Of a stretch of DNA of 64,000 nucleotides, positions 1-64,000 are shown piece after piece. Made by a program: the position numbers and the translations under genes. How positions within the stretch are numbered: the stretch's first letter is position 1; every line of letters begins with the position of its first letter. Origin of the DNA: Tistrella mobilis. GTDB taxonomy: Bacteria; Pseudomonadota; Alphaproteobacteria; Tistrellales; Tistrellaceae. The notes beneath the pieces are model-generated. The model had not been told where the DNA came from and made no database searches. It was given only the letters and a program-made list of their open reading frames with translations. The DNA lies in contig NZ_CP121017.1 in NCBI RefSeq assembly GCF_041468085.1, positions 2,731,676 through 2,795,675 of the forward strand, read 5' to 3'.

Positions 1-249
1 CGGCGTGCTGTCCGGCTTCGGAGGCGGCGGGGCCGGCTTTTCCTGCGGGGTCAACAGGACGCCGTTATACATGCCGGCAGCTGCCATCAGCCGCGGATCG
101 TGCGCGGGACCCGGCTGCGCCGTCATAGCCGTTGACGCGATCGGCGCGGATCTTGGCGCCGCGCATGCGGACAACGTAAGAGCGGCCGCAAACACTGCCG
201 CGACTGCTGCGCGGCGCCGTGCCCGGCGCTCGACGGAGGATGCCGTCAC
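1..249 (-). CDS. Putative lipoprotein, N-terminal part (runs off window)
   Basis: Read leftward from a GTG at 249-247; the rest lies beyond the window. The N-terminus has several arginines, then an Ala/Leu-rich hydrophobic stretch (about residues 14-27) ending in a lipobox Leu-Ser-Ala-Cys with the lipidated Cys at residue 29. A mature part rich in Pro and Ala follows. A purine-rich GAGAGG lies about 8 bases upstream of the GTG. The product is therefore probably an envelope-anchored lipoprotein. No domain is recognisable in the 83 residues visible, and no function is proposed. Confidence 0.6.
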   Translation of the reverse strand, partial: MTASSVERRARRRAAVAAVFAAALTLSACAAPRSAPIASTAMTAQPGPAHDPRLMAAAGMYNGVLLTPQEKPAPPPPKPDSTP

Positions 250-696
250 CTCAGCCTCTCGATCCAGGAACCTGGTCTCGCCCGACCGGCTCCAATTTTC
301 TGGTTCTCTTATTTATCGTCCTGGTCGTCGGTCGAACGCTGACATTGCAACTTGCAGCGTCGACGCGGGTTGTATTCTAGCCGAAGTGCCCGAGGATGGA
401 ACAGTCAAGGTTGCGGGCTACCGCGCATTTGCTTTGCAGCGCATGCAATGCAATCGGGGCATCCGTCCCAAAATGCGCCATGCTCATATATTGAAACGCC
501 GCGTCCGAATACTCGGCGTCACGATACAACATGTCACGGCAGCGGTCCGTGACGTAAATCAGCGACCGTTTGCCACAAGTTTGCCGCGTGCGGCGCCACA
601 CGGGATTTCACATAGTGTCGGTCAAGCCGCGACCGCACCCAAGGTCGTCGCGGTCGGAACCGGACCCGCATCCGGTTTCCGCTCAGGAGACTTCAC
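250..696. other. Intergenic region, no confident gene
   Basis: About 450 bases with lower GC than the surroundings, between a leftward lipoprotein gene and a rightward exported-protein gene, so it should hold two divergent promoters. A short inverted repeat GTCACGG/CCGTGAC (533-539 and 547-553) is visible, with another GTCACG copy at 518-523. The only open frame of note (601-377, minus, 74 codons) lacks the strong GC bias at third codon positions seen in neighbours and has no ribosome binding site, so I do not call it a gene. Confidence 0.5.
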
Positions 697-1185
697 ATGG
701 CGACTCTTCGCTACACAGTGTTGCCGGCCGTGTCAGCCGCCGCTCTTCTCGCCTTCGTTGCCACGCCGTCCTGGCAGAGCGCGACCACGGGGGCATCGTC
801 GACTTTGATTCGCCCGGCGGCCGCCGCCGCACTGGAAGCGCCGCGCAAGGCGGATATCGTGACCGATGACTCGATGGCGCAACATGATCCCGCCCTGATG
901 CGCCTGGTCGGGGAACTTCGTGCCCGCCACGAGCTGGACCGGCCGGATCCGGCGGGAGCTGCGGCAGGCCCGGCCATGACGTCGACCGCGGGCGACGCGC
1001 CCCCGGCCACCGCGACCACGCCTGTCCGTGAGGCGACGGTTCCGCAGGCCGCAGCCCCGCAGGGGCCGGCAACGCCGCGGCCGGCGACAGCCGCAGCTGA
1101 GCCGGGGCTGGGGGAACGACTTCTCTCCGCCATTGGCGACCTCTTCGATGGTGAGGGTGAGGACCAGCCCCGAACCGCCAACTGA
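697..1185 (+). CDS. Hypothetical exported protein
   Basis: 162 residues. The ATG follows an AGGAG (685-689) at a good distance. The N-terminus (about residues 1-25) is a hydrophobic signal-like segment with Ala-rich cleavage possibilities. The middle is a low-complexity Pro/Ala/Thr-rich linker (about residues 88-135). The end is a short amphipathic segment followed by an acidic tail (GDLFDGEGED). No family is recognised. The composition suggests an envelope or periplasmic protein. Codon third positions are GC-rich like the neighbours, which supports coding. Confidence 0.6.
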   Translation: MATLRYTVLPAVSAAALLAFVATPSWQSATTGASSTLIRPAAAAALEAPRKADIVTDDSMAQHDPALMRLVGELRARHELDRPDPAGAAAGPAMTSTAGDAPPATATTPVREATVPQAAAPQGPATPRPATAAAEPGLGERLLSAIGDLFDGEGEDQPRTAN

Positions 1186-1352
1186 CCGAATTGGTTCCCA
1201 GGGGATCGCCAATTTTCGCGACCGCCGGGAACAGCCAGAACATCCGTCCGGGGTGAAGCCCGTTCCGGTGGCGGGGGCCATGCCGGAAGCGCGGACGGAT
1301 GCGGCCCCCGCACTCCACGGACCAAGCCAGTGCTGACCGATCCAAAACTTTC

Positions 1353-1396
1353 GGGTGGAAGCCGTATCACCGTCACCGGTGCTGCGGTTTCCACCC
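1353..1396. repeat. Imperfect inverted repeat
   Basis: Arms GGGTGGAAGCCG (1353-1364) and CGGTTTCCACCC (1385-1396) pair at 11 of 12 positions around a 20-base loop that itself contains ACCGGT. It lies about 70 bases upstream of a small uncertain gene. It has no T tract, so a protein-binding site or RNA structure is as likely as a terminator. Confidence 0.5.
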
Positions 1397-1468
1397 GGGC
1401 TTTTCCGGATCGCCCGGCCACCGGAGCCGTCCTGGAGTCCACCCCATCTGGTACGGAACCGCTGCCCC

Positions 1469-1735
1469 ATGGCCCTGCCGCCCGCCACGATCCATCAGGT
1501 GCTGCCAGGACGCCGGGCCGCCCGGCTGCGTCTCGTGCCGGCACCCGTGCAGGGCGGCGGACCATCGCGGGCGCTGGTCTCGATCAGCTGGAGCACGGTG
1601 CGCGGACGCTGGACGCTCTCGGCCGGTATCGCCCTGCGCAACGGCCCGGGGGCGGCCGCCCATCGCGCCCGCCCCTTTCCGGCACCGCTGATCTGGGCCT
1701 TCCTGCGGGTCAGGCTTCGTCCGCGCCGATGGTGA
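1469..1735 (+). CDS. Small hypothetical protein, uncertain
   Basis: 88 codons from an internal ATG. Third codon positions are strongly G/C, matching real genes of this genome, which is the main argument for coding. The product is basic, with many Arg residues and a central SISWSTVRGRW segment; no family is recognised. There is no clear ribosome binding site, only a weak ACGGA 11 bases upstream. The 3' end overlaps the convergent pdeM gene by 26 bases. It may be spurious. Confidence 0.35.
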   Translation: MALPPATIHQVLPGRRAARLRLVPAPVQGGGPSRALVSISWSTVRGRWTLSAGIALRNGPGAAAHRARPFPAPLIWAFLRVRLRPRRW

Positions 1736-2525
1736 TGCCCGATACGGCGCCCTGCGCCGCCCGGCCCGATGACGGCCGGTGCCCGCCCACCCGCGGCTGA
1801 TCCGGATCGAGCCGCGCCGACGGCAGGCGATGCACCGTGCTCTCGCCCAGCGCCCAGACATCGAACCCGCCGGCAAAAAGCCGCGCGACGGCCGGGTCCA
1901 GCGCATTCAGCCCACCGGTATAGGCCCCGAAGGCCGGCAGGACCAGCCGGTTGCGGCCGCAGGGTGCCCGCCCGCCGGCGAAGCAGCGCCGCGACAGCCG
2001 CCGGCCGCGCACGCGCAGAACCGCCTTCGGATGGAAATGGCCGCTGATCTCCAGCCGCTCCCCCGGTGCGGCGGTTGTCGCGGCTTCATGGCGCAGCGCC
2101 ACCCCCGCCTCCAGCAACTCGTCGACCACCATGCCGCCCAGGCCCGCCGCCGCGCCATGGTCGTGATTGCCGGTGATCCAGACCCAGTCATGCGCCGCCA
2201 CCAGCCGCTCCAGCCGTCGCCGATCCTCCGGGTCCAGCCGTGCCGGACCGCCCTGATCGTGAAAGCTGTCGCCCAGGCAGAGGATCCGCCGGACCCTGTG
2301 GGCCGCCGCCACCTCTTCCAGCCGGATCAGGGTCTCCAGGCTGTCATAGGGCGGCAGCAGCTGGCCCTTGCGGGCATAGGCCGATCCCTTCTCGAAATGC
2401 AGATCCGCCACCAGCAACGTCCCCCGCCGTGGCCAGATCAGCGCACCCGACGGATCGGCCAGAAAGGATTCGCCGCCAAACCCGATCGGCAGGGCGGTGC
2501 GGTGGGGGGCTGAAAGCATCGTCAC
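1710..2525 (-). CDS. pdeM: Ligase-associated DNA damage response endonuclease PdeM
   Basis: 271-residue calcineurin-like metallophosphoesterase of the PdeM family, a predicted DNA repair nuclease that travels with an ATP-dependent ligase, an Lhr-type helicase and a beta-CASP-like exonuclease. The metal-binding blocks are all visible: VADLHF (D41, H43), GDSFHD (85-90), GNHDH (119-123) and SGHFHP (161-166). The start shown is a GTG at 2525 with an ATG two codons in at 2519; neither has a strong ribosome site, as expected for a gene closely following the helicase (stop 2532). Translation is probably coupled within a two-gene operon. Confidence 0.92.
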   Translation of the reverse strand: MTMLSAPHRTALPIGFGGESFLADPSGALIWPRRGTLLVADLHFEKGSAYARKGQLLPPYDSLETLIRLEEVAAAHRVRRILCLGDSFHDQGGPARLDPEDRRRLERLVAAHDWVWITGNHDHGAAAGLGGMVVDELLEAGVALRHEAATTAAPGERLEISGHFHPKAVLRVRGRRLSRRCFAGGRAPCGRNRLVLPAFGAYTGGLNALDPAVARLFAGGFDVWALGESTVHRLPSARLDPDQPRVGGHRPSSGRAAQGAVSGITIGADEA

Positions 2526-2531
2526 GGGCGG

Positions 2532-5006
2532 TCATCCATGGGTGGCGTCTTTGATCAGGGCGGCGGCTTCGCCCAGCAGGTCGTCATCGGCCTGGCCGGG
2601 CACGCTTTCGCGCCCCACCTCCAGCAGCAACGGCACCGCCAGCGGCGAAACCTTGGGCAGGGCCCGATGCAGGATGCGCCCCTGCACCGCCACCAGCATA
2701 TCGTTCAGCCGGCCGAGATCCGTCAGCCCGCCGGCCGCATCCGCCCAGGTGGCCTTCAGCAGCACATGATCGGGCTGATGGCGGCGCAGCACGTCATAGA
2801 TCAGGTCGGAACTGAACGTCACCTGCCGGCCGGTCTTCTCGCGCCCCGGATGGCGCTGCTCGATCAGGCCCGAGATCACCGCGACATTGCGGAAGGTGCG
2901 CCGCAGCATGCTCGACTCCGCCATCCAGGCTTCCAGATCTTCGCCCATCATGTCCTGGCCGAACAGCGCCTCGATTTGCTCCGGCTCGTCCAGGCTCCAG
3001 ATCGCGATGGCATAATCATTGGCAACGAAGCCCATCGGCCGGAAGCCCATCCGCTCCATCCGCCGGGTCAGCAGCATGCCCAGCGTCTGATGCGCGTTGC
3101 GCCCGGCAAAGCCATAGGCGATCAGGAACCAGCGGCCGGCGCGGGGAAAGGTCTCGACCAGCAGCCCGTCAGGGCCGGGCAGCTCGGACCTCAGATCCTG
3201 CATCGCCAGCCATTCGGCAACCGCCGGCGGCAGCACCTCGCGATGGGCCGGATCAGACAGCATCGCCCGCACCCGTCGGGCGAGAGAGGCCGAGATCGGG
3301 AAGCGGCCGCCGCCATAGGACGGGATCTTCGGGTCGCCGCCCCGGCCGCGACTGACCAGAACGTCGGTCTCCCGCAGCGCCTCGTAGACCAGCAGTTCGC
3401 CGGCAAAGACGAAGCTGTCGCCCGGCACCAGCCCCTGGACGAACCATTCCTCGATCCGCCCCAGCATCCGTCCGCCCATGCCGCGACCACCGGATCTGGT
3501 CAGCCGCACGTTCAGCATCGGCATCTCGACGATGGTGCCGACATTCATCCGGTACTGCCGGGCCGCCACCGGCCCCGCCACCCGCCAGCGCCCGGCCTCG
3601 TCCTGCTCGATTCGCCGGAAGCGGTCATAGGCCCTGAGCGCATAGCCGCCGGTGGCGACGAAATCGACCACCGCATCGAAGGTCGGGCGGTCGAGCGAAG
3701 CATAGGACGCGCTACCGGTCACCTCGGCATACAGCGCATCGGCATCGAAAGGGGCCATGCAGGCCGTGCCCAGGACATGCTGCGCCAGCACGTCGAGCGC
3801 GCCCGGCCGTGGCGGCTCGCCATCCAGCTCGCCCTCGGCCACGGCTTCCAGGGCGGCGCGACACTCCAGCACCTCGAACCGGTTGGCCGGCACCAGGATC
3901 GCCTTCGATGCCAGATCCAGCCGGTGATTGGCCCGGCCGATGCGCTGCACCAGCCGCGACACGCCCTTGGGCGCACCGATCTGCATCACCAGATCCACCG
4001 CCGCCCAGTCGATGCCGAGGTCGAGCGAGGATGTGGCGACCACCGCCCGCAGCCGCCCCTCGGCCATCGCCGTCTCGACCTTGCGCCGCTGCTCCGCCGC
4101 CAGGCTGCCATGATGCAGCGCGATCGCAAGCCCGTCCTCGTTCAGATGCCAGAGTTCCTGAAAGACCAGCTCGGCCTGGGCACGGGTGTTCACGAAGACC
4201 AGCGTGGTGCCGTGGTCGCGGATCGCCTGATAGACCCCGGCCATGGCGTGGCGGGCCAGATGCCCGGCCCAGGGCACCCGCTCGCCTTCGGGGATCAGCA
4301 GCGATACCTCCGCCTGCGCCGCTTCACGCCCGCGCACGATCACCGCCCGGGGGTCGACCCAGCACCGGACCGCCGCTTCATCCGCCACCGTCGCCGACAA
4401 CCCCACCACACGCAGCCCCGGCGACAGCGACTTCAGCCGGGCGAGCCCCAGCGCCAGCAGATCGCCGCGCTTGGTGCCGGCAATGGCATGAACCTCGTCG
4501 ACGATCACCGTCGCCAGCCGGCCAAAGATCCTGGGCGCATCGGCATAGGACAGCATCAGCGCCAGCGATTCGGGCGTCGTCAGCAGCAGTTCGGGCGGGG
4601 TGCGGCGCTGGCGTTCGCGGGTTCGCTGATCGGTATCGCCGGTGCGCACGCCCACCTGCAGCCCCAGGCCCATTTCGGCGATCGGTTGTTCCAGATTGCG
4701 GGCGATGTCGGCCGCCAGCGCCTTCAGCGGCGAGACGTAGATGGTATCCAGCCGGCCGGCCACCTCCCCCGCCGCCGCCCGGACAAGCGCGGGCAGAAAG
4801 CCGCCCAGCGTCTTGCCCGCCCCCGTGGGTGCGATCAACAGCACCGGCAACCCCGCTTCCGCGGCCGCCAGCATGCGCAGCTGATGGGGATGCGGGGTCC
4901 AGCCGCGCGCGCCGAACCAGCCCGCCACCGGCGCAGGCAGCGGCGCGGGCGGGGGCAGGTCGGCATCCGGCACCAGTACCGGCAGACGGGGTTCATGCAC
5001 GCTCAT
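2532..5006 (-). CDS. Ligase-associated DEXH-box DNA helicase (Lhr family)
   Basis: 824-residue superfamily 2 helicase of the ligase-associated Lhr-like group, expected to unwind DNA during repair with the ligase and nucleases next to it. Motifs seen: Walker A APTGAGKT (59-66), DEVH box (170-173), motif III SAT (204-206), motif VI QRIGRANH (354-361), then the long Lhr-type C-terminal region. The reading frame stays open upstream to 5165, but that would run into the divergent exonuclease gene. The ATG at 5006 starts a normal-length protein with the helicase core correctly placed. Confidence 0.93.
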   Translation of the reverse strand: MSVHEPRLPVLVPDADLPPPAPLPAPVAGWFGARGWTPHPHQLRMLAAAEAGLPVLLIAPTGAGKTLGGFLPALVRAAAGEVAGRLDTIYVSPLKALAADIARNLEQPIAEMGLGLQVGVRTGDTDQRTRERQRRTPPELLLTTPESLALMLSYADAPRIFGRLATVIVDEVHAIAGTKRGDLLALGLARLKSLSPGLRVVGLSATVADEAAVRCWVDPRAVIVRGREAAQAEVSLLIPEGERVPWAGHLARHAMAGVYQAIRDHGTTLVFVNTRAQAELVFQELWHLNEDGLAIALHHGSLAAEQRRKVETAMAEGRLRAVVATSSLDLGIDWAAVDLVMQIGAPKGVSRLVQRIGRANHRLDLASKAILVPANRFEVLECRAALEAVAEGELDGEPPRPGALDVLAQHVLGTACMAPFDADALYAEVTGSASYASLDRPTFDAVVDFVATGGYALRAYDRFRRIEQDEAGRWRVAGPVAARQYRMNVGTIVEMPMLNVRLTRSGGRGMGGRMLGRIEEWFVQGLVPGDSFVFAGELLVYEALRETDVLVSRGRGGDPKIPSYGGGRFPISASLARRVRAMLSDPAHREVLPPAVAEWLAMQDLRSELPGPDGLLVETFPRAGRWFLIAYGFAGRNAHQTLGMLLTRRMERMGFRPMGFVANDYAIAIWSLDEPEQIEALFGQDMMGEDLEAWMAESSMLRRTFRNVAVISGLIEQRHPGREKTGRQVTFSSDLIYDVLRRHQPDHVLLKATWADAAGGLTDLGRLNDMLVAVQGRILHRALPKVSPLAVPLLLEVGRESVPGQADDDLLGEAAALIKDATHG

Positions 5007-5163
5007 GGCCGGATAGTATGGTGCAGGCCACCCAGAAGGCGAGCCCGGCATGATGTCGCCGGGGTGGACTTGGGCCCCCGGCCACCCAATCTTGGCAGGA
5101 GCACAAACCGGGTACGCCACTCCTCTCCCGCCAACCACGCCTCTCCCCCAGCCGGGATCCCCC
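5007..5163. promoter_or_regulatory. Shared divergent promoter region of the ligase-associated cluster
   Basis: 157 bases separate the leftward helicase-pdeM pair from the rightward exonuclease-ligase pair, so both transcripts must start here or nearby. A C-rich direct-repeat-like stretch (CTCTCCCGCCAACC and CTCTCCCCCAGCC) lies at about 5124-5156. I could not identify a convincing LexA box or -35/-10 pair. Confidence 0.45.
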
Positions 5164-6252
5164 ATGCCGGACGATATCCGCCTGCCGCCCGCCGATCCGG
5201 CCCCGCCCGCCCCGCGCGGGGCGGGTATCGACTGGCTGGTCCCCTGTCCGGAGGGTCTCTACTGCCCGCCGGGCGATTTCTGGATCGATCCCACCCGTGC
5301 GAAGCCGCGCGCGATCGTCACCCACGGCCATGCCGATCATGCCCGCCCGGGCCATGCTGCGGTGCTGGCAACGCCCGAAACGCTGGCGATCATGGCGGCA
5401 CGCTTCGGCCCGGATCAGGTCCGGGGCCAGCCGGTCCGCTATGGTGAGCGGCTGACGGTGGGCGATGTCTCGGTCATGCTGGCACCCGCCGGCCATGTGC
5501 TGGGATCGGCCCAGATCGTCATCACCCATCGGGGCCGGACCGCCGTCGTCTCGGGCGACTACAAGCGCCGGGCGGATCCCACCTGCCCGGCTTTCGAGCC
5601 CGTGCCCTGCCATCTGTTCGTAACCGAGGCGACCTTTGCCCTGCCGGTCTTCCGCCACCCGCCGGCGGACGGTGAAATCGCGAAACTGCTCCATGGGCTG
5701 GAAGTCTTCCCCGACCGGGCGCATCTGGTGGGCGTCTACGCCCTCGGCAAATGCCAGCGGGTGATCCGGATGATCCGCGATGCCGGCTATGACCGGCCGA
5801 TCTACATCCACGGCGCGCTGGCGCCGCTGTCGACCCTCTATGAAAGCCTCGGCGTTCCGCTTGGCCCGCTGCTGCCGGTGGCGGGGCGCGCGCGCGCCGA
5901 TCTGGCCGGGGAACTGGTTCTGGCACCGCCCGGCGCCGTGGCCGATCGCTGGGCCCGGCGGCTGCCCGATCCGCTGGTCGCGGTCGCCTCGGGCTGGATG
6001 GGGGTACGCCAGCGGGCGAAGCAGCGCGGTGCGGAACTGCCACTGGTGATCTCGGATCATGCCGACTGGAACGAATTGCTGCAGACGCTGACCGATCTCC
6101 GCCCCGAAGAGACCTGGATCACCCATGGCCGCGAGGATGCCCTGGCCCATGCGGCGGCCGGAATGGGGCTCCATGCCCGGCCGCTGCGCCTCGCGGGTTA
6201 TGGCGACGAGGACGACGACGCCCCGACCGGCGCCGGCGGAACGGAGGGTTGA
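5164..6252 (+). CDS. Ligase-associated DNA exonuclease (metallo-beta-lactamase fold)
   Basis: 362 residues. Metallo-beta-lactamase/beta-CASP-like nuclease related to mRNA 3'-end processing factors and known in bacteria as the ligase-associated exonuclease. The zinc site THGHADH (H54, H56, D58, H59) is clear, with a further histidine block GHVLGSAQ near residue 105 and SDHADW near residue 296. The ATG at 5164 is the start that avoids a proline-rich, non-family N-terminal extension. It is followed four bases later by the ligase gene, indicating co-transcription and a joint repair role. Confidence 0.92.
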   Translation: MPDDIRLPPADPAPPAPRGAGIDWLVPCPEGLYCPPGDFWIDPTRAKPRAIVTHGHADHARPGHAAVLATPETLAIMAARFGPDQVRGQPVRYGERLTVGDVSVMLAPAGHVLGSAQIVITHRGRTAVVSGDYKRRADPTCPAFEPVPCHLFVTEATFALPVFRHPPADGEIAKLLHGLEVFPDRAHLVGVYALGKCQRVIRMIRDAGYDRPIYIHGALAPLSTLYESLGVPLGPLLPVAGRARADLAGELVLAPPGAVADRWARRLPDPLVAVASGWMGVRQRAKQRGAELPLVISDHADWNELLQTLTDLRPEETWITHGREDALAHAAAGMGLHARPLRLAGYGDEDDDAPTGAGGTEG

Positions 6253-6256
6253 GCCG

Positions 6257-7873
6257 ATGCGCCGCTTCGCCGACCTGCTCGACCGCCTGATCCTGACGCC
6301 CTCGCGCACCACCAAGCTGCGCCTGATCGGCGACTATTTTGCCCACACCCCCGACCCCGATCGTGGCTGGGCCCTGGCGGCACTGGCCGGGACACTCGAC
6401 CTGCGCGCCGCCCGCCCCTCGGCCATCCGCGAGCTGATCGGCAGTCGCACCGATCCGGTGCTGTTCGCGCTGTCCTATGACTATGTCGGCGATCTGGCCG
6501 AAACCGCGGCACTGATGTGGCCCGAACCCGCGGCCACGGCCCCCGGCCGCAACGATCCGGGTGTGCGGCTGTCGGACGTCGCCGAAACCCTCGCCGCCGC
6601 CCCCTCGGCCGCGACGGCCATGCGGTCGCTTGCCGGCTGGCTCGACGGGCTCGACACCACCGGGCGCTGGGCGCTGCTCAAACTCGCCACCGGCGGGCTG
6701 CGAGTGGGGGTTTCCGCCGGTCTCGCCAAAGCGGCCTTCGCCGCCTGGGCGAAGCTCGATTCCGAAGCGGTGGAAGAGGTCTGGCACGGGCTGGAACCTC
6801 CCTACGAGGCGCTCTTCGCCTGGGCCACTGGCACCGGCCCCCGGCCCGACCCGCGCGGCCTGCCGCATTTCCGCCCCTTCATGCTGGCCACGCCTGCCGA
6901 GCTGGCAGATCTGGCGCCGCTCGACCCATCCGATTTCAGCGCCGAATGGAAATGGGACGGCATCCGCGCCCAGATGGTGGCGGCCGGCGGCGAGATCCGG
7001 CTCTATGCCCGATCGGGCGACGAGATCGGCCGCGGCTTTCCCGACCTGCTCGACGCCTGGCCCTTCGGCGAAGCGGCGGTCGATGGCGAACTGGTGGTGA
7101 TGGGGCCGGACGGCCAGCCCGCACCCTTTGCCGAGCTTCAGAAGCGCATCAACCGCCGCACCGTCGGCGCAACGATGCTGAAATCCCTGCCCGCCCATCT
7201 CAGGCTCTACGACCTGCTCGCCAAAGGTGGCGTGGACCTGCGCCCGCATCCCTTCACCGAACGGCGCGCCGCCCTCGAAGCCCTGGTCGCCGCCCATCCC
7301 TCACCCCGTTTCGATCTCTCGCCCCTGGTCGCCTTCTCAAGCTGGGCGGAGCTGGACCGGCTGCGCGCCGACCCGCCCGCCGCCACCATCGAAGGCGTCA
7401 TGCTGAAGCGCCGCGACACCCCCTATCTCGCCGGCCGCCCCAGGGGGCCGTGGTTCAAGTGGAAGCGCGCGCCCCTGACCCTGGACGTCGTGCTGATGTA
7501 TGCGCAGCGCGGCCATGGCCGGCGCTCGTCCTATTTCAGCGACTACACGTTCGGCGTCTGGCGCGACGATGAAACACTGGTGCCGGTCGGCAAGGCCTAT
7601 TCCGGCTTCACCGATCAGGAGCTGGTCGCGCTGGACCGCTGGATCCGGCGCAACACCACCGAGCGCTTCGGCCCGGTCCGCGCCGTCGCCCCCGGCCTGG
7701 TGCTGGAGGTGGCCTTCGATTCCGTCCAGCGCAGCCCGCGGCACAAATCCGGCCTGGCCCTGCGTTTCCCCCGCATCGCCCGGATCCGCTGGGACAAGCC
7801 AGCAGCCGAAGCCGATCGGCTGGAAACCGCGGCAGGCCTGGTGGCCGGGTCGCCTGCGGCCGCCATCACCTGA
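6257..7873 (+). CDS. ATP-dependent DNA ligase (cluster-associated)
   Basis: 538 residues. It seals nicked DNA using ATP; an additional ligase to the essential NAD-dependent LigA expected elsewhere. The N-terminal DNA-binding domain (about 1-200) precedes the nucleotidyltransferase core with the catalytic motif KWDG (lysine 232), then RSGDE (motif III region), DGELV, and the OB-fold with FKWKR. The ATG at 6257 follows ACGGAGG at 6241-6247 and lies just after the exonuclease stop. Length and order match the four-gene ligase-associated DNA damage response set. Confidence 0.93.
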   Translation: MRRFADLLDRLILTPSRTTKLRLIGDYFAHTPDPDRGWALAALAGTLDLRAARPSAIRELIGSRTDPVLFALSYDYVGDLAETAALMWPEPAATAPGRNDPGVRLSDVAETLAAAPSAATAMRSLAGWLDGLDTTGRWALLKLATGGLRVGVSAGLAKAAFAAWAKLDSEAVEEVWHGLEPPYEALFAWATGTGPRPDPRGLPHFRPFMLATPAELADLAPLDPSDFSAEWKWDGIRAQMVAAGGEIRLYARSGDEIGRGFPDLLDAWPFGEAAVDGELVVMGPDGQPAPFAELQKRINRRTVGATMLKSLPAHLRLYDLLAKGGVDLRPHPFTERRAALEALVAAHPSPRFDLSPLVAFSSWAELDRLRADPPAATIEGVMLKRRDTPYLAGRPRGPWFKWKRAPLTLDVVLMYAQRGHGRRSSYFSDYTFGVWRDDETLVPVGKAYSGFTDQELVALDRWIRRNTTERFGPVRAVAPGLVLEVAFDSVQRSPRHKSGLALRFPRIARIRWDKPAAEADRLETAAGLVAGSPAAAIT

Positions 7874-8103
7874 TGCGTGCGGATGTCGTTGTACATTCTA
7901 TCAAAATTTATCTACCATCGAGCGAAATTCTGAGGCCGCCCCGCCGGTCGCCGCCACTGCATCCCTGACAGATTACATCGATATCCCAGACAGATCCGCC
8001 CTTTCGACCGGGGAAGCAACCTCTGTCGGCATGGTGTTCTTCGGCCCCCGTTAAAGAGAGTGACCATCCGTTTATAAGCGACCATCAATAGGATGTGTTC
8101 GTC
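7874..8103. promoter_or_regulatory. AT-richer upstream region of the lipoprotein-patatin pair
   Basis: 230 bases, clearly lower in GC than the flanking genes. A direct repeat GACCATC occurs at 8062-8068 and 8080-8086, just upstream of the lipoprotein start, with a TTTATAA stretch between the copies that could serve as a -10 element. This is a plausible promoter with an operator; no regulator is adjacent. Confidence 0.4.
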
Positions 8104-9132
8104 ATGAAGAACGATGCGTTACGCTGCCTTCGGCTGGCCGTTGCCGGGATGGTAACGGTCAACCCCCTCCTCTCCGGCTGCGGGGATTACTGGACCTCGA
8201 CGGTCAGCCGCACCACGGAGATTGCGCCCGGCAGCAGTATGGTCACCACTGCCGATCTGCGCGTGATCAACCGCAGCATGCGTCTCGACGACTATGGCAT
8301 CAGCCATGTCGTGACCTGTTCCGAGCCGAGCCCCGATGTCGCAAAGATCCTGAGCGCCGGCGCCACCGGCTCGCTCTCCGCCTCGGCAGAAGCCGCAGGA
8401 AAGGATGTCGCCAATGCCGATCTGGCACTCATGGCGTCGCTCGCCCGCGCCGAAGCCCTGGCCCAGCTGGGGCAGCGCCTGGCCACGATCCAGCTGCTGC
8501 GCGACGGACTGTTCCGGGCGTGCGAAGCCTATGCCAACAATGCGATTTCGGCCACGACCTACGGCATGATCGTGGCGCGCTATGACGACATCATGATCAC
8601 CATGCTGCTCGCCGAATTCGCCGCCACCGCCGGGCGGCCGTCACCGGTTCAGACGCTGACGTCGGTCACGACCCTCAACATCCCGAACACGACGACGGGC
8701 GATGACACGCCGGGCGAAAACGGAGGTCAGACTGCCGCCGCACCGGCGGGATCGGGCAGCAGCATGACGGCCCGAACGGAAACGCTCCCGCGGGCCGAGG
8801 GCGGCAATGCGCCCCAGATCGGCGCCGGCATGGGCGTGCCGGAAGCGATGGTCGCCATGCAGCGGGCCTATCTGGACGACCCGAACATCGACGCCCTGCT
8901 GACCGCGTGTCTGGCCGAACTGGCCGCTACGCCGGGCATAGCCAGGCCGGGCGACCTCGCCGCAGCCTGTCGCGATTTCGCCGGCAGCAACGAGTTCCGG
9001 GGCATGCTCTCGCAGGTCGGCCAGGACCGGATCCTGCGCATGCTGATCTATGGCGATCCGACCGCCGCCGAACTGGTCGCGCGGATCGCTGCCGCCCGCA
9101 ACCTGCGCAACGGCCAGGGAGGCAGACCATGA
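8104..9132 (+). CDS. Hypothetical lipoprotein, partner of patatin-like protein
   Basis: 342 residues from the ATG at 8104, preferred over the GTG at 8095 because TAGGA (8090-8094) is correctly spaced only for it. A signal sequence ends in the lipobox Leu-Ser-Gly-Cys (Cys 26). Residues about 45-180 are alpha-helical and Ala-rich; a Thr/Gly/Pro-rich linker follows (about 180-225), then a C-terminal segment with two cysteines that may pair. No family is recognised. Its stop overlaps the start of the patatin-like gene by four bases (ATGA), so the two are translationally coupled and probably act together at the membrane. Confidence 0.75.
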   Translation: MKNDALRCLRLAVAGMVTVNPLLSGCGDYWTSTVSRTTEIAPGSSMVTTADLRVINRSMRLDDYGISHVVTCSEPSPDVAKILSAGATGSLSASAEAAGKDVANADLALMASLARAEALAQLGQRLATIQLLRDGLFRACEAYANNAISATTYGMIVARYDDIMITMLLAEFAATAGRPSPVQTLTSVTTLNIPNTTTGDDTPGENGGQTAAAPAGSGSSMTARTETLPRAEGGNAPQIGAGMGVPEAMVAMQRAYLDDPNIDALLTACLAELAATPGIARPGDLAAACRDFAGSNEFRGMLSQVGQDRILRMLIYGDPTAAELVARIAAARNLRNGQGGRP

Positions 9133-11402
9133 CCGATCCCATCTCCGTCCCCTGCCGGGAACTCCGGCTCGGCATCGTGCTCTATGGCGGGGTGTCGCTC
9201 GCGATCTACATGGCCGGCATCACCGAAGAGCTGCACGCCCTGCTCCGCGCCTCGCGGGATCGGGCGAGCGACGGCACCCCGCCCGCTGACGCCCCCGACC
9301 CGGCACCCACCAGCGCCATCTATCGCGACCTGCTGGACGAGCTGGCGAAGAAGACGGTCGACCTCCGCGTCGTCGTCGACACCATCGCCGGCTCTTCCGC
9401 CGGCGGCCTCAACGGCGCGGTGCTGGCACGGGCGATTGCGACCGGCGGCGGCGTGCGTCACATGAACGGCTTCTGGATCGACAAGGCCGATATCACAAAT
9501 CTCAAGGACGATCCTGAAGAGCGTGCCGGTTGGCTGTATCGCATGCTTGGCCGGGTGCTCCTGAACCGCTTCGCGAGCAATCTGCCACCTCAGATCTCGC
9601 AAGGCTGGCTGATCGATCAGGTGGCGGCTTTCGCCAAGGGCGGCGACGGCACCAGAACACCGCTCGACGGCCGCAAATTCATCCGGCTGATCGGTGAAGC
9701 CCTTAACGGCATCGGCCGGAGCCCGGCCCATCTCCTGCCCGACGGGCAGCGGCTGGACCTCTTTCTCACCCGCAGTGATCTGCATGGCTGGCCGCGCTTC
9801 CTGCCGATCGATGGCCGGCTGCATTGGGGCCGTCAACAGGAACGGCGCTTCCCGCATGCGATGCGGTTCGAGACCCGCGGCGGCCTGACCGGTGATTTCG
9901 ACGACATCTTCGCGCTGACCTATGCCTGCCGGTCGACCGCCGGCTTCCCGATCGCTTTCGCCCCGCTGCGGAGCAGCGATGTCGCCGAAGAACTGTCCGC
10001 TCATGAGGGGCTCGCAGACTTCCACAGCCGCCATCTGGGCGAACATCTCCTTGCCGGCGACAATCGCATGACAGGCGATGACTGGGGCAGCCGCGCCCAG
10101 ATGGCCGATGGCGGGCTGCATGACAACAAGCCCTTCGGCCCGGTCATCGACGCGATCGGCGACAAGCCCGCCCGCCGCCAGGTGATCCGCCTGATCGCCT
10201 ATGTCGAACCGACACCCGAGCGGGAGGTGCCGATCCCCGACGAAGTCCGCTTCGCCGGCGGCGCGCTGATCGGCCGGCTCTATCATCATTTCCGCTATGA
10301 GCCGATCCTGGACGATCTGGAGGCGGTGGTGGAGCGCAACCGGGTGGCACAGGAGCTCAAGCTGCTTGAGGACGAAACCCTTCTGGCAGCGCAGGACTTC
10401 CGGTCCGCCTTTCCCCACGCCCCGGCCCACAGCTTCGCACCGGCATCGGTCGCCCCGTACGAGCGGGCCTGCCGCCGGTCGGCAGCCGCCATGCTCGCCG
10501 ATCTGATCAACGGCACGCTGAGCCTGCCCCGTCCATCCAGGCAAGCCCATCTGATCCGACGGATTGCCCGGCTGTATGTCGAGGCGGATCCCCAGGCCGC
10601 GGCAGCCGCAGCGGCCTTCCCCCGCCAGGATCGCCGCCGACGTTTCCTGGTCCGGCGGGCGAACCAGCTCTATGCGTCGGCAGCCGATCGCGGGGCGGTC
10701 GATGCCTTCAAATCGGCTCTCACCGACCTCGCGGAGATCCGTCCGGAGCTCGACCGCGCCAGCACCTGCATCTCCTTCGATCCCACATCCATGGATGACA
10801 TGCTGGCCGATCCTCCCACGGGGCCGGGCCATGCAGCCTTCGCGGCTTTGACGAAGGCAGTTACACCGACCCTGCGTTGCGCCCTGGCGGCCGTCACCAT
10901 CGCCGCAAATCGCCTGACCGTTGCACTCGATGCGGCCGTGGCCCAGGTCACGGCCGGCCCCGTGGCGACGGCACTTCGGGGCGCCGACGGCCTGTTCGAT
11001 CTCGTCGATCTCATCATCGCGCCCGAAATGATCCGCCACCGGATCGAAGAGCCGCAGGAAGCAAGAATCGTCCGGATCTCGCCCGTCGACTGCCGCTCGA
11101 CCCACCGGGTGATCGACCGGGCCATGGGTGATGATTTCGGCGCCTTCGCCGGCTTTCTCTCACGCGATGCCCGGGTGCACGACATCCTGCTCGGCCGGCT
11201 GAACGGCGCCGAGCGGTTGCTCGACATGATCCTCGATACAACCGGGCTCGACCGGGATTGTGCGGGTCTGTTGAAGACACACTACCGGACCAGGCTGTTC
11301 AACGCGATCACCGACGATCTGATCAGGATCGTGGACGAGACGGGCGGCCTCGGCGAACGCACGACACGGCTGCTGCAACGGCTCGAATTGCTCGCCCGCT
11401 GA
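9129..11402 (+). CDS. Patatin-like protein with DUF3376-type C-terminus
   Basis: 757 residues. The N-terminal GIVLYGGVSLAIYMAG block is typical of the large bacterial patatin-related family (TIGR03607 type, with a DUF3376-like C-terminus). The Ser-Asp dyad is present: GSSAG with Ser 90, and ADGG with Asp 327. Patatins are lipid acyl hydrolases; the substrate here is unknown. It has no signal peptide, so it is probably cytosolic or peripheral at the inner membrane. The large C-terminal part (about 420-757) is helical and of unknown role. It starts inside the stop of the lipoprotein gene. Confidence 0.85.
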   Translation: MTDPISVPCRELRLGIVLYGGVSLAIYMAGITEELHALLRASRDRASDGTPPADAPDPAPTSAIYRDLLDELAKKTVDLRVVVDTIAGSSAGGLNGAVLARAIATGGGVRHMNGFWIDKADITNLKDDPEERAGWLYRMLGRVLLNRFASNLPPQISQGWLIDQVAAFAKGGDGTRTPLDGRKFIRLIGEALNGIGRSPAHLLPDGQRLDLFLTRSDLHGWPRFLPIDGRLHWGRQQERRFPHAMRFETRGGLTGDFDDIFALTYACRSTAGFPIAFAPLRSSDVAEELSAHEGLADFHSRHLGEHLLAGDNRMTGDDWGSRAQMADGGLHDNKPFGPVIDAIGDKPARRQVIRLIAYVEPTPEREVPIPDEVRFAGGALIGRLYHHFRYEPILDDLEAVVERNRVAQELKLLEDETLLAAQDFRSAFPHAPAHSFAPASVAPYERACRRSAAAMLADLINGTLSLPRPSRQAHLIRRIARLYVEADPQAAAAAAAFPRQDRRRRFLVRRANQLYASAADRGAVDAFKSALTDLAEIRPELDRASTCISFDPTSMDDMLADPPTGPGHAAFAALTKAVTPTLRCALAAVTIAANRLTVALDAAVAQVTAGPVATALRGADGLFDLVDLIIAPEMIRHRIEEPQEARIVRISPVDCRSTHRVIDRAMGDDFGAFAGFLSRDARVHDILLGRLNGAERLLDMILDTTGLDRDCAGLLKTHYRTRLFNAITDDLIRIVDETGGLGERTTRLLQRLELLAR

Positions 11403-11470
11403 TCACGGCCGACCGATCCGAAATGCCCCGATCCCCGTATCACTCCTGAAATGGTCAGGGAGACGGGATC

Positions 11471-11974
11471 ATGGGCGGCAGCAATGTCATCGGCAAGGAG
11501 CATGGGGCACGGACCGGCCGCATGCCGCAGGGGCCGGCGCGTCTGGCGACGGCTTTGGGCATTGCCGGGCTGATCCCCTTCGCCGCCGGTGCCGCCCTCG
11601 CCCTGCTGTCGGATGACGCTGCGGCTGCGCGTGCCGCCCTTCTCGCCTATGGCGCGGTCATCCTCTCCTTCCTCGGCGCCGTGCATTGGGGGCTGGCGCT
11701 GGCATCGGGCCAGACGGAGACGGGGCGGGCCATGCTCCGTTTTGCAACCTCGGTGCTGCCCTCCCTGCTCGGCTGGGCGGCCCTGCTGCTGCCGCAGGTC
11801 CCGGGCTTCGCCCTCGCCACCGCCGCCTTCGCCCTGCTGCTTGCCGGCGAAACCCTGGGCCCCCTGCGCGCCGGCCTGCCCGGATGGTATCTCCGGCTGC
11901 GGATCGGCCTCACGCTGGGTGCCCTGGTCGCGCTCGCGATCGGCGCGCCGATCGGCGGCGGGGGGCCCGCGTGA
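11471..11974 (+). CDS. DUF3429 family membrane protein
   Basis: 167 residues with about five hydrophobic segments. The second segment carries the GAVHWGLA signature of DUF3429, a small integral membrane family without an assigned function. GGGAGACGG precedes the ATG. Its stop overlaps the GTG start of the transporter (GTGA), so the two are co-translated. In proteobacteria this family is often found near GPH-type transporters and DUF3833 lipoproteins, as here, and in some species in stress- or membrane-lipid-related clusters. That functional link is only inferred. Confidence 0.85.
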   Translation: MGGSNVIGKEHGARTGRMPQGPARLATALGIAGLIPFAAGAALALLSDDAAAARAALLAYGAVILSFLGAVHWGLALASGQTETGRAMLRFATSVLPSLLGWAALLLPQVPGFALATAAFALLLAGETLGPLRAGLPGWYLRLRIGLTLGALVALAIGAPIGGGGPA

Positions 11975-13422
11975 CCCCGGCCGCCGGCACCGCCACGCTG
12001 CCCGGCTGGCGCCTTGCGCTGTTCGGCCTGCCCGGGTTGCCACTCGCGGCGCTCACCCTGCCGCTCTACATCTACCTGCCGACCTATTATGCCGACACGC
12101 TCGGCCTGGGCCTGGGCGTGGTGGGGGGCGTGCTGCTCGCCGCCCGCATCTGGGACATGGTGACCGACCCTGTGGTCGGCGTGTTCGCCGATGCCATCCG
12201 CCTGCCCGGTGGCCGGCGGCGGGGCTGGATGGTCGCCGGCCTGCCCTTCACCATCGCCGGCATCTGGATGCTGATGTCCCCGCCCGAGGGGGCGGGGGCG
12301 GTGCATCTGCTGGTCTGGTCGATCGTGCTGCATCTGGGCGGCACCATGATGGTGCTGTCCCAGCAGGCCTGGGCGGCGGAGCTGTCCGACGGCTATGACG
12401 AGCGTAGCCGGATCGTCACGGTGCGTGAGGTCTTCGTGATCCTGGGCACGCTGGCGGCGATCGCCCTGCCGGTCGTGACCGGTGGCGGCGGCACCGCCGT
12501 CACCGCGGCAGGTCTCGCCACGCTGGGTGCGGCCATCGCCCTGCTGCTGCCGGTCACCACCGCAGCAGCCGTGATCGCGGTACCGGAACCGGATCGCCTG
12601 AACACGTCCGGGGGCAGCCGCCTGGCCGGGCTGCGCGCCCTCGCCGCCAACCGCCCCTTCCGGCGGCTGATCGGTGCCTATATCGCCAACGGCTTTGCCA
12701 ACGGCCTGCCGGCGACCCTGTTCCTGCTCTATGTCTCGCACGTCATCGGCCGGCCGGATCTGGCCGGGCCGCTGCTCTTCGTCTATTTCGCCGCCGGCAT
12801 CCTGGCAGCGCCGCTCTGGCTCCGGCTTGCCGCCCGCACCAGCAAGCACCGGGCCTGGACGATCGCGATGGCCATCGCCACGGTCGCCTTCCTGCCGGCG
12901 GCCTTCCTCGGCACCGGCGATGTCGTGCCGTTCCTGATCATCTGCATCGCCACCGGTGCCACGCTCGGCGCCGATCTGGCGCTGCCCAATGCCATGCAGG
13001 CCGATGTGATCGACATCGACCGGGTGGAAACCGGTCAGGAACGGGCCGGGCTGTTCTTCGCTCTCTGGGGCTTCGCCACCAAGGCGGCGCTGGCGCTGGG
13101 CATCGGCGTCGCCTTTCCGCTGATCGAGGCGGCCGGCTTCAATCCTGCCGCCGCCGATGGTGGCGGGGTAGCGGCACTCACCGTGCTGGCGCTGGTCTAT
13201 GGCGCCCTGCCGGTGCCCTTCAAGATCGCGGCGATCCTGCTGGTCCGCCGCTTCCCCCTGACCCGGGAGATCCAGTCCGGCCTGGCCCGGGAGATCGCCC
13301 GACGCCGTAACCCGGCGGCAGCCACCCCACCCGGCTGCGGTCCACCTTCTTCGCGGGAACCGTCATGTCCCCTCTCCGTCGCCTCGCCGCGGGCATCGCA
13401 CTCGCGCTCCTCAGTCTCCTGA
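11971..13422 (+). CDS. MFS transporter, GPH/MelB-like
   Basis: 483 residues, twelve predicted membrane helices. The DPVVGVFAD block (about residues 60-70) after the second helix is the glycoside-pentoside-hexuronide:cation symporter signature. Family members move sugars, or in clusters like this probably lipid-related compounds, by cation symport; the substrate here cannot be read from sequence. Start is the GTG at 11971 overlapping the DUF3429 stop. The tail (last 20 or so residues, Pro/Ser-rich) overlaps the next gene by 58 bases, an unusually long same-strand overlap. Confidence 0.85.
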   Translation: MTPAAGTATLPGWRLALFGLPGLPLAALTLPLYIYLPTYYADTLGLGLGVVGGVLLAARIWDMVTDPVVGVFADAIRLPGGRRRGWMVAGLPFTIAGIWMLMSPPEGAGAVHLLVWSIVLHLGGTMMVLSQQAWAAELSDGYDERSRIVTVREVFVILGTLAAIALPVVTGGGGTAVTAAGLATLGAAIALLLPVTTAAAVIAVPEPDRLNTSGGSRLAGLRALAANRPFRRLIGAYIANGFANGLPATLFLLYVSHVIGRPDLAGPLLFVYFAAGILAAPLWLRLAARTSKHRAWTIAMAIATVAFLPAAFLGTGDVVPFLIICIATGATLGADLALPNAMQADVIDIDRVETGQERAGLFFALWGFATKAALALGIGVAFPLIEAAGFNPAAADGGGVAALTVLALVYGALPVPFKIAAILLVRRFPLTREIQSGLAREIARRRNPAAATPPGCGPPSSREPSCPLSVASPRASHSRSSVS

Positions 13423-13985
13423 CGATCACCGGATGCAGCACCATGAAAGTCGAAGATTTCGCCGGCGCCGGGCCGAGCTTCCGCCTGGAGGATTACTTTG
13501 CCGGCAAAACCAGGGCCTGGGGCATGTTCGAGGATCGCTTCGGCAATCTGCGTCGCCAGTTCGTCGTCGACATCGACGGCGACTGGGACGGTGAAACCCT
13601 TACCCTGGACGAGCATTTCCGCTATGCCGACGGCGAGCTGGACCGCCGGGTGTGGACCATCCGCGCCGATGGCCCCAACGGCTATGTCGGCCGGGCCGAC
13701 GACGTGCTGGGCGAGGCCCGTGGCGCTGCCTTCGGCAATGCGCTCAACTGGACCTATCGCATGAATCTGAAGGTCGGCGGCCGCGAGATCGAGGTCCGTT
13801 TCGACGACTGGATGTTCCTGCAGGAGGACGGTGTGCTGCTGAATCGCGCCACGGTGACGAAGTTCGGCATCGAACTCGGCACGGCCACCATCTTCTTCCA
13901 GAAGGAGCGGCCGCGCATCGACCCGGCCCTCGGCATGCAGGACGATCGCCGCCCGGCGATGGCGATGCCGATGCCGGGCGAATGA
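13365..13985 (+). CDS. DUF3833 family lipoprotein
   Basis: 206 residues. Signal sequence with lipobox Ile-Thr-Gly-Cys (Cys 24), then a beta-rich domain with conserved DYFAGKTRAWG, RRQFVVDI and LNWTYRM segments typical of DUF3833. Function is unknown; the fold resembles lipocalin-like periplasmic proteins, which is inference. It begins inside the 3' end of the transporter gene, consistent with one operon of DUF3429, transporter and DUF3833 handling some membrane lipid or hydrophobic ligand. Confidence 0.85.
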   Translation: MSPLRRLAAGIALALLSLLTITGCSTMKVEDFAGAGPSFRLEDYFAGKTRAWGMFEDRFGNLRRQFVVDIDGDWDGETLTLDEHFRYADGELDRRVWTIRADGPNGYVGRADDVLGEARGAAFGNALNWTYRMNLKVGGREIEVRFDDWMFLQEDGVLLNRATVTKFGIELGTATIFFQKERPRIDPALGMQDDRRPAMAMPMPGE

Positions 13986-14107
13986 CGGCCGCGCTCCACG
14001 CCACCGACACGGAGTTTTCATTTGCCTGAAACGAACGGCGCGCCTAAACCGGGCACAGCCGGCGGCGACAGGCCCCGGCTGCGCCCGAGCACGGCGAGGC
14101 CCTGCGC

Positions 14108-15133
14108 ATGATCAATCTCTATGTCACCGAACCGGGTGTGCTCCGCCGCGCACCCGCCGGCAGCCCGATCGACGAGACGGTGGTCTGGGTCGACATGGTC
14201 GATCCGTCGATGGAGGAACTCCATCGCGTCGACCATGCCCTCGGCGTCGACATCCCCACCAAGGAAGAGATGCGCGAGATCGAGGCGTCGAGCCGGCTCT
14301 ATGAAGAGGACGGCGCGCTCTACATGACCGCGACGGTGCTGAGTTCCGTCGAAACCGGCAGCCCGGTCGCAAGCGCCATCACCTTCGTGCTGACCCATGG
14401 CCGGCTGATCACCGTCCGCCACACCGACCCCTTGCCCTTCCGCGCCTTCGCGACCCATGTCGACCGGCATCCCAATGCCGTGACCGGGGCGGAAGGCGTG
14501 CTCTTCGGCCTGCTGGAAGCGATCGTCGACCGGCTGGCCGACGTCCTGGAACTGGTGGGGGCCGAGATCGACCAGGTGTCGCAGACGGTTTTCGAAGCCG
14601 GTCAGCGCACCCGCGGCATCACCCCCGGCAATGGGGGCAAGGCCGGCAAGAAGGGCAAGAGCAGTCAGCGGCCGCCGGCGCCGGATTACGAGGCCCTGAT
14701 CGCCGCCATCGGCCGGATGGGTGACCTCACCTCCAAGATCCGCGAAAGCCTGGTCTCGATCGGCCGCCTGGCGGGTTTTGCCGGCCGCAATCTGCGCGGC
14801 CGGGCCAGCAAGACCGGGCTGGCTGCAATGAAGACCATCACCCGCGACGTGGTCTCGCTGTCGGATCATGCAAGCTATCTGGCCAACAAGCTCTCCTTCA
14901 TGCTGGATGCGACGCTCGGCCTGATTCAGATCGAGCAGAACGGCATCATCAAGATCTTCTCGGTCGTGGCCGTGGTCTTCCTGCCGCCGACGCTGATCGC
15001 CAGCATCTACGGCATGAATTTCGAGGTCATGCCCGAACTTTCCTGGCATCTGGGATATCCGCTCGCCCTGCTGATGATGGTCGGCTCCGCCGTTCTGCCT
15101 TACTGGCTGTTCAAGCGCCGCGGCTGGCTCTGA
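14108..15133 (+). CDS. corA: CorA family Mg2+/divalent metal channel
   Basis: 341 residues. Long N-terminal cytoplasmic domain rich in acidic residues, then two C-terminal membrane helices with the family signature YGMNF (Gly-Met-Asn at 302-304) at the pore entrance and a basic cytoplasmic tail. An unusual Gly/Lys-rich insertion (about residues 174-190) sits in the cytoplasmic helical part. CorA proteins are pentameric inner-membrane channels for Mg2+ or other divalent cations. It stands alone, 122 bases after the DUF3833 gene. Confidence 0.93.
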   Translation: MINLYVTEPGVLRRAPAGSPIDETVVWVDMVDPSMEELHRVDHALGVDIPTKEEMREIEASSRLYEEDGALYMTATVLSSVETGSPVASAITFVLTHGRLITVRHTDPLPFRAFATHVDRHPNAVTGAEGVLFGLLEAIVDRLADVLELVGAEIDQVSQTVFEAGQRTRGITPGNGGKAGKKGKSSQRPPAPDYEALIAAIGRMGDLTSKIRESLVSIGRLAGFAGRNLRGRASKTGLAAMKTITRDVVSLSDHASYLANKLSFMLDATLGLIQIEQNGIIKIFSVVAVVFLPPTLIASIYGMNFEVMPELSWHLGYPLALLMMVGSAVLPYWLFKRRGWL

Positions 15134-15221
15134 ACGGGTTCTGCCGCCCTGCGACCGGTGGTCGCGTTGCGCAGTGTCGATCATCAGACAATGATATGTT
15201 GTTAAACCAGCAGGACAGGCC

Positions 15222-15671
15222 GTGACCACGGGGCGGAAGCAAAGGATGGGCGGCAGCAGAGGCCGTGCGGCGACGCGCGGCCTGTCGGCCGTTCGTGGCC
15301 GTCGCCTGCCGGCCGCCCTGGCCATGCTGGTGGTGCTGCTCGCCCAGATCCTGGGCGGTGCAGCGCTCAACGTTGCCGCGGCACAGGCTGCGGAAACCGG
15401 CCAGCTGGTCATCTGCACGCCGACCGGTCTGGTGCAGATCGCCGTCGATCAAGACGGCCGCCCGATCGATGGCGATGATCATCTGCGCATCGATCACGGC
15501 CTGCCCTGCGGCGGGCTGTGCCTTGCGCCCGCGCTGATCGCGGCGCCCCCCGCCCTGCCCGAGCCGGCGGCGGACGTGCTGGCCCGGCTGCAGCCGGTCG
15601 CACGCGGCCTGCCGCTGCCGCGGGACCGCCTCGCACCCCGCCCACCGGCACGCGCCCCACCCCTGGTCTGA
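15222..15671 (+). CDS. Small membrane/periplasmic Cys-His protein, DUF2946-like
   Basis: 149 residues from a GTG with AGGACAGG upstream (an ATG at 15246 is an alternative). Arg-rich N-terminus, one membrane segment (about 30-50), then a short periplasmic domain with Cys 65 in the motif VICTPTG, His 87, His 92, and Cys-x3-Cys (96, 100), and a Pro/Ala-rich tail. The layout resembles DUF2946 proteins, which occur beside metal, often copper, uptake genes; assignment to that family is tentative. It precedes a TonB-dependent receptor by 48 bases in the same direction and probably belongs to its operon. Confidence 0.6.
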   Translation: MTTGRKQRMGGSRGRAATRGLSAVRGRRLPAALAMLVVLLAQILGGAALNVAAAQAAETGQLVICTPTGLVQIAVDQDGRPIDGDDHLRIDHGLPCGGLCLAPALIAAPPALPEPAADVLARLQPVARGLPLPRDRLAPRPPARAPPLV

Positions 15672-15719
15672 GACCGCCTCCGTTCATTCCGAACCGGTAT
15701 CAGATCCAGGACATTCGAC

Positions 15720-17648
15720 ATGATCCTCCGCCAGACTGCGGCCGGCGCCTGCCGGCTGCTGCCCGCGACGGCCTGTGCCGCCGCCGCCCTCGCCCTCGGC
15801 ACGCCCCTGCCCGCCCGCGCCGACGATATCGGCCCCCAGGGCGGCACCGACCTGCCCGCACTCAGCGTCACCGCCCGCCGCGGAAGCCCGCAGGCGCTCG
15901 AAGACGTACCGGCCTCGATCGAGGTCATCGACCGGGCCCGGCTCGATGCCGTGCCGGCGACCACGGTCGCCCGCGCAATCGAACAGGCAACCGGCGTGAT
16001 CATCGCCGATGGCGGCGCCACCACCCGCTTTTCCATCCGCGGCTTCGAAGACGGACAGGCGCTGATTCTGGTGGACGGCCACCGCCGCCGCGGCCGTTTC
16101 GGCAATGTCGATCTTTCGGCCTTCGACCTCGGCGCCGTGGACCGGATCGAGATCATCCGCGGGCCGATGTCGGCGCTCTACGGCGCCGATGCGGTCTCGG
16201 GCGTCGTCAACATCATCAGCCGGGATGCCGCCGCCGAACCGGGAGCCAGCCTTCAGTCCCTGGCCGGCATATCGGAAAACGGCGAACGGCTGACCCGGAT
16301 CGGCCGGGCGGCGGTGGAAACCGGCCGGGTCGGCCAGACCCGCAACCGGCTCGACCTCTCGATCCGCTCCCGCGATCCGTGGAGCGAGGCCGGTTCCGCC
16401 TTTGACGACCTCAAGGGCGAATCCTCCCGCCACGCCGCCTGGCGCACGGCCTGGGATGTCGCACCCGGCCACGAGATCACCCTCGATCTCGGCTATGAAG
16501 AGCTGCGGGCGAAAGGGCTCGGCTCCAATGGCGGCCGGGTGCCGATGCCGGTCGATTCGCGGGAGCACGAGACCAGCCGCACCGGGTCGCTCACCTGGGC
16601 GGGCGAGGTCGGCCCCGGCCGGGTCACGGTGTCGGGCAGCGCCTACCGCACCGAAGGCGATGTGCTGCGCACCGGCTCGCTCGACACCACCCGCATCGAC
16701 GGGCGCGAACTGACCGGCTTCTACACCCTGCCGATCGGCACCGATCACGTCGCAACCGTCGGCTTTGAATATCTGGACGAGGATATCGACCTGTCGGTTC
16801 TGGCCAAAGGGTCCGCCGACCGGCGCAGCCGGGCAGCGGTCGCCCAGGATGAATGGATGCTCGCCGAAGACTGGACCCTGCTTGCCGGCATCCGCACCGA
16901 CGATTTCAGCGATGTGGGCACCACCACCAATCCGCGCGCGACGCTCTCCTGGACACCGGGGCCCTGGATCTTGCGCATCGGCGCCGGTACGGCCTTCAAG
17001 GCGCCGACCTATCTTCAGCTCTATTCGATCATCAACCGCGGCCGCTCGGTGATCTACGGCAATGCCGACCTCGAACCCGAGACCTCGTGGACGGCAGAGG
17101 CCGCCGCCGCTTATCGTTTCGCCAATGGCGCGGAATTGGGCGTCACCGCCCATCATTCCGAGGTCGAGGACCTGATCACCACCCGGCTGACCGCGCCCGG
17201 GCGCTATGACTATACCAATATCGGCACCGCCCGGATCCGCGGCGTCGAGATCACCGGCCGCACGCCGATCGGCGACGATCTGATGCTGACCGGCTCGCTC
17301 GAATGGATCGATGCCCGCGACACCGCCGCCGACGAGCGGCTGGGCCGCCGGCCACGCCAGCAGGGCAAGATCGGCCTCGACTGGGCGGCCGATGACGACA
17401 CCCTGGTCCATCTGGCCGGCACCGGCATGCTGTCCTATTACGCACCGGTCGGGTTCGGGGCCAGCAATCTCGGCAATGTCTCCACCGATTACGGCCGGAT
17501 CGACGTCAAGGTCAGCCACCGGCTGACGCCGCTGGTCGAGATTTCAGGCGGTGTCGACGGGCTGATCGGCACCCGCGTGCCCGACAACCTTCAGCCCTTC
17601 GAGCCGGCGGAGCGCTTCTTCTATCTCGGCGTCAATCTGCGCTATTGA
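15720..17648 (+). CDS. TonB-dependent outer membrane receptor
   Basis: 642 residues. Signal peptide (about 1-34), TonB-box-like LPALSVTARR region, plug domain (about 55-165) with GVIIADGGATTRFSIRG and the IRGPMSALYGADAVSGVVNII block, then a 22-strand barrel ending in an aromatic-rich C-terminus (FFYLGVNLRY). The type is closest to CirA/FepA-like siderophore or metal receptors. The neighbours (small Cys/His protein, polyferredoxin) suggest uptake of a metal complex followed by reduction at the inner membrane; the substrate is unknown. Confidence 0.92.
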   Translation: MILRQTAAGACRLLPATACAAAALALGTPLPARADDIGPQGGTDLPALSVTARRGSPQALEDVPASIEVIDRARLDAVPATTVARAIEQATGVIIADGGATTRFSIRGFEDGQALILVDGHRRRGRFGNVDLSAFDLGAVDRIEIIRGPMSALYGADAVSGVVNIISRDAAAEPGASLQSLAGISENGERLTRIGRAAVETGRVGQTRNRLDLSIRSRDPWSEAGSAFDDLKGESSRHAAWRTAWDVAPGHEITLDLGYEELRAKGLGSNGGRVPMPVDSREHETSRTGSLTWAGEVGPGRVTVSGSAYRTEGDVLRTGSLDTTRIDGRELTGFYTLPIGTDHVATVGFEYLDEDIDLSVLAKGSADRRSRAAVAQDEWMLAEDWTLLAGIRTDDFSDVGTTTNPRATLSWTPGPWILRIGAGTAFKAPTYLQLYSIINRGRSVIYGNADLEPETSWTAEAAAAYRFANGAELGVTAHHSEVEDLITTRLTAPGRYDYTNIGTARIRGVEITGRTPIGDDLMLTGSLEWIDARDTAADERLGRRPRQQGKIGLDWAADDDTLVHLAGTGMLSYYAPVGFGASNLGNVSTDYGRIDVKVSHRLTPLVEISGGVDGLIGTRVPDNLQPFEPAERFFYLGVNLRY

Positions 17649-17668
17649 GCCCGGAAGGAGAGGTCACC

Positions 17669-19093
17669 ATGGCCGTCGTCATCCGACCGCGCCCGCCTTC
17701 AAAAGCAATCGACCTCACCGCACTCCCCGGCCTCGCCTGGGTGCTGCGGCGGCCGTATCTGCTGAACGCCCTGCGCGGCCTTACCCTCTTTCTGCTGGTC
17801 TCGGCGATCTGGTTCGGCCTGACCGATCCCAGCGGCAGCGGCGCCTTCACCCTGGCGCTGATGTGGGGGATCTTCTGGCCCTTCTTCACCAGCCTCGTCA
17901 CCCCGACGGTGGGCAATGCCTTCTGCTCGGTCTGCCCGCATGGCTTCATGGGCAAGTATCTGAGCCGGATCGGCCTGAAACGGCATGCGCCGCGCTGGCT
18001 GGTCCGGGCCAATATCGGCCTGGTGCTGGTGATGCTGACCTATTGGGCGGTCTCCTTCGCCGCCCCTGCCGCCTTCGCCCGCTCGGCCGAGATCACCGCG
18101 GGCTTCTTCCTGGCCTATACCCTGCTTGCCGCCGCCAGTTTCCTCATCTGGCGCGACATGGCCTATTGCCGCCACATCTGCCCGCTGGGCGGGGTGCTCA
18201 CCGCCTATGCCCGGGCGGGATCCACCTGGATCACCACCGATGCCGCCAGTTGCGCGTCCTGCCGCAGTTTCGATTGCGCCCGCGCCTGCCCCCACCACCT
18301 CAGCCCGTTCCGCTTCGAGGACCGCAACGACATGGCCGACTGCACGCTGTGCATGGATTGCGCGGCCGCCTGCACCTCGGTGAAGGTGGAACTGCGCCGT
18401 CCGGGTCATCAGCTGGCGCGGCCGGTCGCCCGCGACGACGGCCGCACGGCGCGGATCCTGCTCTGGCTGACGGCGGTCGCCGCCATCGGCGTCCAGTTCC
18501 AGCACGGGCTCAACCATACGCCGCTTGCCGCCGCCATGCCCTGGAACCTGGCGGGCGGGCTGCTGGCCGACAGCGTTCCGATGCCGGCCTGGTTCCAATG
18601 GTCGGGCGTGGCGGCACTGCTGCTCGCCATTGCCCTTACCCTGGGGGCCGCGCGGGCAGGCTGGGGCCTCGTCGCCCGTCTCGCGGGTCGGGATCCTGCG
18701 GGGGTTGCGGCCGTGCTGGGCCATGGTCTGGCACCGCTCGCCTGCATCGCCATGCTCGCCCATGGCATCGTGTTCTTCCTGGCCGTCTATGTGCCGAAGC
18801 TCTGGAACAGCGCCATCCCGGCCTACGGTCTGCCTGTCGCGGAGATCGGGCCGCTGGTTGCCCGCGGCACGCCCTGGCTCGACATCTTCGCCCTGCTGCC
18901 CTGGGTCGCGATCCTCTGGTCATTGCGGGTGATGCACCGCCGCACGGCACTTGTCCTGCCTGCCGGGACGGCCCCGATGCGCCATCTTTTCGCCACCGCC
19001 GCTGCGGCGGCACCGGTCCTGCTCTATGCGCTGGTGCTGATCGTCAAGCTCTGGGCCGCCGCGCAGAATGGTCCGGGCGCCCATGTTCACTGA
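17669..19093 (+). CDS. Membrane polyferredoxin (NosR/NapH-like 4Fe-4S protein)
   Basis: 474 residues. The ATG at 17669 follows a strong GGAAGGAG (17653-17660). About eight to ten membrane helices surround a soluble part with two [4Fe-4S] motifs: Cys 195, 198, 203, 207-Pro and Cys 225, 228, 231, 235. Additional pairs VCP (86, 89) and CRHICP (167, 171) match the CxxxCP elements of the NapH/NosR/CcoG group. Such proteins move electrons across or along the inner membrane. Placed right behind a TonB receptor, it may reduce an imported ferric or cupric ligand; this is inference. Confidence 0.85.
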   Translation: MAVVIRPRPPSKAIDLTALPGLAWVLRRPYLLNALRGLTLFLLVSAIWFGLTDPSGSGAFTLALMWGIFWPFFTSLVTPTVGNAFCSVCPHGFMGKYLSRIGLKRHAPRWLVRANIGLVLVMLTYWAVSFAAPAAFARSAEITAGFFLAYTLLAAASFLIWRDMAYCRHICPLGGVLTAYARAGSTWITTDAASCASCRSFDCARACPHHLSPFRFEDRNDMADCTLCMDCAAACTSVKVELRRPGHQLARPVARDDGRTARILLWLTAVAAIGVQFQHGLNHTPLAAAMPWNLAGGLLADSVPMPAWFQWSGVAALLLAIALTLGAARAGWGLVARLAGRDPAGVAAVLGHGLAPLACIAMLAHGIVFFLAVYVPKLWNSAIPAYGLPVAEIGPLVARGTPWLDIFALLPWVAILWSLRVMHRRTALVLPAGTAPMRHLFATAAAAAPVLLYALVLIVKLWAAAQNGPGAHVH

Positions 19094-19101
19094 AACCGTG
19101 A

Positions 19102-19992
19102 TCAGGCGCCCATCCCGGGCGCCTGCCAGTCTCCGCGAGCCAGGCGCAGCGGTGACGGCGCCGTGTCGCGCGCCAGACGATAGCTCACCTCGCGGCCACG
19201 CCCGTCGAAGGCGACCCCCAGCCAGCGCGGCTCGCCCGTCCGATACCAGAGCGTCATGGTCAGGTCGCCAGTGACGTCATAGGCACGGGCATCGATCGTA
19301 CCGCCGCCCGGCGCCGGGCGTTCCACGACACCCCGGTCGGCAACCGCCACATCCAGCAGCCGGCCGCGTTGCGTATCCAGCCAGCGCGGCCGTGCCGGCG
19401 TTTCAGGATGCCAGTAGCTGGTCGGGATGACATCGGCCGGCGCTTCCACCCGGCCGTCTGCCCCCTGGACGACGAAGCCGTCGCCCTCGGCCCGCCCGTC
19501 GACCTCATAGCTCGTGCCATCGTCGTCGGTGCGGGTCCGGATCGCAACCAGCCGGCCACCGGCCCAGCTTTCGGTGTTGCGATGGGTATAGCGATAGACC
19601 GTGATCGGCCCGAACGCGACCGCAAGGTCGATCTCCACCGACACCGTCAGCCGGCCATCGGCGTCGGGCGTGAACCGCAGCACATGGCGGCCCATCACCG
19701 CGTCCCCCCGGAAGACGTCGAAGGCCAGATCGCCCGAGGCCGGCGCAGGACCGGCGGCCGCCAGCGCAAGCGCACGCCCCGCCACCCCCGGTGCCGCCAG
19801 CAACAACCCGCCGCCCAGCAGCCCGGCCAGCACGGACCGGCGGTCGGTGCCGCCACGCCCGCGCCTGCAGGCATCCGAGCAGTAGCGCACCTCTTCCCAA
19901 TCGCGGGCCCATTTGCGCCGCCAGGCGAAGGGCCGCCCGCACACCACACAGAGCTTGACCGGCAGATCGGCCTTGCGCCGCATTTTCGGCAT
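19102..19992 (-). CDS. DUF2256 zinc finger fused to Tat-like signal and DUF6134 domain
   Basis: 296 residues. Residues 1-45 form a DUF2256-type zinc ribbon with Cys 15, 18, 38 and 42 (VCGRPF ... YCSDAC). A second part starts with [13 protein letters not shown] (51-63), which looks like a Tat signal, and continues as a beta-rich DUF6134-type domain (FDVFRG ... [10 protein letters not shown] ... [12 protein letters not shown]). The frame is continuous and I see no good internal start that keeps the Arg pair, so a true fusion is the simplest reading. It is odd because a cytosolic zinc ribbon precedes an export signal. Convergent with the polyferredoxin gene (8 bases apart). Confidence 0.75.
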
Positions 19993-20102
19993 CGCATTTC
20001 TCCCGGGTGGTCAGGTCTCACAATTTTCGGTCCCCGCCCCATATACCGACGGCGGAAGCCAACGGATCACCCGTCCGGTATCTGTCGAGGGAGTAATCGT
20101 CC

Positions 20103-21125
20103 GTGACCTCAGCGCCGCCCCCTGTCTTCGAAGATCCGATCGGGCTTGCGATCATCGGTGCGGGCCTTGCCGGCATTTCGGCCGGCCGGCTGGCCCGGCA
20201 TGCGGGTATCGGCACCCGCATCTTCGACAAGGGGCGCGGCATCGGCGGCCGGCTCGCCACCCGGCGCGTCACGCTCGATAACGGGACCACGCTGCATTTC
20301 GATCATGGTGCCCAGTTCATCACCGCCCGCAGCCCTGCGCTGGTCGCCGCCATGGCCGGGGCCGAAGCCGCCAATCTGGCGCGCCGGCTGCCCGCGCCGC
20401 CGCTGAAAGGCCATACCGCCGAAGCCGAACGCGACCAGCCACGCTGGGTCGGCATGGGCGGCATGACCGCAATCGCGAAGGATCTGGCCCGCGGGCTGGA
20501 GATCCGGACCGGTACCCGCATCGGCGGCATTGCGCGCACCGGCGACGGCCTCTGGCGGCTGGATGACGAGGACGGGCTGCCGCTGATCCAGGCACGCCGT
20601 CTGATCGTCACCGCCCCGCCCGAACAGACGCTGGATCTGCTGATCGATGTGGTGCTGCCCGAAGGCTGGCGCCGCCGCATCGCCTCGACCGTCATCGCCC
20701 CCTGCTGGGCGCTGATGCTGGTGGTCGATGACGAACTGCCCCTGCCCGGCCCGCGCTGGCGCCCCGAGGACGAGGCGATCGCCTGGATCGGCGATCAGCG
20801 CGCCTTGCCCGGCCGGCCGTCTGCGCCGCAGAGCCTGGTCGTCCACGCGACCCCGCATTGGAGCCGGATTCATCTGGAGGAGACGCCGGAGGCAGCCGCC
20901 GCGGCCCTGCTCCATGACCTCGAACGCCTGATCGGCCGGGCGATCACCCCGCGCCTGATCCAGGCCCATCGCTGGCGCTATGCCCTCGCGGAGGTGCCTC
21001 TCGGCTCACCTTGTCTGGCCGATCCTGCCGCCGGTCTCGCCATTGCCGGCGACTGGTGCATCGGCGGGCGTGCCGAAGCCGCAGTCGACAGCGGTCGCGC
21101 CGCAGCCCTGGCACTGTTCGGCTGA
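20103..21125 (+). CDS. Renalase-like FAD/NAD(P)-dependent oxidoreductase
   Basis: 340 residues from a GTG with GAGGGAG upstream. Rossmann dinucleotide motif AIIGAGLAGISAG (about 16-28), then DKGRGIGGRLATRR and DHGAQFITAR, which are typical of renalase-like amine/NAD(P)H oxidases, and a C-terminal GDWCIGGRAEAAVDSG FAD-binding block. Renalases oxidise misformed NAD(P)H isomers in some bacteria; whether that is the job here is not shown. Monocistronic; divergent from the DUF2256-DUF6134 gene with a 110-base shared region. Confidence 0.88.
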   Translation: MTSAPPPVFEDPIGLAIIGAGLAGISAGRLARHAGIGTRIFDKGRGIGGRLATRRVTLDNGTTLHFDHGAQFITARSPALVAAMAGAEAANLARRLPAPPLKGHTAEAERDQPRWVGMGGMTAIAKDLARGLEIRTGTRIGGIARTGDGLWRLDDEDGLPLIQARRLIVTAPPEQTLDLLIDVVLPEGWRRRIASTVIAPCWALMLVVDDELPLPGPRWRPEDEAIAWIGDQRALPGRPSAPQSLVVHATPHWSRIHLEETPEAAAAALLHDLERLIGRAITPRLIQAHRWRYALAEVPLGSPCLADPAAGLAIAGDWCIGGRAEAAVDSGRAAALALFG

Positions 21126-21270
21126 GCAAGACCATTCATGCACCAAGGGTTTGTCACCAACACTTCATTTCTGATCCGAGGGTTGCGCGGCTAAGAATAG
21201 GGTTCACCCCCTCTGGTTGCGATCGCGGATCCCTGCGGTCGCCCCCGCTTTTCCCGGTGGCCCCCGCCCC

Positions 21271-21843
21271 ATGTCCGTGCTTTACCAGTCCTCGTCCGAC
21301 CTGCCAGACCTCGTCGCAGGCCTCTATGAGCGCCGGGCGCACGATCTTTATCTGGGCGAGCCGGTGACGGTCTATGAACATGCGGTGCAATCGGCGATGA
21401 TCGCCGAGGCCGATGGTGCCGCATCGACCATGATCGCTGCCGCCCTGCTCCACGACGTGGGCCAGCTGATCCGCGGCGCGGCCGAAGACGCCCATCGCCT
21501 CGCCGATGATGAGGAACATGCCAGGGTCGGCGGCGACTTCCTCGCCAGCTATTTCCTGCCCGAGGTGGCGGAGGCGGTGCGCCTGCATGTCCAGGCCAAG
21601 CGCTATCTGGCGGCTTTGGATTCGGGCTATGCCGCCACCCTCACCCCGGCAGCGCGGGTCGCCCTCTCGGTCGGCGGCGGTGCGATGTCGGCGGAGGAGG
21701 CGACGGCATTTCGCATCCGCCGCCATGCCGACGCCGCCCTCAGGCTCCGGCGCTATTGCGACCGGGGCAAGCAGCGCAATCTCGTGCTGCCCCGCTTCCG
21801 CAGTTTCGCACGCCATGTGCTGGCGGCGGCGCGGCGCGACTGA
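21271..21843 (+). CDS. HD-domain protein, PhnZ/TmpB-like diiron oxygenase type
   Basis: 190 residues. HD-domain ligands are visible: His 37, His 61-Asp 62 (LLHD), His 83, His 106 with RLHVQAKRYL, and a late Asp in YCDRGKQ. The segment YLGEP (27-31) aligns with the YIGE segment of PhnZ, and the HVxAKRYL block is shared with PhnZ/TmpB, mixed-valence diiron oxygenases that cleave C-P or C-N bonds. Simple phosphohydrolases usually lack these. No PhnY- or TmpA-like partner is adjacent. The ATG at 21271 is chosen because upstream codons are not conserved-looking. Ends 18 bases from tamB, convergent. Confidence 0.75.
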   Translation: MSVLYQSSSDLPDLVAGLYERRAHDLYLGEPVTVYEHAVQSAMIAEADGAASTMIAAALLHDVGQLIRGAAEDAHRLADDEEHARVGGDFLASYFLPEVAEAVRLHVQAKRYLAALDSGYAATLTPAARVALSVGGGAMSAEEATAFRIRRHADAALRLRRYCDRGKQRNLVLPRFRSFARHVLAAARRD

Positions 21844-21861
21844 CGCCGCGCCGCCGCCACG

Positions 21862-24800
21862 TCAATAGTCATAACTCCAGGTCGCCCCGACGGAACTGCC
21901 GCCCTCGGCACCGACTTCGGTGTCGATCTTGATGTTGGGCAGCACTTCCAGTTCCACCGTCACGGCACTGCTGCCGGCCCCCTGTTCGACGCCCACGAAC
22001 AGGTCGTCGCTCAGATATTTGCCGGCGCGCACCGAGGCGCCGGTGCCGGTGTCGTCGGTGCCGACATCGAGCACGTCGAGCCCGAACAGGTCGCGGGCAA
22101 AGCCCGTGGGGTCGAAACCGCCACCACCACCGCCGGTCAGCGTCGCCAGCCCCTGACCGACCCTGATCGCATCCATGGCCGAGAGTTTCGCACCCGGTTT
22201 GCCGAAGAAGGCCCGGGCCAGGATTTCGTCCTGCGCCAGCGCCGGTTCCGAGGTCAGCGTCAGCTGCGGTGCCGAGGCCCGTCCGGTGACCTGCACGATC
22301 GCCGTGACATCGGCATTGGTCAGCGTCGCCTCGATGTCGAGCCGCGGGTCGATCTCGGTCAGACCATCGAAGGTGATGATGCCCTTGGAAAAGGTCAGCG
22401 TCCGCCCGACCACATCGGCTTCGCCGCGTACCACGCGCAGATCGCCATTGATCACCGGCGTGCTGGTCGTGCCGCGCACCTTGAGATCGCCTTCCCATTC
22501 GGTGTCGAGCCCGCGGCCGCGGACGAAGATCCGCCCCGGCGCCCGGACATCGATGTTGAGCGCCAGCCCGCCCGATGCCTGCTGCTGCTGTTCGGGCGAT
22601 CCTGGATCGGCCACCACCCGGCCGTTTCTGACCTCCACCACATCGATGGTGCGCACCGATGGTCCGCCGGTGCTGATCAGGCGGACCTCGGCCTGGCGCA
22701 CGGTCACCGTACCGCCAAGCTGGCCGTCGCCCAACCCGCCGGTCATCGCCAGATTGCCGTCGACCACCGCGTCGACATCGTCGCGGCGGACCAGCCGCGC
22801 CTGATCGATCTTCACGTTGATGTCCATGCGCGGGTCGGCAAGATCCTGAAGATTGACCGTGCCGTTCACGGCAACGGTGCCGCTGCCGCCGTCGCGCGCA
22901 TCCAGCTTCACCGACAGACAGCAGCGGCCCGAGACACCGATCTCGCCGGTGATGCCGGTGAGCAGCGTGCCGACATCCTGGTTCTCATAGGCGGCATCGC
23001 GCAGCCTGATGCCGCCGGCGACATCCGGATCGGCAATCGTGCCGTTCACGGTCATGTCGGCATCGATCCGGCCGGCGAAACGCTGGCCGTCGATGCCGGC
23101 GGCAAGTGCCAGCCGGCCCAGATCACCCTGCCAGCGCAGCCGGCCCTCGACCGGCCCCGCCTCGTCGAGCGCGATGTCCGTGGGGGCCCCGCGGCGGAAG
23201 GGCTGGAGCGGAGCCTTGGCCGTGATGGTCAGCGGCTGCTCGCCCAGCCCCGCGATCGACAGATCCAGATCCGCCACCCGATCGCCCAGCGTCGCGGCGA
23301 TATCGCCCGAGATGACCGGCGTCTCCATGCCTTCGACCTCGGCATCGACCGGCAGGTCGCGGATGGTCAAGACCACCCGTCCCTCCCGCCCGCGCGGGCC
23401 GAGCGCCAGATCGAGCGTGCCGTCGAGCCGACCGCCATTGCCGATCGGGACCTGGAAACGGCGCAGCGGGTCGAGCGGCACGGCCGTCAGCCGGCCTTCC
23501 GCCGTCACCCGGTCAGGTGCCATCACCGCATCGAGCACGATGCGGCCAGCCTTGCCGATCCGCAACTCGGGCAGGTCGATGCGGGTCGCATCGGCAAGGC
23601 GCACCGTCGCCGGCGCCCCCAGTCCCAGCTCTTCGCCCAGCGCCTGACCCTTCAGCCGGTCGAGGGTCAGCACCATCGCCCCCTGCCGGTCGGTCGCCAG
23701 ATTGCCGCCGGCATCGAGGGTCAGCCTGCCCTTGAAATTGCCGGTCGCCGCCAGAGCGAACGCGGTCGCCGCCCCCTCGGGCGTCGCGGTGGCCTGAAGT
23801 GTGGCCAGTTGCACCAGGCCGGCAGTCACCCGCTCGGCCGCAACCGTCGCCCGGCCGCCCGGGCGGCCCTGGTCCAGCACCATGTCGGCATCCAGCGTCA
23901 GCCGGTCGGCTGAAACACTGCCGGCCACCGACAGGGCCGCCGCCTCGCCATCGGCCTTCACCGTCTGGCGGCCACGCCGGTCGGCGCCCAGGTCGACATC
24001 CAGCGACAGCCGGCCGCCCAGGTCGAGCCCGGCCAGCCGGCCGAGCGGCGCCAGATCCGGCGCATTGATGTCGAGCCGGCCGCGCACCAGGGCGTTGGCG
24101 AGTGTCACCGCCGCCTGCCCGCGCGCCGTCGTCCCTGCGAAATCGAGGGCGAGCGCCGTCACATCCAGCCGCTTGCCGCCATCGGCAGATGCCGCCTCTG
24201 CCGTCAGCCTGAGCGGACCTTCCGCGGTCGCACCATCCAGCGCCACGCGTCCCGTGGGCGCCGAGAGCAGATTGCGGCCATCCAGATCCAGCGTCAGGCG
24301 CTGCACGTCGATCGAGCCCAGCCGGCCATCGGCCAGCCGGGCATTCACCCGCGCCGCCGGATCGGAGAGATTGCCGGCAAGCGCGATATCCGCCTCCAGC
24401 CGGCCGGCTGCCGGCGCGCCGAGCGTTTCCGCCAGCCGCCCCAGATCGCGCACCGCAAGATTGAGCACCGTGCCGTCGAGCCCGCCGCCCGCGCCGAGTG
24501 CCGCCCGGCCGGCGAGGCGGGTGGTGCCGGTCGCAAGCGACAGGTTTTCGGCGGTGATGCCGCCATCGCCGGCCACGGTCACCCGGGTGGCCAGATCGAT
24601 GCGGCCGGCCAGTGCCGCATCGGCCTCTGGAATGCCCAGCTGCATCGACCGGCCTTCGGCGGAGACATCGGCAACCAGACGGCTCGCCGGATTGCCGGTC
24701 ACCGTCACATCGACCCCCAGCGTGCCGGCAAGCTGCGGCAGGCCGGCAAGGGTGGCGAGCCGGCTCAATTTCTCGGCCGACAGCCCCGCCTGAGCGTCGA

Positions 24801-26469
24801 TGGTGCCGTCGTCCAGGGCATAGCTGCCGGTGGCCGACAGATTGGCCGTCCCAATATCGAGCAGGGCCGCATCGATCACCACCTTGCCCGCCGCACCGTC
24901 GAAACTGCCGCGAGTCTTCAGCGACAGCACGCCGTCGGCAGCTTCCGGCGGCAGGCCGAGCGCCGCCGGGCGCGGCCCGTCGAGGTCCAGATCCAGCGCC
25001 AGATCCAGATCCGCCGGCAGATCCTGCGCCGGCGCGCGCCCGGTGACCGCGGCAGTCAGCCGGGCGGCACTGGCAAAAGGTCCGCCATCGCCCACGCCCT
25101 GCAGCTGCGGCGCCGCCAGGGTTGCCGCCAGCCGGGCATCGATGGCGGGCCAGGTGCCGTCGACATCCAGGCTCAGGGTCGCCGCCGACAGCGCCGCCGG
25201 CTGCGCGAGCGCCAGGATCGGGGCGGTGCCGGAGGCACTGCCGGTCAGCCGCGCCTGAACGGCACCGGTGCCGGTATCCATCCCCGCCGTGCCCGAGAAC
25301 ATGACACCGCCGGCCGCGAGCGCCAGCCGGTCTATGGTCAGTGTTTGGGCATCAGGCTGCAACACCGAGAGATCGAAGGTCAGCGGAGCCTCGGAGGCGA
25401 GCACCAGCGGCGGCACCGGCTGATCGGCCGGTGCATCACCCCCGGCGGGTGTGGCGGCATCGGCCCCCGCCAGCGCCCGGCCCATGCCGGCCCAGTCGAG
25501 TTCGCCCTGAAGCTGCAGCGACGGGTCCGGACGAAGTGCCAGCCTGATGCCGGTCTCAAGATCGGCGAGCCCCTCCACCCCGGCGGTCAGCCGCCCGGTC
25601 CAGCCCTCCAGCGGGCCCGAGCCTTCAAGCCTGGCCGTGATCGGCGGACGGCCGGGCAGATCGGCCATGGTCGCGACCAGCCCGCCTTCCGCCTCTTCGG
25701 CGACGAGGTCGACATCCAGCCGACCCGTCCCGAGGTCGGTCTCAAGCGCCGCCGATACCCGCCCCGCCGGCCCGTCCAGACGATGAACGTCGAGCCTGGC
25801 CCACGAGATATCCCCGCGCCCGATCCGCGCCGCCCCGTCGACACCAAGCATGGCCGGTGCATCGAGACCCGTGAGCCGCGGATCGAGTTCGAGCAGGGAA
25901 ACGCTCAGTTTCCGGAGATCGAGCGATAGCGGCGGCAGCATGCCCTCGTCGGGCAGGCGCACGGTCCGCGGATCGAAAGGCTCCGATGGCGGCGGCGGCG
26001 TGCCGTCATCGGGCGGCGGCGCAAGCTTGATCCGCTCCGCCGCGATGGTCGCGATTTCGATCCGCCCCGCGAGCAGGGCCGAGGGCCGCCACGAAAAGGT
26101 GACGTCGTCGGCCACCAGCCAGGGATCGGCCGGATCGCCGATGCGGAGCCGCGGCAGATGCAGGCGTCCGAACAGGCTGCCCTCGATCGCCGGCAGCTCC
26201 ACCGGACCCAGACCGGCCGCCTCGATCCCGTCTCGGGCAAGCCCGGCGATGGTCTCGCGCCCCTGCTCGCTGTCGGCCCAGATCGCAGCACCGCCGATGC
26301 CGCCGACCAAAATCACCACCAGGCCCATGCCCCCATATCCCAGGATCTTCCGGAGGCGGCCACGACGGCGTCGCGCCCGGCCTTTGGGGGGTTCGGCTCC
26401 GCCGCCGGCTGGCGGTGTCGACGGCTCGGATGCCCGTTCGGGCGTGTCACTGCTCACGTTCGGTCTCAC
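21862..26469 (-). CDS. tamB: Translocation and assembly module protein TamB
   Basis: 1535 residues. A charged cytosolic N-terminus (1-36), a single inner-membrane anchor (about 37-60), a very long repetitive beta-rich periplasmic body of the AsmA/TamB type, and a C-terminal TamB (DUF490) domain ending in VGATWSYDY with alternating aromatic residues. It bridges inner and outer membranes and works with TamA in outer-membrane protein insertion or phospholipid transport. Start is a GTG at 26469; a second GTG at 26457 is as good on ribosome-site spacing. It follows tamA by 6 bases in one operon. Confidence 0.93.
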   Translation of the reverse strand: MRPNVSSDTPERASEPSTPPAGGGAEPPKGRARRRRGRLRKILGYGGMGLVVILVGGIGGAAIWADSEQGRETIAGLARDGIEAAGLGPVELPAIEGSLFGRLHLPRLRIGDPADPWLVADDVTFSWRPSALLAGRIEIATIAAERIKLAPPPDDGTPPPPSEPFDPRTVRLPDEGMLPPLSLDLRKLSVSLLELDPRLTGLDAPAMLGVDGAARIGRGDISWARLDVHRLDGPAGRVSAALETDLGTGRLDVDLVAEEAEGGLVATMADLPGRPPITARLEGSGPLEGWTGRLTAGVEGLADLETGIRLALRPDPSLQLQGELDWAGMGRALAGADAATPAGGDAPADQPVPPLVLASEAPLTFDLSVLQPDAQTLTIDRLALAAGGVMFSGTAGMDTGTGAVQARLTGSASGTAPILALAQPAALSAATLSLDVDGTWPAIDARLAATLAAPQLQGVGDGGPFASAARLTAAVTGRAPAQDLPADLDLALDLDLDGPRPAALGLPPEAADGVLSLKTRGSFDGAAGKVVIDAALLDIGTANLSATGSYALDDGTIDAQAGLSAEKLSRLATLAGLPQLAGTLGVDVTVTGNPASRLVADVSAEGRSMQLGIPEADAALAGRIDLATRVTVAGDGGITAENLSLATGTTRLAGRAALGAGGGLDGTVLNLAVRDLGRLAETLGAPAAGRLEADIALAGNLSDPAARVNARLADGRLGSIDVQRLTLDLDGRNLLSAPTGRVALDGATAEGPLRLTAEAASADGGKRLDVTALALDFAGTTARGQAAVTLANALVRGRLDINAPDLAPLGRLAGLDLGGRLSLDVDLGADRRGRQTVKADGEAAALSVAGSVSADRLTLDADMVLDQGRPGGRATVAAERVTAGLVQLATLQATATPEGAATAFALAATGNFKGRLTLDAGGNLATDRQGAMVLTLDRLKGQALGEELGLGAPATVRLADATRIDLPELRIGKAGRIVLDAVMAPDRVTAEGRLTAVPLDPLRRFQVPIGNGGRLDGTLDLALGPRGREGRVVLTIRDLPVDAEVEGMETPVISGDIAATLGDRVADLDLSIAGLGEQPLTITAKAPLQPFRRGAPTDIALDEAGPVEGRLRWQGDLGRLALAAGIDGQRFAGRIDADMTVNGTIADPDVAGGIRLRDAAYENQDVGTLLTGITGEIGVSGRCCLSVKLDARDGGSGTVAVNGTVNLQDLADPRMDINVKIDQARLVRRDDVDAVVDGNLAMTGGLGDGQLGGTVTVRQAEVRLISTGGPSVRTIDVVEVRNGRVVADPGSPEQQQQASGGLALNIDVRAPGRIFVRGRGLDTEWEGDLKVRGTTSTPVINGDLRVVRGEADVVGRTLTFSKGIITFDGLTEIDPRLDIEATLTNADVTAIVQVTGRASAPQLTLTSEPALAQDEILARAFFGKPGAKLSAMDAIRVGQGLATLTGGGGGGFDPTGFARDLFGLDVLDVGTDDTGTGASVRAGKYLSDDLFVGVEQGAGSSAVTVELEVLPNIKIDTEVGAEGGSSVGATWSYDY

Positions 26470-26475
26470 TCCGCC

Positions 26476-28488
26476 TCAGAACGCCTGGCCGAGGCTGATA
26501 TAGATCTGGTAGGGGTCGTCGACGTCCCGGCGGTCGAGCGGCAGCGCCACATCGAAGCGGAACGGGCCAAGCGGCGTGTAGTAACGCAGGCCAAGCCCCG
26601 CACCGGTGCGCAGATTGGTCGACAGATCCGGCCAGGGGTCTTCCGAGATCTGGCCTGCCTCGATGAAGGGCACGACGGCGATGTCCCGGGTCACCGGCAT
26701 GCGCAGTTCGATACCGGCCTCCGCCACCGACCGGCCACCCAGCGGGTCACCATCGCCGTCCAGCGGCCCCAGCATGCGATAGCCGTAACCGCGCACCGAT
26801 CCGCCACCGCCGGCATAGAAGCGCTTGTCGGCCGGCAGCGTTGCCGTTGCGGCACCCGCGACGGAGCCGATGCGCCCGCGGCCGGCCACCACCCAGCGCC
26901 CCAGCTCGTCAAGCGGCACATAGACCGAGCCCTTGAGTTCGGTGCGCAGGAAGCTGATCGCGGCCCCTTCGATCGCGCCGGTATAGGGGATCACCTCTCC
27001 CGAAATGCGATAGCCGCGGCGCGGATCCAGAAGGCTGTCGGAGGTATCGCGCGACAGGGTGACCGGCACACCCAGCAGATAGCTGGTCCGCTCCCCCTTC
27101 TCGTCATCCAGGATCTTGTATTCGGGGGCAAGGGCCAGAGAGCCGCGCCAGCCGTCGCCCAGCGCCCGTTCCTGGCCGAAACGGGTCTCGATACCCGTCT
27201 GCTGGAAGGCGTCGGTGTCTTCGTTGATCAGCTTGATCGTGCCGAAATTGAACCGGTCCTCGCGCGGATGCGGCCGCTTGTAGTTCACATCCAGTTCCTG
27301 GAGCACCGGCGATATGTCGAGTTCCGTGCGCAGCTTGTCGCCGCGGCCGGTGAAGTTGCGATGCTCCCAGAAGGCCCGCAATTCCGGGCCGACCGTGGTC
27401 GAGTAACGTGCACCCGCACCGATGCTGCGCGGCGGGCCTTCCACCACCGTCAGTCTGACCGGCATGGCCCCGTCCCCAGGCGGGATCTCGGGCGTCTCGA
27501 TCACGGCCGAGGAGAACAGCCCCGTGGCCAGCAGGTCGGCGCGGAAGCTCTCGATCTTGCTGGCATCATAGGTGTCGCCCGGCTGCCAGGGGCGCTTGCC
27601 CTCCACCACCGTCGCCAGAACGTCTTCCAGCCCTTCGACGCTGGTATCCCCGAAGCGGGTGAAAGGGCCGCTGTCGATGGTCACCGTCACCGCCATGGTG
27701 CGGGTATCGTGATCGACGACCGCTCGCCGGCCGGTCTGGCGGGCAAAAGGATAGCCGTTGGCGCCCAGCGTCGTCAGCAGGCGCCGCTCCCCCGCCACCA
27801 CCTCGGCCGCTTCGGCGGCGGCCCCCATCGGCAGGCCCAGCGCCTTGGGTGCCAGCTTTTCGGCATCGACCAGCGGCGGCTGCCCTGCCGCCCAGTCCAC
27901 CGTCCAGTCGGCCAGCCTGTAGCGCGGCCCCGGGCGGACGGTGATCTGCGCCGCCGGGGGTTCGGCATCACGGTCGATGCGCAGACGCACCTCGCCGTCG
28001 AAATAGCCGCGGGAGCGCAGGGCCTTCTGGAACAGCTCGACATCGCCCTGCCCGCGGCGGCGCAGGGCCGCGAGGCTCGGCGGCGGACGATCCTCCAGCC
28101 GGCGCAGTTCCGACAGGCTGCCGAACAGCTCGTCCAGCGGTGCATCGGCAAGCTCGTCCGCCTGCGGCTGGCTGCCGGTGACGCTGCTGGCCGCCCCCTC
28201 CTTTTCCTCGCGCGCCCGCTTTTCGGCACGGGCCTCGGCCAGGCGCTGCTGTTCCGCCGCCTCTTCCGGATCCAGTCCCTCGACGGTGATCTGCGTCGTA
28301 TAGGTCACCCCGCCGACGGTCGCGAAAAGCGGCTCGCCGCTCTCGGCGACGGGTTCCTCGTCCACGAGACCGAGGCTGCGGCCGACATCGTCGACGGTCC
28401 CGCATCCACCAAGCAGGGCGGCCGCAAGCAGCGCCGGAACCAGCGGCAGAGGCGCGGTGTGAGATGGGCCGATCTTGCGACGTAGCAC
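26476..28488 (-). CDS. tamA: TamA, BamA-family outer membrane assembly protein (lipobox variant)
   Basis: 670 residues. POTRA domains (about 50-320) are followed by a 16-strand barrel (about 330-670) with FYAGGGGSVRGYGYRMLGP, the lid/VRGF-like signature of the Omp85 family, and an LSLGQAF-type end. The N-terminus has a signal with lipobox Leu-Gly-Gly-Cys (Cys 29), unusual for TamA. The first POTRA contains a charged, coiled-coil-like insertion (about 68-125). Start GTG 28488 follows GGAGG with 10-base spacing. Operon with tamB. Confidence 0.9.
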   Translation of the reverse strand: MLRRKIGPSHTAPLPLVPALLAAALLGGCGTVDDVGRSLGLVDEEPVAESGEPLFATVGGVTYTTQITVEGLDPEEAAEQQRLAEARAEKRAREEKEGAASSVTGSQPQADELADAPLDELFGSLSELRRLEDRPPPSLAALRRRGQGDVELFQKALRSRGYFDGEVRLRIDRDAEPPAAQITVRPGPRYRLADWTVDWAAGQPPLVDAEKLAPKALGLPMGAAAEAAEVVAGERRLLTTLGANGYPFARQTGRRAVVDHDTRTMAVTVTIDSGPFTRFGDTSVEGLEDVLATVVEGKRPWQPGDTYDASKIESFRADLLATGLFSSAVIETPEIPPGDGAMPVRLTVVEGPPRSIGAGARYSTTVGPELRAFWEHRNFTGRGDKLRTELDISPVLQELDVNYKRPHPREDRFNFGTIKLINEDTDAFQQTGIETRFGQERALGDGWRGSLALAPEYKILDDEKGERTSYLLGVPVTLSRDTSDSLLDPRRGYRISGEVIPYTGAIEGAAISFLRTELKGSVYVPLDELGRWVVAGRGRIGSVAGAATATLPADKRFYAGGGGSVRGYGYRMLGPLDGDGDPLGGRSVAEAGIELRMPVTRDIAVVPFIEAGQISEDPWPDLSTNLRTGAGLGLRYYTPLGPFRFDVALPLDRRDVDDPYQIYISLGQAF

Positions 28489-28742
28489 CTGGGGGAGGCC
28501 TCCGGATCAAGCTTCGCCATGCGCGGAGAGCGCTTTCCCACCTTAGCGACCACCGCCCCCGAACGGCAAGCCGGGCTCCCCACCCGGCCCGTGACGAATT
28601 TCGGAACCGGCCCGATCGGCGGCGGCTCCGGCCCTGAAGTGGCATTGACGAATACAGATCTCGCGCGTAACGATCATCTTTCGGCATCCGCAATCCCGGA
28701 CACCGCTCATCCGCCCCCTCATCTCGACGGAGGATCAACAGG

Positions 28743-29672
28743 ATGCTCGGCATCAAGCTCAGCGAGATCGAGACCTTCCTTGCGGTCGCCGAGGCCGGGT
28801 CCATCAACGGAGCCGCGCGCCGTCTGCACCTCACCCAGCCGGCCGTCACCCGGCAGATCCAGCGGCTGGAAGCGGAGCTGGGGTTGATCCTGCTCGACCG
28901 GCGCAGCAAACCGCCGACGCTGACCGCCGCAGGTCGCGATGCCATGGAACATTGCCGCCGTGTGCTGAGTGCGGTGGAAGATCTGAAGGCGATGGGCATG
29001 GCCGAAGGCGCCACCGCCGGACGGCTCCGCCTCGGCTTTGCCCATGGCGTGGTCGATCTGGCCGTCACCCGGCCGATCGACGAGCTGCGCGCCACCTTTC
29101 CGCTCGTCTCCCTGCAGATCGGCAGCGGCTGGACGGGAGAGTTGATCGAGCAGGTCCGCGACGGCCGGCTGGATGCCGCCGTGGTGCTGATCGATCCGAA
29201 CGAGCATCCGCCCCAGGATATCGAGGGGGCTCGGGTGGGGTCGGAACCGGTGTGGATCGTCGGCTCCGCCCGGGAAAAGGTGCCGCCCGGTCCGATTGCG
29301 CCCGAGGATCTGGCCCGGGCAAGCTGGGTGCTCAATCCCGAAGGCTGCGGTTATCATATGGTGGTGCAGCGGCTGCTGGACCGCATGGGCGCGCGGCTGG
29401 AAGTCGCGGCCGAGGTCCTGGGGCCCGACATTCAGCTGTCGCTGATCGCCAGGGGGGTGGGCTTCGGCCTGGTGCCGGCGCGCCGCGTCCTGCAAAGCGC
29501 CCAGGCCGGCGATTTGCGGCGCATCGAGGTCCGCGGGCTGGAACTGTCCCTGGCGGTCTGGGTGCTGCGCTCATCCCTCGCCGGCAGGCTCACCCCCGCC
29601 ATCGATCATCTGGCAGGCTCGCTCGCCGCGGTCTGGGCGCCCGCCCCGGTCCCCGCGGTCGCGGCGCTCTGA
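28743..29672 (+). CDS. LysR-family transcriptional regulator
   Basis: 309 residues. N-terminal winged helix-turn-helix (about 5-65: ETFLAVAEAGSINGAARRLHLTQPAV) and a C-terminal periplasmic-binding-like effector domain (about 92-300). The ATG follows GGAGGATCAACAGG. It is divergent from tamA (254-base gap), so could regulate tamAB or itself, but LysR proteins also act elsewhere. The 3' end overlaps the convergent SGNH hydrolase gene by 67 bases. Effector unknown. Confidence 0.9.
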   Translation: MLGIKLSEIETFLAVAEAGSINGAARRLHLTQPAVTRQIQRLEAELGLILLDRRSKPPTLTAAGRDAMEHCRRVLSAVEDLKAMGMAEGATAGRLRLGFAHGVVDLAVTRPIDELRATFPLVSLQIGSGWTGELIEQVRDGRLDAAVVLIDPNEHPPQDIEGARVGSEPVWIVGSAREKVPPGPIAPEDLARASWVLNPEGCGYHMVVQRLLDRMGARLEVAAEVLGPDIQLSLIARGVGFGLVPARRVLQSAQAGDLRRIEVRGLELSLAVWVLRSSLAGRLTPAIDHLAGSLAAVWAPAPVPAVAAL

Positions 29673-30544
29673 ACCTGCGCACGACCGGCCGGCGCGGCAT
29701 CCTCCTCATCCACCGTATGCGCGATGGCCGCGGCAAGGGCGCGGGAGATGCAGGCATAGCCCAGCGCATTCAGATGGAACCGATCGGTGAACAGCAGGTC
29801 GGGCGTCGGATGCGCGCGATCCTCGTCCCAGGCGGTCATCAGCGCATAGCGGCTGTAGATCGGCGTGCGGGTCTCGTCAGCCACCTGATGCATCAGGGTG
29901 ACGAAGCCGGCATAGGTCTTGGGATCTCTGGCGCCCGGATAAAGTTGCAGATCCATCAGCAGCGCGTCGGCGCCACTGTCGCGGATCATCTCCAGCCCCT
30001 CGCGCAGCTGGTCGGTAAATCGGGCACGATCCACCGCGCGCAGCGCGTCGTTGGTGCCGGCCTGCCAGATCACCAGATCGGGATCGTTTTCAGCCAGCAG
30101 GTCGTCCAGCCGAGCCAGCTGATCGGCCGCGATCTCGCCGCCGACCCCGGCATTGATGACCCGGATCCGGCTCTGCGGATAGCGACGGGCCAGATCGCGC
30201 TCCAGGCGGAAGGGATAGCTCGCCTCGGGCCGGGGGGCGCCATAGCCCTGGGTGGAGGAAGATCCGATCGCCAGCACCACCAGCGGCCGCCCCTCTTCCA
30301 GCTTGTCCTCGGTGACCGGCAGCTCGCCGGCCAGATCCGGGCCGTCTTCCGGCACCGGGCAGACACCGTTGATGCTGGTGTCCAGGGCTGCGCCGAAACT
30401 GCCGGCATCCTGTTCAGGCGCGGGGATCGGCGCGGCAGCTGTTTCGGCGGCAGCTGCCGCATGCGGCACCGCCGCCAGCCCGGGCACGAGCATGGCGGCG
30501 GCAACGGCGAGCGGGCGAAGGACGCGGTGCAGCGGGCGGGTCAT
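29606..30544 (-). CDS. SGNH/GDSL-family esterase, exported
   Basis: 312 residues from the ATG at 30544. A signal peptide (about 1-33, ending AHAAAAAE-like) is followed by an SGNH hydrolase: block I GSSST with Ser 96, block III QAGTNDAL, and block V DRFHLN with the catalytic Asp/His. Such enzymes remove acyl groups from lipids, glycans or peptidoglycan. It lies 2 bases after the OpgC-like acyltransferase, so one adds and the other may remove acyl groups on the same envelope glycan; that link is inferred from the neighbourhood. Confidence 0.87.
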   Translation of the reverse strand: MTRPLHRVLRPLAVAAAMLVPGLAAVPHAAAAAETAAAPIPAPEQDAGSFGAALDTSINGVCPVPEDGPDLAGELPVTEDKLEEGRPLVVLAIGSSSTQGYGAPRPEASYPFRLERDLARRYPQSRIRVINAGVGGEIAADQLARLDDLLAENDPDLVIWQAGTNDALRAVDRARFTDQLREGLEMIRDSGADALLMDLQLYPGARDPKTYAGFVTLMHQVADETRTPIYSRYALMTAWDEDRAHPTPDLLFTDRFHLNALGYACISRALAAAIAHTVDEEDAAPAGRAQVQSAATAGTGAGAQTAASEPAR

Positions 30545-30546
30545 GA

Positions 30547-31731
30547 TCAGGCGCGGGCGGGACCGTAGGTCTTGGCGGGTGCAGGCGCGGGGCTGGCCGA
30601 CGCCGGAGCGGCGGGCCGGGCAGGAGTCTTTGCGGTGCTGCGCTTCAACCATTCGAGGCCCCCGGCAAGCAGGACGAGAATGACGAGACCGGCAGACACA
30701 AGTACCACATCGAGAACCACGCCACCACCCAGCGGAACCCGGACCAGCTGCGCCGCGACCGCGAGCAGAGAACCGGTGGCAAAGACCGCCAGACCCTGGC
30801 GCCCCATGACCGCGAAGGGGTTGTTGGCCCCCAGATCGCGCAGCCAGCGGCCGACCGGCGAATAGGCGACAACATAGACCATGGCGAGAAGATGAAGGAT
30901 GCGCGGCAGGGTGACGAAGGTCTTGTCCTGGCCATAGAGGAAGAACGGGATCGGCAGCATGTCACGCTCGGGATAGAAGGCCGCCAGCTTCATCGCCAGC
31001 GCCAGCACCAGATAGGCCGCCGCCAGCCACCAGGCCCAGGCCCGGTAGGGCACCACCTGCGCCTGGCCCAGAATGCCGGCACCGACCACGAAACCGATCG
31101 CGAACACGAACTGCCAGGCCAGCGGATTGAAGAACCAGCCACCCTCGTTCGGCCATTCTGGGGCGTTCATGCCGGTCATGTTGGCCACCACCCAGACCGT
31201 GGCCGAGGCAACCAGCATGGCGCCGGCGCTGGCCCGCGCGATCAGCATCATCACCGGCAGGGCGATCATGAAGCAGATATACATCGGCAGGATGTTGAAG
31301 TAGCCGGGCTGGTGGCCCAGCGTCACCACGCCCATCAGGCCGGCGGCCGGGTCATTGAAGATCGGCCCCAGATTGATCCAGGAATAAAGCTCGGGATCGG
31401 CGGTAGTGCCGGCCATCCACGCCACCAGCGCCGCCACCACGGCGATGCAGAAAACATGGACCAGATAGAGGTCGAAGCCGCGTTTCGCCGCCTTGGCACT
31501 GGCCAGCCAGGGCCGGTCGGCGGTGAATTTGCGAAAATAGGCGAGCGCCGCCGCAAGCCCGGCCAGGAAGACGAAGATTTCGGTCGCATCAGCGAATCCG
31601 AAATTGCGGATCGTGATGTTTTCCAAAGGATTGCCCGGCACATGATCGATGAAGATCATGGTCAGGGCAAGGCCCCGTACCGTATCGATCTCATTCAGCC
31701 GGCCGCGGCGTATCGCGTCCATCGGTTTCAT
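30547..31731 (-). CDS. opgC: OpgC-type membrane acyltransferase
   Basis: 394 residues, about ten membrane helices, with the N-terminal RLNEIDTVRGLALTMIFIDH motif (about 10-29) of the OpgC/acyltransferase-3 superfamily; the catalytic His lies in FIDH. In E. coli, OpgC succinylates osmoregulated periplasmic glucans. The C-terminal tail is Ala/Pro-rich (about 365-394) and probably disordered. It is first gene of a two-gene leftward operon with the SGNH hydrolase. Its start faces a 366-base divergent region. Confidence 0.85.
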   Translation of the reverse strand: MKPMDAIRRGRLNEIDTVRGLALTMIFIDHVPGNPLENITIRNFGFADATEIFVFLAGLAAALAYFRKFTADRPWLASAKAAKRGFDLYLVHVFCIAVVAALVAWMAGTTADPELYSWINLGPIFNDPAAGLMGVVTLGHQPGYFNILPMYICFMIALPVMMLIARASAGAMLVASATVWVVANMTGMNAPEWPNEGGWFFNPLAWQFVFAIGFVVGAGILGQAQVVPYRAWAWWLAAAYLVLALAMKLAAFYPERDMLPIPFFLYGQDKTFVTLPRILHLLAMVYVVAYSPVGRWLRDLGANNPFAVMGRQGLAVFATGSLLAVAAQLVRVPLGGGVVLDVVLVSAGLVILVLLAGGLEWLKRSTAKTPARPAAPASASPAPAPAKTYGPARA

Positions 31732-31803
31732 CCCTGGTGAGTGTGGCCCGCTGCTTTACCAGCAACACCATTGCTACGCACCAGGCTTCAACCGGTACAG
31801 GGG

Positions 31804-31969
31804 CATAATGTGGATCATCCGCGTCAAAAGCGGGGCAGCCCCATGGCGGCGGTGACATCACCCCCCTTGCCCGGCCGTCACCACCGCAGGTCGAGTCGCC
31901 CTGATCCGGTAATGATCATTATGCCCATTATGCATTGGCGTCATGATCAGATCCGACATTATGATCTGA
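31804..31969. promoter_or_regulatory. Cluster of CATTATG repeats and palindromes (operator candidates)
   Basis: The element CATTATG occurs at 31917-31923, 31926-31932 and 31957-31963, and its complement CATAATG at 31804-31810. A perfect 12-base palindrome TAATGATCATTA spans 31910-31921. A second inverted repeat has arms TCAGATC (31947-31953) and GATCTGA (31963-31969) with 9 bases between. This density in a divergent promoter region suggests binding of a dimeric regulator; none is encoded adjacently. Confidence 0.6.
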
Positions 31970-31994
31970 CTGTGTTCCCGGTATGGTTGACTTC

Positions 31995-32037
31995 TCCCGC
32001 CACACCGCCCTTCCCGGGGTGTTGTGGCGGGATTTTT
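31995..32037 (+). terminator. Terminator-like hairpin in the leader of the MFS gene
   Basis: A 10-base perfect stem, TCCCGCCACA (31995-32004) with TGTGGCGGGA (32023-32032), is followed by TTTTT. It reads rightward, but no rightward gene lies upstream. It sits 60 bases before the MFS start, so it is either an attenuator in the leader or the end of an unseen small transcript. Confidence 0.7.
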
Positions 32038-32097
32038 CTTCCAACCAAAACACAACCCTTACGATCTTTTTTCGGAATGTCTACGCGTGAGGTGCCC

Positions 32098-33384
32098 ATG
32101 AGCCAGGATCCGAGTGCCGCCCCGCCTGCCGGCGGCCAGCCGACAGGGTCACGCCCGTCGCTCGACCGGACAGCCCGCCTGGTGCTGATCGCGGCGGCCC
32201 TGGTCGTGACGATCTCGATGGGCGTGCGCCAGGCCTTCGGCGTGTTCCTGACCCCGGTCGTCGCCGAACTCGGGATCGGCCGGGAAGTCTTCGGCTTTGC
32301 CATCGCGGTACAGAACCTGCTCTTCGGGCTGATGCAGCCCTTCATCGGCATGATCGCCGACCGTTTCGGCCCCTCCCGCGTGGTATTGGCGGGCACCGCG
32401 GCCTATGTGGCCGGCCTCGTGCTCGCAGCCTCGACCGGGTCCCCCACCGGGCTGATGGTCACGCTGGGCGTGGCGGTGGGCTTCGGCCTGGCCGGCACCA
32501 GTTTCGTGGTGGTGCTGGGTGCGGTCGGCCGGGCCGTGCCGGAAGCGCGGCGGCCGCAATGCTTCGCCCTGGTCACGGCCGGCGGCTCCTTCGGCATGTT
32601 TGCGGTCGTGCCCGGCGCCTATGCCATGCTCGATGCCTTCGGCTGGCGGGATGCGATCCTGCTGCTCGCCATCGCCGCCAGCGCCATGGCCGCGTTCGGC
32701 TTTGCGCTCGACGGCGCCCGGCGGCGCGGGCCGGGCGGACCGGCCGCCCGGGTCGCCGCGCCCCCCGCCGGCGCCGAGACCCTTGGCCGCGCCCTGCACG
32801 AAGCCGCCCATAGCGGCAGCTTCTGGCTGCTGGCCATCGGCTTCGGGGTCTGCGGCTTCCAGATCACCTTCATCGGCGTCCATCTGCCGGCCTATGTCGG
32901 AGATGTCGGCATTCCGGGCTGGGTCGCTGCCTGGGCGCTGGGGCTGATCGGGGCCTGCAACATCGTCGGCGCCTATGTTCTGGGCAGCCTGGGGGCCCGC
33001 TTCCGCGGCCGCAATCTTCTGGTGGCGATCTATGCGCTGCGCACCGCCTTCGTGCTGGCGGTGGTGGTGCTGCCGCCCTCGGCACCGCTGATCCTGGCCT
33101 TTGCCGCCCTGTTCGGCTTCACCTGGCTCGGCACCATCCCCCTCACCAGCGGCATGGTCGCGCGGATCTTCGGGCCGCGCTATCTCTCCACCCTCTACGG
33201 CGTCGTTTTCCTGTCGCATCAGGTGGGCGCCTTCCTGGGCGCCTGGGGTGGCGGCTTCGCCTATGACCTGCTCGGCTCCTATGATGCCGTCTGGGCGGCG
33301 ATGGCGGTCATCTCGGCAATCGCCGCCCTGCTGCATCTGCCGATTTCCGACCGGCCCGTGGCCCGGCAGCCGAAACCCGCGTGA
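32098..33384 (+). CDS. MFS transporter
   Basis: 428 residues, twelve predicted helices, with the MFS loop 2-3 signature GMIADRFGPSRV (about residue 82-93). The N-terminal block GVRQAFGVFLTPVV is typical of the monocarboxylate/oxalate-formate-like branch. Substrate is unknown. The ATG at 32098 is chosen because GAGG (32088-32091) is well spaced for it, rather than the ATG at 32077. Transcription may be controlled by the unusual leader described separately. Confidence 0.87.
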   Translation: MSQDPSAAPPAGGQPTGSRPSLDRTARLVLIAAALVVTISMGVRQAFGVFLTPVVAELGIGREVFGFAIAVQNLLFGLMQPFIGMIADRFGPSRVVLAGTAAYVAGLVLAASTGSPTGLMVTLGVAVGFGLAGTSFVVVLGAVGRAVPEARRPQCFALVTAGGSFGMFAVVPGAYAMLDAFGWRDAILLLAIAASAMAAFGFALDGARRRGPGGPAARVAAPPAGAETLGRALHEAAHSGSFWLLAIGFGVCGFQITFIGVHLPAYVGDVGIPGWVAAWALGLIGACNIVGAYVLGSLGARFRGRNLLVAIYALRTAFVLAVVVLPPSAPLILAFAALFGFTWLGTIPLTSGMVARIFGPRYLSTLYGVVFLSHQVGAFLGAWGGGFAYDLLGSYDAVWAAMAVISAIAALLHLPISDRPVARQPKPA

Positions 33385-33440
33385 GCCGGGGAGCAATCCG
33401 GGCTATACTCCCGGGATATCTCGTTACGGAGACCAGCGTG

Positions 33441-33632
33441 ATGAGCGAAATGCTGCCCGTCGACCGGATACGCCTGCCGGATGAACAGGCGGGCGACGAC
33501 CGGCCCCTGCCGGCCTGGACCATCCATGCCGCCGCGGCCGTCATCGGCCTTGTGCTCGGCGCCGCCCTTTATGGCTGGGGCCGCTATTCCGGCGCGATCT
33601 CGATGGACTGGGTGGGCCTGCTCTGCGGTTGA
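33441..33632 (+). CDS. Small single-pass membrane protein
   Basis: 63 residues. The ATG follows ACGGAG (33426-33431) with 9-base spacing. The N-terminal 25 residues are charged (PVDRIRLPDEQAGDDR); one membrane helix follows (about 29-48, AAAAVIGLVLGAALYGWG), then a short tail. No family recognised. It lies 56 bases after the MFS gene in the same direction and could be co-transcribed. Confidence 0.6.
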   Translation: MSEMLPVDRIRLPDEQAGDDRPLPAWTIHAAAAVIGLVLGAALYGWGRYSGAISMDWVGLLCG

Positions 33633-33648
33633 ACCGCCGCAGGCAAGC

Positions 33649-33693
33649 CCGCCCTCCCCCCGCCAACCCTCTCCCCCCCAACCCTCCCCCCGG
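33649..33693. repeat. C-rich low-complexity tract (G-quadruplex potential on minus strand)
   Basis: Three near copies of CCCTCCCCCC(G)CCAA in tandem on the plus strand. The minus strand reads as repeated G runs (GGGGGGAGGG, GGGGGGGAGAGGG, GGGGGGAGGG) fitting a quadruplex pattern. It lies between the convergent small membrane protein and thiolase genes. Confidence 0.6.
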
Positions 33694-33717
33694 TCGAACC
33701 GCCGCCCTTCGGTAGCG

Positions 33718-34929
33718 TCAGACCCGCTCGAAAATCAGCGCGATGCCCTGGCCGATGCCGATGCACATCGACACCAGGGCATAACGGCCGCCCCGGCGTT
33801 CCAGTTCGCGCAGCGCCGTCAGCGTGATCCGCGCGCCCGAGGCGCCCAGCGGGTGGCCGATTGCGATCGCGCCACCATTGGGGTTCACCCGGGGGTCGTC
33901 ATAGGCCAGATCCAGCTGCTTCAGGCAGCCCAACACCTGGGTCGCGAAGGCCTCGTTGATCTCGATCACATCCATATCGGCAAGGCTCAGCCCGGCGCGG
34001 GCCAGCGCCTTGCGCGCCGCCGGCACCGGACCCAGCCCCATCACCCGGGGCTCCACCCCGGCCACCGCCGCCGCCACGATCCGCGCCCGGGGCTTCAGCC
34101 CGAAGCGCGCGCCCGCCGCTTCCGTGCCCAGCAGCAGCGCCGCCGCACCATCATTGATGCCCGAGGCATTGCCCGCCGTGACCACACCATCGGCCGCCAG
34201 CGGCCGAAGCTTCGCCAGTGCCGCCAGATCGCTCTCGGGCCGCGGATGCTCGTCTTCCGTCACCTCCAGCGCCGGCGCCTTGCGGCCCTGATCGACGGTC
34301 ACCGCCGTGATCTCGTCCGCGAAGAAGCCGGCCGCGCGCGCCGCTTCATAACCCGCCTGCGATCGCGCCGCAAAGGCGTCGCTTTCTTCGCGGCCGATGG
34401 CCAGGTCGCGGCCGATATTGTCGGCGGTCTCGGGCATGGTGTCGCCGCCATAGGCCGCGATCACCTTCGGGTTCGGGAAGCGGGCGCCGATGGCGCTGTC
34501 ATAGACCTTGAAGTCGCGGCCGAAAGCCTGTTCCGATTTGGCGACCACGAAGGGGGCACGGGTCATGCTTTCCACCCCGCCCGCAATCATCAGCTCGCCA
34601 TCGCCCAGACGGATGGCGCGCGCGGCATCGATCACCGCCGCCATGCCGCTGCCGCAGAGCCGGTTGACGGTCTGTGCCGCCACCTCCACCGGCAGGCCGC
34701 CCATCAGCGCGCCATGGCGGGCGACATTGCGGGCATCCTCGCCGGCCTGGCAGGCGCAGCCGGCGATCACATCCTCGATCGCGGTCGGATCGACGCCGGT
34801 CTTCGCCATCAGCGCCCGGATCACCTGGCCCAGCAGGTCGTCGGGGCGGATGCGCGACAGCACGCCGCCCTGGCGGCCAAAGGCGCTGCGCAGGCCGTCG
34901 AAGATGAAGGCGTCGGTGGTGGCGGACAT
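33718..34929 (-). CDS. Acetyl-CoA acyltransferase, 3-oxoadipyl-CoA thiolase type
   Basis: 403 residues, thiolase superfamily. Acyl-accepting Cys 92 (NRLCGSG), His 359 in [15 protein letters not shown] and Cys 389 in MCIGIGQG are all present. The [19 protein letters not shown] region and spacing resemble the PcaF/PaaJ branch, which cleaves 3-oxoadipyl-CoA to succinyl-CoA and acetyl-CoA. It is 36 bases behind the 3-hydroxyacyl-CoA dehydrogenase gene, so the two catalyse consecutive beta-oxidation-like steps. No paaABCDE or pcaIJ genes are in view, so the exact pathway is open. Confidence 0.88.
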
Positions 34930-34965
34930 GGGAACGGTTCCTCCGGGCTTTTCTCTGGTCTTGTC

Positions 34966-36531
34966 TCAGGCTTCGTCGCGGGTCAGCGGCAGGCCCAGCC
35001 GGGCACGGCGCGACAGCCAGGGGCTGGGCCGGTAGCGCGGATCACCGGTCGCCGCCAGCAGCCCCTCCAGCACCGTCAGCACATGGGCAGCCCCCAGGCT
35101 GTCGCCCAGACGCAGCGGCCCTTTCGGATAGCCCAGGCCCAGCTCCACCGCCGGATCGATATCGGCGGGGACGGCGATGCGCATCTGGGCGATCTCGCAG
35201 CCGACATTAACGATCTGGGCGGTGATGCGCTGGGCGACGAAGCCGACACTGTCGCGGATCCGGGTCACCGGCACGCCACCCTGTTCCAGCCGCACCGCCA
35301 TCCCCTCTGCCAGCGCCGGATCGGTGGCGGGCGAGGTCATCAGGGTCAGCCGTCGCTCGAAGCCGAACAGCGGGTCGATCGCCAGCGCCCGGGCCGGATC
35401 GATCCCGGCCTCCAGCGCCGCCGTGGTGCAGTCGAGCCCGAGCGGCAGCAGCAGGGCGATGGCACCTGCCCCCGGCCGGTTGCCCGCATCCACCGTCATG
35501 CCCGCCTGCGCCACCAGCTCCTGCGCCGCCAGGCGCCAGGCCGGATCGGCGGCCGGGCCGATCCAGACCGGGCCGTCGACCGCACGGCCGGCCAGCGGAT
35601 CGGGTTCCGGATCCGGCTCGATGCGCGCACGGCCGTTCTCGTAGGTATAGAAGCCGGCACCGGATTTGCGCCCCAGCAGGCCGGACTCCATCCGGTTGCG
35701 GCCGATCGGCGATGGGCGGAAGCGCGGTTCCTGGAAGAACTGATTGTAGATCGATTCCATCACCGGCTGCGAAACATCCAGCCCGACCAGATCGAACAGC
35801 TCGAACGGCCCCATGCGGAAACCGGCCGCGTCGCGCATGATCCGGTCGATATCCACCGGCCGGGCCACACCGTCCTGCAGGATGCGCAAGGCCTCCACCC
35901 CGAAACCGCGGCCGGCATGATTGACCAGGAAGCCGGGGCTGTCGGTGACATTGGCCGGCAGATGGCCGGTGCGACCCGCAAGCGCCGTCAGCGCCGCCGT
36001 CACCCAGGGGGCCGTCCGGGCGCCCGCCACCACCTCGACGATCTTCATCAGCGGCACGGGGTTGAAGAAGTGGAAGCCGGCGACCCGCTCGGGCACGGCA
36101 CAGGCGGCCGCGATCGCGGTCACCGACAGCGACGAGGTGTTGGAGGCCAGGATGCAGTCGGGGCCGACCGCCGGTTCCAGATCACGGAACAGCGTGCGCT
36201 TGATTTCCAGCGCCTCGACGATCGCCTCGACCACCAGATCCGCGCCTGCGAACGAGGCCGGCGCGGCCTCCACGACCTTCAACCGCGCCAGGGTTGCGTC
36301 GATGTGAGCCCGGTCACACTGGCCCTTTGACGCCTTGCGTGCCAGCATGTCGGCAATGAAGTCGCGCGCCGCATCGGCCGCGCCGGGTTTGGCATCGGCG
36401 AGGCGCACCTCGACCCCGGCCTCGGCCAGAACCTGGGCAATGCCGCGGCCCATCGATCCGGTGCCGATCACGCCGGCGATGTCAATCCGGCGGGGGGCGG
36501 AAGTGTCGGTTCGGGCAGCGAAATCGGGCAC
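34966..36531 (-). CDS. paaH: 3-hydroxyacyl-CoA dehydrogenase, PaaH/PaaC type
   Basis: 521 residues from a GTG at 36531, preferred because GGAGG lies 9 bases upstream; an ATG at 36591 would add 20 unconserved residues. NAD-binding GTGSMG (23-28), then the HCDH core with ASNTSSLSV and GFHFFNPVPLMKIVE, a central HCDH C-domain, and a second C-terminal HCDH domain (about 420-510). This two-C-domain form is typical of PaaH, which oxidises 3-hydroxyadipyl-CoA. Operon with the thiolase; divergent from the IclR gene, its likely regulator. Confidence 0.88.
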   Translation of the reverse strand: MPDFAARTDTSAPRRIDIAGVIGTGSMGRGIAQVLAEAGVEVRLADAKPGAADAARDFIADMLARKASKGQCDRAHIDATLARLKVVEAAPASFAGADLVVEAIVEALEIKRTLFRDLEPAVGPDCILASNTSSLSVTAIAAACAVPERVAGFHFFNPVPLMKIVEVVAGARTAPWVTAALTALAGRTGHLPANVTDSPGFLVNHAGRGFGVEALRILQDGVARPVDIDRIMRDAAGFRMGPFELFDLVGLDVSQPVMESIYNQFFQEPRFRPSPIGRNRMESGLLGRKSGAGFYTYENGRARIEPDPEPDPLAGRAVDGPVWIGPAADPAWRLAAQELVAQAGMTVDAGNRPGAGAIALLLPLGLDCTTAALEAGIDPARALAIDPLFGFERRLTLMTSPATDPALAEGMAVRLEQGGVPVTRIRDSVGFVAQRITAQIVNVGCEIAQMRIAVPADIDPAVELGLGYPKGPLRLGDSLGAAHVLTVLEGLLAATGDPRYRPSPWLSRRARLGLPLTRDEA

Positions 36532-36781
36532 GGGCGGGGTCCTCCGGCAGGCGCCGCCATGCGATTTCCGCAGGGCGGACTCATATTCCATCGCGTTGAC
36601 GGGGAGGTTAGGCAGTGTCAGATTGGCCTGCAACCGCAATCCGTCAGCATGCGCATCCGCGGAATTTGCCCGAGACAGGATATCATCCGGACAAATTTTG
36701 CGGGTAAACGACGGGGCGACGGGGTATGAATTCCGGCAGACGATCGGAAGCGCCCCAGGGGAGGAAGTTGGGAGTACAGGC

Positions 36782-37597
36782 ATGCGCAAACGTGCCGAGA
36801 TCGAGCCGATTGCGGAGCTCGACCCGGAAGAAGCCGCACGTGATCGGAATTTCGTGACGGCACTGGCCCGCGGGTTGGAGGTGCTGCGCGCCTTCCGCGT
36901 CGGCAACCAGCCCATGGGCAACCAGGAACTGGCCGAGATCACCGGCCTGCCCAAGCCCACGGTGTCACGTCTCACCTATACGCTGACCAGGCTGGGCTAT
37001 CTTTCGTATAACGAACGGATCGGCAAGTATCGCCTCGGCTCGGCGGTGCTGACGCTTGGCTACAGCATGCTCGCCGGCCTGACGGTGCGCGACATCGCAC
37101 GTCCCCTGCTGCAGGAGATCGCCGATTATTCCGGCGTGTCGGCCGCCCTTGGTGACCGCGACCGGCTGAACGTGCTCTATGTCGAATGCTGCAGGGCCGA
37201 TACCGCCGTGACGCTGCGTCTCGACGTGGGCTCGCGGATCCCGATCGCCACCAGCGCCATCGGCCGTGCCTTCCTCGCCGGCCTGCCCGAACAGGAACGC
37301 GGTTTCCTGATGGAGCATATCCAGCGCCGTTCCGGCGCCGAATGGCCGAAGATCAGGGAAGGCATCATGCAGGCGCTGGACGAGGTGAATGCCCGTGGCT
37401 TCTGCACCTCGATCGGCGAATGGACGACGGGCGTCAATGCCGTGGGCGTCCCGCTGCGCCGCCCCTCGGGCGGGCTGATGGCGATCAATTGCGGCGGCCC
37501 CAGCTTCATCGTCCATCGCGAGCGGATCGAGAAGGATATCGGCCCCCGCCTGGTGCGCATCGCCCAGCAGATCGAAGCCTCTCTGGTCCGCCGCTGA
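36782..37597 (+). CDS. IclR-family transcriptional regulator
   Basis: 271 residues. N-terminal winged helix (about 20-85, with ELAEITGLPKPTVSRLTYTLTRLGY) and C-terminal effector domain (about 95-265) with SGVSAALGDRD and TSIGEWTTGVNAVGVPL. IclR proteins of the PcaR/PobR type control aromatic and dicarboxylate catabolism. The divergent position, 250 bases from the dehydrogenase-thiolase pair, makes that pair the likely target. GGGAG (about 36769-36773) precedes the ATG. Confidence 0.9.
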   Translation: MRKRAEIEPIAELDPEEAARDRNFVTALARGLEVLRAFRVGNQPMGNQELAEITGLPKPTVSRLTYTLTRLGYLSYNERIGKYRLGSAVLTLGYSMLAGLTVRDIARPLLQEIADYSGVSAALGDRDRLNVLYVECCRADTAVTLRLDVGSRIPIATSAIGRAFLAGLPEQERGFLMEHIQRRSGAEWPKIREGIMQALDEVNARGFCTSIGEWTTGVNAVGVPLRRPSGGLMAINCGGPSFIVHRERIEKDIGPRLVRIAQQIEASLVRR

Positions 37598-37635
37598 CCG
37601 GCACGACTGACGCCTCCAGGAGTTCCAGACCCGAC

Positions 37636-38124
37636 ATGACCGGACGTCCCACCATCGTCTCGCCTGCCTCCCCGCCCGATGCGGAGGAACTGGCCGCAAT
37701 CCTGGCCGAGGGCGAACCGCCGGGCGCCTATAACGGTCTGATCGGCACGAAGCTGGTCCGCTGGCAGCCCGATTACGCCGAGGTCTCGATCGAACTCGGC
37801 CCCCAGCATCTGAACCGCGCCGGCGTGCCCCATGGCGGCGTGATCGCCTCGATGCTCGACAGCGCCTGCGGCTATGCCGGCAATTACTGTCCCGATCCCA
37901 CCCGGGCGCGCTATTGCGTCACCCTGTCGCTCACCATCGGCTTCATCTCCCAGACCCGCGGCAAGGTTCTCACCGCCCGCGGCCGGGTGATGGGCGGCGG
38001 CCGCAAGATCTTCATGGTCACGGGCGAAGTCACCGACGACACCGGCGCGCTCATCGCCTCGGCCCAGGGCACCTTCCGCTATCGCGGCGGCAGCGAATCG
38101 CTCGAAGGCGTGCCGCGGGGCTGA
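37636..38124 (+). CDS. PaaI-family hotdog thioesterase
   Basis: 162 residues. Hotdog fold with the PaaI signature NRAGVPHGGVIASMLDSACG (about 63-82), where the HGG and the Asp/Asn at the helix are part of the active site. These enzymes hydrolyse acyl- or aryl-CoA esters and can rescue CoA trapped in dead-end intermediates, which fits a gene next to beta-oxidation genes. It follows the IclR gene by 38 bases in the same direction; AGGAG precedes at a rather long 13 bases. Confidence 0.87.
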   Translation: MTGRPTIVSPASPPDAEELAAILAEGEPPGAYNGLIGTKLVRWQPDYAEVSIELGPQHLNRAGVPHGGVIASMLDSACGYAGNYCPDPTRARYCVTLSLTIGFISQTRGKVLTARGRVMGGGRKIFMVTGEVTDDTGALIASAQGTFRYRGGSESLEGVPRG

Positions 38125-38180
38125 CCTTCGAAGGCACGCACCCCATCTTCTGCGACGATGCGCCGGAGATGGAGGCTCTC

Positions 38181-38345
38181 ATGCAAAACGTCGACCCGTT
38201 GGGCCTTGATATGCTCGACTTAGACGTTCTTCGCCGCGAGATCGCGGAGGCCGATGCCGACCCTCGGCCAGATCTTGACGAAGAAGACCTCAATCGTCAT
38301 TTCGCGGTGCTGCTCCGGGAAGCACTGGCTGCTCGCAGGGCCTGA
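38181..38345 (+). CDS. Small acidic hypothetical protein
   Basis: 54 residues. A strong GGAGG (38171-38175) lies 5 bases before the ATG. The product is acidic in its first two thirds (DLDVLRREIAEADADPRPDLDEEDL) and then basic-helical (HFAVLLREALAARRA). It may be a helical adaptor or antitoxin-like partner, but no family is recognised. It overlaps the convergent dehydrogenase gene by 49 bases. Base composition (more A/T at third positions in the first codons) differs a little from neighbours. Confidence 0.5.
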   Translation: MQNVDPLGLDMLDLDVLRREIAEADADPRPDLDEEDLNRHFAVLLREALAARRA

Positions 38346-39331
38346 GTATTTCCATGCATATCTGTCATCCCTGCTCGGACGATCCGCCTGACCGGCGCCC
38401 CATCCAGCCAGGCGGCCACCGCCTCTGCCGTCTGACGATAGAAGATGCGGAAGTTCTCGGCCGTCACATAGCCCAGATGCGGGGAGACCACCACCGTCGG
38501 CAGTTGCCGGAACGGGTGGTCGGCGGGCAGCGGTTCCCGGTCGTAGACATCCAGGCCCGCGCCGGCCAGGCGGCCGGTCGACAGGGCGTCGATCAGCGCC
38601 GCCTCATCCACGATCGGCCCGCGCGAGGTGTTGATCAGCACCGCCCCCGGTTTCATCATCCCAAGCGCCGCCGCATCGATCAGCCCGCGCGACCGGTCGC
38701 CCAGTTTCAGATGGATGGTGACGATATCCGCCGTCGCCAGCAGATCCTCTTTCGAGGTCAGCGCTGCGCCCACCTCCCGGCACCGCGCCTCGGTCAGATT
38801 GGGGCTCCAGGCCACGACCGTCATGCCGAAGGCCTGCGCCACCTCTGCCACCCGCCCGCCCAGGCGGCCGAGGCCCAGCACGCCCAGGGTCCGGCCCTCC
38901 AGCCCCCGCCCCATCACCGTCTGCCAGGGCTGCCCGGCCTTGATGCGCGCACTTTCGGCACCGGCACCACGCATCACCTCCAGAATCAGGGCGAAGGTCA
39001 GCTCCACGGTCGGCGCCGCCAGACCTTCGGTACCGCAGACCGTAATGCCCAGCGCCTGCGCTGCGGCCATGTCGATCGCGGCATTGTGCATGCCGGTGGT
39101 GACGATCAGGCGCAGATCCGGCAGCCGTTCCAGCACCCGCGCCGGCAGGGGCGTGCGCTCGCGCATCACGCAGACGATATGGAAGCCGCCGAGCGCCGCC
39201 ACCACCGCCTCTTCATCGGCAAAGCCGGTGTGGAAGACCGTCAGCGCCGCCCGCTCTTCCACCGCCGACCAGTCGGCAAAGCCGGTCGCAATGTCGTGGT
39301 AGTCATCCAGGATCGCGCAGCGATACCGCAT
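38297..39331 (-). CDS. D-2-hydroxyacid dehydrogenase family protein
   Basis: 344 residues. NAD-binding GLGRLG (153-158), catalytic Arg 237 (NTSRGPIVDE), Glu 266 (DREPLP) and His 285 (SPHLGY) are in place. The N-terminal MRYRCAILDDYHD pattern is that of a common proteobacterial clade of unknown substrate. It follows phnC-phnD-phnE in the same direction (96-base gap with a hairpin). Phosphite dehydrogenase PtxD belongs to the same superfamily and has the same position relative to its transporter, but the N-terminal half is unlike PtxD as I recall it. AGGAG precedes the ATG. Confidence 0.85.
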   Translation of the reverse strand: MRYRCAILDDYHDIATGFADWSAVEERAALTVFHTGFADEEAVVAALGGFHIVCVMRERTPLPARVLERLPDLRLIVTTGMHNAAIDMAAAQALGITVCGTEGLAAPTVELTFALILEVMRGAGAESARIKAGQPWQTVMGRGLEGRTLGVLGLGRLGGRVAEVAQAFGMTVVAWSPNLTEARCREVGAALTSKEDLLATADIVTIHLKLGDRSRGLIDAAALGMMKPGAVLINTSRGPIVDEAALIDALSTGRLAGAGLDVYDREPLPADHPFRQLPTVVVSPHLGYVTAENFRIFYRQTAEAVAAWLDGAPVRRIVRAGMTDMHGNTQALRAASASRSSTAK

Positions 39332-39358
39332 GGGTCTTCTCCTGCCTGCAAACGCCAC

Positions 39359-39389
39359 GAACCGCCGCGGCACCGGCCGGCGGCGGTTC
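39359..39389 (-). repeat. Inverted repeat between phnE and dehydrogenase
   Basis: Arms GAACCGCCGC (39359-39368) and GCGGCGGTTC (39380-39389) pair perfectly over 10 bases with an 11-base loop. No T tract follows on the minus strand, so it may be a partial terminator, a processing site, or a stabiliser of the phnE end. Confidence 0.5.
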
Positions 39390-39427
39390 GACAGGGATGA
39401 TACAGGAGATGGGGGGGAAGGTTCCGG

Positions 39428-40234
39428 TCAGATGAACAGCTTGCGCAGCCAGCCCGAGATCACGTCGATCAGGCTGACCATGATGATGATCATGATCATG
39501 ACCGCACAGGTCTCGGCGAAATAGAAACCGCGGATCGCTTCCCACAGCACCACGCCGATGCCGCCGGCACCGACCATGCCGACCACGGTGGCCGAGCGGA
39601 CATTGCTCTCGAAACGATAGAGCGAATACGACACCCAGAGCGGCAGAACCTGCGGGATCACGCCGTAGATCACCTCGGCCAGCGGCCCGGCGCCGGTGGC
39701 ACGGATGCCTTCCACCGGGCGCGGATCGATCGCCTCAACCGCTTCCGAGAACAGCTTGGCCAGCACGCCGGTGGTGTGGACGAACAGCGCCAGCACGCCC
39801 GCGAAGGGGCCAAGGCCCACCGCCACCACGAACAGCATGGCGAAGACCATCTCGTTGATGGCGCGCAGCGCATCCATCATCCGCCGCACCGGCTGCACCA
39901 CCCAGACCGGCGCCACATTCGACGACGACAGAATGCCGAAGGGGATGGCGAAGACGATGGCCAGCACCGTGCCCCAGAGCGCCAGCTGAATGGTCACCAG
40001 CAGCTCGTCCAGATAGAAGCGCCACTGGTGGAAATCCGGCGGAAAGAATTCGGCGCCGAAGACGCCCATATTGCCGGCATCGCGGAACAGGTCGAGCGGC
40101 CGCATCTCGGCGCCTTCCCACGACCAGACCAGCACGGCGGCGAGCAGGCCATAGGTGACGTAGCGCAGCAGCGATCCCTTGAGATCGCGCGGCGGCGTGA
40201 TGCCGGGCGTGCGGGGCTGGGCAAGATCGGTCAT
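39428..40234 (-). CDS. phnE: Phosphonate ABC transporter permease PhnE
   Basis: 268 residues, about six membrane helices, in the BPD_transp_1 fold. The EAA-type loop that docks to the ATPase is seen as [20 protein letters not shown] (about 160-180). It brings phosphonates, or related phosphite/phosphate esters, across the inner membrane with PhnC and PhnD. The ATG at 40234 excludes upstream codons of low-conservation composition. Third gene of the leftward phnCDE group. Confidence 0.92.
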
Positions 40235-40292
40235 GGCGGCCGGAACTTTCAGAGAAAACGACGTCGATGGTCGAAACTGGTCTGACATGAAG

Positions 40293-40325
40293 AACGACCG
40301 GCGGCGCGGGGGGCCGCCGGTCGTT
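40293..40325 (-). repeat. Intercistronic hairpin between phnD and phnE
   Basis: A 13-base perfect stem, AACGACCGGCGGC (40293-40305) with GCCGCCGGTCGTT (40313-40325), loop 7 bases, just after the phnD stop. On the minus strand it is followed by CTTCATG rather than a T run, so it is more likely an mRNA stabiliser or weak attenuator that keeps binding protein made in excess over permease. Confidence 0.65.
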
Positions 40326-40338
40326 TCAGGCAGATGGA

Positions 40339-41373
40339 TCACGAGGCCTTGGCGGCCTTCTCGATCTCGGCGGCGCGCTTGTTCAGCGCGTCGAGCTGGG
40401 CGTCGATCTCGGCGATCTTCTTCGCCTTCTCGTCGGCCGCCATGTTCGCATCGGCTTCGAGCTTCGCCTTGGAGCGGAACAGCTCAAGCTGACGGATGGG
40501 GATCAGCTGGTCGTTGCTGCTCTTGCGGAACGGCGCCCAGGTCAGGCCCTGCAGAACCGCCTTCTCCTTCTCGACCTCGGGGCCCTCGACACCATAGGTC
40601 AGGAAGAAGCTGGCGATCTTCTCCTTCGCCTCGGCCGGGAGGCTGGTGCGCCACACGATCGGGTCCGACGGGATCAGCGGCGACTTCCAGATCACCTTGA
40701 TCTGCTTGGCCTTCTCGGGGAAGGTCTTCTCAAGGCGGGCCAGGTTCTCGGTGTTGTTGGTCGCGACGTCGACCTGGCCGTTGGCAACCGCCAGCGCGTT
40801 GGTCTCGTGGTTCGCGGCAAGGGTCCGCTTGAAGGCGGTCTTGGCGTCGACATTGTTCTGGGCGAAGACGTAGTAGCTCGGCACCAGGAAGCCCGAGGTC
40901 GAGTTGGGATCGCCGTTGCTGAAGGTCAGATCCTTGGCCTTGGCCAGCACGTCCTGAACCGAGTTCAGGTCGGTGCGGTCGGCCTGGGTGATCAGCAGCG
41001 ACCAGTAGCCCGGCGAACCGTCGACCGCCACGGTCTGGGCGAAGATCTCGCCACCGGCACGGTCCACCGCTTCCATGGCCGACTTGTTGCCGTACCAGGC
41101 GACGTCGACCTTGTCGAAGCGCATGCCCTGGATGATGCCGGCATAGTCGGGGGCGAAGAAGGCCTTCACCTCGACGCCCAGCTTGCGCGACATGTCGGCC
41201 AGGAACGGATCCCACATGGTCTTCAGGTTCTGGGTCGACTCGGTCGAGATGATGCCGAAGTTGATCTCCTTCATCGAGGTGATCTTCATGTCTTCGGCAG
41301 CGGCGGCCGGCAGGGCCGAACCGACGGCGATGGCGGCCGCCACGGCCACCTGGGTCAGACGCTTCAGGAACAT
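40339..41373 (-). CDS. phnD: Phosphonate ABC transporter substrate-binding protein PhnD
   Basis: 344 residues. Signal peptide (about 1-26, ending PAAAAED). The PhnD-type binding fold shows [33 protein letters not shown] and the [13 protein letters not shown] segment that binds the phosphonate group. The C-terminal 45 residues are Lys/Glu/Ala-rich helical ([23 protein letters not shown]), longer than usual. Start taken at ATG 41373, which has GGAAGG at 10 bases; in-frame ATGs at 41382 and 41391 are poorer. Confidence 0.93.
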
Positions 41374-41439
41374 GGGGTGCATGCCTTCCATGGGGCGTGG
41401 GATGCGTGAGGCGGAAGCGTTGGAGAGGCGGGCGCTGCG

Positions 41440-42288
41440 TCAGACCGCCAGCGCCTGCCCCGCAGACACGGCAGCCGGCGCGGCGCGATCGCGCACGGGC
41501 AGGCCGATATCCTCGATCTCGGTCCCGTAGAGACGGGCGAGCATGTCATTGGTGAGCGCGGCCGACGGGCCGTCATAGACCAGCTTGCCCCGGGCCAGCG
41601 CGATGACCCGCGAGCAGTAGCGGAGCGCGTATTCGACCTGATGCAGCGACACGACGACCGTGGTGCCGTCCTCGGCATTGATCCGGGCCAGCGTGTCCAT
41701 CACCCGCCGGGCACTTTCCGGATCGAGCGAGGCGATCGGCTCGTCGGCCATGATCACCTCGGCCTGCTGGACCAGCGCGCGGGCGATCGCGGCGCGCTGC
41801 TGCTGGCCGCCCGACAGCGTCGAGGCACGGCGATGGGCCCATTCGGCGATGCCCACCCGCTCCAGCGCCGCAAGCGCCCGCATGCGGTCGTCGCGGCGGA
41901 AGCGGCCGGTGAGCACCCGCCAGAGCGGCAGATTGCCCAGCGTGCCGGTCAGCACATTGGTGATCACCGTCAGCCGGCCGACCAGGTTGAACTGCTGGAA
42001 GACCACGCCGATCCGGGCGCGGCGCCGGCGGATGTCGCGGGCGATACGGCCATTCTTCTGCACCGTGCCGCCCAGCATGCGGATCTCGCCGCCATCCGTC
42101 CGGTCGGAGGCGATCAGCCCCGAAAGATGGCGCATCAGCGTCGACTTGCCGGAGCCGGAGGCACCGATCAGGGCCACCATCTCGCCACGGGCGACCTGAA
42201 AGCTCACGCTGTCCAGCGCGCGATGGCCGCGGAAAGTCTTGGTCAGGCGCGCCACCTCGATGGCGGGTGCGCTGGCGCTGTCGGTCAT
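41440..42288 (-). CDS. phnC: Phosphonate ABC transporter ATP-binding protein PhnC
   Basis: 282 residues. Walker A GASGSGKS (42-49), Q-loop VVFQQFNL, signature LSGGQQQR (158-165), Walker B VIMADEP (about 178-184) with LDPES, and switch His in [10 protein letters not shown]. It energises PhnDE. The ATG at 42288 is the first that gives a standard PhnC length. First gene of phnCDE; the promoter must lie in the 335-base divergent gap facing the DUF1045 gene. Confidence 0.94.
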
Positions 42289-42623
42289 CGCCGGTCGGTC
42301 CTTCCGAATGTCCTGCATCAGGGGGCAATGTCGTCCCGCCGGGGGTGTCCCCGTCGGGTACATCCCGGTCGGGCAGGCCGTGCGGGCGGGATCACCTGCG
42401 GCCGTACCCCGGGCGGCCACATTGCGCGGCCCGTCGGCTATCTGATTAGCCGGCTTCGATGACGTTTCGGTGACGGAGCGGTAAAGCATTGATGAAGGGC
42501 CGCCCCCATGGCATCACGGAGCGGCCGGAGGGCCCTGCCCCCTAGACAAATCCTTGATACACATCCGTAATTCCGGATCTTTCCGGGTGGATGTCGCCCC
42601 GTGGTCATCAGGAGATCCGCCCC
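42289..42623. other. Divergent region between phnC and the DUF1045 gene
   Basis: 335 bases without a credible gene. It carries a direct-repeat-like GTCGGGTACATCCCGGTCGGG stretch near the phnC side and, near the DUF1045 side, a box resembling the operator between phnG and phnF (listed separately). Both transcripts should start here, consistent with phosphonate control. Confidence 0.6.
42554..42594 (+). promoter_or_regulatory. Candidate PhnF-type operator upstream of DUF1045 gene
   Basis: TTGATACACATCCGTA (42554-42569) matches TTGTATAGACATCCGTA in the phnG/phnF gap with one gap and one change. It also forms half of an inverted repeat ACATCC (42561-42566) with GGATGT (42589-42594). It lies about 55 bases before the DUF1045 start. 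Confidence 0.5.
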
Positions 42624-43337
42624 ATGCCGGTACCGTACCGTGCCGCCCTTTATGTCATGCCCGGTGCCTCGGATCCGCTCGGCGCCTTCGGAGCGGCCTG
42701 GCTGGGCCGCACGGCGGACGGCGCCCCCCTGCCCCCCCGTCCGGTGGAGCCGGCGGGCTGGTCCGCCGCTGCGCTGGATGTCGTAACGGCCGAGCCGCGG
42801 CGCTACGGCTTTCATGCCACCCTGCGCGCGCCTTTCCGCCCGGCAGACGGCGTCGATCTGGACATGATCGAGGCACGGGCAGCGGATCTGGCCGCGGCCC
42901 TGCCCCCTGTGGTGATCACGCAGGGGCTGCAGCTGCGCCGGATCGCGCATTTCCTGGCGCTGGTCCCGGCCGTGCGCTCAGAGGCCCTGCAGAATTTCGC
43001 CGCCCGGATCGTGGAGGGGACCAATGATCTGCGCCGGCCGCTTGATGCGGACGACCGCGCAAAACGGCTGGCCAAGAGCCGCCTGACCCCGCGGCAGATC
43101 GAGCTGATGGACCGCTGGGGCTATCCCCATGTGCTGGAAGATTTCCGCTTCCACATGACCCTGACCGGACGGCTGCCCGAAGACGAGCCGGCCGTCGGCC
43201 GGCTCTTCGACGCCCTGGCCGGTGCCACCGCGGGTTTCGCCGGCCGACCCTTCATCATCGATGCCATCGCGGTCGCGGTTGAGTTCGAGCCGGGCGCGCC
43301 CTTCATTTGCCACCGCCGCTTCGCGCTCAGCGGTTGA
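42624..43337 (+). CDS. DUF1045 family protein, 2H-phosphoesterase-like, phosphonate-associated
   Basis: 237 residues. AGGAG (42610-42614) precedes the ATG. Two HxT motifs, His 64-Ala-Thr 66 (RYGFHATLRAPF) and His 177-Met-Thr 179 (FRFHMTLTGRL), are the hallmark of the 2H phosphoesterase superfamily, which handles cyclic phosphates and 2',5' bonds. DUF1045 genes recur in phosphonate clusters. This cluster has no phnP, whose product opens the cyclic phosphate made by C-P lyase; this protein is a candidate substitute. That role is inference. Confidence 0.85.
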   Translation: MPVPYRAALYVMPGASDPLGAFGAAWLGRTADGAPLPPRPVEPAGWSAAALDVVTAEPRRYGFHATLRAPFRPADGVDLDMIEARAADLAAALPPVVITQGLQLRRIAHFLALVPAVRSEALQNFAARIVEGTNDLRRPLDADDRAKRLAKSRLTPRQIELMDRWGYPHVLEDFRFHMTLTGRLPEDEPAVGRLFDALAGATAGFAGRPFIIDAIAVAVEFEPGAPFICHRRFALSG

Positions 43338-43427
43338 TGCGGCAGACGCGGGATGGGATGCTGACACGTCAACGACAACGGCGCAAAAGCGCGGCATCCC
43401 CCTACCGCATCCGAAGGCAGAATTTCC

Positions 43428-44003
43428 ATGAAGGGCAAGGTCATCGGCTTCGACAGCCGGACGGGCACGGGCGCCATCGAGGGCGAAGACGGCCTGCGCT
43501 ATGAATTCTCGGGCACCGAATGGCGGAGCGTCATCCGCCCCGAGGCCGGTGTGCTGGTCGATTTCAATCCCGAGGGCCACCTGGCCCAGGCGATCTTTCC
43601 GATTCAGGCGCCGGCCACCGCACGGGGCGGTGACGACTTCTCGTGGTGGGCGTTCTATGTCTCGTTCCGCGGCCGCACCACCCGCAAGCCCTATTGGCTG
43701 TATCTGATTCTGCCGGTCTTCGTGATCAGCATCCTGCTGACCCTGCTGGATGTGGGCCTCGGCACCTATGATGCCGAAACCGGGGGCGGGTTGTTCAGCG
43801 GCCTGTTCTCTCTGGTCGCGATCTGGCCCAGCCTCGCGATCGGCGCCCGGCGCTGCCATGATCGCGGCCGCAGCGGCTGGTTTCAGCTGATCATGCTGAT
43901 CCCGCTGATCGGCTGGATCTGGCTGCTGGTCGAAATCGGCTTCCTGCGCGGCACCCGCGGGCCGAACCGGTTTGGCCCGGACCCGCTGGAAGGCCGCGCC
44001 TGA
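43428..44003 (+). CDS. DUF805 membrane protein with N-terminal beta-barrel-like domain
   Basis: 191 residues. Residues 1-60 resemble a cold-shock/OB-like domain (GKVIGFDSRTGTGAIEGEDGLRYEF). The rest is DUF805: SWWAFYVSFRGRTTRKPYWLY, three to four membrane helices, and ARRCHDRGRSGWFQL before the last helix pair. Function is unknown. AAGGCAG stands about 9 bases before the ATG. It lies between the DUF1045 gene and phnN, converging with the phn operon (6 bases apart), and looks unrelated to phosphonate use. Confidence 0.85.
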   Translation: MKGKVIGFDSRTGTGAIEGEDGLRYEFSGTEWRSVIRPEAGVLVDFNPEGHLAQAIFPIQAPATARGGDDFSWWAFYVSFRGRTTRKPYWLYLILPVFVISILLTLLDVGLGTYDAETGGGLFSGLFSLVAIWPSLAIGARRCHDRGRSGWFQLIMLIPLIGWIWLLVEIGFLRGTRGPNRFGPDPLEGRA

Positions 44004-44009
44004 GCGGCT

Positions 44010-44582
44010 TTACCCGCCGATCGCGCGGATGAAGGCGGCCACCGCATCTTCCAGCGTGCCGCCATTGTCGACCACCACCACATCGGGCCCGGAAGGCATG
44101 TCCGCCCGGGCCCGGGCCAGGCGGCGCCGGATGTCCTCCGGCGTCTCCCGGCCGCGGGCGGCCAGCCGTTCGGCCAGCACCGCATCGGGGGCATCGACCA
44201 CCACGATCCTGACCGGCGCCGCCCGCTGCCGGGCAGCGTCCAGCACCGCGCGCGACACATTGGCGACCACCGTCAGACCGTCGCGCCGCGCCGCCGTAAC
44301 CGTCGCCGGAATGCCGTAGCAAAGGCCGTGGGCCTGCCAGTGCAGCAGGAAGTCGCCCGCTACCGCCCGGACCTCAAAACCGGCGGCGGTCTCGGGCTCG
44401 TGATCCTCGCCCCCGGCATCGGCCGGCCGTGTGATCACCCGCCGGGCGAAGAGATGGCGGCCGCGCGGGGCCAGTTCGGCCCGCGCGCGCTCCATCAGCG
44501 TATCTTTCCCCGCCCCAGACGGCCCCACCACCAGGCAGAGCAGACCGCAGGCGCCGGTCCCGGCCGCTGCCGCATCGGCCAT
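44010..44582 (-). CDS. phnN: Ribose 1,5-bisphosphokinase PhnN
   Basis: 190 residues, guanylate-kinase-like fold. Walker A GPSGAGKD (20-27), then RRVITRP and the HWQAHGLCYGIP block. It phosphorylates ribose 1,5-bisphosphate to PRPP, the last step that returns the C-P lyase sugar moiety to metabolism. It follows phnM by 2 bases and is the final gene of the leftward operon. Confidence 0.92.
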   Translation of the reverse strand: MADAAAAGTGACGLLCLVVGPSGAGKDTLMERARAELAPRGRHLFARRVITRPADAGGEDHEPETAAGFEVRAVAGDFLLHWQAHGLCYGIPATVTAARRDGLTVVANVSRAVLDAARQRAAPVRIVVVDAPDAVLAERLAARGRETPEDIRRRLARARADMPSGPDVVVVDNGGTLEDAVAAFIRAIGG

Positions 44583-44584
44583 GA

Positions 44585-45724
44585 TCAGAGCACCTGCCGG
44601 CCGCGGCGCCAGACGTTCCGGATCAGCGGCACATGACCGTCGACCACCGAGAAGCGCACAAGATCCGCCTGCGCGCCGGCCGCGATCCGGCCGCGATCTT
44701 CCAGCCCGACCGCACGCGCCGGAATGTCGGTGACGGTGCGGATCGCGGCCGGAAGGCCGGCCACATCCGCCAGCATCACCGCCGCATGCAGCAGGCTGGC
44801 CGGAACATAGTCCGAGGACAGCACGTCGAGCAGCCCGGCCTTGGCGAGTGTTCCCGCCGAGACATTGCCGGAATGAGAGCCGCCCCGCACCAGATTGGGC
44901 GCCCCCATCAGCACCGCCATGCCGGCCGCCTTCGAGGCGCGCGCCGCCTCGATCGTGGTCGGGAACTCGGCCACCGAGCAGCCGTCGGCCTCGGCTTCGG
45001 CGACATGTTCTGCCGTCGCGTCGTCGTGAGAGGCCAGCGCATAGCCGCGCGTCCGCGCCTGCTCCACAACATAAGCGCGGTTGGCGGGGGCGTATTCCGC
45101 CTGCATGCGCTTCTGGTTGGCGATCATCTCTTCGATCTCGTCGGCACGCACGCCATGCTTGCCCATATAATATTCGCGGTACTTCGCCTCGTCGACGAAC
45201 TGCCGCTGGCCGGGGGTGTGGTCCATGATCGACAGCATGCCGGTCAGCGGATGGCCGACCAGCGGCTCGACCAGCGCCTGCATGCGTTCATGCGCGATCT
45301 CGCAGCGCAGATGCAGAAGATGGTCGACACGCAGCAGGTCGCGGGTTTTGGCATCGGCCACCGCATCGATCATGTCGGCCAGATCGCGCGCCCGGTTGCC
45401 CTGCTTCAGATCGCCGATGGTCACGGCGTCGAAGACCGTGGTGATGCCGGCCGCAGCCAGTTCCGCATCATGTGCCCGCACGGCCGGCAGCGACGGCCAG
45501 CGCACCCCCGGCCGCGGCGCGAAATGCCGTTCCAGGTTGTCGGTGTGCAGCTCCACCAGCCCCGGGATCAGATGATCGCCCTCAAGGTCGATCGCGCCCG
45601 GCACCGAAGACACCCCCTCGGCCAGCTCGGCGATGCGGCCTTCCGCGACCACCACGGTCGCCCGCGGCAGCACGGTCTCGGGCGTCACCACCCGGGCATT
45701 GGTCAGGATGGTCTGGGTGGTCAT
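44585..45724 (-). CDS. phnM: Alpha-D-ribose 1-methylphosphonate 5-triphosphate diphosphatase PhnM
   Basis: 379 residues, amidohydrolase superfamily. Metal site pieces: GLVELHTDNLERHF (about 55-68), DHTPGQRQF (about 167), ASHDDATAEH and APNLVRGGSHSGN. It removes pyrophosphate from the ribose methylphosphonate triphosphate made by PhnGHIL. ATG at 45724 overlaps the phnL stop (ATGA), so the frame extending further upstream is not real coding. Length matches E. coli PhnM. Confidence 0.94.
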   Translation of the reverse strand: MTTQTILTNARVVTPETVLPRATVVVAEGRIAELAEGVSSVPGAIDLEGDHLIPGLVELHTDNLERHFAPRPGVRWPSLPAVRAHDAELAAAGITTVFDAVTIGDLKQGNRARDLADMIDAVADAKTRDLLRVDHLLHLRCEIAHERMQALVEPLVGHPLTGMLSIMDHTPGQRQFVDEAKYREYYMGKHGVRADEIEEMIANQKRMQAEYAPANRAYVVEQARTRGYALASHDDATAEHVAEAEADGCSVAEFPTTIEAARASKAAGMAVLMGAPNLVRGGSHSGNVSAGTLAKAGLLDVLSSDYVPASLLHAAVMLADVAGLPAAIRTVTDIPARAVGLEDRGRIAAGAQADLVRFSVVDGHVPLIRNVWRRGRQVL

Positions 45725-46470
45725 GCTGCGGCTCCGGCGGGGGTGAGGGGCAGAAGGCGGGTCGCGAGGCGGTCGCGCACCGCCCGGTCGTGGAAGATGG
45801 CGACGATCGCCGCACCGTTGTTGCGGGCGGCTTCGATCAGCCCGCAGGCGGCATCGACATTGCCGGCATCGAGAGAGGCGGTCGGCTCGTCCAGCAGCAG
45901 CACCGGATGGCCGGCGGCCAGGCCGCGGGCGATGTTGACCCGCTGCTGCTCGCCACCCGAGAAGGTGGCCGGCGGCAGCGACCACAGCCGCTCCGGCAGG
46001 TTGAGCGCGGTCAGCAGTTCGGCCGCGCGCGCCTCTGCCTCGGCCGCCCCTGCCCCGCGCCGGCGCAGCGGCTCGGCGACGATGCGGAGCGTGGCGACAC
46101 GCGGGATCACCCGCAGGAACTGGCTGACATAGCCCATGGTCCGGCGGCGGACATCCAGCACCTCGCGCGGCTCGGCCGTGCACATGTCGACCACATCTGC
46201 GCCATGGCGGACCAGAACCCGGCCCTGATCGGCCAGATAATTGGCGTAAAGGGTCTTGAGCAGGGTGCTCTTGCCGGTACCGGAGGGGCCGTCCAGCACC
46301 ACGCATTCGCCGGGGGCCACCTCCAGATCGACCCGGTCGAGCACCGGCAGCCGCACGCCGCCCTGGGTGTGGAGCACGAAGGTCTTGGAGATGCCTTCGG
46401 CCTTGAGCCGCCAGCCTTCGGGCACCGGCATCGCCGCCCGGGCGGGATCTTGCGTCATCGGGGTCACCAT
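45721..46470 (-). CDS. phnL: C-P lyase system ATP-binding protein PhnL
   Basis: 249 residues, ABC-type ATPase. Walker A GPSGTGKS (61-68), signature FSGGEQQRVNIARG, Walker B LLLDEPTASLD. PhnL is needed with PhnG, PhnH and PhnI to attach the phosphonate to ATP-derived ribose. Start shown is ATG 46470, 4 bases after phnK; ATG 46458 is an alternative with a GGTGA upstream. Overlaps phnM by 4 bases. Confidence 0.92.
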   Translation of the reverse strand: MVTPMTQDPARAAMPVPEGWRLKAEGISKTFVLHTQGGVRLPVLDRVDLEVAPGECVVLDGPSGTGKSTLLKTLYANYLADQGRVLVRHGADVVDMCTAEPREVLDVRRRTMGYVSQFLRVIPRVATLRIVAEPLRRRGAGAAEAEARAAELLTALNLPERLWSLPPATFSGGEQQRVNIARGLAAGHPVLLLDEPTASLDAGNVDAACGLIEAARNNGAAIVAIFHDRAVRDRLATRLLPLTPAGAAA

Positions 46471-46474
46471 CGGA

Positions 46475-47284
46475 TCAGACCTGGAGCACGGAAGAGACGA
46501 GCAACTGGGTATAGGGGTGCTGCGGATCGTCGAGAATCTGGTCGGTCAGCCCCTGTTCGACCACGCGGCCGCGGCGCATCACCATCAGCCGGTCGGCCAG
46601 CAGGCGGGCGACCGCCAGGTCGTGGGTGACGATCAGCACCGACAGGCCCAGATCCTCGTTCAGTTCGCGGATCAGGTCGAGCAGCCGCGCCTGCACCGAG
46701 ACGTCGAGCCCGCCGGTCGGCTCGTCCATGAACACCAGCCTGGGGCCGATCACCAGATTGCGGGCGATCTGCAGGCGTTGCTGCATGCCGCCGGAAAAGG
46801 TGCGCGGCAGGTCGTCGATCCGCCCGCCATCGATTTCAACCCGTCCAAGCCAGTCGAGCGCCCGGTCGCGGATCCGGCCGTAATGCCGGGCGCCCGTCGC
46901 CATCAGCGGCTCACCCACATTGGCGCCGGCAGAAACATCCAGCCGCAGCCCGTCGCGCGGATTCTGATGAACGATGCCCCATTCCTCGCGGGCCAGCCGC
47001 CGGCGTTCGGCCTCGCCCATGGTCACCACATCATGGGTGGTGCCGGCGCGGTCGGTGTAAAGCGCCTGTCCGCCATCGGCCTCGATCCGGCCCGACAACA
47101 TGCCGAGCAGGGTGGTCTTGCCCGACCCGCTCTCGCCCACGATGCCCAGCACCTCTCCCGGCCACATCCGGAACGAGACGTCGGTGCAGGCGATGGCGGC
47201 GCCGTAGCGCTTCTCCAGCCCCTCCACCGCCAGCAGCGGCCGGGCGGGGGACAGCGTCTCTGCGGTTTTCGCGATCGCGTTCAT
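46475..47284 (-). CDS. phnK: C-P lyase system ATP-binding protein PhnK
   Basis: 269 residues, ABC-type ATPase closest to the oligopeptide-transporter ATPases. Walker A GESGSGKT (50-57), signature FSGGMQQRLQIARN, Walker B LVFMDEPTGGLD, switch VTHDLAVARLLADR. PhnK docks on the PhnJ subunit of the core complex and drives turnover. Four-base overlap with phnJ (ATGA). Confidence 0.93.
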   Translation of the reverse strand: MNAIAKTAETLSPARPLLAVEGLEKRYGAAIACTDVSFRMWPGEVLGIVGESGSGKTTLLGMLSGRIEADGGQALYTDRAGTTHDVVTMGEAERRRLAREEWGIVHQNPRDGLRLDVSAGANVGEPLMATGARHYGRIRDRALDWLGRVEIDGGRIDDLPRTFSGGMQQRLQIARNLVIGPRLVFMDEPTGGLDVSVQARLLDLIRELNEDLGLSVLIVTHDLAVARLLADRLMVMRRGRVVEQGLTDQILDDPQHPYTQLLVSSVLQV

Positions 47285-48219
47285 CGCGCACCCTCCTCGC
47301 CCGGGTGAAGCGGGGCATCCATGCCCGGCCCCTCATGGCCGGCCTCGCGCCGGCTGGTGCAGTGATCGGTGTCGGAGCAGACGAAGATCCGACCGCCCCT
47401 GTCGTCGACGATCACCTCGTCCAGATAGCTGTCGGTGGCACCGCACAGTGCGCAGGGCCGGTCCCAGCCTTCCACGTCGAAGGGATGATCCTCGAAATCC
47501 AGGCTGCGCACGGTGGTATGGGGCGGGATCGCATAGATCCGCTTCTCGCGTCCTGCACCGAAAAGCTGCAGGAATGGCGCATCGTCCAGCTTGGGGTTGT
47601 CGAATTTCGGGATGGGCGACGGCCGCGCCAGATGGCGGCCCGCCACCATCACCGGATAGTCATAGGTGGTGGCGATGCGGCCGTGGCGGGCGATATCCTC
47701 ATAGAGCTTCACATGCATCGCACCGTATTCGGCCAGCGCATGCATGCGCCGGGTCTCGGTCTCGCGCGGCTCCAGCCAGCGCAGCGGCTCCGGAATCGGT
47801 ACCTGATAGACCAGGATCTGGTCGTCGGTCAGCCGGGCCTCGGGCACGCGGTGGCGGGTCTGGATGATCGTCGCCTCGCGGGTCCGTTCGGTGGTCGCCA
47901 CACCGGCGGTGCGGGCGAAGAAGCGGCGGATCGAAACCGCGTTGGTGGTATCGTCCGCGCCCTGGTCGATGACCTTGAGCACGTCGTCCCGGCCCAGCAC
48001 GGCGGCGGTCACCTGAATGCCGCCGGTGCCCCAGCCATAGGGCAACGGCATTTCGCGGCTGGCGAAGGGCACCTGATAGCCGGGGATGGCGACGCCTTTC
48101 AGGATCGCCCGGCGGATCATCCGCTTGGTCTGTTCGTCAAGATAGGCGAAATTGTAGCCGTCGGTGCTGTCGCCATCGGCTTCGGCAGCAAGAACGGTCG
48201 TCGTCGCGGGGGAGGTCAT
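47281..48219 (-). CDS. phnJ: Carbon-phosphorus lyase PhnJ (radical SAM)
   Basis: 312 residues. The unusual radical-SAM centre is intact: Cys 256, 259, 281 and the catalytic Cys 287 have exactly the spacing of E. coli Cys 241, 244, 266 and 272. Gly 47 in AIPGYQVPF aligns with the radical-bearing Gly 32. It cleaves the C-P bond of ribose 1-methylphosphonate 5-phosphate, releasing methane (or other alkane) and cyclic ribose phosphate. N-terminus is about 15 residues longer than in E. coli. Sits within the PhnGHIJ core complex. Confidence 0.96.
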   Translation of the reverse strand: MTSPATTTVLAAEADGDSTDGYNFAYLDEQTKRMIRRAILKGVAIPGYQVPFASREMPLPYGWGTGGIQVTAAVLGRDDVLKVIDQGADDTTNAVSIRRFFARTAGVATTERTREATIIQTRHRVPEARLTDDQILVYQVPIPEPLRWLEPRETETRRMHALAEYGAMHVKLYEDIARHGRIATTYDYPVMVAGRHLARPSPIPKFDNPKLDDAPFLQLFGAGREKRIYAIPPHTTVRSLDFEDHPFDVEGWDRPCALCGATDSYLDEVIVDDRGGRIFVCSDTDHCTSRREAGHEGPGMDAPLHPGEEGAR

Positions 48220-49364
48220 TCTGCCGCGTCCCTGTCCTGGTCGTCAGCGTGCTGGTCGTCAGCGCCCTGGTCGTCGGCATTCCGGTGGTCGCCATGTGCG
48301 CGGCGCAGGCGGCGGACCATGTCGAGTTCCGACTGGAAGTCGACGTAATGCGGCAGCTTCAGATGCTGCACGAAGCCCGAGGCTTCGACATTGTCGGCAT
48401 GGTAGAGCACGAATTCCGGATCCTGCGCCGGGCCCATCACCGCCTCGCCCAGCTCGCCTGCGCGCATCGCCCGGTCGACCAGCGCCATGGCCATGGCCTT
48501 GCGCTCCACCTGGCCGAAACCCAGCCCATAGCCCCGGGTGAATTGCGGCGGCGCCGCAGCCGTGCCCCGGAACTGGTTGATCATCTGGCATTCCGTCAGT
48601 TCGATCTCGCCGATTTCGACCGCAAAACCCAGCTCTTCGGGAACCATCTCGACGGCGACCCTGCCGATGCGGATCTCGCCCGCGAAGGGGTGGCTGTTGG
48701 CATAGCCGCGCTGGGTCGAATAGCCGAGCGCCAGCAGGAAGCCCTCGTCGCCGCGGGCGAGGCTCTGGAGCCGGAGCGCCCGATCGGCCGGAAAGTCCAG
48801 CGGCTCGCGGGTGAGGTCGGGTACCGTCTCCTCGTCCTCGTCCGCAGCAGGCCGTTCACACTCGATCAGCCCTTCATGGTTCAGCAGATCGGTGACCCGC
48901 GGCATCGCATCGTCCAGCGGCTCGGCCAGCGGCAGAACCGGCTCGGGCACTATGCCGCCCTCAAGCAGGCCGAAATCCAGCAGGCGATGGGTATAGTCGA
49001 AAGTCGAGCCAAGCACCTGGCCGCCCGGCAGATCCTTGAAGGTCGCCGAGATGCGCCGGCGGATGGCCATGCGCGCGGTATCGACCGGTTCCGTCGCGCC
49101 GAAGCGCGGCAGGGTGGTGCGATAGGCCCTCAGCAGGAAGATCGCCTCGACCAGGTCGCCCTGGGCCTGTTTGATGGCGAGCCCGGCGAGTTCGGGATCA
49201 TAGACCGAGCCTTCGGTCATCACCCGGTCGACCGCCCGGCCCAGCTGGCCGGTGATCTGGTCGACGCCAAGCTCCGCAACCTGCGGGTCGCCGCGGCGGT
49301 CTTCCGCCAGCAGCCGGTGGGCATTGGCGATGGCCGCCTCGCCGCCCTTGACCGCAACATACAT
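48216..49364 (-). CDS. phnI: C-P lyase core subunit PhnI, with repeated C-terminal tail
   Basis: 382 residues; start MYVAVKGGEAAI is canonical. Conserved blocks include SVYDPELAGLAIKQAQGDLVEA, LGYSTQRGYANSHPFAGEIR, and LTECQMINQFRG. PhnI is the nucleosidase-like subunit that, with PhnG, H and L, joins phosphonate to ribose from ATP. The last 25 or so residues (NADDQGADDQHADDQDRD) are a tandem-repeat extension beyond the usual end and are expected to be disordered. Overlaps phnJ by 4 bases. Confidence 0.94.
   Translation of the reverse strand: MYVAVKGGEAAIANAHRLLAEDRRGDPQVAELGVDQITGQLGRAVDRVMTEGSVYDPELAGLAIKQAQGDLVEAIFLLRAYRTTLPRFGATEPVDTARMAIRRRISATFKDLPGGQVLGSTFDYTHRLLDFGLLEGGIVPEPVLPLAEPLDDAMPRVTDLLNHEGLIECERPAADEDEETVPDLTREPLDFPADRALRLQSLARGDEGFLLALGYSTQRGYANSHPFAGEIRIGRVAVEMVPEELGFAVEIGEIELTECQMINQFRGTAAAPPQFTRGYGLGFGQVERKAMAMALVDRAMRAGELGEAVMGPAQDPEFVLYHADNVEASGFVQHLKLPHYVDFQSELDMVRRLRRAHGDHRNADDQGADDQHADDQDRDAAE
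48237..48296. repeat. 15-base imperfect tandem repeat in the 3' end of phnI
   Basis: Four units of a CTGGTCGTCAGCGNN pattern (48237-48251, 48252-48266, 48267-48281, and a diverged one at 48282-48296). On the minus strand they encode repeated xADDQ units in the PhnI tail. The length of 15 preserves the frame, so copy-number changes would vary only the tail. Confidence 0.8.
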
Positions 49365-49368
49365 CGGA

Positions 49369-49995
49369 TCAGCCCTCCGGGGTGATGCGGGTGGTGCGCG
49401 GCAGGGCCGCCAGGCGATCGCCCGCCGTCAGCACGATGTCGAGCCCGCGGGGATAGAGCGGCGCCAGCGCCGCGCGGGCGGCAACGAAGCCCGCCGGCAA
49501 TCCGGTCACCGCCAGATGCGCCGCGCCATTGATGCCGGGGCCTTCCAGCCGCCAGCCTGTCGCGGGCTCGGCCGACAGCGTCTCGACCTCGATCACCAGC
49601 GTGGTGGAACGATCGGGATAGGCATCGGTGCCGAGCGCAAAACGATCGGGCGCCGGCATGGCCGCCGGATCGCCGATCACCGCAAAGGTCGCCTTGTCGG
49701 GTGCGATCGCAAGCGGGGCGCCGGTGTGGAAGCGCAGATACGGCAGGGCCGGGGCTGAAACCCGGTCGAGCCAGACGGGGGTGTCGTGATCGGCCAGCGC
49801 CAGCAGCACGGCGGCGGCGGCGCATGACAGCGGCCGGTCGAGCCCCGGCACCGCCGTCACCCGCCGGATGCGGCCGGGGCGCGCCATCGCGTCCAGCACC
49901 GCGCGGAAGGTGGTCTGGGCATCGCGGACCGGTTCGGGAAAGCCGGGAGCGAGGCTGGCGAGTGCGGCCGCCGGCCTCTCGGATATCGGGCTCAT
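49369..49995 (-). CDS. phnH: C-P lyase core subunit PhnH
   Basis: 208 residues from ATG 49995, chosen because GGGGAG lies 8 bases upstream; GTG 50004 and ATG 50001 are also in frame and overlap the phnG stop. PhnH hallmarks: QTTFRAVLDAMARPGRI near residue 30-46, LPYLRFHTGAPL, and GPGIN. Structural subunit of the PhnGHIJ complex, related to PLP-fold proteins but without a cofactor. Four bases before phnI. Confidence 0.92.
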   Translation of the reverse strand: MSPISERPAAALASLAPGFPEPVRDAQTTFRAVLDAMARPGRIRRVTAVPGLDRPLSCAAAAVLLALADHDTPVWLDRVSAPALPYLRFHTGAPLAIAPDKATFAVIGDPAAMPAPDRFALGTDAYPDRSTTLVIEVETLSAEPATGWRLEGPGINGAAHLAVTGLPAGFVAARAALAPLYPRGLDIVLTAGDRLAALPRTTRITPEG

Positions 49996-50000
49996 CTGCA

Positions 50001-50489
50001 TCACTCCCCGCGGACCATGGTGAAGAATTCCACCCGGCTCGCCGCCGCCTTGCGCGAGGCAAGGGCCCGGGCCTCGGCCTGTTCGGCCGCCAGCGGCTCC
50101 ACCAGATCGCGCATCAGCCGGGGGCCGTGGGCACTGGTCTGGAGCAGCGCGTCCAGAACCGCCACCAGTTCGGCCTTCACCCGGTCGCGGCCGGCGACAT
50201 AGCCGACCCCGGCCTCGCCATCCTTCAGCCGCACCACGGCGCGCGAGACGGTCATCTCGCCCAGATTGAACCGGGCCCCTGCCCCGCCCGCGCGGCCACG
50301 CACCATGGCGAGCCCTGTCTCCGGGCGGCGCAGGGCCACGGCCCCCGCCAGCACGCCGGCCCGGCCGCCGGGCAGATCATCCAGCGCCGCGTGCAACCGG
50401 GCGCGATCGGCCCGGGCCAGCACGGCCAGCCAGCGCCTGCGCGCCGCCTGATCCGCCGTGCCGCCGGCCGCTTCCGCCGTCATCGTCAT
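50001..50489 (-). CDS. phnG: C-P lyase core subunit PhnG
   Basis: 162 residues. The ATG at 50489 follows GGAAGGAA (spacing about 8). Typical PhnG pieces: RRRWLAVLARADRARL, GAGARFNLGEMTVSRAVVRL and GYVAGRDRVKAELVAVLDALLQ. First gene of the operon phnGHIJKLMN. Its leader contains the candidate PhnF operator. Confidence 0.92.
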   Translation of the reverse strand: MTMTAEAAGGTADQAARRRWLAVLARADRARLHAALDDLPGGRAGVLAGAVALRRPETGLAMVRGRAGGAGARFNLGEMTVSRAVVRLKDGEAGVGYVAGRDRVKAELVAVLDALLQTSAHGPRLMRDLVEPLAAEQAEARALASRKAAASRVEFFTMVRGE

Positions 50490-50520
50490 CGGACTTGTTC
50501 CTTCCGTACCCGCGTCGTAG

Positions 50521-50560
50521 CGGATGTCGACAACTTGGTATATTTGTATAGACATCCGTA
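50521..50560. promoter_or_regulatory. Candidate PhnF operator between phnG and phnF
   Basis: An 8-base perfect inverted repeat CGGATGTC (50521-50528) and GACATCCG (50551-50558) encloses an A/T-rich core with two similar half-sites, TGGTATA and TGTATAGACA. The latter resembles the TGGTATAGACCA operator described for mycobacterial PhnF (recalled). It lies 32 bases before the phnG start, where repressor binding would block transcription. An almost identical box precedes the DUF1045 gene. Confidence 0.6.
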
Positions 50561-50663
50561 TCTCTCAAGGGCATGATGCCCCCATCACCGCCTGAGGGCA
50601 AGCCCGGGTGGGTGACGTTTGCATGACGATGCGGTACCGCAGCAGGACCAGAAGGGGGATCGG

Positions 50664-51431
50664 ATGGCCATCGACCGGGAACCGGGGGTGACGCTCTGGC
50701 GGCAGATCGAGCGGGTGCTCGCCGACGAGATCCAGCGCGGCATCATGACGCCCGGCGCGCAGCTCGCCACCGAACACCAGCTGGCGGAACGCTTCGGCGC
50801 CAACCGCCACACCGTCCGCCGGGCGATCCGCGAATTGAAGACCCGCGGGCTGATCCGGGTGGAACAGGGTCGCGGCACCTTCGTGCATGAAAACGTGATG
50901 GACTACGCCCTGGGGCCCCGCACCCGGTTCAGCGCCAATCTGAAAGCGCAGGAGCGGCGCCCCGCCGGCATGCTGCTGGAAGCGGCCGCCGTTGCCGCCA
51001 CCGGCCGCATCGCCGAGGGGCTGGGCGTCCCGGAAGGGGCGCCGCTGATCTATCTCACCACCCTCTCCTTCGCCGACAACGTGCCGGTCAGCCTGGGGCG
51101 GCATTACCTGGATTTCGAACGCTTCCGCGGCATCGACGAGGTGTTCCGCGAGACGCCCTCCATGACCCTCGCCCTCACCCGTTTCGACATCCACGACTAT
51201 ACCCGCGGCCGCACCCGCATCACCGCGCGCATGCCCTCCGCCGAAGAGGCCGGCCTGCTGCGCCAGCCGCCGAACCGGCCGGTGCTCAAGACGGAATACA
51301 TCGACGTCGATGTAAATGGCCGCCCCGTCCAGTACGGCATCACCCTGTTTGCCGGCGATCGGGTTCAGATCGTCACCGACCCGCGCCATCCGGACGCCGC
51401 AGACAGAACCGATGCATCGACATCGATGTAA
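50664..51431 (+). CDS. phnF: Phosphonate utilisation regulator PhnF (GntR/HutC family)
   Basis: 255 residues. N-terminal winged helix (about 8-76: LWRQIERVLADEIQRG ... LATEHQLAERFGANRHTVRRAIRELKTRGLIRVEQGRGTFV), then a UTRA effector-binding domain (about 95-240). AAGGGGGA precedes the ATG. Divergent from phnG across the operator, so it is expected to repress the lyase operon and itself. Effector is unknown. Confidence 0.92.
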   Translation: MAIDREPGVTLWRQIERVLADEIQRGIMTPGAQLATEHQLAERFGANRHTVRRAIRELKTRGLIRVEQGRGTFVHENVMDYALGPRTRFSANLKAQERRPAGMLLEAAAVAATGRIAEGLGVPEGAPLIYLTTLSFADNVPVSLGRHYLDFERFRGIDEVFRETPSMTLALTRFDIHDYTRGRTRITARMPSAEEAGLLRQPPNRPVLKTEYIDVDVNGRPVQYGITLFAGDRVQIVTDPRHPDAADRTDASTSM

Positions 51432-51584
51432 ATCGTCCGCAACGCCGCCGACCACGGCATGACCCCGGAGAATTTCCCGCCCCGGGTCAATAACTTACGG
51501 CAGATCCCCGCAGCGAATTTCGGTCCACGGGTTGGTTTCGGCGTGCCGATCCCCTATATTTCGCTCGAACCCGCCACAACGACC

Positions 51585-52181
51585 ATGATCAGGACCCCTC
51601 GCTTGGTGACGATCAGCCGACGCGCGGCCCTCGGCCTTCTTGCCGGCGCCGCAGCTGCCACGGGTATCGCAGGAAACGCCCTGGCCCAGACCAACCCGGC
51701 CCCCGCAGGGGCACCGGATCCCGAGAACACCCTGGTCATGACCCTTGCGTCGGGCAAGGTTCTGATCCGCCTGCGTCCGGACATCGCGCCGGGGCATGTG
51801 GCGCGGATCAAGGAACTCACCCGGCAGGGTTTCTATGACGGCGTGGTCTTTCACCGCGTCATCCCCGGCTTCATGGCCCAGACCGGCGACCCCACCGGCA
51901 CCGGCCGCGGCGGGTCGGGCAAGAAGCTGAAGGCGGAACTGTCGAACACGCCCTTCCGGCGCGGCACCGTGGGCATGGCCCGCGGCAGCGACCTGGACAG
52001 CGGCGACAGCCAGTTCTTCATCTGCTACGACCGCGCCGGCCACCTCGACGGCAGCTATACCGTCTGGGGTGAAGTGGTCGAAGGCATGGATCTCGTCGAC
52101 CGCATCGCGCCCGGCGAACCGCCGCGGCGCCCCGACCGCATCGAGAAGATGCAGGTCCTGGCCGACGCAGCCCCGAAGTAA
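51585..52181 (+). CDS. Exported peptidyl-prolyl cis-trans isomerase (cyclophilin)
   Basis: 198 residues. TISRRAALGLLAG (about 9-21) is a twin-arginine signal and the region ends in NALAQ, so export by Tat is likely. Cyclophilin core: FYDGVVFHRVIPGFMAQTGDPTGTGRGG, FFICYDRAGHLDG, YTVWGEVVEGMDLVD. It speeds folding of proline-containing proteins in the periplasm. A GTG at 51606 is an alternative start. A close paralogue without signal is encoded at 53588. A GC-rich hairpin follows the stop. Confidence 0.88.
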   Translation: MIRTPRLVTISRRAALGLLAGAAAATGIAGNALAQTNPAPAGAPDPENTLVMTLASGKVLIRLRPDIAPGHVARIKELTRQGFYDGVVFHRVIPGFMAQTGDPTGTGRGGSGKKLKAELSNTPFRRGTVGMARGSDLDSGDSQFFICYDRAGHLDGSYTVWGEVVEGMDLVDRIAPGEPPRRPDRIEKMQVLADAAPK

Positions 52182-52189
52182 TCCCACAG

Positions 52190-52216
52190 CCGCGGCGGCC
52201 CGAAAGGCCGCCGCGG
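52190..52216 (+). terminator. GC-rich hairpin after the exported cyclophilin gene
   Basis: 11-base perfect stem, CCGCGGCGGCC (52190-52200) with GGCCGCCGCGG (52206-52216), loop CGAAA, starting 9 bases after the stop. The T tract is poor (GCCGTTCC), so termination may be partial. Confidence 0.6.
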
Positions 52217-52235
52217 GCCGTTCCATCTGTCCGTT

Positions 52236-52254
52236 TATCAACTCGAAGTTGATA
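52236..52254. promoter_or_regulatory. Palindromic operator candidate upstream of methyltransferase-like gene
   Basis: TATCAACT (52236-52243) and AGTTGATA (52247-52254) form a perfect 8-base inverted repeat with a CGA centre, 46 bases before the start codon. The length and symmetry suit a MarR-, ArsR- or TetR-type dimer. No regulator is adjacent. Confidence 0.6.
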
Positions 52255-52300
52255 GGTGATGCAGCAGACTTTCCGGATCAACAAGCAAGGAGGATCTCCC

Positions 52301-53179
52301 ATGAACAGCGGCCGTCCCGATACCAGTCTCTGGGGCCCCGGCAAGGCCATGTTCGATGATGTGTACAACCTCTCGGATCCGGCAGCGTACTGGCAGCGCC
52401 TGGCACCTCTCGATTACCAGACCCCCGAGATCGCCGCAGGCTTCTACCGCTCGCTGCTCGGCAGCCTGGCGGTGGCACGTGGCCGCGGGTCGCTGAAGCT
52501 GATCGATCTGTGCAGCGGCTACGGCGCGCTGCCGATGATGTTGAACCACGACCTGCAGCCTGGCACGCTGCACCGGCTCTATACCGATCCCAAGCGCGCA
52601 GCCCAGCCTGATGATGCCGGCCGGATCGCCTATGACCGCAACATGCTCCAGCGCCGCAAGGCGGCGGCCCAGCACCGCATCGCCGGTGTCGACGTGGCCG
52701 AAAATGCGCTGCGCTATTCCCGCACCGTCGGCCTGATCGAACGGGCCTTCGTCGAGGATCTGGAGGCGGCGGCGCCGAGCGACGAGCTGGCCCGCTGGGC
52801 GGCCGATACCGACGTGATCGTCGAGGCCGGCGGCATGGGCTATGTCGGCGAGGCGACCATCGCCAGGCTGATTTCGGCGGCCGAAGACGGCCGCAAGCCC
52901 TGGGTGCTGTCGATGCCGGTGCGCACGGTCGACACACGCGACCTGGAAGAAATGCTGGCCGATCACGGCTATGCGGTGGAACACAGCTCCAAGACGTTCC
53001 GCCACCGCCGCTTCCACGATCAGAGCGAGCAGACCGCCGCGCTCGACCGCCTGGCCGATTTCGGCATCGACACCGGCGGCGCCGAAATCGACGGCTTCTA
53101 CCGCGCCCGCCTGCTGGTCGCCCGCCCGACGGCGGAAGCCGCAGCCTGGCCCATCCAGGCCCTGCTGCCGGCCGCGTGA
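52301..53179 (+). CDS. SAM-dependent methyltransferase-like protein
   Basis: 292 residues. AAGGAGGAT stands 6 bases before the ATG, one of the best ribosome sites here. KLIDLCSGYGALPMML (about 67-82) is a class I SAM-binding motif I; the acidic DVIVEAGGMGYVGE segment (about 169) may be motif post-III. No specific family recognised; the N-terminal MFDDVYNLSDPAAYWQRLAPLDYQ block recurs in uncharacterised proteins as far as I recall. The preceding palindrome and following strong terminator make it a self-contained, regulated unit. Confidence 0.75.
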   Translation: MNSGRPDTSLWGPGKAMFDDVYNLSDPAAYWQRLAPLDYQTPEIAAGFYRSLLGSLAVARGRGSLKLIDLCSGYGALPMMLNHDLQPGTLHRLYTDPKRAAQPDDAGRIAYDRNMLQRRKAAAQHRIAGVDVAENALRYSRTVGLIERAFVEDLEAAAPSDELARWAADTDVIVEAGGMGYVGEATIARLISAAEDGRKPWVLSMPVRTVDTRDLEEMLADHGYAVEHSSKTFRHRRFHDQSEQTAALDRLADFGIDTGGAEIDGFYRARLLVARPTAEAAAWPIQALLPAA

Positions 53180-53220
53180 CCTGCAGGATACGGCCCGGCT
53201 TTCAGCCGGCCAGAACGACG

Positions 53221-53254
53221 ACGGGTGATCGCCACAGGCGGTCACCCGTTTTTT
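53221..53254 (+). terminator. Intrinsic terminator after methyltransferase-like gene
   Basis: ACGGGTGATCGCC (53221-53233) pairs with GGCGGTCACCCGT (53237-53249) apart from one mismatch, loop of three bases, followed by TTTTTT. Confidence 0.88.
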
Positions 53255-53587
53255 GTGGGGTGCGCCCCGCTACCAGGCCGGCACGTGGATGCCTTCAAGA
53301 GCTGATCGTCTGAATGGCGGTCAATCTCACTGATCTCGCCCTGCGGGGTCGGAGAACAGTGGCTTCTATATCCGGACCTTTCGGCGCATTCCGCCGCCCA
53401 TGCCCGCGATGGCACACCTCACCGCCGCCGCCTTTTTCACCCCCCCGGCTTTTTCGCTCGCATCGACGGATGATCGGGCTAGGATGGGGCGCGTCAGCGG
53501 TGAACCCGGTTGCGGGTGGTGCCGTGTGGCTTTTTGACGATCCTGCATCCACATCCTTCCGACCACCCGTTACGGAGCCCTCCGCTC
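53255..53587. other. Intergenic region before the second cyclophilin gene
   Basis: 333 bases, mixed composition with C- and T-rich stretches (CCCCCCCGGCTTTTTCGC around 53442). I see no gene with a start, ribosome site and normal codon use. It presumably contains the ppiB promoter; no clear -35/-10 pair was found. Confidence 0.5.
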
Positions 53588-54067
53588 ATGACCGACACCG
53601 CGCTCGACCCCGAGAACACGCTGGTGATGACCCTGGACCACGGGACGGTGGTGATCCGCCTGCGTCCCGACCTCGCGCCCGGCCACGTCGCCCGCATGAA
53701 GGAACTTGCGCGCGAAGGCTTCTATGACGGCATCGTCTTCCATCGCGTGATCGAGGGCTTCATGGCCCAGACCGGCGACCCCACCGGCACCGGCCGGGGC
53801 GGTTCGGGCAAGAAGCTCAAGGCCGAGTTCACCAAGACCGCTTTCGAGCGCGGCGTGATCGGTGCGGCCCGCACCCCCGATCCGGACAGCGCCGACAGCC
53901 AGTTCTTCATCTGCTTCGCCCCGGCCCGCTTCCTCGACGGCCAGTACACCGTCTGGGGTGAGGTGGTCGAGGGCATGGAGGCGGTCGACAAGATCGCCCG
54001 CGGCGAGCCGCCGCGGAAGCCCGATGCGATCAAGAGCCTGAAGGTGCAGGCCGACATCCAGGGCTGA
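53588..54067 (+). CDS. ppiB: Cytosolic peptidyl-prolyl cis-trans isomerase (cyclophilin)
   Basis: 159 residues, no signal peptide. The same core as the exported paralogue (FYDGIVFHRVIEGFMAQTGDPTGTGRGG, FFICFAPARFLDG, YTVWGEVVEGMEAVD); the two share most residues from VMTL to VVEGM, so they arose by duplication. Typical PpiB role: catalysing proline isomerisation in cytosolic protein folding. It ends 9 bases before the recQ start and may be co-transcribed with it. Confidence 0.9.
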   Translation: MTDTALDPENTLVMTLDHGTVVIRLRPDLAPGHVARMKELAREGFYDGIVFHRVIEGFMAQTGDPTGTGRGGSGKKLKAEFTKTAFERGVIGAARTPDPDSADSQFFICFAPARFLDGQYTVWGEVVEGMEAVDKIARGEPPRKPDAIKSLKVQADIQG

Positions 54068-54076
54068 CGCGCAACC

Positions 54077-55984
54077 TTGGATACGCCAGACACCACGTCC
54101 CGGGGCGGCGACGCCCCGGACATCACGACCGCTTCGAAGGCCGCGACGCGCGACCCGGCCGAAGTCCTGCACGAGGTCTTCGGCTACAAAGCGTTCCGCG
54201 GCCTTCAGGCCGAGATCGTGGACCATGTCACCCGGGGCGGCGACGCCCTGGTGCTGATGCCCACCGGCGGCGGCAAGTCGCTCTGCTACCAGATCCCCGC
54301 CCTCTGCCGACCGGGGGTCGGTATCGTGGTCTCGCCGCTGATCGCGCTGATGCAGGATCAGGTGGAAGCGCTGCGCCAGCTGGGCGTGCGGGCTGCGGCG
54401 CTCAACTCCACCATCACCTTCCGCGAGGCGATGGCGATCGAACAGGCGATGCGCCGCGGCGAAATCGACCTGGTCTATGTCGCCCCCGAACGCCTGCTGA
54501 CCGAACCCTTCCTGCGCCTGCTCGACGAGATCGAGATCGCGCTGTTCGCGATCGACGAGGCGCATTGCGTTTCGCAATGGGGCCACGACTTCCGGCCGGA
54601 ATACCGCCGGCTGACGGTGCTGCACGAACAGTGGCGCCATGTCCCCCGGGTGGCGCTGACCGCCACCGCCGACGCCCCCACCCGCACCGATATCCAGACC
54701 CATCTGGACCTTGGCCAGGGCCGGGTGTTCCTGTCGAGCTTCGACCGCCCCAACATCCGCTACCGCGTGGCGCCCAAAGAGACCCCGCGCCAGCAGATCA
54801 AGGATTTCCTGGACCGCCACCAGGGCGAGGCCGGCATCATCTACTGCATGTCACGGGCCAAGGTGGAAGAGACCGCAACCTGGCTGACATCCGAGGGCAT
54901 CGACGCCCTGCCCTATCATGCCGGGCTCGACAAGGATGCCCGCGCCCGCAATCAGGACCGGTTCCTGAAAGAGGACGGGCTGGTGATGGTGGCGACCATC
55001 GCTTTCGGCATGGGCATCGACAAGCCGGATGTACGCTTCGTCATCCATCTCGACCTGCCGAAATCGCTGGAAGCCTATTACCAGGAAACCGGCCGCGCCG
55101 GCCGCGACGGCCTGGCATCCGAAGTGCTGATGCTTTATGGCACGCCCGACATCGCCCGGATCTATCAGCTGATCGAAGCGTCGGAAGCGGCCGACACCCA
55201 GAAACGGGTGGAACGGCGCAAGGTCGACGCGCTGGTCGGCTTCTGCGAAACCACCCGCTGCCGCCGCCAGGTGCTGCTGGACTATTTCGACGAGCACGGC
55301 ACGCAGCCTTGCGGCAATTGCGACACCTGCCTTGAACCCGCCCGCACCTTCGACGGCACCGTCATCGCCCAGAAGGCGCTGTCGGCGGTCTATCGCACCG
55401 GCCAGCTCTTCGGCGCCGCCCATGTCATCGACGTGCTGACCGGCACCGTCACCGACAAGGTCCGCCAGTTCGGCCACGACAAGCTCAGCGTCTTCGGCAT
55501 CGGCAGCGAGCTGGACAAGCGCGGCTGGAAGGCGGTCTTCCGCCAGCTGGTCGCCCATCGCCTGCTGGTGGTCGATACCGCCGGCCATGGCGGGCTCCGG
55601 TTGGGCGACAACGAGACCTGCCGGCCGCTGCTGCGCGGCGAAACCAGTCTGACACTGCGCGAAGATCCGGCGCCGCGCCGCCGCGGCCGGGGCCCCGCCC
55701 GCGACCGCAGCCGGCCCGAACGCCCGAGCCTGGCCGGCGAGGACGAGACCATGTTCCAGGCGCTGCGCCGCCTGCGCCTGGCGCTCGCCCGCGCCCAGGG
55801 CGTGCCGCCCTATGTGATCTTCCACGATGCGACCCTGGTCGAGATGGCCCGCAACCGGCCGCTGGACGAACGCGCACTCGCCGAGATCCCGGGCGTCGCC
55901 TCCACCAAACTCAGCCGCTATGGCGACGCCTTCCTGGCCGTGCTGCAGGGCGAGGATCCGGAGACGGTAGCAGACGGGTTCTGA
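54077..55984 (+). CDS. recQ: ATP-dependent DNA helicase RecQ
   Basis: 635 residues. Helicase motifs: MPTGGGKS (61-68), [15 protein letters not shown] (160 onward), TATADAPTR, motif [19 protein letters not shown] and [10 protein letters not shown]. Zinc ligands appear in CETTRCRRQ and CGNCDTC, followed by the RQC winged helix and a C-terminal HRDC domain (about 555-630). It unwinds recombination and replication intermediates. The start appears to be TTG at 54077; I found no in-frame ATG or GTG before the core. No strong ribosome site, so translation may depend on ppiB. Confidence 0.93.
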
Positions 55985-55999
55985 CCCCGCCCGGCCGGC

Positions 56000-57592
56000 T
56001 CAGACGATGAAATCCTGTGCCGCCACCGGCCGGCCGAAGAACCAGCCCTGGCCCAGCGCATCCGGATGCTCAACGGCCAGATAACAGGCCTGAGCCTCGG
56101 TCTCGATACCCTCGACGATCACCTCGGCCCCCAGAAGCCGGGCGAGCGCAAAGATCTGCGGCACGATCGAGGCGCTGATCGCGCCGGTGCCGATCGCCCG
56201 GGTGAACAGCCGGTCGATCTTGATCGCATCCACCGGCAGTTCGCCCAGATGGGCCAGGCTGGAATAGCCGGTGCCGAAATCGTCGATATGGATGCGATAG
56301 CCCCGGCGACGATACCGGGCCACCGCCGGTGCCAGCTGCTGATATTCGGCCGTCGATCGCTCGGTGATCTCCAGCGCGATCCGCTCTGGCGCGATGCCGA
56401 GCCGGCGGGTTTCGGCTTCCAGGAGATCGAAGATGTCGGAATCGAGCAGATCCATGGTGGTGACGTTGAGCGCGAGGCGGAAATCGCCCGGCCCGGTCAG
56501 ATGCGGCGCCATTTCTTCCAGCGCACGGATCAGAACATAGCGGGCAAGCTCGCCGCTCAACCCGGTCCGTTCCGCGACCGGCACGAAGATGTCGGGCGGG
56601 ATCTCCCCGCCCTCGGGCCGGTCCCAGCGCACCAGCCCCTCGGCCCCCACCACAATGCCGTCCCGCACGCGCACGACCGGTTGATAGACCAGCCGCAGAC
56701 GGCCGGCAGCCAGCGCCCGGCGCAGGTCATGTTCGATCGACTGTTTCGGCCGCCGCCCCTGGGTTGCGGCCAGGGCCGATGCGGCCCCGGCCAACGCCCC
56801 CAGCAGGGCCACCCCGGCAAAGACCGGCCTCGGCTGGCCCAGTATGCCCCTGTCGCCGGGAGCCGCGGCAATGCAGACATCGAAGCGGCGGGAACAGGCG
56901 GATGCATAGAACTGATCATGCAGCATGACACCGCCCTCCACCGCCCTGACGCTTAACGGATCCGGGGGCGTCCCCTCGCTGGTGCGGAAAACGCGACCGG
57001 TGCTGCGCGCATAGCTCATCACCAGCCGGTCGGCGTTGCGCATGAAATCGTAGGCAGCGTCGGAGATGAACACGATCGTCCGGCCAAACGCGATCATGTC
57101 GGTGGTAAGGCGCCGGGCGCTCTGATCGCGCGACGCCGTCCAGACCCGCGCCCCGCTCGGTGACAGGTAATCGGGCGGGTCCAGCGGGCTCGACAGGTCC
57201 AGGCGCCCCCAGGCGGCGGTACAGAGGATGTGATCGCCGCTCAGACGGCCGACATCGCGGATCAGATGCGCGGCGAAAACCCGCTGCCGCAGCAGGGTGA
57301 GATCGAGTTCGGAACAGGTGGCAGCCATGTCCTGGTTGGCGGCCACCAGCATACGGGCGACTTCATCCGCAACCTCGTCCGACCGTGCCACCATCTCGGT
57401 CAGATGCGTCTCAAGCGCCGCATCGGACATACGCCGGGCAACGAGTTCTCCTCCGGCAAGCGCCAGTGCCGCCCCCGCCACGGCAGCCGCGAGCAGAAGT
57501 GATATCAGCCAGTTACGGCCAGGCCCTGCCCGATCGGTCCGTCCGTAAAGACCCCGCGACAGCATTGACAACTTATTAACCCTCGCCCCCAT
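56000..57592 (-). CDS. CSS-motif EAL domain c-di-GMP phosphodiesterase
   Basis: 530 residues from ATG 57592 (ATG 57565 is also possible). Membrane helix (about 26-49), periplasmic CSS-type sensor domain (about 50-240) with cysteines in ATCSELDL and ILCTAAWG plus CSRRFDVC, second helix (about 250-270), then an EAL domain. In the domain, EAL is EGL (EGLVRW), but the metal and catalytic residues appear kept: LNVT, EITER, DDFGTG, KID, EGIETEAQ. It should hydrolyse c-di-GMP in response to periplasmic redox state. An apparent frame extension further upstream overlaps the EamA gene and is not coding. Confidence 0.87.
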   Translation of the reverse strand: MGARVNKLSMLSRGLYGRTDRAGPGRNWLISLLLAAAVAGAALALAGGELVARRMSDAALETHLTEMVARSDEVADEVARMLVAANQDMAATCSELDLTLLRQRVFAAHLIRDVGRLSGDHILCTAAWGRLDLSSPLDPPDYLSPSGARVWTASRDQSARRLTTDMIAFGRTIVFISDAAYDFMRNADRLVMSYARSTGRVFRTSEGTPPDPLSVRAVEGGVMLHDQFYASACSRRFDVCIAAAPGDRGILGQPRPVFAGVALLGALAGAASALAATQGRRPKQSIEHDLRRALAAGRLRLVYQPVVRVRDGIVVGAEGLVRWDRPEGGEIPPDIFVPVAERTGLSGELARYVLIRALEEMAPHLTGPGDFRLALNVTTMDLLDSDIFDLLEAETRRLGIAPERIALEITERSTAEYQQLAPAVARYRRRGYRIHIDDFGTGYSSLAHLGELPVDAIKIDRLFTRAIGTGAISASIVPQIFALARLLGAEVIVEGIETEAQACYLAVEHPDALGQGWFFGRPVAAQDFIV

Positions 57593-57723
57593 ATCGAGCA
57601 CCGCTGCATCCTGCAACAGGGTGGCTCGCGACTGGGAGTGTATATGTATAAATGCCGAAACGTACAGAGGCAGGCTATGGAATTTATGGAGAATTTTCTT
57701 AAAAACTAATCCAAATCTCCTCG

Positions 57724-58656
57724 TTATCCACGCCTTGCAAGGCGAACACCTGTAATGACCACAACTGCCCCCAGAAGACGGGCCAGGGTGAGGTCTTCCC
57801 CCAGAAACAGAACAGCAACGGCCACGGCGATCACCGGGGTCAGATAGGTGAAGACCATGGCCCGGGCGACACCCAGCCGGGCGATACCTTCGTACCACCA
57901 GACGAAGGCAAGGGCAGAGGCGAAGACGACGCTGAATCCCCAGGCGGCCCAGTCGGCGGCCCCGAGCGCCGCCCAGGGCTGATCCGCCAGCCCCGGCAAG
58001 GCAAGCAGGCAGAGCGCCAGGGCGCCGAACAGCATGGTCCAGGCGGTCACCGCCAGGGCGCCCAGCCGCGCCAGCAGCTGGCGCGACAGCGCCGAATACA
58101 GCGCCCAGGCCGCGGCGGCACCCAGCATGACCAGATCGCCGGCCAGATCGCCGGTATCGAGATGAAGCCCGGTCAGGCTGTTGTTGACCACCAGCGCGAC
58201 ACCGGCAAAGGCGACCAGGATGCCCGCCCAGGCCCGCAGCCCCGCCTTCTGGCCGGTCAGATGGCCGAAGATCGCCCCGAAGATCGGCGCCGCCGACATG
58301 ACGATCGCCGCGCTCGACGCGCTGGTCATGTGCAGGCCGGCGGCCCAGAAGCCCTGAAAGGCGGTGATGCCCACCAGCCCCAGCCCGATCAGCGGCAGAA
58401 TGTCGCGCCGTTGCAAATGCAGACGCACGCCGCGCAACCGCAGCAGGATCAGCAGCAGCACTGCGCCAGTGATGTAACGCGTTGCCGAGAAGGCAAGCGG
58501 GGACATCTGATCCAGCACTGATTTCGCGATGGGAAAATTGACCCCCCAGATCGCCGCGACCGTCAGCACCTGCGGGACGCCGCTCTGGAACGGCCCGCGC
58601 CGGTCGCTGCCCGACGGGTCGGTGGCTTCTGCCCGCGTCGCTCCTTTGGCCTCCAT
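57724..58656 (-). CDS. EamA/DMT-family membrane exporter
   Basis: 310 residues, ten predicted membrane helices in two EamA repeats (first about 27-150; second about 165-305). Motifs WGVNFPIAK and AAIVMSAAPIFGAIFG are typical. Family members export amino acids or metabolites; the substrate is not readable. ATG 58656 follows GGGAGGATGGACC. It is 131 bases upstream of the EAL gene in the same direction; the gap is relatively A/T-rich and likely carries the EAL promoter. Confidence 0.88.
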   Translation of the reverse strand: MEAKGATRAEATDPSGSDRRGPFQSGVPQVLTVAAIWGVNFPIAKSVLDQMSPLAFSATRYITGAVLLLILLRLRGVRLHLQRRDILPLIGLGLVGITAFQGFWAAGLHMTSASSAAIVMSAAPIFGAIFGHLTGQKAGLRAWAGILVAFAGVALVVNNSLTGLHLDTGDLAGDLVMLGAAAAWALYSALSRQLLARLGALAVTAWTMLFGALALCLLALPGLADQPWAALGAADWAAWGFSVVFASALAFVWWYEGIARLGVARAMVFTYLTPVIAVAVAVLFLGEDLTLARLLGAVVVITGVRLARRG

Positions 58657-59209
58657 GGTCCATCCTCCCGATCCTGCCGGCCGCATGTTTGTTGGTCGCG
58701 CGCATGGCCATCCTCCACCGCGGCGACGGGTGATCCTGGGCCGCGCCCCACCGGAGCGTCAAGCAAACGTATGATCGGTGAATCGGGTCCTGATCCGGCC
58801 AACCGCTGGCAGATGTCCCTTCAAGGTCACAGCCGGAAGGGTTTTGACACGCCCAGGGCACGGATCGCCGGGGCAAGATCAATCCCGATGGTGAGCGGTC
58901 GATATGCCTCGCCCGGCAATCGACCCTGACCGCGACGCCGACCAGGCCGAGTGGACGCACGCTCTCCAGCAAGCCTCAACCCTGTCGCCTCTTGCGGCGG
59001 CCGCATCGCGCGGCCGCCGTTTTTTTTGCAAACGGGGGTGCGGCGATGGTTGCGGCACAGCCACAACCCGTGGCATTCCGGGCGCATGCCCACGAGCGGA
59101 CTTTGCAGGACGGCCCGTCTGCGCCTATATCGCTGGAGTCAGATTCGTGCCGCAATGCGGCACCCGGGTTCCGGCGGTTTCCGGGACGATGAGGGGCAGG
59201 AACGACCGC
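58657..59209. other. Divergent intergenic region, possible small RNA
   Basis: 553 bases between the leftward EamA exporter and the rightward patatin gene. Open frames here lack ribosome sites and codon bias. A TTGACA at 58844-58849 resembles a -35 box but I found no matching -10. A strong intrinsic terminator (58995-59027) reads rightward with no gene before it, so a small RNA of some 100-150 bases may be encoded. Confidence 0.5.
58995..59027 (+). terminator. Strong intrinsic terminator without an upstream gene
   Basis: 10-base perfect stem CGGCGGCCGC (58995-59004) with GCGGCCGCCG (59010-59019), loop ATCGC, followed by eight T. The minus-strand side has no T run, so the direction is rightward. 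Confidence 0.85.
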
Positions 59210-60349
59210 ATGACCGACCGCGCGCCCGACCGCCGGGTCAGGGACCATGTCGACGATCCGGTGGGTGACACCGCGCAGGTGACGGATGCCCGGCGCCGCC
59301 CGCAGACCCATGCCGAGCGCGAGGCGCGCTCTCCCGCCAGGACACGCCCCATCACCCTTGCCCTTCAGGGCGGCGGATCGCACGGCGCCTATACCTGGGG
59401 CGTGCTCGACCGGCTGCTGGAAGACGACCGCTTCGGCGTCGAAGCCGTCAGCGGCACCAGCGCCGGGGCGCTGAACGGGGCAGCCCTGGTCGCAGGATTC
59501 GAAACCGGCGGCCGCCAGGGTGCCCGCGACGCCCTGAACCGGCTGTGGGAGGCGGTGATGGAGGCCGGGCGCTACAGCCCCCTGCGGCGCACCCTGCTCG
59601 ACCGGCTGATGGGCGGCTGGAACATGGATATGAGCCCGGCCCGCATGCTGTTCGACCTGACCAGCCGGGTGCTGTCGCCCTATCAGCTGAACCCGCTCAA
59701 CATCAACCCGCTGCGCGATGTGGTCTCGGAAGCGATCGACCTCGACGCCGTGCGCAAATGCGGGGCGATGAAGCTGTTCGTCTCGGCGACCAATGTCCGC
59801 ACCGGCAAGATCAAGGTGTTCGAGAACGAGGGCATCACCGCCGAAGCCCTGCTCGCCTCCGCCTGCCTGCCCTATGTGTTCCAGGCGGTCGAAGTGGATG
59901 GCGATGCCTATTGGGATGGCGGCTATATGGGCAATCCGGCGATCTTTCCGCTGATCTATGGCGCCCGCAGTGCCGATGTGGTGATCGTTCAGGTGACACC
60001 GATCAACCGCGACGAAATCCCCAAGACCGCGACCGAGATCTGGGAACGGGTCAACGAGATCAGCTTCAATTCGTCGCTGATGCGCGAAATGCGCGCGATC
60101 GGCTTCGTCGCCCGGCTGCTCGACGAGAACCGCCTGGACCCGCAGCGCTACAAGCGCATGCGGGTCCACTGGATCGACGGCGAACAGGAGATGGTGCCGC
60201 TCGGCAGTTTCTCTAAAATGAATGCCGATCGCGATTTCATCCTGCATCTTCGCGACATCGGCCGCGCCTCTGCCGACACGTGGCTCACCGTCAATGCCGA
60301 TCTGGTCGGCAAGCGGTCGAGCATCGACCTTGTGGAGAAATTCCTGTGA
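59210..60349 (+). CDS. Patatin-like phospholipase
   Basis: 379 residues. Oxyanion-hole LQGGGSHGAYTWG (about 53-65), nucleophile motif GTSAG (about 84-88), and catalytic Asp in YWDGGYMGNP. The C-terminal block RDIGRASADTWL is common in alphaproteobacterial members. These are lipid acyl hydrolases; some act on membrane lipids or storage granules. The ATG at 59210 has AGGA 9 bases upstream; ATG 59189 is an alternative. The charged first 45 residues look disordered. Its stop overlaps the next gene start (GTGA), so it is co-expressed with the L,D-transpeptidase. Confidence 0.88.
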   Translation: MTDRAPDRRVRDHVDDPVGDTAQVTDARRRPQTHAEREARSPARTRPITLALQGGGSHGAYTWGVLDRLLEDDRFGVEAVSGTSAGALNGAALVAGFETGGRQGARDALNRLWEAVMEAGRYSPLRRTLLDRLMGGWNMDMSPARMLFDLTSRVLSPYQLNPLNINPLRDVVSEAIDLDAVRKCGAMKLFVSATNVRTGKIKVFENEGITAEALLASACLPYVFQAVEVDGDAYWDGGYMGNPAIFPLIYGARSADVVIVQVTPINRDEIPKTATEIWERVNEISFNSSLMREMRAIGFVARLLDENRLDPQRYKRMRVHWIDGEQEMVPLGSFSKMNADRDFILHLRDIGRASADTWLTVNADLVGKRSSIDLVEKFL

Positions 60350-61821
60350 CCACGGTCCCTGCCGCTCTCCGACATCTGACCGCCGCAGCCCTGATCTCCG
60401 TCGCGGTCGGCGTCGCCCTGCCTGCCCAGGCACAAGGCGTTGCCGCAGGCGCCACGGGGGCCGCCGCACAAAAGGCCGCCGCCGCCGCCAAACCGGTGCC
60501 CCAGGGGCCGCGCGGCATCATCGGCCGGATCGAGACGATGACCGCGAAGCATGAAGACACGCTGGTCGATCTGGCCCGGACGCTGAACGTCGGCTATGTC
60601 GAACTGCTGGCGGCCAATCCGGGTGTCGAGCCCTGGCTGCCGGGCGAGGGCACGAAGATCACGGTGCCCACCGCCCATCTGCTGCCCGACGTGCCGCGCG
60701 AAGGCATCGTGGTCAATATGGGCGACCTTCGGCTCTATTACTTCCCGAAGGGTGGCGGGGCGCCGCTCAGCTTCCCGATCGGCATCGGCCGCGAGGGCTT
60801 TGCCACGCCCTATGGCGTGACCCGCATCACCATGAAGCGCGATGGGCCGACCTGGACGCCGACGCCTTCGATGCGCGCCCGCAACCCCTCCCTTCCCGCC
60901 TTCGTTGGCCCCGGTCCGAACAACCCGCTCGGCACCCATGCGATGAATCTGGGCTGGCAGAACTATGTGATCCACGGCACCAACCGGCCCTATGGCGTGG
61001 GCCGCCGGGTCAGCCAGGGCTGCGTGCGGCTTTACCCCGAAGACATCATCAAGCTGTTCGGCATGACCGAAAGCGGCACCAAGGTGACAGTGATCGACCA
61101 GCCGGCCAAGGTGCAGGTGATCGACGGCCAGCTTTATCTTGAGGTCCACCCGACCCAGCTGCAGGTCGATCAGATCGAGGAAGTCGGCCGCTTCACCCCG
61201 GAAGCCATGCCCGAGGTGGAGCCCAAGGTCGCCGCTGCCGCAACCAGGGCCGGCATCAAGGTCGATTGGGAAGCCGTGACCCGCGCCGTCATCGAGCGCA
61301 CCGGTCTGCCGGTGAAGGTGAGCGTCGGCGGCGGCACGATCCCCGAACTGGCGGCACTGCCCGTCAATCCGGTGCGGACGCCGGTTGAAAAGACCCTGCC
61401 CGGCCAGCAGTCGGTGCCGGCGGAAGATGGCGGACCGGCACGGATGACGCCGGTCTCGGCCACCGCGGCCCCCCAGGCACCCGCGGGCAGCCTGCCCAAG
61501 CCGGCGGTCGATCCGCGGAAGGATCCGCTGACGGCCCATACCTTCCCGGCCGAGCTGAAGCCCGCACAGCCGATCGCCCGACCGGCAGAGCCTGCCAATG
61601 TGGTGACGCTGAGCGTCTCTCCCGCGGCACGCGCCGCAGCCGAAGCCCGGGCAGTGCAGCCGGTGGCGGCACCCACCACCGCCCCCCTTCCGGCGGCCGC
61701 CGCCATCCCGCCCGTCACCGCCAATGCCGCACCGATCACGCAGCCGGCACAGCCGGCGGCCATCGACACCCGCATCCCGCGCGGCGCGCCGGTGCAGCTG
61801 ATCCAGCCGGTCGCGGACTGA
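60346..61821 (+). CDS. L,D-transpeptidase with LysM-like domain
   Basis: 491 residues from GTG 60346, overlapping the patatin stop. Signal peptide (about 1-29), LysM-like peptidoglycan-binding part (about 57-110: IETMTAKHEDTLVDLARTLNVGYVELLAANPG), then the YkuD domain with His 210 (YVIHGTN) and Cys 226 (SQGCVRL). The C-terminal 140 residues are Pro/Ala-rich and probably disordered. These periplasmic enzymes form 3-3 cross-links or attach lipoproteins to peptidoglycan; a small alanine-rich lipoprotein encoded just beyond may be a partner. Confidence 0.9.
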   Translation: MTTVPAALRHLTAAALISVAVGVALPAQAQGVAAGATGAAAQKAAAAAKPVPQGPRGIIGRIETMTAKHEDTLVDLARTLNVGYVELLAANPGVEPWLPGEGTKITVPTAHLLPDVPREGIVVNMGDLRLYYFPKGGGAPLSFPIGIGREGFATPYGVTRITMKRDGPTWTPTPSMRARNPSLPAFVGPGPNNPLGTHAMNLGWQNYVIHGTNRPYGVGRRVSQGCVRLYPEDIIKLFGMTESGTKVTVIDQPAKVQVIDGQLYLEVHPTQLQVDQIEEVGRFTPEAMPEVEPKVAAAATRAGIKVDWEAVTRAVIERTGLPVKVSVGGGTIPELAALPVNPVRTPVEKTLPGQQSVPAEDGGPARMTPVSATAAPQAPAGSLPKPAVDPRKDPLTAHTFPAELKPAQPIARPAEPANVVTLSVSPAARAAAEARAVQPVAAPTTAPLPAAAAIPPVTANAAPITQPAQPAAIDTRIPRGAPVQLIQPVAD

Positions 61822-61878
61822 TCGGGGCTGCCCCGGTTGCAGCCTTGCGACACGGGGCAGATCAGCCTCTGGAAACAA

Positions 61879-61915
61879 GAAGGGCCGGCGGAACATGTCC
61901 GCCGGCCCTTCTTTT
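61879..61915 (+). terminator. Intrinsic terminator after the L,D-transpeptidase gene
   Basis: 14-base perfect stem GAAGGGCCGGCGGA (61879-61892) with TCCGCCGGCCCTTC (61898-61911), loop ACATG, then TTTT. Confidence 0.88.
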
Positions 61916-61980
61916 CGTCGACGTCCGGTGATACCCGGATCCGGTGGACGTCCTCCGCCGCAGCGGAAACCGGATCCAAG

Positions 61981-62017
61981 CGAAACCCCCGGCAGAACCA
62001 GGTCTGACCGGGGGCTT
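61981..62017 (-). terminator. Terminator for the alanine-rich lipoprotein gene
   Basis: On the minus strand, CCCCCGG (62014-62008) pairs with CCGGGGG (61992-61986), followed by TTTCG. A second stable hairpin (CGCGCCGG/CCGGCGCG, 62040-62021) lies between it and the stop codon. Confidence 0.7.
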
Positions 62018-62046
62018 CCGTCGCGCCGGTTACCCGGCGCGAGCGA

Positions 62047-62322
62047 TCACTTGCGCTGGCCGGCGCTGAAGGCGCGCTCGGCGCGCTCGGCGGCCCGCTC
62101 GGCGCGATCGGCCGAAGCGGCAGAGGCCTGGGCGCTGCGGGCGCTCTCGGCGGCCGAAGCGCGCGAGGCATCGGCGCTCTGCTTCGCCGAGGTGGCGGCA
62201 GCCTTCGCCTCGTTGAGGAGCATACGATCCTCGTCCGAGAGGTTCGCGCAGCCGGCGACCGCGATCAGGGCGGTGGCGCCGAAGAGGGGCAGCGCAACGC
62301 GCTTGATACGGTTCATGGTCAT
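62047..62322 (-). CDS. Small alanine-zipper lipoprotein (Lpp-like)
   Basis: 91 residues. The ATG follows GGAG with 7-base spacing. Lipobox Val-Ala-Gly-Cys (Cys 25), then a long helical heptad-rich stretch of Ala, Ser, Glu and Arg (about 38-85, SAKQSADASRASAAESARSAQ), and a C-terminal Lys. This is the layout of Braun-type lipoproteins that form coiled-coil trimers and are linked through the last Lys to peptidoglycan by an L,D-transpeptidase. The transpeptidase gene lies 225 bases away, convergent. Confidence 0.8.
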   Translation of the reverse strand: MTMNRIKRVALPLFGATALIAVAGCANLSDEDRMLLNEAKAAATSAKQSADASRASAAESARSAQASAASADRAERAAERAERAFSAGQRK

Positions 62323-62537
62323 GGCACATCTCCAGTTGTCTGGGCAGCATGTGGCGCACCCACATGCGTACCGAGGCGACCGTAGCACAACACCTGTCAC
62401 GTTTCACCGGTCTGCGGAGGGCGGACCGCACGGCATCGCATCACACCCGGGCTCTGTTGCCCGGATGCAACAGGACTGCGGCATCTGTAGCAAATGTCCG
62501 TTTATACTGTGGACGCAGGGCGTCTGAGACCACACCC

Positions 62538-63464
62538 TCATATGCCGCTGATAAGTCTGCCGGTGGTCATCATCACGGCCCGACCCGCCAGGCGCACCGC
62601 GGAAATCCCGGTGTGATCCAGGTCGATCTCAAGATCCAGCCGGCTGGGACGGCCCATCGCCTCTCCCTGAAAGATGGTCCAGGCAACGGTCCCCCGCCCC
62701 GTTTCGATGCCGGCCAGCCAGGCCGCAAGCGCCATGGCCGCCGATCCGGTGGCCGGATCCTCGCCGATACCGGCGGCGGCCCCGAACATCCGCGACCTTA
62801 CCCGCCGCGCCGCCCGATCCACCACCATCGGATAGACCAGACGCGAGGGTGCCCCCTCGGGCAGAACACGCGCCAACGCCGATGGATCCGGACGGCAGCG
62901 ATCCAGATCCGCATCACGCGTCAGCGGCACGAACAGGAAAGGCATCCCGGCCGAGGCGACCAGCGCCCCGTCGGCGATCGCCTCGTCCGGCAGGGACAGA
63001 AGTGCGGCGAGGTCGGCCCGGCCCGGGGCATCGGCCACTGCGGCGGGCCGGCGTGGAGCACCCATCACCGCCCGCGGCAGCCCGCCCGCAGCATCGGCCA
63101 GGATATCGACCGGCACCGGGCCGGCCATTTCCTCGATCACCACCCGCACCGGGCTGCCGTCGCCGGGCAGGCCGATCCGCCCCAGATGCACCAGGGCCAG
63201 TACGCCGCCGATCGTGGGATGGCCGGCGAAAGGCAGCTCGATCTCAGGCGTGAAGATGCGGAATCGCAGATCACAATCCGGCCGCGTCGGTGGCAGGACG
63301 AAGGTCGTCTCGGACAGGTTGAATTCGCGCGCGATGCGCTGCATCGCGGCCTCGTCCAGCCCGGCCGCATCGGGCAGCACCGCCAGCGGATTGCCACCGA
63401 AGGCCTGGTCGGTGAAAACGTCGGCCGTCAGAAAGGCACGCCCCCGGGCATCAGCGACGGACAT
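62538..63464 (-). CDS. PhzF-family isomerase-like protein
   Basis: 308 residues. PhzF fold with two similar halves; the catalytic Glu 52 is in FNLSETTFV, and AFGGNPLAVLPD, ELPFAGHPTIGG and GIGEDPATGSAAMALAAW are the family blocks. PhzF in phenazine makers isomerises a dihydro-hydroxyanthranilate; most chromosomal homologues like this, with no phenazine genes nearby, have unknown substrates. GGAGGA stands 5 bases before ATG 63464. Confidence 0.9.
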   Translation of the reverse strand: MSVADARGRAFLTADVFTDQAFGGNPLAVLPDAAGLDEAAMQRIAREFNLSETTFVLPPTRPDCDLRFRIFTPEIELPFAGHPTIGGVLALVHLGRIGLPGDGSPVRVVIEEMAGPVPVDILADAAGGLPRAVMGAPRRPAAVADAPGRADLAALLSLPDEAIADGALVASAGMPFLFVPLTRDADLDRCRPDPSALARVLPEGAPSRLVYPMVVDRAARRVRSRMFGAAAGIGEDPATGSAAMALAAWLAGIETGRGTVAWTIFQGEAMGRPSRLDLEIDLDHTGISAVRLAGRAVMMTTGRLISGI

Positions 63465-63660
63465 GGATTCCTCCCCGCATGGTTGAGGACCAGAAGAGAA
63501 CGATGCGCGGATCTTGCACCGGCCCTGCAATCCGCGCCAGCCCGACCTGCGGGCATCCGGGCTGGCCGCGCCGCCGGGGGCGTGGTTTACTCGACGGCCG
63601 CCGCGACATGCGGGCAACGGAATGAATGGTCCGCCATACGGACCTGGTGTGAATGGACGG

Positions 63661-64000
63661 ATGACGATGACGACGATGACCGCGCGGGTGTCCTGGCTGG
63701 ACGGCATGATGTTCGTGGGCGAAAGCGGCTCGGGACATACGGTGGTGATGGACGGGGCCGCCCAGCACGGCGGCCGCGATCACGGGATCCGACCGATGGA
63801 GATGCTGCTGCTCGGCATGGGCGGCTGCAGCGCCTTCGATGTCGTCCAGATCCTGAAGAAGGGTCGCCAGCCGATCCAGGGCTGCCGGCTGGAGATCGAG
63901 GGCGAACGCGCCGAAACCGAGCCCAAGGTCTACACGAAGATCACCGTGCGCTACGTCGTCTATGGCGACGGGCTGGATCCGGCCAAGGTCGACCGGGCGA
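63661..64000 (+). CDS. OsmC family protein, N-terminal part (runs off window)
   Basis: The first 113 codons are visible. HTVVMDG, GIRPMEMLLLGMGGCSAFDVVQILKKGRQ are typical of the OsmC/YhfA-type family; the Cys in GGCSAFD is the first of the two redox cysteines of Ohr/OsmC, the second would be beyond the window. Ohr/OsmC proteins reduce organic hydroperoxides, but the YhfA branch is of unknown function. Several in-frame ATGs (63661, 63667, 63676) and one further upstream (63622) make the start uncertain. The ribosome site is poor. Confidence 0.8.
   Translation, partial: MTMTTMTARVSWLDGMMFVGESGSGHTVVMDGAAQHGGRDHGIRPMEMLLLGMGGCSAFDVVQILKKGRQPIQGCRLEIEGERAETEPKVYTKITVRYVVYGDGLDPAKVDRA

Follow-up and report, generated by a model that had tools for sequence, protein, structure and literature searches.

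A 2H-type protein in the place of PhnP has precedents among described C-P lyase clusters. In the C-P lyase pathway, ribosyl 1,5-bisphosphate is described as both the product of PhnP and the substrate of PhnN (PMC3463581). PhnP was counted in 27 of 54 operons, and rcsF in 16 that lack PhnP (cited in PMC10574752). An RcsF/DUF1045-type protein was proposed as a PhnP analogue in PMC3840354 and PMC8235418. According to the former, the 2H protein RcsF is likely to play the PhnP role, and a phnP-less Rhodobacteraceae fosmid that carries it enables Escherichia coli deleted for phnHIJKLMNOP to grow on methylphosphonate. In a relative the gene order is given as phnM, rcsF, phnNL (PMC5649143), and the Rhodobacteraceae loci among those that we listed have the order phnM, DUF1045, phnN, phnL; we infer from this matching gene slot that the RcsF of PMC3840354 is DUF1045. 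A table of the phosphate-stress proteome lists a DUF1045 protein with PhnI, PhnJ, PhnL and PhnM (PMC10132767). The idea of DUF1045 as a PhnP analogue, already in print, is probably right. Here we add a survey of 97 genomes, a PhnJ tree on which the alternatives need three changes, and two leads, namely DUF1045 genes in phnJ-less genomes and a metallophosphoesterase beside phnG.

We analysed a window of 64,000 nucleotides of the Tistrella mobilis genome. Family models matched each of the genes that the original prediction had placed there, phnF, phnGHIJKLMN and phnCDE:

39428..40342, minus strand: phnE, phosphonate ABC transporter permease, start uncertain (TIGR01097, 294.8 bits, over cut-off)
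40339..41391, minus strand: phnD, phosphonate-binding protein (TIGR03431, 337.9 bits, over cut-off)
41440..42288, minus strand: phnC, transporter ATPase, diverging from DUF1045 (TIGR02315, 302.6 bits, over cut-off)
42624..43337, plus strand: DUF1045 (PF06299) 2H-type phosphoesterase of 237 aa, proposed PRcP phosphodiesterase, with HAT at 64-66 and HMT at 177-179
43428..44003, plus strand: DUF805 membrane protein gene (PF05656, 110.5 bits)
44010..44582, minus strand: phnN, ribose 1,5-bisphosphokinase, which would use the DUF1045 product (TIGR02322, 199.5 bits, over cut-off)
44585..45724, minus strand: phnM, triphosphate diphosphatase, start inferred (TIGR02318, 471.5 bits, over cut-off)
45721..46470, minus strand: phnL (TIGR02324, 320.4 bits, over cut-off)
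46475..47284, minus strand: phnK (TIGR02323, 378.8 bits, over cut-off)
47281..48219, minus strand: phnJ, C-P lyase, which makes PRcP (PF06007, 483.7 bits)
48216..49364, minus strand: phnI (PF05861, 547.5 bits)
49369..50004, minus strand: phnH (TIGR03292, 184.5 bits, over cut-off)
50001..50489, minus strand: phnG, start inferred (TIGR03293, 167.7 bits, over cut-off)
50664..51431, plus strand: phnF, regulator, start inferred (TIGR02325, 254 bits, over cut-off)

The genes thus follow each other as phnCDE, DUF1045, DUF805 and phnNMLKJIHG, phnF coming last, and this layout is repeated in two other genomes of the genus. DUF1045 is read in the opposite direction to phnC-E and phnN-G, outside the strand of the phn operon. 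Its start at 42624 is preceded by AGGAG, and alignment with same-genus genomes revealed a 1-nt length difference just upstream, which in two of them shifts the ATG at 42591 to another frame; we therefore favoured 42624. The start of phnC, whose reading frame is open from 42489, was placed at 42288 from the family match. The copy of DUF1045 in Tistrella mobilis NC_017956.1 is 89% identical to the window protein. A search with an E. coli-type Pho box pattern found no match near DUF1045 and two in the window (10057 and 13971), for a chance mean of 2.67. The DUF805 gene follows DUF1045 on the same strand, both running towards phnN, and we do not think that it is part of the pathway. It occupies the same position in three same-genus genomes, the first 70 residues of its product look cold-shock-domain-like by eye, and a DUF805 match is also found near phnN in a Roseibium locus (L122).

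The window protein matched PF06299 (DUF1045) with 164.8 bits (E 2.1e-48; Pfam cut-off, 24.3). Its only NCBIfam match, TIGR03223 ("putative phosphonate metabolism protein," Phn_opern_protn), covered the full length with 213.2 bits, below the cut-off of 248.95, and we therefore filed the protein under PF06299. The other Pfam match, LigT_PEase, was weak (18.3 bits, below the cut-off of 23.3). No match to TIGR03307, the metallo-beta-lactamase-type PhnP model, was among its family matches, showing that it is not PhnP itself. Two HxT motifs, H64-A-T66 and H177-M-T179 as numbered from 42624, are present at exactly the residues that had been predicted. In a set of 148 distinct DUF1045 proteins, from which the weak members L081 and L101 were omitted, R6, Y61, H64, T66, P70, R137, Y167 and H177 never varied, and position 179 was T in 142, S in 4 and M in 2. 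The conservation of motif 1 is partly by construction, as the 80 named loci (among the matches listed) were fetched with a motif-1 pattern; motif 2 played no part in fetching. As judged from the sequences, a chance origin of the motifs is excluded.

The two proteins with Met at position 179 (L151 and L158, from Rhizobium sp. Root1334 and Rhizobiales isolate AFS078309) are similar lone copies with HMM instead of HMT in motif 2, a C-terminal extension and no phn neighbours; their activity is perhaps changed or lost. Among 86 DUF1045 ORFs (those of the loci listed plus six), one exceeded 300 aa (L127, 360 aa, start choice unsure). At G345:C103:104374-117931, DUF1045 is split into several pieces that are out of register with each other, next to two additional copies of phnJ. 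The pieces are apparently broken copies, and the same genome also has a whole one.

An AlphaFold model of DUF1045 (57 sequences; pLDDT 95.9, pTM 0.91) is predicted to have the duplicated 2H phosphoesterase fold. Using Foldseek and structural alignment, we identified as the closest folds YjcG (Z 14.8, rmsd 3.0 over 165), the Arabidopsis Appr>p cyclic phosphodiesterase 1JH6 (Z 13.9, rmsd 3.3 over 172) and LigT 5LDQ (Z 13.1). By sequence, no credible relative was found in the PDB (best E, 0.23). The fold indicates the kind of chemistry, not the substrate.

The absence of phnP, predicted from the window, extends to the whole Tistrella mobilis genome (6.3 Mb, 4 contigs), in which a profile search detected no PhnP (TIGR03307) over the family cut-off, the best match reaching 94.3 bits for a cut-off of 272.25. 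We then compared the distributions of the proteins in two overlapping genome samples, 192 of the class and 299 of the phylum, using the same family models. The class sample has PhnJ in 34 genomes, DUF1045 in 43 (42 over the cut-off) and PhnP over the cut-off in none of these 192 alphaproteobacteria. In the phylum sample, PhnJ, DUF1045 and PhnP were over the cut-off in 69, 62 and 16 genomes, respectively, G223 (PhnJ at 18.9 bits, below the cut-off) having been dropped from the PhnJ count. The 16 PhnP proteins scored 296 to 433 bits, and each is encoded 3.9 to 4.6 kb from phnJ. Pooling gave 97 genomes with PhnJ, of which 80 have DUF1045, 16 have PhnP, none has both, and one (G135) has neither; all 16 PhnP genomes have PhnJ. 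The co-occurrence check thus agreed with the proposed replacement, DUF1045 accompanying phnJ and never occurring with PhnP. We did not count the Fisher value for co-occurrence as evidence because the genomes are related.

On a quick tree of 62 PhnJ rows, a subset of the PhnJ proteins of the survey with G538 (phnJ present, no DUF1045 found, 69% complete) left unlabelled, three changes suffice to place the labels DUF1045, PhnP and third type. The mutual exclusion of PhnP and DUF1045 rests on few events, two or three ancient switches after which the genes were inherited together, and its instances are not very independent. The PhnJ proteins of Polaromonas, an uncultured beta proteobacterium, Gordonia and Curtobacterium fall among the alphaproteobacterial rows (supports of 80 to 96 in this quick tree), and the phn clusters with these transferred PhnJ proteins carry DUF1045. 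Such joint transfer, as suggested by the tree, helps by adding to the independence of the pattern.

The genes are also linked physically. DUF1045 is less than 10 kb from phnJ in 61 of the 80 PhnJ-positive genomes, and elsewhere or on another contig in 19, some of which are draft contigs. Among the 80 named loci listed, with flanks of up to 10 kb a side and short contigs counted, phnI or phnJ is present within the flanks in 57, actinobacterial loci included, phnM without phnI or phnJ in 18 (15 with phnN), and neither in five. A same-strand phnM is at most 60 bases from DUF1045 in 51 of 86 loci (80 among the matches listed plus six).

The motifs, the fold, the gene neighbourhood, the absence of PhnP and a distribution complementary to that of PhnP are established by comparison. 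We consider it very probable that the DUF1045 protein encoded at 42624-43337 is a 2H phosphoesterase standing in for PhnP. The original prediction of a non-homologous PhnP replacement is thus supported by PhnP absence, complementary distribution and the 2H fold, with the step itself predicted. The PhnJ product, 5-phosphoribosyl 1,2-cyclic phosphate (PRcP), would be the substrate of DUF1045, and H64 and H177, each followed two positions later by a Thr, would serve as the general base and acid for attack by water. Opening of the ring would free the 2-hydroxyl and leave the phosphate on C1, and PhnN would convert the product, alpha-ribose 1,5-bisphosphate, to PRPP. The catalysis of this step by DUF1045, the bond cut and the acid and base roles are all putative. 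Such 2H enzymes are described as leaving the phosphate on C1'' (PMC5283653); since the ring is of the same kind and PhnN needs ribosyl 1,5-bisphosphate, this regiochemistry fits the PRcP step. A literature search that covered part of the primary literature found no enzyme assay of any DUF1045 protein. Counted against this explanation are the small number of changes behind the exclusion of PhnP, the location of DUF1045 away from phnJ in 19 of 80 genomes, its presence in genomes without phnJ (below), the presence of phnJ with neither enzyme in G135, the sub-cut-off TIGR03223 score and the opposite strand.

DUF1045 is not confined to phnJ genomes. It was found without PhnJ in 18, of which 14 are clear cases and four are weak (19 to 48 bits; G025, G098, G355 and G407). 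In four of the 14 clear cases phnM adjoins DUF1045, with phnN too in one. Pairs of phnM and DUF1045 away from the C-P lyase core genes were observed at L066, L068 (with phnN), L070, L073, L095 and L096, and four genomes of this set are without any PhnJ; such lone pairs may be what is left of phn clusters, or may form a module of their own. On a quick DUF1045 tree of 102 rows, from which the gene fragments of G184 C95, G345 C103 and G380 C44 were dropped, the 14 phnJ-less cases need 11 changes, at least five of them forced by supported branches, which argues that retention or separate use without phnJ arose several times.

The order of G135, which appears to be SAR11-like, was sampled with 100 small genomes of 0.7 to 1.6 Mb, many of them incomplete, 50 in each of the families f26 and f121. 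In f26, DUF1045 is over the cut-off in 37 of 50 genomes and phnJ is present in three, two of these with DUF1045, leaving 35 of the 47 phnJ-less genomes with DUF1045. In f121, DUF1045 is over the cut-off in none of 50 (one at 19.4 bits), and phnJ is present in five. The f26 copies are divergent (31 to 57 bits). In the 13 that we inspected, the H and the T/S of motif 2 are always present. Motif 1 is intact in 11, and L203 and L206 each lack one of its residues. For 12 f26 genes, none from a phnJ genome, dN/dS had a median of 0.17 (range, 0.09 to 0.30; 66 pairs), pointing to purifying selection. The copy at L081:8960-9580, considered with the divergent f26 copies L197-L208, overlaps a gene that weakly matches a nucleoside-recognition (Gate) family.

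Because DUF1045 is kept where no phnJ was found, replacement of PhnP may not be its whole role, and a wider one is possible. The protein might open ribose 1,2-cyclic phosphates in general, with C-P lyase as one user and a further task elsewhere in the cell. Its substrate there could be, for example, PRcP that arises spontaneously from PRPP, a route on which our literature search found no paper, or a different sugar cyclic phosphate. Both the scatter of the 14 clear phnJ-less cases on the tree and the frequency of DUF1045 in phnJ-less f26 genomes, under purifying selection in the twelve genes analysed, favour this possibility. However, PhnN is over the cut-off in only one of the 14, which weakens PRPP repair through PhnN as an explanation for the phnJ-less genomes, and the four cases next to phnM may be phn cluster remains. 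Furthermore, no neighbour theme was shared among 20 neighbours of 10 lone DUF1045 loci, except for NDUS4 by two same-genus copies. We thus regard a general opener as possible but rather unlikely; it is compatible with the replacement of PhnP. KptA and Appr>p as the source of a substrate in phnJ-less genomes were not supported: KptA (PF01885) was detected in six of the 192 alphaproteobacteria, none of them among the 10 class genomes with DUF1045 (two weak) but without PhnJ.

Two other readings would deprive DUF1045 of the PRcP step. The step might be performed by a PhnP-like metallo-hydrolase, with DUF1045 doing another job in the pathway. The best PhnP match of the genome, a full-length metallo-hydrolase gene that follows a tatD-like gene (tatD read by eye), makes this conceivable, and PhnP-like matches are found in 163 of the 192 alphaproteobacteria. 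They do not track phnJ, however, which is present in 34, and all are at most 102 bits; the tatD-adjacent protein fits NF038231 and PRK02113 better, yet it is below those cut-offs too. This alternative, which would also leave the mutual replacement of DUF1045 and PhnP without explanation, appears improbable. A published report that speaks against the general absence of phnP is PMC8774927, in which the name PhnPP also appears; there, all seven Marivita genomes are credited with phnP on the basis of KEGG, although a PhnP-like protein below the cut-off may be meant. Lastly, DUF1045 might be an RNA-type 2H enzyme, acting on 2',3'-cyclic or 2',5' ends and located near phn genes by accident, given that its fold neighbours include LigT and YjcG, titled RNA-ligase-like, and that some copies are not near phn genes. 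Accident would hardly produce linkage to phn genes in alpha- and betaproteobacteria and actinobacteria together with a distribution complementary to that of PhnP, and we give this idea very little credence.

G135, the genome with phnJ but neither DUF1045 nor PhnP, encodes a calcineurin-like metallophosphoesterase (PF00149, 41.5 bits) whose gene ends one base before the phnG start:

L076:6161-7015: calcineurin-like metallophosphoesterase beside phnG

A search of the 100 genomes of the order (E up to 1e-10) recovered this protein from all five phnJ-positive f121 genomes but from none of the 95 others, and its gene adjoins phnG in each of the five (L076, L190, L193, L194 and L195). The genomes are close relatives, and the five occurrences therefore represent one event. 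A metallophosphoesterase is listed, with no role assigned to it, among the genes that are unique to SAR11 strain HTCC7211 and that, like phn genes, are over-represented at BATS (PMC3686209); it is presumably the f121 protein. On its gene position and occurrence, the metallophosphoesterase is a candidate for a third non-homologous PhnP replacement. No phnN was seen in the f121 stretches fetched, which makes a double action yielding ribose 5-phosphate conceivable. Another candidate, a TIM-barrel protein encoded near phnM, was rejected, as its distance varies, its orientation is opposite in f26, and it was not seen in L193. Speculatively, and with more doubt than conviction, DUF1045 could be a housekeeping enzyme for opening ribose 1,2-cyclic phosphates, still selected outside C-P lyase (in streamlined genomes such as those of f26 and in scattered phnJ-less alphaproteobacteria) and recruited into phn clusters; where it is absent, the metallophosphoesterase beside phnG would take the step, maybe directly to ribose 5-phosphate and phosphate.

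Whether the phosphorus of phosphonates, as in methylphosphonate and glyphosate breakdown, enters metabolism depends on the step that follows C-P cleavage. Searches for phnP only would call clusters such as that of Tistrella incomplete or might mistake a PhnP-like paralogue for phnP; once DUF1045 is firmly assigned, the annotation of alphaproteobacterial genomes could be corrected. The retention of DUF1045 in the absence of phnJ would suggest that ordinary cells have a source of ribose cyclic phosphates that has gone unrecognised. Why phnJ-less bacteria keep DUF1045 is a more interesting question than the replacement of PhnP.

Compared with known systems, DUF1045 shares its proposed reaction, PRcP to ribose 1,5-bisphosphate, with PhnP of E. 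coli (TIGR03307), but the metallo-beta-lactamase fold of the latter and its chemistry are unrelated. PhnPP of Eggerthella, a member of the PHP family, is another non-homologous solution for PRcP; its fold differs from that of DUF1045, and it yields ribose 5-phosphate and phosphate. YjcG of Bacillus subtilis and LigT of E. coli have the 2H fold in common with DUF1045, but their substrates are other or unknown, and to our knowledge they have no link with phn genes. The Arabidopsis cyclic phosphodiesterase for Appr>p (1JH6, 1FSI), with which DUF1045 also shares the fold, acts on a ribose 1'',2''-cyclic phosphate; it is only 9% identical to DUF1045, and its substrate has ADP in place of the 5-phosphate. 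Closest are the RcsF/DUF1045 clusters, fosmid B3_TF_MPn_2 (PMC3840354) and the Sinorhizobium meliloti-like clusters of Aminobacter (PMC8235418), described as likewise having a 2H protein, proposed as a cyclic phosphodiesterase, and no phnP. Unlike in those clusters, the Tistrella gene has an orientation opposite to that of phnC-E and phnN-G, and its product scores below the TIGR03223 cut-off.
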